Source: Cryomorphaceae bacterium (GTDB lineage: Bacteria > Bacteroidota > Bacteroidia > Flavobacteriales > Schleiferiaceae). Taken from it: a stretch of DNA of 9,210 nucleotides. Position 1 is the stretch's first letter; every line of letters starts with the position of its first letter. The stretch lies in assembly GCA_003507115.1 (NCBI GenBank), contig DNWN01000127.1:1-9210 (forward strand). Reading direction: 5' to 3'. Below, one piece after another: positions 1 through 9,210 of this stretch. The notes below the pieces were generated by a model, which saw only the letters and a list, made by a program, of their open reading frames with translations, did no database searches and was not told where the DNA came from. Position numbers and translations under genes: made by a program.

Positions 1-333
1 AATCAGTACGAAACCGTTTTCATTCTAAATCCCGTCTTGTCTGAAGAGCAGACAAGGGAAGCGGTTGATAAGTACACCGGCTACCTACAATCGAATGGTG
101 CCGAGCTTATCAACGTCGAAAAGTGGGGCCTCCGCAAGTTGGCTTACCCCATCGACAAAAAGAAGAGTGGGTTCTATAACCTCCTCGAGTTCAAAGCTCC
201 AGCTCCCGTCATTGCTACCCTCGAGGTAGAAATGAAGCGTGACGAGCGCATCTTGCGCTTCCTCACCGTGACCCTGGACAAACACGGCGTTGAGTATGCT
301 GCCAAGCGTCGCGCCAAAGTCAAAAACGCTTAA
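1..333 (+). CDS. rpsF: 30S ribosomal protein bS6, 5'-truncated by the window edge
   Basis: Encodes bS6, which binds 16S rRNA in the platform of the 30S subunit as a partner of bS18. The open frame runs from base 1 ([17 protein letters not shown]...) to a TAA at 331-333, giving 110 visible residues. Bacteroidota bS6 proteins commonly begin MNxYETVFI, so probably only the initiator codon is missing. A TTG at 37 could be read as a start but would remove the first beta strand of the fold, so it is rejected. Family features seen are the N-terminal YETVFILNP strand, the W-G-R/K-LAYPI segment (about residues 42-52), GFYNLLEF and the [10 protein letters not shown] strand. The short basic tail KRRAKVKNA is typical. 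It is the first visible gene of a three-gene ribosomal operon, 12 nt before rpsR. Any leader-level autoregulatory RNA would lie outside the window. Confidence 0.96.
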
Positions 334-345
334 TCCTATACAGAA

Positions 346-636
346 ATGAGCACTTTGGAATCCAACGCTGGCAATCAATCAGAGATCCGCTATCTCCAGC
401 CGATCGCTATTGACGCAACCAACACCAAGAAGTATTGCCGCTTCAAGAAATACGGCATTAAGCACATCGACCACAAGGATCCTGATTTCTTGTTGCGTTT
501 TGTGAATGAGCAAGGCAAAATTTTGCCCCGCCGCCTCACGGGTACCTCTTTGAAGTACCAGCGCAAATTGGCGCAAGCCATCAAGCGCGCACGCCACTTG
601 GGACTCATGCCTTACGTAGCCGACAACCTTAAATAA
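346..636 (+). CDS. rpsR: 30S ribosomal protein bS18
   Basis: Encodes bS18 (96 aa), which heterodimerises with bS6 on the 30S platform. The sequence shows the family core: [21 protein letters not shown] near the middle, then the [17 protein letters not shown] segment and the [11 protein letters not shown]-terminus. The N-terminal extension ([19 protein letters not shown]) has the length and style I recall from Bacteroidota proteins. Only one cysteine of the ancestral zinc-type bS18 is visible (in KKYCRF), so this appears to be a zinc-free form. ATG at 346 is the natural start and lies 12 nt after rpsF. No Shine-Dalgarno sequence is visible in the gap, as is usual in this phylum. It is co-transcribed with rpsF and rplI. 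Confidence 0.97.
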
Positions 637-644
637 TCAGCGCC

Positions 645-1097
645 ATGGAAGTTATCTTGAAATCTGACGTTGAAAACCTTGGCTACAAGGACGATATGGT
701 CACCGTTAAGAACGGTTATGGCCTCAACTACTTGATCCCAAAGGGGTTTGCTATTTTGGCGACGCCTTCGGCAAAGAAAATGTTGGCGGAAGACCTCCGT
801 CAGCGTGCCCACAAAGAGGCGAAGATGGTCGAAGCTGCCAACAAGACAGCGGAGGCCTTGCATCGCGTCGAGTTGAAGCTCACAGCCAAAGCTGGCAAGG
901 GTGGAAAACTATTCGGAGCCGTGACCAATGCCAACGTGGCAGAGGAATTGGCGACGATGGGTCACGTGGTAGATAAGAAGTTCATCCAAATTGCGGGTGG
1001 AACCATCAAAGCTGCTGGCAAGTACACAGCGAAGGTTCGTTTGCACCGCGAGGTCGTGGTTGACTTCCACTTTGAAGTGATCGGCGACGAGAATTAA
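645..1097 (+). CDS. rplI: 50S ribosomal protein bL9
   Basis: Encodes bL9 (150 aa), an elongated two-domain protein that binds 23S rRNA near the L1 stalk. The N-terminal domain is unmistakable: MEVILKSDVENLGYKDDMVTVKNGYGLNYLIPKGFAILAT, matching the family pattern VILxxDVxxLGxxGDxVxVxxGYxRNxLxPxxxA. A charged connecting helix follows (about residues 43-75), then the C-terminal domain with GKLFGAVTNANVAEEL and a terminal HREVVVDFHFEVIGDEN strand. The length is normal for the family. The gene starts 8 nt after rpsR and ends the operon: an intrinsic terminator begins 22 nt after its stop codon. Confidence 0.97.
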   Translation: MEVILKSDVENLGYKDDMVTVKNGYGLNYLIPKGFAILATPSAKKMLAEDLRQRAHKEAKMVEAANKTAEALHRVELKLTAKAGKGGKLFGAVTNANVAEELATMGHVVDKKFIQIAGGTIKAAGKYTAKVRLHREVVVDFHFEVIGDEN

Positions 1098-1118
1098 TTT
1101 CTCCCTGCAACATTAAAG

Positions 1119-1147
1119 AAAACCCCGTCCTTCCGACGGGGTTTTTT
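1119..1147 (+). terminator. Rho-independent terminator of the rpsF-rpsR-rplI operon
   Basis: A perfect 11-bp inverted repeat, AAAACCCCGTC (1119-1129) and GACGGGGTTTT (1135-1145), is separated by a 5-nt loop and followed by an uninterrupted T tract (1142-1147). It starts 22 nt after the rplI stop. The flanking A run makes it partly symmetrical, but the neighbouring gene on each side is on the plus strand, so it serves the ribosomal operon. Confidence 0.93.
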
Positions 1148-1154
1148 ACTTTTA
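1147..1154 (+). promoter_or_regulatory. Weak TAnnTTT-type -7 box before the ligase-like gene
   Basis: TACTTTTA lies 4 nt before the ATG at 1159. It matches six or seven of the positions of the Bacteroidota -7 element TAnnTTTG and has the same spacing to ATG as the boxes at 3089 and 4532. Its first T is the last base of the preceding terminator's T tract. No TTTG-type -33 element is seen upstream, where the terminator stem lies. The gene must have some promoter behind that terminator, but this assignment is weak. Confidence 0.2.
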
Positions 1155-1158
1155 GGAA

Positions 1159-3084
1159 ATGAAGGAACGTGGTCCCAGAACAGCGATCAACTATTTGGCC
1201 TTAGGGCTTGGTGCCCTGGTAGCGGTTTTGCCGGCCGTAAGTCTTTTTTCAAAGCTCGGGGACCCCGGTCATTGGCCGGTGCATCTGGGCTTTGCGGGCC
1301 TGGGTATCGCCCTGCTGCTCAAAGCGTGGTCCAGCCCTTCGTCGGCATCCTACCCGCTTGCCTGGCCCGTCCTGTTGTGGCTAGGCTTGGCGCTTTGGGC
1401 CTGGGTGGCCCCGTGGATGACGGACCTCTACTCGATGGCCGAATGGAAGTACAGCGCAGGCCGCCTCGCCGGTTATGGGGGATTTCTACTCTTAGGGGGG
1501 CTGTGGGCCCAAGGTCGTTCTTCGGATCAAAGTGCGTTCACCACCTTCATTCTTGGATTTGGCGCCATGCTGAGCCTGCATTATGTCTTCACCTTTTTAG
1601 CCCAAGGCGCGGAAGCGCTGGAGGATCCTTATCTCGTGCCCGGTTTGATGGGCCACAAGAATTTTACGGTGAGTGCGATTGCGCTGACCTTGCCCATCGT
1701 GGTGCTCGGTCGCGCCCGTCAGCAATGGCCTTCGTGGTTGGCGGATGCAGCCCTTTGGCTGGGCGTTCTGGCGGTCCTTTTGGCGCAGACGCGTAGCATC
1801 TGGCTCGGGGGCGCCCTGGCCCTTGGGGTGGGGATTGCGCTAGGATGGCGGCCCGCTAAGAATGTCCGCTATGCCCTCCTGGGCGCCCTGGCCCTGGCCG
1901 GTTTACTGGCGATGTCGGGCCCCGTTCAAAAGCGATTGATGGATCCAGCCAATTTGCAGATTCGTCAGATTTTCTGGGACCATTCCTTCCAAATGACCGA
2001 CGAACATCCCCTCGCGGGCGTGGGTCCGGGTCAATGGCGCATCCACTTCCCAAAATATGGCTTGGAGGGCATGAATCCGAGTGTTGCCGAAGGAGTCACC
2101 TCGGAAGTACGCCCACATAACGACTTTATTTGGGTGCTCTCCGAGCTGGGCTATGTAGGCCTTGCCCTCTTTCTCGCGTTCTTCCTCACCGTGGCCGCAT
2201 ATGCTGTCCGGGCCTACCGCCAAGACAAGACCGATCTCGCTCATGCTGCCTGGATGGCCATCTTGGTGCTCACGGTGGTGTATGCCCTGTTTGAATTCCC
2301 TTTGGAGCGCGCAGCCTTCTGGGTGCCTTTTATGGGTCTGGTAGGGTGGCACAGCCGCGGGGGCATTTCGATTCCGAAAAGGATCTACCTCGGCATAGCG
2401 GTGGTCCTGCTTGGGCTATCGGGCCGCATTTCGTGGCAAGCCATTCAAGCAGATAAAGCCAATCAAATTGTTTTGGAGCAAAATAGTCGAAAGGATGCGC
2501 GCGGCATCGTGCAATCGGCCACGGAAGCGGTGTCGAGCTGGAATGAATTGGATCGATTTAGCAATCCATTGATCTACTTTGCGGGAATGGGAAGTCTATT
2601 TGGAGAGGCGCAGGCCATGGGCCCAAATCCCACGTTTACTGCCACCAATTTCAGACAAGCGGAGGCCTACTTCAATGAAGCCTTGACCGTGCATCCCTAC
2701 CACGTAGTTACCCTCTACCAGAAGGCCAATCTGCACCGCTACCGGCGGGAATTTGCGCAGGCTCAATCGACTTATGAGCAGTTGCTGGCCATTTCGCCCC
2801 GCCATCCGGGGGGGCAGATGCACTATGCCGCCACCCTCAACGCTACCGGGCAGTACGAAGCGGCAGCGCGCGTGCTGATTGCGGCATTCTTGACCCCCGA
2901 ATACTACAGCAACCCGGACTATCAACGCGCGGTGGTCGAAGCCCTTCGGGGGATGCCGCCTACCACCAAACACCAGGGGCTTCAGCGCTTTATTTCGATG
3001 CGCGACACCTTCCATGATCCGGCCTTGTTTGATGCATTTCAAGCGTTTAAACTCGAGCGCTGGAAGCAAGTGCAAGCAGACTAG
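1159..3084 (+). CDS. O-antigen ligase/polymerase-like membrane protein (Wzy_C type) with TPR C-terminus
   Basis: A 641-aa protein with about 11-13 hydrophobic segments from residue 11 to about 425, then a soluble tail. The layout fits the Wzy_C/O-antigen ligase family, which transfers or polymerises lipid-linked glycans on the periplasmic face of the inner membrane. Visible family motifs are GLMGHKNF (162-169), TRSIWLG (R212), HPLAGVGPGQW (283-293) and RPHNDF with H320 before ELGYVGLALF. The last two flank the large loop between membrane segments at about 238-255 and 324-350. A conserved Arg and a loop His are known to matter in WaaL; R212 and H320 are the likely equivalents (inference). Residues about 497-580 form at least two TPR-like helical pairs (AEAYFNEALTVHPYHVV..., AQSTYEQLLAISPRHPG...). 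It starts 12 nt after a terminator and lies 16 nt before the next gene. The actual substrate (LPS, capsule or protein glycan) cannot be decided from sequence. Confidence 0.82.
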   Translation: MKERGPRTAINYLALGLGALVAVLPAVSLFSKLGDPGHWPVHLGFAGLGIALLLKAWSSPSSASYPLAWPVLLWLGLALWAWVAPWMTDLYSMAEWKYSAGRLAGYGGFLLLGGLWAQGRSSDQSAFTTFILGFGAMLSLHYVFTFLAQGAEALEDPYLVPGLMGHKNFTVSAIALTLPIVVLGRARQQWPSWLADAALWLGVLAVLLAQTRSIWLGGALALGVGIALGWRPAKNVRYALLGALALAGLLAMSGPVQKRLMDPANLQIRQIFWDHSFQMTDEHPLAGVGPGQWRIHFPKYGLEGMNPSVAEGVTSEVRPHNDFIWVLSELGYVGLALFLAFFLTVAAYAVRAYRQDKTDLAHAAWMAILVLTVVYALFEFPLERAAFWVPFMGLVGWHSRGGISIPKRIYLGIAVVLLGLSGRISWQAIQADKANQIVLEQNSRKDARGIVQSATEAVSSWNELDRFSNPLIYFAGMGSLFGEAQAMGPNPTFTATNFRQAEAYFNEALTVHPYHVVTLYQKANLHRYRREFAQAQSTYEQLLAISPRHPGGQMHYAATLNATGQYEAAARVLIAAFLTPEYYSNPDYQRAVVEALRGMPPTTKHQGLQRFISMRDTFHDPALFDAFQAFKLERWKQVQAD

Positions 3085-3088
3085 GGGC

Positions 3089-3096
3089 TACCTTTG
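3089..3096 (+). promoter_or_regulatory. Candidate Bacteroidota -7 promoter box (TACCTTTG) directly before the VIT gene
   Basis: TACCTTTG is an exact match to TAnnTTTG and ends 4 nt before the ATG at 3101. If used as a promoter, transcription would begin at or within a few bases of the start codon, giving a leaderless or nearly leaderless mRNA. No TTTG -33 element is seen at the usual distance. The next bases, ACTTATG, are almost the same as before dnaX. Confidence 0.35.
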
Positions 3097-3100
3097 ACTT

Positions 3101-3874
3101 ATGGCACACATTGATCACCCTTTGAAGCATCATCCGCATGACGAGTCTCGTTTTCATGCGAGTCCATCGGGGTGGTTCGGGCGATTTCAGATTTACATTA
3201 CAGAATTTGTTTACGGCGGGATTGATGGGGCGGTGACGACGTTTGCAGTTGTGGCTGGTGCCGCGGGTGCTGGCTTGGAAACCACCACAACCCTGATCCT
3301 AGGATTTGCCAACCTGATTGCCGACGGCTTCTCGATGGCGGTGGGCGCCTACCTGTCTTCCAAGACCGATGAGGAAACCTACGACCGCGCACTGGCCCAA
3401 GAGTATTGGGAAGTCGATCACCTCCCGGATGTTGAGCGCGAAGAAATCCGCGAGATCTACGCCGCCAAAGGATTCGAAGGAGAACTCCTTGAACAAGTGG
3501 TCGAAGTCATTTGTGCCGACAAGGACCGTTGGGTCGATGAAATGATGAAGTCGGAGCTCGAGCTCTTTCCGGAGGAGAAGAAGCCGTTGACCACTGCCTG
3601 GATGACCTTCCTTAGTTTTAATCTCGTTGGTTTCGTCCCCTTGGCGGTATACGTCTTCCATTATATGCCGTGGATGAATTCGTTCAGCAACGAAAAGCTC
3701 TTCACGTGGTCTGCCATTCTGACGGGCTTAGCCTTTGTGGGCATCGGAGTATTGAAAGCCCGCGTCAATAACCGTTCACTGTGGCGGAGCGTCGCCGAAA
3801 CCGTCCTTTTGGGTGCCTTGGCCGCCGTCTTGGCTTATGCGGCTGGAGACCTCCTTGAAAAATGGTTAAGCTAA
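3101..3874 (+). CDS. VIT1/CCC1-family divalent metal (Fe2+/Mn2+) transporter
   Basis: A 257-aa membrane protein of the vacuolar iron transporter family, which exchanges Fe2+ or Mn2+ for protons; bacterial members probably export or detoxify metal. Family signatures are clear: EFVYGGIDGAVTTFAVVAGA (35-54, with D42 in the first membrane helix) and ANLIADGFSMAVGAYLSSK (70-88, with M79). These correspond to the metal-translocating Asp and Met known in plant VIT1. Residues about 90-155 are a charged cytoplasmic helical region rich in Glu (E91, E92, E101, E104, E112, E114, E115, E118, E126, E128, E131, E135, E147, E152, E154), as in the metal-binding domain of VIT1. Three more membrane helices follow (about 163-187, 197-219, 229-250). 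The N-terminus is His-rich (H3, H6, H10, H11, H13, H19), which may bind metal (inference). It lies 16 nt after the ligase-like gene and 6 nt before the carotenoid gene. Confidence 0.9.
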   Translation: MAHIDHPLKHHPHDESRFHASPSGWFGRFQIYITEFVYGGIDGAVTTFAVVAGAAGAGLETTTTLILGFANLIADGFSMAVGAYLSSKTDEETYDRALAQEYWEVDHLPDVEREEIREIYAAKGFEGELLEQVVEVICADKDRWVDEMMKSELELFPEEKKPLTTAWMTFLSFNLVGFVPLAVYVFHYMPWMNSFSNEKLFTWSAILTGLAFVGIGVLKARVNNRSLWRSVAETVLLGALAAVLAYAAGDLLEKWLS

Positions 3875-3880
3875 ACGGTC

Positions 3881-4519
3881 ATGTGGACTGAAAAACAAAA
3901 AACATGGGGCGCCATGGGGTTGCTCATTCTCCTGCATGCGGTGGGCTTCATCAGCTGGCACACGAGCTGGGCGAGCTGGGTATCCTTGCTCACGCCCATT
4001 CACTTGCTCATTTCATTTTGGCTGCTCGTGTGGTTTGCGGGTGGGGGCCAAACCTTGAAGTTCCGCCTCCTGATGGTGTACCTCTTGGGCTTGGGTGTCG
4101 AAATTCTTGGGGTCCACACAGGGTATCCCTTCGGAACCTACGTCTACTTGGAGGGCCTCGGACCGGCCATCTGGGATACACCATGGATGATTGGCGTCAA
4201 TTGGGCCATGTTGAGTCTCGCGGCGGGCCAATGGGTCTATGGGTATGTGGCCGAATTACCGCGTTGGCAACGCCATCTCATCGCAGCAAGCCTTCTTGTG
4301 CTCCTCGACTTCCTCTTTGAACCTGTCGCTCCGAGCCTTCGACTGTGGCTTTTCGCGGGCACCGCAGGATGGATGAATTACCTCGGCTGGTTTGTGACGG
4401 CATGGGGTATGCAGGCCGTGCTCGGCGACACCGTCGAGCGTCCTAACGCCCTTGCGGGCGTGCTGCTCCTATGCCAGGCGATTTTCTTCGCGGGATTCCA
4501 CCTTTGGCCTGTGGCCTAA
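3881..4519 (+). CDS. Carotenoid biosynthesis membrane protein (CruF-like, DUF422 family)
   Basis: A 212-aa integral membrane protein with about six or seven hydrophobic helices. It resembles the carotenoid biosynthesis family that includes CruF (carotenoid 1',2'-hydratase) and the archaeal bisanhydrobacterioruberin hydratase, which add water to the psi-end of an acyclic or monocyclic carotenoid. Diagnostic parts are E74-ILGVHTGYPFGTY (to about residue 87), GPAIWDTPWMIGVNWAML, DFLFEP (143-148) and MNYLGWFVTAWG. The conserved acidic and aromatic residues in these motifs fit the family. It begins 6 nt after the metal transporter and has no promoter-like box of its own, so it is probably translated from the same transcript. 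No other carotenoid gene (crtB, crtI, crtD) is in the window, so the exact product is unknown; the family call is firmer than the reaction. Confidence 0.8.
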   Translation: MWTEKQKTWGAMGLLILLHAVGFISWHTSWASWVSLLTPIHLLISFWLLVWFAGGGQTLKFRLLMVYLLGLGVEILGVHTGYPFGTYVYLEGLGPAIWDTPWMIGVNWAMLSLAAGQWVYGYVAELPRWQRHLIAASLLVLLDFLFEPVAPSLRLWLFAGTAGWMNYLGWFVTAWGMQAVLGDTVERPNALAGVLLLCQAIFFAGFHLWPVA

Positions 4520-4531
4520 TTCCTTGTGGCG

Positions 4532-4539
4532 TAGATTTG
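4532..4539 (+). promoter_or_regulatory. Candidate Bacteroidota -7 promoter box (TAGATTTG) directly before dnaX
   Basis: TAGATTTG matches TAnnTTTG exactly and ends 4 nt before the dnaX ATG, the same spacing as the box before the VIT gene. The following ACCTATG differs from that site at one base. A TTTG at 4503-4506 lies 25 nt upstream, which is longer than the usual -33 to -7 spacing. A promoter here would give dnaX transcripts that start at or next to the ATG. Confidence 0.37.
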
Positions 4540-4543
4540 ACCT

Positions 4544-6523
4544 ATGGATGCGACTCCCTACATCGTTTCGGCTAGAAAGTACCGCCCCAAAGACTTTGAG
4601 GCGGTGGTTGGCCAAAGCCATGTCACGGAGACTTTAGAGCATGAGGTCGCGAGTGGACACCTCGCCCAAGCTCTTTTGTTTACGGGGCCTCGGGGGGTTG
4701 GAAAAACGACGTGCGCGCGGATTTTGGCCCGGCGCATTAACGAAGTGCATACGGGTCCTGATCAGGACTACAGCCTGAATATTTTTGAGTTGGATGCCGC
4801 CTCCAACAACTCGGTCGATGACATCCGTCAGCTCATAGATCAGGTGCGCTTTGCCCCGCAAGTAGGTCGGTTCAAAGTCTACATCATCGATGAGGTGCAT
4901 ATGCTTTCGCAAGCGGCGTTCAATGCCTTCTTGAAGACCTTGGAAGAGCCGCCCGCGCATGCGATTTTTATCTTGGCGACGACCGAGAAGCACAAGGTGC
5001 TCCCAACGATTCTTTCGCGCTGCCAAATTTTTGACTTCAAGCGCATTGGACTCCAGGATATTGCCCACCATTTGCGTTTTGTCGCAGATAAGGAGGGCAT
5101 TCAAGCCGAAGAAGAGGCCTTGCATGCCATCGCGGAGAAAGCGGATGGGGCCTTGCGTGATTCCTTGTCTATTTTCGACCGGGTCACTGCCTTTGCCCAA
5201 GGGGGAGTGATGACCTATGAGATGGTCCGAGAGAATCTCCAACTCCTGGACCATTCTGTCTATTTCCTCAGCGTTCAACATATGTTGGCCGGGGACTCAA
5301 CGGCCCTAATGCTTCAGATCAACGATGTATCGGATCAAGGATTTGATCTGCATCGCTACATTGGCGGTTTAGCGAGCCACGTTCGGGATGTCTTGTTAGC
5401 CAAACACGATGCTACCGTGGCCCTAATGGATGTTCCGGACACCTTAAAGGCGCAGTACAGAGAGCAGGCTGCGGCTACCTCCCCGGGATTTTTGGCTCAG
5501 GCCCTGAAGGCTCTTTCTCAGTGCGACTTGTCGTACCGGGCGAGTTCCAATCCTCGACTTCTGGTCGAAATTGCCCTCCTCGAAGTCGCGGGCTACGGGC
5601 AGGGGGAGGAACTCGCTGAAAAAAAAAAGCCTAGTTCCGCCGAGGTAAGCCCCGCTGATTCCCCCAAATCACCATCCGATTCCACTTCAAACCAATTCAC
5701 TCCGTCGGACTCCAATTCTGAAGGCCAAGAGCCGGTGAAAGAGGTGGACATTGACCCCTTGGTGGAGGTCTCAGTATCCCCAAAGCCCCCGTCTCTCGTA
5801 GACGAGCCCGCAGATTCAGAATCTGTTCCGAATGCCTCACCGCCCGCATCTGGGACACTCAAAGAGCAAGGCGAAAGGCACGTGACTCCGGCATCTTTGG
5901 CAGAGGCTTTCGATGCCCCGGAGGATGCCGCCGAGGTGAAGATGCCTGGGGAAGCCCTTCCGGTCACCGATGCAGCATCCATCCAAGCTTTGCCTGCTGA
6001 CCCGGCGCCTGCCGCCGAAGTGCCTCCAAAGGTGACATCGGATGGATCTCGTAGACCGCGCTCTTCGTTTTCTCTGAAGGCCCAACTTCGGCCCGCGAGT
6101 GCTATTTCATCTGGGGATGAGGTCTCGGAGGAGCCCGTGGAGACAGAGGTAAAGCGGCTTACCCCCTTTAGCCAAAACTCGCTCGAAACGGCTTGGTTGG
6201 ACACGGTGAAAATCATGGAAGATCGCCCCGTCATACACTCTGTCATTGCCAAGACGATCCCCATTTTAGAAGATGATTTCCGAGTACGCATTTCAGTCGA
6301 AAATCGCGTTCAGGCGGATTATCTCGAGGGTGTTCGCGACGAATTAGTCGGCGCCCTAAGGAGTATGTTGGACAATGATGCAGTTCGGCTCTTAGCTGTG
6401 GTGGAAGAGGGGGCGAGCAATGCCAAAATTGTTTATACTCCCGAAGAGCGATTTCAGTTTCTGTTAGAAAAAAACCCCCATTTGGCGGAATTCAGAAGAG
6501 AATTTAAGCTCGATTTGGAGTAA
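4544..6523 (+). CDS. dnaX: DNA polymerase III subunit tau (and probable gamma by slippage)
   Basis: The 659-aa clamp-loader ATPase of the replisome. It loads the sliding clamp and, as tau, links polymerase and helicase. Visible parts: N-terminal SARKYRPKDFEAVVGQ; Walker A GPRGVGKTT (48-56); Walker B with D116 E117 in YIIDEVHML; sensor region ATTEKHKVLPTILSRC with the S158-R159-C160 arginine finger; and the helical collar domain to about residue 350. The four-cysteine zinc module found after Walker A in E. coli DnaX is absent: ARRINEVHTGPDQDYSLNIFELDAASNNSVDDIR runs straight through. Residues about 359-540 are a Ser/Pro/Glu-rich linker, and about 543-659 a folded C-terminal domain ending FREFKLDLE-like, as I recall from Bacteroidota tau. 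A ten-A run at 5619-5628 (codons E359-K362) sits at the collar/linker border and probably causes frameshifting to a gamma form. Start ATG 4544 gives the expected N-terminus. It is 24 nt after the carotenoid gene. Confidence 0.96.
   Translation: MDATPYIVSARKYRPKDFEAVVGQSHVTETLEHEVASGHLAQALLFTGPRGVGKTTCARILARRINEVHTGPDQDYSLNIFELDAASNNSVDDIRQLIDQVRFAPQVGRFKVYIIDEVHMLSQAAFNAFLKTLEEPPAHAIFILATTEKHKVLPTILSRCQIFDFKRIGLQDIAHHLRFVADKEGIQAEEEALHAIAEKADGALRDSLSIFDRVTAFAQGGVMTYEMVRENLQLLDHSVYFLSVQHMLAGDSTALMLQINDVSDQGFDLHRYIGGLASHVRDVLLAKHDATVALMDVPDTLKAQYREQAAATSPGFLAQALKALSQCDLSYRASSNPRLLVEIALLEVAGYGQGEELAEKKKPSSAEVSPADSPKSPSDSTSNQFTPSDSNSEGQEPVKEVDIDPLVEVSVSPKPPSLVDEPADSESVPNASPPASGTLKEQGERHVTPASLAEAFDAPEDAAEVKMPGEALPVTDAASIQALPADPAPAAEVPPKVTSDGSRRPRSSFSLKAQLRPASAISSGDEVSEEPVETEVKRLTPFSQNSLETAWLDTVKIMEDRPVIHSVIAKTIPILEDDFRVRISVENRVQADYLEGVRDELVGALRSMLDNDAVRLLAVVEEGASNAKIVYTPEERFQFLLEKNPHLAEFRREFKLDLE
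5601..5648 (+). promoter_or_regulatory. Predicted dnaX slippage site: SD-like element, A10 run and stops in both other frames
   Basis: The site consists of AGGGGGAGGA (5601-5610, GGAGG core 5605-5609) and a run of ten A residues (5619-5628) followed by G, which contains the A AAA AAG heptamer (5623-5629). In frame it reads Glu-Lys-Lys-Lys-Pro. A shift to the -1 frame, or one extra A in the mRNA, reads Glu-Lys-Lys-Lys-Ala then TAG (5632-5634), a 363-aa product. A shift to the +1 frame, or loss of one A, reads through nine codons from Glu359 to Arg367 and then TAA (5646-5648). I see no strong stem-loop just downstream. This could work by RNA polymerase slippage (as in Thermus dnaX) or ribosome slippage (as in E. 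coli dnaX). Confidence 0.72.
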
Positions 6524-6560
6524 ATTTGTTAATCTTTCAAAATTTCGGCGAAAAAGCCGC

Positions 6561-6568
6561 TAATACCG
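6561..6568 (+). promoter_or_regulatory. Possible promoter/start-context element before icd
   Basis: The 49-nt gap between dnaX and icd (6524-6572) is clearly AT-richer than the genes beside it and probably holds the icd promoter. TAATACCG at 6561-6568 sits at the same distance from ATG as the boxes before the VIT gene and dnaX, and is followed by the same AC-N-T-ATG, but lacks the TTT of the -7 consensus. TTTG at 6525-6528 is too far upstream to pair with it. The element is therefore only a weak promoter call. Confidence 0.25.
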
Positions 6569-6572
6569 ACAT

Positions 6573-7802
6573 ATGAATAAGATTTCTGTTGCGAACCCCG
6601 TCGTTGAGCTCGACGGCGATGAAATGACTCGGATCATTTGGTCCTTTATCAAAGACAAGTTGATCCTTCCCTATGTGGATTTGGACATCAAATACTACGA
6701 TTTGGGCATGGAGCACCGCGATGCGACCAACGACCAAGTCACCATCGATGCCGCAGAAGCCATCAAGAAATACCATGTCGGCATTAAGTGTGCGACCATC
6801 ACCCCAGACGAGGGCCGTGTGGAGGAATTTGGGTTAAAGAAAATGTGGAAGAGCCCCAACGGTACGATCCGCAACATCTTGGGTGGAACCGTTTTTCGCG
6901 AGCCCATTATTTGCCAAAACGTCCCCCGCTTGGTTACCACTTGGAATAAGCCCATCGTGATTGGACGCCATGCCTTTGGCGATCAATACCGCGCGACCGA
7001 CACGGTGATCACCGGCAAAGGCAAGTTAACCATGACTTTCACGCCGGAAGATGGTTCCGAAGCCCAAACCTTTGAGGTCTACAACTTCGAAGGCGGCGGT
7101 GTCGCCATGAGCATGTACAATACCGATGAGTCGATCTATGGCTTTGCGCGATCGTGCATGAATTTGGCTATCCAGAAAAAATGGCCCCTTTACTTGTCTA
7201 CGAAGAACACCATCTTGAAGAAATACGACGGCCGATTCAAGGATATCTTCCAAGAGGTGTACGATGCCGAGTTCGCGGAAGCCTTCCAGGCGGCCGGCAT
7301 CACCTACGAACACCGGTTGATAGATGACATGGTCGCTTCTGCCTTGAAGTGGGAAGGAGGCTTCATCTGGGCTTGTAAGAACTACGATGGCGATGTGCAG
7401 TCGGATACGGTGGCCCAAGGCTTTGGGTCATTGGGTCTCATGACCTCCGTATTGGTCACGCCCGATGGCAAAACACTGGAGGCCGAAGCGGCTCACGGTA
7501 CCGTGACGCGTCACTACCGCCAGCACCAGCAGGGCAAGCAAACCAGTACGAACCCCATTGCTTCCATCTTCGCGTGGACGCGGGGGCTCGCACACCGCGG
7601 CAAGTTGGATGGCAACGATGCCCTGGTGCACTTTGCCAACACCCTAGAAACAGTATGTGTGGATGTCGTGGAGTCTGGCAAGATGACCAAGGATTTGGCC
7701 ATCTGTGTGCACGGCAACCACGTTCAGCACGGAACCCATTACCTCTACACGCAGGAATTCTTGGAGGCGATTAACCAAGAGTTGCAGGCGCGTTTGAACT
7801 AG
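6573..7802 (+). CDS. icd: NADP-dependent isocitrate dehydrogenase, eukaryotic-type homodimer
   Basis: A 409-aa enzyme that oxidatively decarboxylates isocitrate to 2-oxoglutarate with NADP+ in the TCA cycle, in the cytoplasm. It resembles mitochondrial/cytosolic eukaryotic IDH much more than E. coli Icd. Motifs match human IDH1 number for number in the first part: [17 protein letters not shown] with S94, N96, R100, R109, then [14 protein letters not shown] with R132 and Y139. From about residue 211 it is offset by one: catalytic Lys K211 in [18 protein letters not shown], metal ligands D251 or D252, D274 and D278 in the RLIDDMV and YDGDVQSD segments, and HGTVTRHYR (308-316) with R313 and H314 in the place that contacts the NADP 2'-phosphate. 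Nothing is missing. It is 49 nt after dnaX and ends with its own terminator, so it is likely monocistronic. Confidence 0.96.
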
Positions 7803-7823
7803 AACACCCTACCCGAAGAAGAA

Positions 7824-7855
7824 GAAAGCCCGCTGCGAAGCGGGCTTTCTTTTGT
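7824..7855 (+). terminator. Rho-independent terminator after icd
   Basis: A perfect 11-bp inverted repeat, GAAAGCCCGCT (7824-7834) and AGCGGGCTTTC (7839-7849), has a GCGA tetraloop (GNRA type) and can be extended by two A-T pairs outward. A T-rich tract, TTTTGTTT, follows from 7850. It begins 21 nt after the icd stop. On the opposite strand the tail reads CTTTCTTCTTC, so it may also stop transcripts of the converging glycosyltransferase gene, though less convincingly. Confidence 0.92.
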
Positions 7856-7874
7856 TTAGGGGCCGGGGAGCTAG

Positions 7875-7928
7875 GTGGCTAGAGAGCAAGCGCTGCGCGC
7901 TGTGGCTAGAAAGCACGTGCTGCGCACT
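7875..7928 (+). repeat. Tandem duplication of a 27-nt hairpin-forming unit
   Basis: Two directly adjoining 27-nt copies, 7875-7901 and 7902-7928, begin GTGGCTAGA and agree at 23 of 27 positions. Each carries a small hairpin with a TGC loop: AGCGC-TGC-GCGCT (7889-7901) in copy 1 and GTGC-TGC-GCAC (7917-7927) in copy 2. Two of the four differences are paired with each other (C-G in copy 1, T-A in copy 2), so the hairpin is kept. The repeat lies in the spacer between the icd terminator and the end of the minus-strand glycosyltransferase. Because 27 is a multiple of 3, the minus strand reads as a repeated xRSxCxLAT peptide, but there is no support for it being a gene. No further full copy is seen on either side. 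Confidence 0.8.
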
Positions 7929-7964
7929 GAAGCCGATACCCGTGAGAAATTGGGGAAAAGGGCT

Positions 7965-8828
7965 TCATAGCGGAATGCGTAAATAAGTGAGGCCACGTAG
8001 AAGGACTGTTTTAAGCGAAGGTTGGGCTTGGCTGTAGGCCATGCGCGCGGAGGCCCAGCGGCGGGCTTTGTGGTGGGTTCGGCCCACTTGGCGCCAAATC
8101 TCCGCTTCCGCTTCTTGGCGGTCATGGGCTTGAAGCCAGCCGCGCGTCACAAATTCATCGAGGCGACCCAGCACTTTGGCCGCATGCGCCTCGACGTCCT
8201 TGGTCAAGCCCACATTGGTTCGGTAGCGGGTCCAGGGGGTGGTGGACCACTGGTGAGGACGATGCCCCGCTTGCCAAAGGCGCATCCACAGGTCGATGTC
8301 TTCGACGAGATCGCGAGATTCGCTCCATCCGCCCACCGCCTCTAGGACGCTTTGCCGAATCAAACTGCCCGAAGGGGACAGGGGAAGGCGTTTGGTCACC
8401 AAGTCGGTCGCCTGAAGCAGGGGGTCAGCTTGGCGCAAGCGTTTTTGGCGGCCGTCCCATTCCGTATAGGGATGCCAAAGCCAGCTGTGCTCCGCCGGTT
8501 GCTGGGCTAAGGCCTGCCCCAAAGCGGAATGCCAGCCCGTTTCCAGGACATCGTCGGCATCTAAGAAGAGAATCCATTCGGATTGTGCCGCTCGCCAACC
8601 CGTGTTCCGCGTGGCACCCAGCCCTTGGTTGACCGCATGGCTGAGCAGGGTGCGGTAGGAAGGATCTTCGGCTTGCCAAGCCTGAAGCAAGGCCGTGGTT
8701 CCGTCCGAAGAGGCGTCATCCACGGCAATGGCCGTAACGCCCTGGGGCAAGCAGGCCAGCGTTTCCGGGAGAAAAGCGGCCGCCTGAAAGCAGGGGAGTA
8801 CGACAGTGAAGGAAGGCCCGGTGCTCAT
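7965..8828 (-). CDS. Family 2 glycosyltransferase (GT-A fold)
   Basis: A 287-aa glycosyltransferase that probably moves a sugar from a nucleotide donor to a cell-surface glycan precursor on the cytoplasmic side. GT2 hallmarks are in order: TVVLPCFQAAAFLPETL (8-24), the nucleotide-binding AVDDASSDGT (D37, D38, D42), NQGLGATRNTGWRAA (67-81), the metal-binding DxD motif LDADD (D90, D92, D93), SGSLIRQSVLEAVGGWSE (153-170) and the acidic V-E-D motif with E176-D177 before LWMRLWQAG, the likely catalytic base. The remaining 100 or so residues are a variable basic C-terminus. There is no membrane helix. The ATG at 8828 overlaps the stop of the upstream gene (ATGA), which points to translational coupling. 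Donor and acceptor cannot be read from the sequence. Confidence 0.9.
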   Translation of the reverse strand: MSTGPSFTVVLPCFQAAAFLPETLACLPQGVTAIAVDDASSDGTTALLQAWQAEDPSYRTLLSHAVNQGLGATRNTGWRAAQSEWILFLDADDVLETGWHSALGQALAQQPAEHSWLWHPYTEWDGRQKRLRQADPLLQATDLVTKRLPLSPSGSLIRQSVLEAVGGWSESRDLVEDIDLWMRLWQAGHRPHQWSTTPWTRYRTNVGLTKDVEAHAAKVLGRLDEFVTRGWLQAHDRQEAEAEIWRQVGRTHHKARRWASARMAYSQAQPSLKTVLLRGLTYLRIPL

Positions 8829-9210
8829 GTGGCGCGGGGCATAAAGTGGCGGGGAAAAAAGCGGTGCAGCACGCGGCGCAGAGGTTCCTTGAGGCCGAGC
8901 GTCTCCAGCACCACCACGGCGAGACGAACGACTCCTTCATAAGGGATGTGCAGCAGGACCAAGGGATGCAGCCGCAAGAAGCGCAGGAAGAGCTGACGAT
9001 TCACTTGGATATTCTGTCGGAACCCTGGACCGCGCCAGGTTTGTCGGTATAAGGAATGCGTCCACCAAGCGGCCACATTGCGGTATGCCTTTTGGGCTAC
9101 CCAGCGCTCGGGGTGATGGGCCGAACGGATGTAGTCCACAATGGCGAGTAGCTCCCGGTAGACCTGACCGTTGGCATTGGCACGCTGCCGCTGGGTGACG
9201 GCGTGCAGGC
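8825..9210 (-). CDS. C-terminal part of an unidentified protein, possibly a glycosyltransferase
   Basis: The frame is open from the window edge (9208) to a TGA at 8825-8827, giving about 127 residues; the N-terminus lies outside. A GTG at 9137 could be read as a start, but the frame continues upstream without a stop (LHAVTQRQRANANGQVYRELLAIVDY...), so this is the tail of a longer protein. The visible part is helical and basic, with RSAHHPERWVAQKAYRNVAAWW, then a hydrophobic stretch (LHPLVLLHIPYEGVVRLAVVVLETLGL) and a basic end (KEPLRRVLHRFFPRHFMPRAT). No catalytic motif is present. The 4-nt ATGA overlap with a GT2 gene and the look of the tail suggest another glycosyltransferase or polysaccharide gene, but that is inference from context. 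Confidence 0.6.
   Translation of the reverse strand, partial: LHAVTQRQRANANGQVYRELLAIVDYIRSAHHPERWVAQKAYRNVAAWWTHSLYRQTWRGPGFRQNIQVNRQLFLRFLRLHPLVLLHIPYEGVVRLAVVVLETLGLKEPLRRVLHRFFPRHFMPRAT

Follow-up and report, generated by a model that had tools for sequence, protein, structure and literature searches.

RNA polymerase probably slips on a conserved run of ten adenines (A10) in the dnaX gene of a Cryomorphaceae bacterium, so that both a gamma-like and a tau product would be made. In the window (the whole stretch of 9,210 nt that was analysed, contig DNWN01000127.1), the run lies just past the collar domain, has close stops behind it in both other frames and lacks a hairpin, and most of the sampled Bacteroidia keep the run at this position irrespective of its codon phase, the residues it encodes and the frame in which tau continues. 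During transcription of dnaX, RNA polymerase would slip on the A10, a fraction of the mRNAs would receive an altered number of A's, and translation of these would run into a nearby stop to give a gamma-like clamp-loader ATPase of 363 or 367 aa, with mRNAs of unaltered A10 yielding the 659-aa tau. That the slipping is done by the polymerase and not by the ribosome is our inference, as are the existence of both proteins and a separate role for gamma in these bacteria. The features of the window are:

4544..6523, + strand: dnaX, tau-type clamp-loader subunit of 659 aa (open reading frame; NCBIfam TIGR02397, 368.6 bits against a cut-off of 250)
4544..5593, + strand: gamma part, residues 1-350, with AAA+ ATPase, lid and collar (Pfam PF13177, PF22608 and PF12169 to residue 350; solved DNA polymerase III gamma/tau chains to residue 316)
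5601..5609, + strand: AGGGGGAGG, a Shine-Dalgarno (SD)-like word 9 nt 5' of the run, poorly kept in relatives (sequence)
5619..5628, + strand: A10 run, predicted slippage site, with an in-frame A_AAA_AAG inside (sequence and relatives)
5632..5634, + strand: TAG in the -1 frame (one A added, or a -1 ribosomal shift), which would close a 363-aa gamma-like product (sequence; distribution of stop distances)
5646..5648, + strand: TAA in the +1 frame (one A lost), which would close a 367-aa gamma-like product (sequence; distribution of stop distances)
5630..6103 (end approximate), + strand: tau linker, low-complexity and barely alignable within the genus (alignment for the first part, the remainder by eye)
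6104..6520 (start approximate), + strand: conserved C-terminal tau region (separate same-genus matches that start at residues 447-521 and reach 658-659)

The ten A's occupy codons 359-362 (GAA AAA AAA AAG; E-K-K-K), exactly as given by the sequence-only reading, which had also placed the run about ten residues beyond the collar; the NCBIfam dnaX_nterm match covers residues 6-348 and Pfam gamma/tau domain III residues 226-350, and the run starts nine to eleven residues past these ends. Both stops named in that reading are in the sequence, the one-added-A product being predicted to end in KKKA and the one-lost-A product in KKSLVPPR. In the structure matches, residues 6-316 are paired with 3-324 of the E. 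coli gamma chain 1jr3_A, which has 373 residues, and a 431-residue chain also occurs. As E. coli gamma has 431 residues and the predicted products would end near domain III, the earlier claim that the cut falls sooner than in E. coli, relative to the domains, fits these data. The genome of the window (1.40-Mb assembly, 80% complete) has A9 or longer at just four places on both strands, and the other three (L420 position 1452, L421 position 1498 and L430 position 1501 on the minus strand) adjoin GC-rich inverted repeats, are spanned by mechanical open frames of 67-139 aa and are probably terminator tails. Since these three resemble terminators, dnaX has the only A9+ run of the genome in a clear gene.

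Across relatives, a run was scored as A9 or longer in an interval that starts 24 nt upstream of the residue-348 position and ends 240 nt downstream of it, and was present in 18 of 19 evaluable dnaX genes of the same genus (A10-A13), 43 of 46 from other genera of the family, 52 of 54 from other families of the order, 62 of 77 from other orders of the class and 13 of 26 from other classes of the phylum. Loss or breakage of the run in close relatives, against which the idea of slippage had been set, was thus not encountered in the genus, where the lone miss (G005) is masked with N. Summed from genus to class, 175 of the 196 Bacteroidia genes that could be evaluated have A9+ just past the collar. 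Among 80 named loci, taken as a second set and assigned to Bacteroidia by their record titles, the run was present in 57 of 79 evaluable genes, including those of Flavobacterium, Chryseobacterium, Pedobacter, Mucilaginibacter, Hymenobacter, Chitinophaga, Aquimarina, Muricauda and Robiginitalea; the 22 of 79 without a run include Prevotella and Bacteroides. Pooled, the Bacteroidia sets, which may overlap in species between named and unnamed, have the run in 232 of 275 genes. The run becomes rarer as the GC content of the gamma part rises (155/170 below 45%, 42/49 at 45-50%, 19/33 at 50-55%), yet 16 of the 23 Bacteroidia genes at 55% or above still possess it.

These counts exclude genomes without a match at the cut-off (14/79, 3/80 and 2/99 in the three genome sets), genes with less than 240 nt of sequence past the collar (one from the genus, two each from the family, order and class sets, and one from the named set), a fragment (G028), three genomes lacking a dnaX match (G007, G021, G057) and a second dnaX-like locus of G019; for the other classes, 26 of 73 matched genomes were read (6 as returned, 20 hand-picked). 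The second G019 locus (L022, G019:C4) is 47% identical to the dnaX of the window, has its own A11 and perhaps represents contamination, estimated at 3% for that genome. Further comparisons use 243 genes in which A9+ is followed by no fewer than 120 open codons (231 Bacteroidia, named set included, and 12 from other classes).

At the run it is the nucleotides and not the residues that are conserved. In the genus alignment the A's are retained while the linker 3' of them is hardly alignable, with GAA AAA AAA AAT (EKKN) in G010 and G012 and a different phase in G002 and G006. Outside this site the 243 genes have few A9+ runs: 3 across the gamma parts (248.7 kb) and 7 across the rest of tau (117.9 kb). 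The run starts in codon phase 1, 2 or 0 in 156, 52 and 35 genes, respectively, and tau, relative to gamma, is read in frame 0 in 170 genes, in frame -1 in 65 and in frame +1 in 8. The window, with tau in the gamma frame, belongs to the majority, unlike the published two-ORF dnaX genes (see below); in 73 of the 243 genes a frame change is needed to reach tau. The sequence-only reading is amended in that the site extends through the class and that gamma and tau frequently differ in frame. A FastTree phylogeny built from the gamma parts requires a minimum of 41 changes of tau frame (mean 64.9 and lowest 58 with shuffled labels) and of 45 changes of phase, though errors in the tree can inflate both counts. 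Further, 47 pairs of genes more than 80% identical differ in tau frame. Among 12 non-overlapping pairs, run length differs in 6 (e.g., two Flavobacterium with A9 and A10) and both members have A10 in the other 6, with other differences nearby. An individual difference of this kind (A9 versus A10, for instance) could stem from an assembly error; the overall pattern is judged not to, because single-contig genomes are included, among them G099 and G115, in which the run is present. Retention of the run regardless of codon phase and tau frame fits RNA polymerase slippage better than a -1 shift of the E. coli type.

The stops behind the run point the same way. Both frames other than that of tau stop within five codons past the run in 184 of 243 genes (75.7%), compared to 9.2% elsewhere in these tau parts and 60 genes expected when codons are redrawn synonymously within each gene; these nulls treat genes as independent, whereas relatives share descent. 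Where tau is in frame (170 genes), the first +1 stop comes at a median distance of 4 codons, against 12 for the null across all genes, and because a -1 ribosomal shift never enters the +1 frame, the proximity of this stop argues for slippage in both directions. In lacZ reporters with A7-A11, insertions were commoner than deletions (PMC6260861), and additions of A exceeding losses would explain the 65 genes with -1 tau against 8 with +1 tau. The same source reports that slippage by E. coli RNA polymerase is easier on runs of T than on runs of A, a preference that leaves an all-A site unaccounted for under polymerase slippage.

The strongest alternative, in which programmed -1 ribosomal frameshifting at A_AAA_AAG makes gamma as in E. 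coli with no slippage by the polymerase, is unlikely to account for the run. The window and E. coli dnaX are alike in having A_AAA_AAG in the zero frame (window codons 360-362), an immediate off-frame stop, an SD-like word upstream (AGGGGGAGG) and, as predicted for the window, a gamma/tau pair; a -1 shift would yield the identical 363-aa product as one added A, and three genomes of the same family have such a cassette with a hairpin (see below). A single tRNA-Lys (UUU) was found in the same-genus G015, among 33 tRNAs found, compared to two tRNA-Lys in Thermus (PMC5009743). Together the heptamer, the SD-like word and the single tRNA-Lys make a ribosomal shift possible in the window. However, the window lacks a stem-loop behind the run (-4.1 kcal/mol over 55 nt, z +0.63), its SD-like word is unconserved, its +1 stop is also close and its cut falls nearer to the collar than in E. 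coli. Among relatives, A_AAA_AAG is in frame at the end of the run in just 79 of 243 genes, the third frame stops at once too, and the +1 tau of 8 genes is unreachable from gamma by a -1 shift. Folding behind the run shows a weak trend (mean z -0.44 against -0.22 at the control; z below -2 in 13.2% against 6.6%; 242 genes), and an SD-like word precedes the run in 16 of the 243 genes (within the genus, 3 of 17), compared to 3 of 243 at the control position.

Two further candidates were set aside. A stem-loop or SD word of the E. coli type as a conserved signal finds weak trends only in the folding and motif counts. The explanation proposed for Thermus from its tRNA-Lys is unsupported here, as one tRNA-Lys(UUU) was found in each of G015 and the cassette-bearing G034, where the loci of 30 of 36 tRNA matches were scanned per genome.

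Less probable again is that ribosomes slide in either direction on poly(A) codons, as described by Koutmou, and that the run is conserved for this sliding. It would be equally independent of phase, and sliding onto out-of-frame stops, in several frames, occurs in E. coli systems (PMC4363877). Against it, A10 amounts to only about three lysine codons, the genes with out-of-frame tau must still yield enough of that protein, and the Thermus precedent is transcriptional (PMC1088944, PMC5009743). It is very improbable that the run merely opens the linker with lysines, or reflects AT drift or an artefact of sequencing, and gives rise to no separate product: E-K-K-K is plausible as the start of a linker and runs are scarcer in GC-rich genes, but chance and drift are ruled out by the occurrence of the run in all phases with differing residues, by off-frame stops far above the synonymous expectation and by the runs that GC-rich genes do hold, and the run also occurs in the single-contig genomes.

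Slippage by the polymerase, the favoured explanation, has its precedent in Thermus thermophilus, where dnaX undergoes transcriptional slippage on A9 (Larsen et al. 2000, via PMC1088944 and PMC5009743). The window shares with Thermus a coding-strand A run (A9+) at the border of gamma and tau, tau in the zero frame, close stops in both other frames and, as predicted, a truncated gamma-like product, and its relatives share the independence from codon phase (three phases, with tau in 0, -1 or +1). It differs in having A10 in place of A9 and a cut that would fall right at the end of domain III. The site in the window thus fits the Thermus kind, and taken together the Bacteroidia form a variant of it because the frame of tau is free, their run being traceable across the class with a drifting tau frame. 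As has been reported by Antonov et al. 2013 (GeneTack, PMC3711429), 17 two-ORF dnaX genes have a -1 change in the DNA, with slippage predicted; nine of these have 10 A's and are unnamed in the main text, which names three Chlorobi. These genes resemble the window in the 10 A's between gamma and tau and in slippage being predicted from sequence, and differ in that their tau is in -1, whereas 0, -1 and +1 interchange among close relatives here. The earlier statement that no description was known for this lineage needs correcting: a two-ORF dnaX with 10 A's, predicted to slip, has been in print since 2013, and the supplement of that paper may list Bacteroidota. The literature search returned no account of the class-wide site, the drifting tau frame or swaps of mechanism. 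Two other cases are more distant. In Blochmannia, a gammaproteobacterial endosymbiont, dnaX has a poly(A) frameshift and full tau is thought to require transcriptional slippage (PMC3017870), with the tract, unlike that of the window, in the tau-only region beyond the gamma site; the gamma of Caulobacter, also a shortened tau, is made after translation by proteolysis of tau (PMC5009743), unlike what is proposed here.

Several genes without the run have other arrangements at the junction. In three genes of the same family (L070 of G034, L072 of G022 and L148 of G040), gamma ends with A_AAA_AAG and an immediate TAG or TAA, tau is in -1, and a hairpin lies behind the junction (-19.9 to -26.5 kcal/mol; z -1.4, -2.2 and -5.5). 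These genes are monophyletic on the FastTree phylogeny and sister to four run-bearing genes, and their A run seems to have been replaced within the family by a -1 ribosomal frameshift cassette of the reversed kind, where the shifted product is tau, as mentioned for Chlorobium (PMC5009743). Three other genes (T of TAG at position 2788 of L299, 3590 of L325 and 3593 of L328) have gamma and tau separated by an in-frame TAG (context CATAGATTGC(A/T)AGG), beyond which the same frame is open for 189-254 codons; their gamma parts are 74-84% identical and monophyletic, and the tree places them near genes of other classes, perhaps through long branches. Their junction is a candidate for readthrough or AUU reinitiation. 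The pattern CATAGATTGCNAGG, used to find further members of this type, occurred in 15 of 395 genomes with a DnaX match at none of the 15 loci (tblastn, E 1e-30), and proteins closely related to that of L325 were retrieved at E 1e-150 from 9 of the 395 genomes, every one with an A9-A11 run.

A clade of 13 tips from Bacteroides and Prevotella lacks the run and has tau in one ORF. Twelve of the 13 share a GGGC-N3-5-GYYC hairpin just past the collar, often coding GRSPKR or similar (L269, L278, L283, L286, L290, L293, L295, L298, L300, L303, L190 and L194). Other run-less genes have one long tau ORF. Additionally, in a single MAG (L301, position ~3641) tau is in +1 after GAG TGC TAA with GGGAG just 5', recalling the frameshifting of release factor 2. 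Two small genomes, G086 (0.3 Mb) and G165 (0.5 Mb), both probably endosymbionts, have a gamma-length dnaX frame alone (L178 and L189; 341 and 346 codons from the start of the match), with a T11 tract directly behind the stop in L178.

Taken across the class, the distribution of runs, frames and junctions leads us to favour, with less assurance than for the site itself, a reading in which dnaX of the Bacteroidia is free of frame through RNA polymerase slippage on A9-A14, selection keeps the gamma/tau pair and some lineages have rebuilt the pair by a -1 cassette or by readthrough or AUU reinitiation. In this frame-free reading, the frame of tau would drift because slippage makes it irrelevant.

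According to a review, most bacteria beyond the enterobacteria and Thermus are without a dnaX frameshift signature and may make no gamma (PMC3290774), and the importance of gamma outside E. coli is disputed. For annotation, a dnaX of Bacteroidota that looks short or split may be intact. The Bacteroidia offer a natural series in which a single site would function unchanged, with an A added or with an A lost, and a slippage site in most of the sampled genes, together with lineages that seemingly swapped one mechanism for another and kept the short product, would argue that gamma is under selection.
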